A stretch of 5,522 nt of DNA. Origin: Spirochaeta sp. Its GTDB lineage: Bacteria > Spirochaetota > Spirochaetia > Spirochaetales_E > Spirochaetaceae_B. The position numbers and the translations under genes are program-made. The notes below the pieces were generated by a model. The model made no database searches. It was not told where the DNA came from and saw nothing but the letters and a program-made list of their open reading frames with translations. This document shows, one piece after another, positions 1 through 5,522 of the stretch (position 1 is the stretch's first letter; each line of letters opens with the position of its first letter). Location of the stretch: assembly GCA_030590585.1 (NCBI GenBank), contig JAUUYD010000182.1, forward strand, positions 1-5,522, read 5' to 3'.

Positions 1-321
1 AATCTCAGGTCTTAAGTGAGCGAGCGTTCTAATAATCTTTTCCAAAAACGAATTATCACTTTGATATGAACTCAATCCGGCAAGCAGGCGATTTACAATG
101 TCGGTTAAGTTTCTAACCCCCCAGAATCGGGTATATAAAAGATTACTTCCCGGGATTTCTCGAACAGCTTCAAAAACAAGGGAGGTTTTACCGGTACACC
201 GTTCTCCGATTAGAACCGTTTTGTACCCGGACTCGATATTCCTACGAAGATTTTTCAACTCAATGGGTCTATTACAGAAATCCGGGTATTTGGCTATTTC
301 TCCATAAATAAATGGATTCAT
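1..321 (-). CDS. AAA+ ATPase of the archaeal/bacterial ATPase_2-like family, N-terminal 107 residues (runs off the left edge)
   Basis: The minus strand stays open from an ATG at 321 to the window edge, giving 107 residues with no stop. The protein begins MNPFIYGEIA, and this MNPFxYG opening is typical of a family of stand-alone P-loop ATPases common in methanogens, spirochaetes and other anaerobes. A Walker A motif, GERCTGKTS, lies at residues 39-47, preceded by a hydrophobic strand (KTVLI). The Walker B and sensor regions and the C-terminal domain would lie beyond the edge. An in-frame ATG at 357 would add 12 residues, but MNPF is the usual family start; neither start has a good Shine-Dalgarno. 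Family members often have no known role, and nothing ties this one to B12. P-loop ATPase identity is fairly sure; function is unknown. Confidence 0.72.
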   Translation of the reverse strand, partial: MNPFIYGEIAKYPDFCNRPIELKNLRRNIESGYKTVLIGERCTGKTSLVFEAVREIPGSNLLYTRFWGVRNLTDIVNRLLAGLSSYQSDNSFLEKIIRTLAHLRPEI

Positions 322-484
322 ACAATAATGGGAGATGAGCCCGGATTCTTTGTGCATTTCGGTTCTTGTGTATGAAACCGGGTAGATCCCGGCTCTCAGG
401 AAATGGAATTCCGGATTGTTGAACATCACCCGGATTCATAATATCAGGGATGGTTTTTTTTATTAAACTCAGAATAATAACACT
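322..484. other. Divergent intergenic region between the AAA+ ATPase and the adenosyltransferase
   Basis: This 163-bp gap must hold the promoters of both outward-facing genes. A weak sigma70-like pair for the plus-strand gene is TTGTTG at 416-421 and TAATAT at 439-444, with a 17-bp spacer. The heptamer CCGGATT occurs three times in the same orientation, at 341-347, 411-417 and 430-436; the first and third are part of a longer shared CCCGGATTC. A run of eight T at 454-461 follows a poor imperfect stem (CAT-CCC at 424-431 with GGGATG at 447-452). No cobalamin riboswitch is visible here, unlike the minus-strand operon. The promoter calls are tentative. Confidence 0.4.
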
Positions 485-994
485 ATGACAGGATACCTTC
501 AGGTATATACCGGTAACGGAAAGGGAAAGTCCACCGCAGCATTCGGCCTGGCACTTAGAGCCAGGGGCGCAGGACTAAAGGTTCAAGTGATTCAATTCAT
601 TAAAAACAAAGCTTATCCGGAAATTGCCATACTTAATAATATTGGAGTGGAAGTCCATCAGTTCGGGCGGGGCTTGTTTTTCGGCCGTCCACCTGGAGAT
701 AAGGATTTTGCCGCTGCACGAGAAGGCTTGACTGCTGTTGAAAATACTTTTAATAGCACCACTACCGATGTACTGATTCTCGATGAAATTAATGTTGCTC
801 TGGGACTGGGGCTGGTAAATGAACAAGATTTTATAACCCTGCTGGACAAACGCCCTGCGGGTATGGAAGTCATCTGTACAGGCCGCCGGGCACCGGATTG
901 CTTACTGGAAATGGCAGACCTGGTAACCGAGATGCGGGCTGTGAAGCATTATTATCAAACTGGGGTTCCGGCAAGAAAGGGTATCGAGAAGTAA
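485..994 (+). CDS. cobO: Cob(I)yrinic acid a,c-diamide adenosyltransferase (CobA/CobO/BtuR family)
   Basis: This 169-residue cytoplasmic enzyme transfers the adenosyl group of ATP to the cobalt of a reduced corrinoid, making the coenzyme form. It has the family's P-loop TGNGKGKST at residues 9-17, a Walker B-like strand VLILDEI at 96-102, CTGRRAP at 131-137, and the diagnostic C-terminus with EMRAVKHYY at 149-157 followed by ARKGIE at 163-168. It is a little shorter than many relatives because it starts almost at the P-loop and lacks the N-terminal extension of enteric CobA. The ATG at 485 is the only sensible start: a TAA lies in frame at 464-466 with no other start codon between. There is no clear Shine-Dalgarno just upstream, so it may be weakly translated or leaderless. 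It faces away from the ABC operon and converges on it, yet acts on the same substrate class. btuR or cobA would be equally valid names. Confidence 0.93.
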   Translation: MTGYLQVYTGNGKGKSTAAFGLALRARGAGLKVQVIQFIKNKAYPEIAILNNIGVEVHQFGRGLFFGRPPGDKDFAAAREGLTAVENTFNSTTTDVLILDEINVALGLGLVNEQDFITLLDKRPAGMEVICTGRRAPDCLLEMADLVTEMRAVKHYYQTGVPARKGIEK

Positions 995-1025
995 CGACGT
1001 ATTCTTATCTCTTGATCATTCTGTT

Positions 1026-1790
1026 CTATAATGCTGAACAGTCAGGTATTACCATTTGACGCTTTCCCTTGAAATTGAAAAAAACTGTCTTCACTCCGAG
1101 CATCTTTTCCAGGGTATTTTCGGTAAGAGATTCATCTATTGGTCCTTCGGAGATCAGCTGGCCATCTTTCATTAACAGTGCTGAATCGCACCAGCTTAAA
1201 GCGGCATTAATATCATGCAAGGCAGCAATCACCAGAACACCGGTTTCACGAGCCCGAGTCTTTAGGGCGGTCATGAATGATATCTGAAATTTCAGATCCA
1301 GATTGTTCAGGGGTTCGTCGAGAAGCAGAAGAGGTGTATCCTGGGCAAAGGCCCGGGCTAGAACTGCTTTCTGGCGTTCACCCCCGCTCACATCTGAAAG
1401 TGATCGAAACGCCAGAGAACTAAGGCCGAAACGTTCAAGTACATCACTGACGATCCGGTGATCTTTCTCACGTTCTTTCCAACGAAACCAGGGTTTCCTT
1501 CCCAGAAGAACGTAGTCGTACAGTACCATGGCCGGATCGAACCTGGGGTGTTGAGGTACCAGGGCCCGATGTCGGGCCTGTTCCTCTTGAGGCCATTCAG
1601 ATATCGGTTTATTCTCCCAGGAGATACCCGGAATATCGTGCAAACCAGCCAGGCAGGAGAGCAGGGTGGATTTCCCCGAGCCGTTTTCTCCCATCAGAGC
1701 TACCAGGCGGCCTTTTCCACAGCTGAAAGAGAGGTTTTTAAGTATGGGTATTGTCCCGTAAGTGAAAGACAATTTCTCAACAGTAGTCAT
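1026..1790 (-). CDS. btuD: ABC transporter ATPase, BtuD/FecE type (corrinoid uptake)
   Basis: This 254-residue cytoplasmic ATPase should power the importer by dimerising on the permease. Visible motifs are Walker A GENGSGKST (34-42), Q-loop Q80 in LVPQ, signature SGGERQ (135-140), Walker B LLLLDE (154-159), D-loop LNNLD (161-165) and H-loop H192 in ALHD. Order, spacing and length fit the FecE/BtuD/HmuV class of metal-chelate and B12 importers. All catalytic residues are present, so it looks active. The ATG overlaps the permease stop as TGATG, and AGGAAGG lies about 7 nt upstream (1798-1804), so translation is probably coupled. It is the last gene of the operon and ends 31 bp from the convergent adenosyltransferase stop. 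The family is certain; corrinoid as substrate is inferred from the operon's riboswitch. Iron-siderophore or haem transporters look very similar. Confidence 0.93.
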   Translation of the reverse strand: MTTVEKLSFTYGTIPILKNLSFSCGKGRLVALMGENGSGKSTLLSCLAGLHDIPGISWENKPISEWPQEEQARHRALVPQHPRFDPAMVLYDYVLLGRKPWFRWKEREKDHRIVSDVLERFGLSSLAFRSLSDVSGGERQKAVLARAFAQDTPLLLLDEPLNNLDLKFQISFMTALKTRARETGVLVIAALHDINAALSWCDSALLMKDGQLISEGPIDESLTENTLEKMLGVKTVFFNFKGKRQMVIPDCSAL

Positions 1791-2845
1791 CAGAAAGCCT
1801 TCCTGACCTTTCGGCGGCTCATCAGGATGGATACCAGGAAAGGAACTCCGAGGAAGGATGTGATGATACCGATGGGCAGCTCAGTGTTTCCCAGCAGGGT
1901 TCGGGCCAGAGTGTCGGAAATCATAAGGAAAAACGCTCCTGTCAGTGCTGATGCCGGGAACAGCAGGCGGTGATCACTCCCCAAGAGCAGGCGCGCCATG
2001 TGAGGAGCTGCCAGACCGATAAAGCCTATCACTCCTGTGAAACTGACGATGATAGCGGTAACCAGGGTAACGGTGAGGATGATGGCGAAACGGATAGCTC
2101 GGGGATTTACACCCAGACTTCGAGCCTCGTCTTCTCCGGAAGAGAGTATATTCAGCTGCCAGGAGAGGGAGTATAAAACTGGTGCAGCCAACATGGAAAT
2201 TAGAGTCACAACAAGGGCTCGAGACCAGGTTGTGGAGCTCAGGGAACCCATGAGCCAGAAAACAATTTTAGCCAGCTGATCATGGGAAGCCAGGTACTGG
2301 AGTAAGGATGTGCCTGCCGAGAAAACATACATTACAGCAATGCCTGCAAGTATGAGCCCTTCAGCCCTCATTCGCCCCTTTCTGGCGAAAAACATTACCA
2401 ACATCAGTGATACCAGCGAAGCCGAAAACGCTGCTGGAATAATAAGAACCGGAACGTCAAGGATTATAGCCAGAGAAGCACCAAAGGCGCTGGCGGAAGA
2501 AATCCCCAATGTGTAGGGGCTCACAAGAGGGTTTCTCATAATGCCCTGCATGGCGGTTCCGCTCATGGACAGACTCATCCCGGCAAACAGTGCCATCACG
2601 ATACGAGGGAGGCGAATGTCCCAGACTACAGAAAAGGTACCCAGAGGAAGGGATTCGGGACGATACCCTGAAAGGCCCGCTTTCAGCGAATTCCAAACCT
2701 CTCCGATACTGAGATGGGCGGATCCGATGCCCACCGATATCAAAGCCAGCAGGGCAAGAACCAGAGCCGCCGTTATGAGAATAACTCGCCTAACCTGGTT
2801 CCGGCGTATCAGGGCCTTTTGGATATCAACGAGATGGATAGACAT
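1790..2845 (-). CDS. btuC: ABC transporter permease, BtuC/FecCD family (corrinoid uptake)
   Basis: This integral inner-membrane permease, 351 residues from the chosen start, belongs to the type II importer family, whose members usually have ten membrane helices. A basic N-terminus (RRNQVRR, 14-20) precedes the first hydrophobic helix at about 21-40. Family hallmarks are WDIRLPR (75-81), SGTAMQGIMRNPLVSPY (95-111), SGEDEARSLGVNP (236-248, the cytoplasmic coupling region facing the ATPase), GFIGLAAPHMAR (274-285) and ELPIGIITSFLGVPF (322-336). The reading frame is open up to an alternative start at 2914. The ATG at 2845 is preferred because it gives normal family length and overlaps the binding-protein gene by 20 nt; no strong Shine-Dalgarno marks it, so coupling from the upstream gene is likely. 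The ATGs at 2881 and 2914 would add 12 or 23 residues of poorly hydrophobic sequence. The substrate is inferred from context. Confidence 0.92.
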   Translation of the reverse strand: MSIHLVDIQKALIRRNQVRRVILITAALVLALLALISVGIGSAHLSIGEVWNSLKAGLSGYRPESLPLGTFSVVWDIRLPRIVMALFAGMSLSMSGTAMQGIMRNPLVSPYTLGISSASAFGASLAIILDVPVLIIPAAFSASLVSLMLVMFFARKGRMRAEGLILAGIAVMYVFSAGTSLLQYLASHDQLAKIVFWLMGSLSSTTWSRALVVTLISMLAAPVLYSLSWQLNILSSGEDEARSLGVNPRAIRFAIILTVTLVTAIIVSFTGVIGFIGLAAPHMARLLLGSDHRLLFPASALTGAFFLMISDTLARTLLGNTELPIGIITSFLGVPFLVSILMSRRKVRKAF

Positions 2846-3872
2846 ATGTTTCGCGTATTTTTTCCCACTCTTCCACCCCATAAAGAGAGCTGATGAGAGA
2901 TTTGCAAATATCATCAGGATCCATATTCAACTGATCGGGATAGAACAAGTCGGCGAAATAAGCGATGCCTGCCGGGTAGCGCAGGGAGATAAACAAGTCG
3001 GACTTGACGATGTACACACGTTCATCCCGAACAGCATCAACCGATTTCAGACTGGGACGATCGATAATTGTGAGCAGCATAGCCTCCATGGCCTTCATAT
3101 CGATATCACCGCTAACCCGCCGGATAATTACTTCAGGATTGGACATGGTGATGTACTCCGGGCTCAGGGCGGGATATTTCACAGGTTCGTCTGAAGCGAT
3201 GTTGTTTCCTCCGGCACTTCGGATAAAGAAGTCATGTCCGCTTAATGCCGATGCGCTCTTGTAGGGTTTACGGTTCTCAAAAAATACAACTGTTCGAATA
3301 TTCTCAGGTATTTCCAGGGCTTCCACAGAAGCTGTAACCTCCGTTAAAGCAGTATTTACCAGCTCCAGGATCTCCTCGGCTCTTTCCTCTTCCTGAAGAA
3401 CTCGTCCCAGGTTCCTCACCAGCATCGGCAGGTGCTCAGGATTACTGGTGGATTCGATAATTACCGAAATACCCCGGTTCTCAAGAATTTTGATTTTACC
3501 CTCATCGAACATGCTGTCGGCAATCACCAGGTCTGGTTCCATGGTCATGAGGGTCTCCATATTCGGACTGGAAGAGTTCTTACCCACTACTGGAACCCGA
3601 CGCATGGATGAAGGAAAGGTGCTGTAGCTGCAGCGGCCTACAACCCGGTCCGCAGCCCCCAGGGCCGCTACTACTTCTGAAAGACCGGAGTTCATACTGA
3701 CAAGTGTTGTGATTGGAAGCTTCACGACCACATTCCGTCCCAGGTAGTCGGTAATGGTAACAGTGGAAGGTTCAACCGCCGCCTGAGCAACTGAGGTTTC
3801 AGGAGTTCCAGCGGCCCAGGTACCGATTGCTGTAATCAGAAACAGAATAATCGTGAAGCTTTTTTTCATCAT
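2826..3872 (-). CDS. btuF: Periplasmic corrinoid/metal-chelate-binding protein, BtuF/FepB class III
   Basis: This 348-residue protein would bind the substrate outside the membrane and deliver it to the permease. It begins with a signal peptide: MMKK, a hydrophobic core at about 6-17 and a probable signal peptidase I site near TWA-AG (18-22). There is no cysteine at the cleavage site, so it should be soluble or held only by its signal. Family features are TITDYLGRNV (39-48), the helix-strand METLMTMEPDLVIAD (105-119), AGGNNIA (220-226), LSPEYITMSNPEVII (236-250) and the C-terminal RVYIVKSDLFISLRYPAG (285-302) followed by YFADLFYPD. The start overlaps the chelatase stop as TGATG. AGGGAG at 3877-3882 lies 4 nt from the first and 7 nt from the second of two consecutive ATGs (3872 or 3869). 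The fold is clear; whether it prefers cobalamin, a cobinamide-like precursor, haem or a siderophore cannot be read from sequence. Confidence 0.88.
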   Translation of the reverse strand: MMKKSFTIILFLITAIGTWAAGTPETSVAQAAVEPSTVTITDYLGRNVVVKLPITTLVSMNSGLSEVVAALGAADRVVGRCSYSTFPSSMRRVPVVGKNSSSPNMETLMTMEPDLVIADSMFDEGKIKILENRGISVIIESTSNPEHLPMLVRNLGRVLQEEERAEEILELVNTALTEVTASVEALEIPENIRTVVFFENRKPYKSASALSGHDFFIRSAGGNNIASDEPVKYPALSPEYITMSNPEVIIRRVSGDIDMKAMEAMLLTIIDRPSLKSVDAVRDERVYIVKSDLFISLRYPAGIAYFADLFYPDQLNMDPDDICKSLISSLYGVEEWEKIRETYVYPSR

Positions 3873-4747
3873 CAGGCTCCCTGGAATTGGGCCATTTGAC
3901 TGCGCATTTTTTGAATGTACATATTCTGGAAATCAGGCATACTGGCAAGGCCATCGGTTACAGTGGCTTCCAGGCCAAGCTGGCTTTTCAGGGAATCTTC
4001 CTCATCACCCATCACGTCATTGGACATATGGTCACCAAAAGTGAGCATGAAAGTGATGAACTTTATTATTGAGACACCGGATGAAAGTACCGCTTCACGA
4101 ACCGGCGGCCATTCAGGAGTTCCTTCCATCGTGACGAGGTAAGTGTTCTTGTAGTTCAACTGCAGATAATCGTTAATCTGTTCCAGTTCGCCGTTGTACT
4201 GCAGATGTTTTTCATTCCCATGGGCGCAGAAGATGGTAGCCGTATCGTCACTGTCGGCAATTTCATCTTCCAGGGCCAGAATGGAATTCTGCAGATTCTC
4301 AGGGTAATAAAGTGCGGAATGGACATATTTGACATTCAATCCGTTTGTTGGTGTCTTCATTACTTCTCGATATTCTTCTCCGGGCATGATGAGAAAATTC
4401 ACCGTTAGAACATCCTTGTAACCCTGATCTTTCAACCAGACAAAGGCCTCATCAATCTTCAACAGGGGTACTTCGGAGGAAAACATGGTTGTATTTCCCT
4501 GTTTCCGTAATTTATCGACGATAAAACTTGCCGTGAATCCCCAATATACTTCGTTATCGGGAAAAGCTGCCCGGACAGCTTTGTCGAAGTCATCAAGGTT
4601 CTTCTGACCCGTTTCATAACTGCTGCCGAAGGCCGCCACCAGAATGACAGGTTTTTCCGACACAATGGATTCGGGTGCCGAAGAACACGAGACGGTAATG
4701 AGAGCCGCGAGAAGGGCCAGCAGGCCCACGATACTGATTTTTTTCAT
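3872..4747 (-). CDS. cbiK: Exported lipoprotein sirohydrochlorin cobaltochelatase, CbiK family
   Basis: CbiK enzymes insert Co2+ into sirohydrochlorin in the anaerobic B12 pathway and are normally cytoplasmic. This 291-residue copy carries an export signal: MKK, a hydrophobic core at 6-19, then TVSC with Cys21 as the likely lipidation site and a short Ser/Ala/Pro linker. The catalytic domain (about 33-285) has AFGSSY (39-44), MPGEEY (121-126), CAHGN (174-178), TMEGTPEW (206-213) and FGDHMSNDVMGDEEDS (237-252). By alignment from memory with Salmonella CbiK, Glu125, His176 and His240 match its metal-binding Glu89, His145 and His207, so it looks catalytically competent. Salmonella His83 is Leu119 here. 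The start at 4747 has GGAGG 5 nt upstream and gives a proper signal peptide; a TTG at 4798 would add 17 residues inside the leader hairpins and is rejected. Desulfovibrio has a comparable periplasmic CbiK. The natural metal and tetrapyrrole remain uncertain; iron or haem handling is possible. Confidence 0.88.
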   Translation of the reverse strand: MKKISIVGLLALLAALITVSCSSAPESIVSEKPVILVAAFGSSYETGQKNLDDFDKAVRAAFPDNEVYWGFTASFIVDKLRKQGNTTMFSSEVPLLKIDEAFVWLKDQGYKDVLTVNFLIMPGEEYREVMKTPTNGLNVKYVHSALYYPENLQNSILALEDEIADSDDTATIFCAHGNEKHLQYNGELEQINDYLQLNYKNTYLVTMEGTPEWPPVREAVLSSGVSIIKFITFMLTFGDHMSNDVMGDEEDSLKSQLGLEATVTDGLASMPDFQNMYIQKMRSQMAQFQGA

Positions 4748-4752
4748 GATTC

Positions 4753-4774
4753 CCTCCAATGGAAACATTGGAGG
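4753..4774 (-). promoter_or_regulatory. Shine-Dalgarno-sequestering hairpin of cbiK
   Basis: In the mRNA, CCUCCAAUG and CAUUGGAGG form a perfect 9-bp stem around a 4-nt UUUC loop. The 3' arm contains GGAGG, the ribosome-binding site 5 nt before the cbiK ATG at 4747. Folding of this hairpin would hide the site, as expected for a riboswitch acting on translation. No U-tract follows, so it is not an intrinsic terminator. Confidence 0.78.
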
Positions 4775-4786
4775 AGATGAGTTGCT

Positions 4787-4821
4787 GCGGAATACCAACC
4801 CCGTGGAATACGGGATTCCGC
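4787..4821 (-). promoter_or_regulatory. Expression-platform hairpin 2 (switching stem)
   Basis: The mRNA segment GCGGAAU pairs perfectly with AUUCCGC (7 bp). Inside it, CCCGU pairs with ACGGG around an AUUCC loop, leaving GUUGGU bulged on the 3' side. The 3' arm overlaps a 9-nt segment (4783-4791) that is complementary to the 3' strand of riboswitch stem P1, so this hairpin and that alternative duplex cannot coexist. It has no U-tract. Confidence 0.6.
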
Positions 4822-4852
4822 GATAACACCTCTCTCCTCGAAGAGTGTTATC
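4822..4852 (-). promoter_or_regulatory. Expression-platform hairpin 1, with an anti-Shine-Dalgarno-arm loop
   Basis: GAUAACAC and GUGUUAUC form a perfect 8-bp stem directly after the aptamer and directly abutting hairpin 2. The 15-nt loop contains GAGGAGA (4833-4839), which is complementary to UCUCCUC (4771-4777) at the 5' arm of the SD-sequestering hairpin. A loop-to-arm contact could therefore open that hairpin. The stem is obvious by eye; the contact is inferred. Confidence 0.6.
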
Positions 4853-4861
4853 TGTTCATAG

Positions 4862-5029
4862 TCCGCAGCAGGTCTCCTGACTTATCGGCCTATGCTCTTC
4901 GCCTTCCCGCTCCTAAGAACAGTGGCATTGATGAAGAACACTCCCCGAATCACAGTGACGGGATCGTTCCGGGTTCTCACCGGATTCCCTCTTAGGCCCG
5001 CTCCCGAAAGGGTAGCGAGGCACTGCGGA
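4862..5029 (-). promoter_or_regulatory. Cobalamin riboswitch aptamer
   Basis: Read on the minus strand, the segment has the conserved cobalamin-aptamer core: GGGAAUCCGGUGAGAACCC, then GGAACGAUCCCGUCACUGUGA, the B12-box region with GCCACUG (4920-4926) followed by GCGGGAAGGC, and the closing AAGUCAGGAGACCUGC (4868-4883). Stem P1 is visible as UCCGCAG (5023-5029) pairing with CUGCGGA (4862-4868), which sets the limits of the element. It lies 115 nt upstream of the cbiK start and should repress the cbiK-btuFCD operon when cobalamin is plentiful. Which cobalamin form it senses cannot be read with confidence. Confidence 0.95.
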
Positions 5030-5047
5030 TGGACAGATTTCAAGATG

Positions 5048-5077
5048 ATATTAACATAAAAGAAAAATAACTGTCTA
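5048..5077 (-). promoter_or_regulatory. Possible sigma70-type promoter for the riboswitch operon
   Basis: TAGACA (5072-5077, 5 of 6 matches to the -35 consensus) and TAATAT (5048-5053, 4 of 6 matches to -10) are separated by 18 bp of very AT-rich DNA. The -35 box overlaps the cbiH stop codon TAG. Transcription would begin near 5040, just ahead of the aptamer. There is no terminator between cbiH and the riboswitch, so read-through from cbiH is also possible. AT-rich stretches give such matches by chance, so this call is tentative. Confidence 0.35.
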
Positions 5078-5522
5078 TCGATCTGTCCCGGTCCGGTATC
5101 CACGAGGAGTAATCATTCGGCCGCCGGAGGTGAAGGTCCGACTGTTGCCGATTACCACGGTGGTCTGCATATCCACCCAGGTATTGGCCTTCAGCTCCTC
5201 CAGAAGGATCACCTCGACGCGCTGCTCCTCCCGGTATGCGTTGCGTACCAGGCCCACCGGTGTCTGGGAGCTCCGGACTTCCAGGAACAACTCAGCGGCC
5301 TTTTCGAAAAGTCGCCGCCGCTTCATGCTGCGGGGATTGTAGAGAACTGTAACAAAATCCCCTTCGGCGGCCAGTCGGAGGCGCTTCTCGATCAGTTCGG
5401 TCTCGGTTAGAAGATCGCTTAAAGAAATGACGGCAAAATCGTGGATGAGGGGCGCGCCCAGCAGTGCGGCGCATGCGGTAGCCGAGGTAACTCCGGGCAG
5501 CACCAGGAGGTCGGTACACTCT
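5075..5522 (-). CDS. cbiH: Cobalt-precorrin-3B C17-methyltransferase (CbiH/CobJ), C-terminal 148 residues
   Basis: The frame is open from the right edge to a TAG at 5075 and gives the C-terminal 148 residues of a tetrapyrrole methylase. The enzyme uses S-adenosylmethionine to methylate C17 and drive ring contraction in corrin synthesis. Diagnostic blocks are VLPGVTSATACAALLGAPL (fragment residues 7-25), HDFAVISLSDLLT (27-39), GDFVTVLYNPRS (54-65), TPVGLVRNAYRE and, near the end, VVIGNSRTF and MITPRGY. Family members are usually about 240-260 residues, so roughly the first 100 lie beyond the edge. The name CbiH (anaerobic, cobalt-early) is chosen over CobJ because the neighbouring chelatase is of the CbiK type. 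The gene lies upstream of the riboswitch in the same direction and probably ends a separate biosynthetic transcription unit. No frameshift or damage is visible. Confidence 0.92.
   Translation of the reverse strand, partial: ECTDLLVLPGVTSATACAALLGAPLIHDFAVISLSDLLTETELIEKRLRLAAEGDFVTVLYNPRSMKRRRLFEKAAELFLEVRSSQTPVGLVRNAYREEQRVEVILLEELKANTWVDMQTTVVIGNSRTFTSGGRMITPRGYRTGTDR

Follow-up and report, generated by a model that had tools for sequence, protein, structure and literature searches.

A CbiK-family lipoprotein, very likely exported, behind a cobalamin riboswitch in a clade of spirochaetes

The step of B12 synthesis at which the metal goes in is usually placed in the cytoplasm. In a 5,522-nucleotide stretch of Spirochaeta sp. 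DNA (the window), the first gene after a cobalamin riboswitch encodes a member of the CbiK family that starts with a lipoprotein signal peptide, and the genes of an ABC importer follow it. This arrangement raises the question: What would a protein of the chelatase fold do outside the inner membrane, and what would the importer beside it carry? The features of the window are these:

485..994, plus strand: cobO/btuR corrinoid adenosyltransferase, convergent (Pfam 199.5 bits; NCBIfam PRK05986 187.2 bits, over the cut-off of 185)
1026..1790, minus strand: ABC transporter ATPase (Pfam ABC_tran 100.7 bits)
1790..2845, minus strand: FecCD/BtuC-type permease (Pfam FecCD 298.3 bits); the start at 2845 is inferred, the longest frame beginning at 2914
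2826..3872, minus strand: periplasmic substrate-binding protein (Peripla_BP_2), 348 aa (Pfam 109.1 bits)
3872..4747, minus strand: CbiK-family (PF06180) exported lipoprotein, 291 aa (open reading frame and Pfam)
4685..4747, minus strand: lipoprotein signal peptide, through Cys21 inclusive (Cys column, and a ribosome site at the first start codon only in the window gene)
4752..4775, minus strand: hairpin with the ribosome-binding site GGAGGG (4757-4752) in its 3' arm (RNA fold z -4.7 for 4741-4852)
4850..5042, minus strand: cobalamin riboswitch aptamer, RF00174 (112.1 bits, E 2.5e-28, full-length 1-189/189)
5075..5521, minus strand: 3' part of cbiH (precorrin-3B C17-methyltransferase), the end of an upstream cbi cluster (the portion in the window scores 183.7 bits with NCBIfam cobJ_cbiH, short of the cut-off of 246.35)

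Along the minus strand the riboswitch is followed by the genes for the CbiK lipoprotein, the substrate-binding protein, the permease and the ATPase, and all four overlap: the stop of the CbiK gene shares one base with the start of the substrate-binding gene, and overlaps also join genes 2 and 3 and genes 3 and 4. The original prediction, that CbiK is the first gene of an operon with the importer, is borne out by these overlapping gene ends. Its description of the chelatase as fused into the operon holds for the shared gene run only; a literal gene fusion is ruled out, the genes being distinct. The label of corrinoid-type importer stands at the superfamily level, where the importer resembles BtuFCD of E. 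coli, and no further, since all NCBIfam scores fall below the cut-offs for BtuF (46.9 against 234), BtuC (204.7 against 334 and 234.9 against 461) and BtuD (138.8 against 261). The start of the substrate-binding protein looks like a signal peptide by eye, without a lipobox Cys, and its conserved residues include both basic and acidic ones. Its nearest folds are YiuA-type (iron-type) and haem-binding proteins, ranked before BtuF, and among named NCBIfam families it scores best with a PGF-CTERM-anchored protein and the haem protein IsdE, with BtuF ranking lower.

The window protein reaches the gathering score of Pfam CbiK (126.7 bits, cut-off 26.2), and by structure comparison it matches CbiK in its two-lobed chelatase fold. 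In Salmonella CbiK, Glu89 presumably has a role at the metal site. The active-site residues named for that enzyme in the accessible text of one paper are His145 and His207 (PMC7689651), and in an alignment with its structure (PDB 1qgo) Glu125, His176 and His240 of the window protein fall on residues 89, 145 and 207, so the metal-site residues are intact, as was predicted. Among 52 aligned sequences (the window protein and 51 of its 76 matches) Glu125 is kept in 50 and both histidines in all 52. The Salmonella enzyme (PDB 1qgo, 2xwp) is only 23% identical to the window protein in a structure alignment, has no signal peptide, and begins its chain at the FG-motif strand. On NF047852, the NCBIfam model for sirohydrochlorin cobaltochelatase, the window protein scores 81.2 bits, below the cut-off of 400, as do four further exported CbiKs (83, 101.4, 273 and 312.1 bits).

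The export signal of the window protein, judged from sequence pattern, is MKKISIVGLLALLAALITVSC. The column of its lipobox Cys holds Cys in 48 of the 52 aligned sequences, and the lipobox pattern, a loose motif, occurs in 67 of 74 proteins after removal of the fragments P0066 and P0077. Because the leader hides the ribosome site of the signal peptide's own start codon, export of this CbiK is very likely real. The closest relative (locus L001) has the same leader hairpin (RNA fold z -4.9), and the ribosome site is paired in 8 of the 10 clade leaders that were folded; the hairpin is likely a platform for translation control. The riboswitch score is well over the Rfam gathering score of 31.5 bits, in keeping with the proposed control by B12. 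An Rfam mir-1992 match at 4149-4216 on the plus strand (19.8 bits, cut-off 70) was put down to chance.

How widespread is the arrangement? The window protein belongs to a clade of 10 genomes that is distinct in the tree (support 100/100) and sits on a long stem branch, away from known cobaltochelatases. A cobalamin riboswitch lies upstream of the clade CbiK in 10 of 11 loci, importer genes accompany it in 10 of 11, and CbiD is present in all 10 genomes. The cbiH part in the window shares 95% identity with its complete counterpart in L001, a locus with cbiD-E-L-F-G-H directly upstream in that order. Either cbi or cobO genes are nearby in 5 of 11 loci (the window, L001, L052, L108 and L110), and cobO also lies near L107; the proposed link to corrinoid metabolism is upheld by the cbi genes near CbiK in L001, L052, L108 and L110. 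A second, cytoplasmic CbiK or CbiX, whose search had been suggested as a check, was not found in 9 of the 10 genomes, most of them drafts. The exception, G300, has an ordinary cytoplasmic CbiK as well as the exported lipoprotein. Most of these genomes are split over many contigs, so the absences are soft. Among more distant relatives, G336 (a single 4.65 Mb contig) contains an exported CbiK and CbiD, and searches of that contig turned up neither a CbiX match nor CbiM nor a Met8/CysG-type protein.

The first genome set (n=10) comprises all genomes with a match of at least 50% identity in an order search (26 genomes) and a class search (394 genomes, drawn from a larger group). The second (n=10) was hand-picked from the stronger distant matches, the lipobox being known before picking in six and afterwards in four (G564, G530, G349 and G336). 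Outside the counts for both sets are cytoplasmic-looking CbiKs (e.g. G174, G020, G166, G127, G032, G552, G343, G568 and G328), and other exported or odd forms (G075, G078, G048, G315 and the long proteins of G248, G222, G267 and G150). The query was matched at all in 48 of 394 genomes in the class search and 25 of 296 in a phylum search. Eight stretches of viral contigs fitted a pattern, none of the eight encoding a relative, and families missing from the VIA-align lists were not taken as excluded.

Several known systems share parts of this layout. D. vulgaris has a second, cytoplasmic CbiK, in contrast to the 9 clade genomes in which none was found. The haem-ligand histidine of the exported Desulfovibrio enzyme CbiKP, which I take to be His96, falls on Arg127 of the window protein, a position that is Arg in 49 of the 52 aligned sequences and His in one. 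CbiKP (Desulfovibrio vulgaris/Oleidesulfovibrio, PDB 2xvx, 2xvz) has an export signal too, is 28% identical to the window protein in a structure alignment, and lies outside its clade, pairing weakly with FetB (83/52). The original prediction had set the window apart from Desulfovibrio by its riboswitch, and this contrast fails: as far as the available texts go, a cobalamin riboswitch lies near cbiKP in Oleidesulfovibrio (O.) alaskensis, with the same cited for D. vulgaris (PMC11124144), and in Desulfovibrio cbiK-cbiL and btuCDF are both under the control of a single B12 element (PMC545781), so both the riboswitch and the linkage to a BtuCDF-type importer are common to the two loci. Nor is Desulfovibrio the sole exception to cytoplasmic CbiK. 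P. gingivalis IhtB/FetB (with IhtA, C, D and E; PDB 9b86) is described, in the accessible part of the source, as a lipoprotein resembling CbiK whose importer is laid out in the same way, with binding protein, permease and ATPase (PMC10913741), and elsewhere in terms of haem uptake and Mn-porphyrin (PMC13402209, likewise in part). That system includes a TonB receptor, whereas the window has a riboswitch and cbiH upstream of CbiK and gave no match to a TonB-dependent receptor among the 7 window proteins scanned, although one may lie elsewhere in the genome. IhtB/FetB also falls outside the window clade, and a riboswitch goes unmentioned for it in the available text. BtuS1/BtuS2 of Bacteroides fragilis, predicted exported relatives of B12 chelatases tied to tetrapyrrole uptake (PMC6460266, accessible portion), are unlike the window protein in being of CobN rather than CbiK type and in having a haem-iron role. 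The ground on which the original prediction was to fall, a survey showing the arrangement to be common, thus largely applies to the layout; it does not apply to function, the accessible portions of the literature searched showing none for this clade. That literature, mostly outside subscription journals, yielded no description of a spirochaete lipoprotein CbiK. What is new here is a distinct clade with riboswitch, importer and CbiD, mostly without a second CbiK.

The best explanation, to which I would give a probability of about 40%, is that a tetrapyrrole receives its metal from the exported chelatase on the outer side of the inner membrane and is then taken in by the importer. On this view the cell would secrete a class II (CbiK-fold) metal chelatase and anchor it by a lipid beyond the inner membrane. 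A shortage of adenosylcobalamin would lead the riboswitch to free translation of the chelatase and the co-transcribed importer; the chelatase would load a sirohydrochlorin-like tetrapyrrole, the cell's own or scavenged, with a metal that is most likely cobalt, and the metallated product would reach the cytoplasmic cbi enzymes by way of the binding protein, permease and ATPase. A bolder claim seems rather unlikely, namely that many spirochaetes carry out the cobalt step of anaerobic B12 synthesis beyond the inner membrane, where sirohydrochlorin from the cell itself or from a neighbour captures cobalt loaded by the lipoprotein CbiK and a B12-type ABC importer brings in the cobalt-sirohydrochlorin. 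If true, such extracytoplasmic loading would stand in for a cobalt transporter as well as for a cytoplasmic CbiK/CbiX.

Counted against the best explanation were the following. I know of no exporter for sirohydrochlorin. The closest folds of the binding protein are iron-type and haem binders, with IsdE likewise before BtuF in NCBIfam. The clade is separated from known cobaltochelatases by its long branch and by its low score on NF047852. Met8/CysG/SirC-type proteins occur in 5 of the 10 clade genomes, G300 has its cytoplasmic CbiK, and in G333 a further start codon, preceded by a ribosome site, lies just before the lipobox Cys.

Could the lipoprotein instead be a partner in salvage? Like IhtB/FetB, it would bind scavenged tetrapyrroles or corrinoids at the surface, or strip or swap their metal, and pass them to the importer, while in the cytoplasm an enzyme of Met8/CysG type, or one not recognised, would put in the cobalt for de novo B12. 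This is possible, if doubtful. The layout is that of P. gingivalis iht (PMC10913741, available text), G300 carries both forms of CbiK, and the long stem branch suggests a changed function. The Met8/CysG/SirC-type proteins are clear in their 5 genomes, and G301 and G309, the two examined, retain the Asp on which chelation by CysG depends (Asp104 equivalent), so the cytoplasm may own a cobalt inserter; judged from sequence, half of the carriers may rely on a cytoplasmic CysG-type enzyme for the pathway's cobalt insertion. However, the loop after this Asp in the HemA-SirC protein of G301 differs from the DAPK loop of CysG, which makes chelation by it unsure, and searches of the other 5 genomes in this mostly draft set found no clear Met8/CysG-type protein. 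Moreover, the metal-site residues are nearly invariant, and the clade genes accompany B12 synthesis, with CbiD throughout, which pure salvage would not require. Weak PF13241 matches were rejected as chelatases: they are TrkA proteins in G339, G001 and G333 and short-chain dehydrogenases in G336 and G349, and a neighbouring frame in G001 is a PEP-using enzyme without that domain. Six such matches were scanned; a second G001 match (286-residue frame, 22.4 bits) and those of G312, G275, G075, G564 and G530 lay outside the scan.

It is improbable that the CbiK fold has become a receptor for corrinoids or cobalt-tetrapyrroles without catalysis, feeding a BtuF-like protein on the model of BtuG at the surface of Bacteroides. 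The divergence of the clade, the missed NCBIfam equivalog cut-off, the B12 control and the importer neighbours are consistent with such a role, but pure binding has no obvious need of the retained Glu125, His176 and His240. Uptake of haem or iron, with iron taken from or put into a porphyrin outside the cell before import, as proposed for IhtB, is quite improbable: the best PDB match by sequence is FetB (9b86), described as haem-binding, and the nearest folds of the binding protein point the same way, but the riboswitches, the cbi and cobO neighbours and the Arg at the haem-ligand position all argue against it. That an internal start yields a cytoplasmic CbiK beside or in place of the lipoprotein is highly improbable, despite an ATG three codons before the lipobox Cys in G333 with AGGAG 5 bases upstream (where the public protein P0049, likely that of G333, begins), a weak case in L050 (GTG with GGAGT) and GGAGGAG ahead of an in-frame ATG downstream of the lipobox in the distant relatives G336 and G349, given that the leader hides the signal peptide's own start, the lipobox is widespread, the L001 gene, like that of the window, has a ribosome site at its first ATG only, and no ATG, GTG or TTG falls in the stretch from the Cys to the FG motif in 6 of the 11 clade genes, while those in the other 5 lack a ribosome site. 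For the window gene it is ruled out, all later starts being without one.

What, then, would the preferred reading, extracytoplasmic metallation followed by import, mean for B12 synthesis? CbiK is counted as proof of the cobalt step in a rule table for genome-based B12 pathway calls (PMC6593275, accessible part). Should the sole early cobaltochelatase that can be recognised in these B12 producers be exported, the pathway would need either an intermediate that passes through the membrane two times or another enzyme for inserting the cobalt. In the latter case, pathway calls relying on CbiK in this way would credit the wrong protein, and in the former there would be a new way of cobalt import. 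The exported copy is the sole CbiK-type enzyme found in most relatives examined, and the site at which cobalt enters B12 in these organisms is testable.

The operon of the lipoprotein CbiK runs on the minus strand of the window:

5521-5075, minus strand: cbiH, 3' part, first in the minus-strand gene order
5042-4850, minus strand: cobalamin riboswitch (112.1 bits, E 2.5e-28)
4747-3872, minus strand: CbiK-family protein, 291 residues
3872-2826, minus strand: substrate-binding protein
about 2845-1790, minus strand: FecCD-type permease (start inferred)
1790-1026, minus strand: ATPase
485-994, plus strand: cobO, convergent to the operon

Each of the CbiK, binding-protein and permease genes runs at its 3' end into the start of the gene that follows (taking the inferred permease start), a pattern that suits an operon with translational coupling. 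The original prediction covered the CbiK and binding-protein genes and left the operon's permease and ATPase outside its coordinates. The closest contig, L001, from the MAG Spirochaeta sp. CSMAG_440 (CbiK protein 92% identical), carries cbiD (part), cbiE, cbiL, cbiF, cbiG and cbiH, then the riboswitch and the lipoprotein gene, which places the operon at the end of an anaerobic B12 cluster. An open frame at 1-429 on the minus strand of the window contains a P-loop-like GERCTGKTSL stretch and has no Pfam match.

The window protein begins with MKKISIVGLLALLAALITVSC, and the lipobox column is Cys in 48 of 52 aligned sequences (the window and 51 of 76 hits). A loose lipobox motif is present in 67 of 74 proteins; of the seven misses, P0014, P0022, P0049 and P0078 look like shortened starts, P0007 has a plain signal peptide, P0056 has a membrane helix, and P0029 has a lipobox that the motif overlooked.

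In the window gene a ribosome site precedes the first ATG only, and a strong hairpin (4775-4752) holds this site, GGAGGG, in its 3' arm. The leader is much more stably folded than its shuffles, with z scores of -4.7 in the window and -4.9 in L001. Single minimum-energy folds of 51 bases, made without shuffles, pair the ribosome site in 8 of 10 clade leaders and leave it unpaired in L107 and L110. The leader fits a riboswitch that controls translation at the start codon of the signal peptide itself. Six of the 11 clade genes have no start codon at all from the Cys to the FG motif, and in the remaining five every start codon in that stretch lacks a ribosome site. A leaderless form is possible in G333 of the window clade (L110, 10958-11830, plus strand), where an ATG three codons ahead of the Cys has AGGAG 5 bases upstream and is where the public protein P0049 begins, and, as a weaker case, at locus L050, where a GTG start candidate has a ribosome site.

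I surveyed 26 genomes from the close relative's order and 394 from its class, the 394 being a sample of a larger group; ten had a CbiK match of at least 50% identity, and with the window there are eleven loci. In 10 of the 11 a cobalamin-type riboswitch stands immediately before CbiK; in the other, G309, the contig breaks off at that point. Importer genes lie directly downstream in 10, the region being cut within the permease in L001 and the binding-protein match being weak (22% identity) in L111. The locus without them is that of G339 (L109, 7993-8856, plus strand), which keeps the riboswitch and lipoprotein CbiK; the 19.5 kb seen there hold no importer genes, and next to its CbiK is a TrkH/TrkA potassium system. 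CbiD was found in all ten clade genomes (in G001 a contig edge leaves just the end of the gene). No second PF06180 protein was found in nine of them; G300 is the exception, having a further, cytoplasmic CbiK behind a riboswitch of its own, close to a cbi cluster. CbiM, the only cobalt transporter family searched, occurs in two (G309 and G405). G333 has, beside its cbi cluster, genes for a vitamin-type ECF transporter, one part of which is of the CbiQ family, and for a type III pantothenate kinase (L110, 2-3777, minus strand); the transporter's cargo may be cobalt.

A second set of ten genomes, my choice among the stronger distant matches, all carry a CbiK lipobox and CbiD; no second PF06180 match was found in nine, and CbiM occurs in two (G213 and G304). 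A cobalamin-type riboswitch sits just upstream of CbiK in seven of the eight loci scanned for RNA families (L053, L054, L056, L057, L059, L112 and L113; not L060). Across both sets, PF01903 (CbiX) matches in 9 of 20 genomes always fell within a CbiK gene. In G213 and G312 a binding protein directly follows CbiK. G213 and G336, whose CbiK contigs span 4.06 and 4.65 Mb, each have a TonB-dependent receptor gene close to the distant lipoprotein CbiK gene, in a layout similar to that of Iht:

L056 6808-8805, minus strand: TonB-dependent receptor gene (G213)
L115 10165-12144, minus strand: TonB-dependent receptor gene (G336)

In G336 (L115, 9238-10137, minus strand) and G349 (L114, near 9590-10453, plus strand) an in-frame ATG follows the lipobox, with GGAGGAG about 11 bases before it, possibly a second start yielding a cytoplasmic CbiK; searches of these two genomes found no other chelatase. 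Since the class also contains CbiKs that look cytoplasmic, export is common but not universal; outside the window clade, exported and cytoplasmic-looking forms are intermingled in the tree. Loci L017, L018, L020 and L025 hold long open frames (390-860 residues) in which a CbiK-like portion follows an unrelated N-terminal region.

The gene layout is already known from precedents. Desulfovibrio has cbiK-cbiL and btuCDF under one B12 element (PMC545781), and in O. alaskensis cbiKP is close to a cobalamin riboswitch, D. vulgaris being cited as having the same (PMC11124144); the contrast with Desulfovibrio that had been claimed for this operon therefore falls. IhtB is a CbiK-like lipoprotein, together with IhtA and IhtC-E (PMC10913741), FetB is described as a Mn-porphyrin chelatase (PMC13402209), and disruption of a cbiK gene in B. 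fragilis left haem iron use unaffected (PMC6460266, as unpublished data). I place the lipoprotein CbiK in a new clade within the CbiK fold family, apart from CbiKP, IhtB and the curated cobaltochelatases, because it lacks at least one tested defining feature of each.

The best single account, to which I give a probability of about 40%, is that B12 shortage would induce an exported chelatase and its importer, that the chelatase would insert metal into a tetrapyrrole outside the inner membrane, and that the neighbouring transporter would bring the metallated product in. It accounts for the B12 control and the importer, for the conservation of the active site, and for the absence of another CbiK or CbiX in nine of ten carriers. 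In the chief rival, which I hold somewhat less likely, the lipoprotein serves in salvage, and cobalt is inserted by a cytoplasmic enzyme, either of Met8/CysG type or unknown. Half of the genomes agree well with this rival: five of the ten clade genomes (G309, G314, G300, G301 and G405) have a clear PF13241 (Met8/CysG-N/SirC) protein, and no match was found in G399 or G375. Weak matches in G001, G339 and G333 were not counted as chelatases, those scanned being TrkA proteins. CysG Asp104 is required for chelation and missing in the dehydrogenase-only SirC, according to PMC7018833; its equivalent is Asp in both G301 and G309, and in G301 the following loop is unlike that of CysG. In three lipoprotein CbiK carriers (G300, G301 and G314) the PF13241-type protein is joined to glutamyl-tRNA reductase parts, which makes their own tetrapyrrole synthesis probable:

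L073 289-1869, minus strand: precorrin-2 dehydrogenase-type domain fused to glutamyl-tRNA reductase parts
L074 1459-2943, plus strand: the same fusion
L075 931-1860, minus strand: the same fusion
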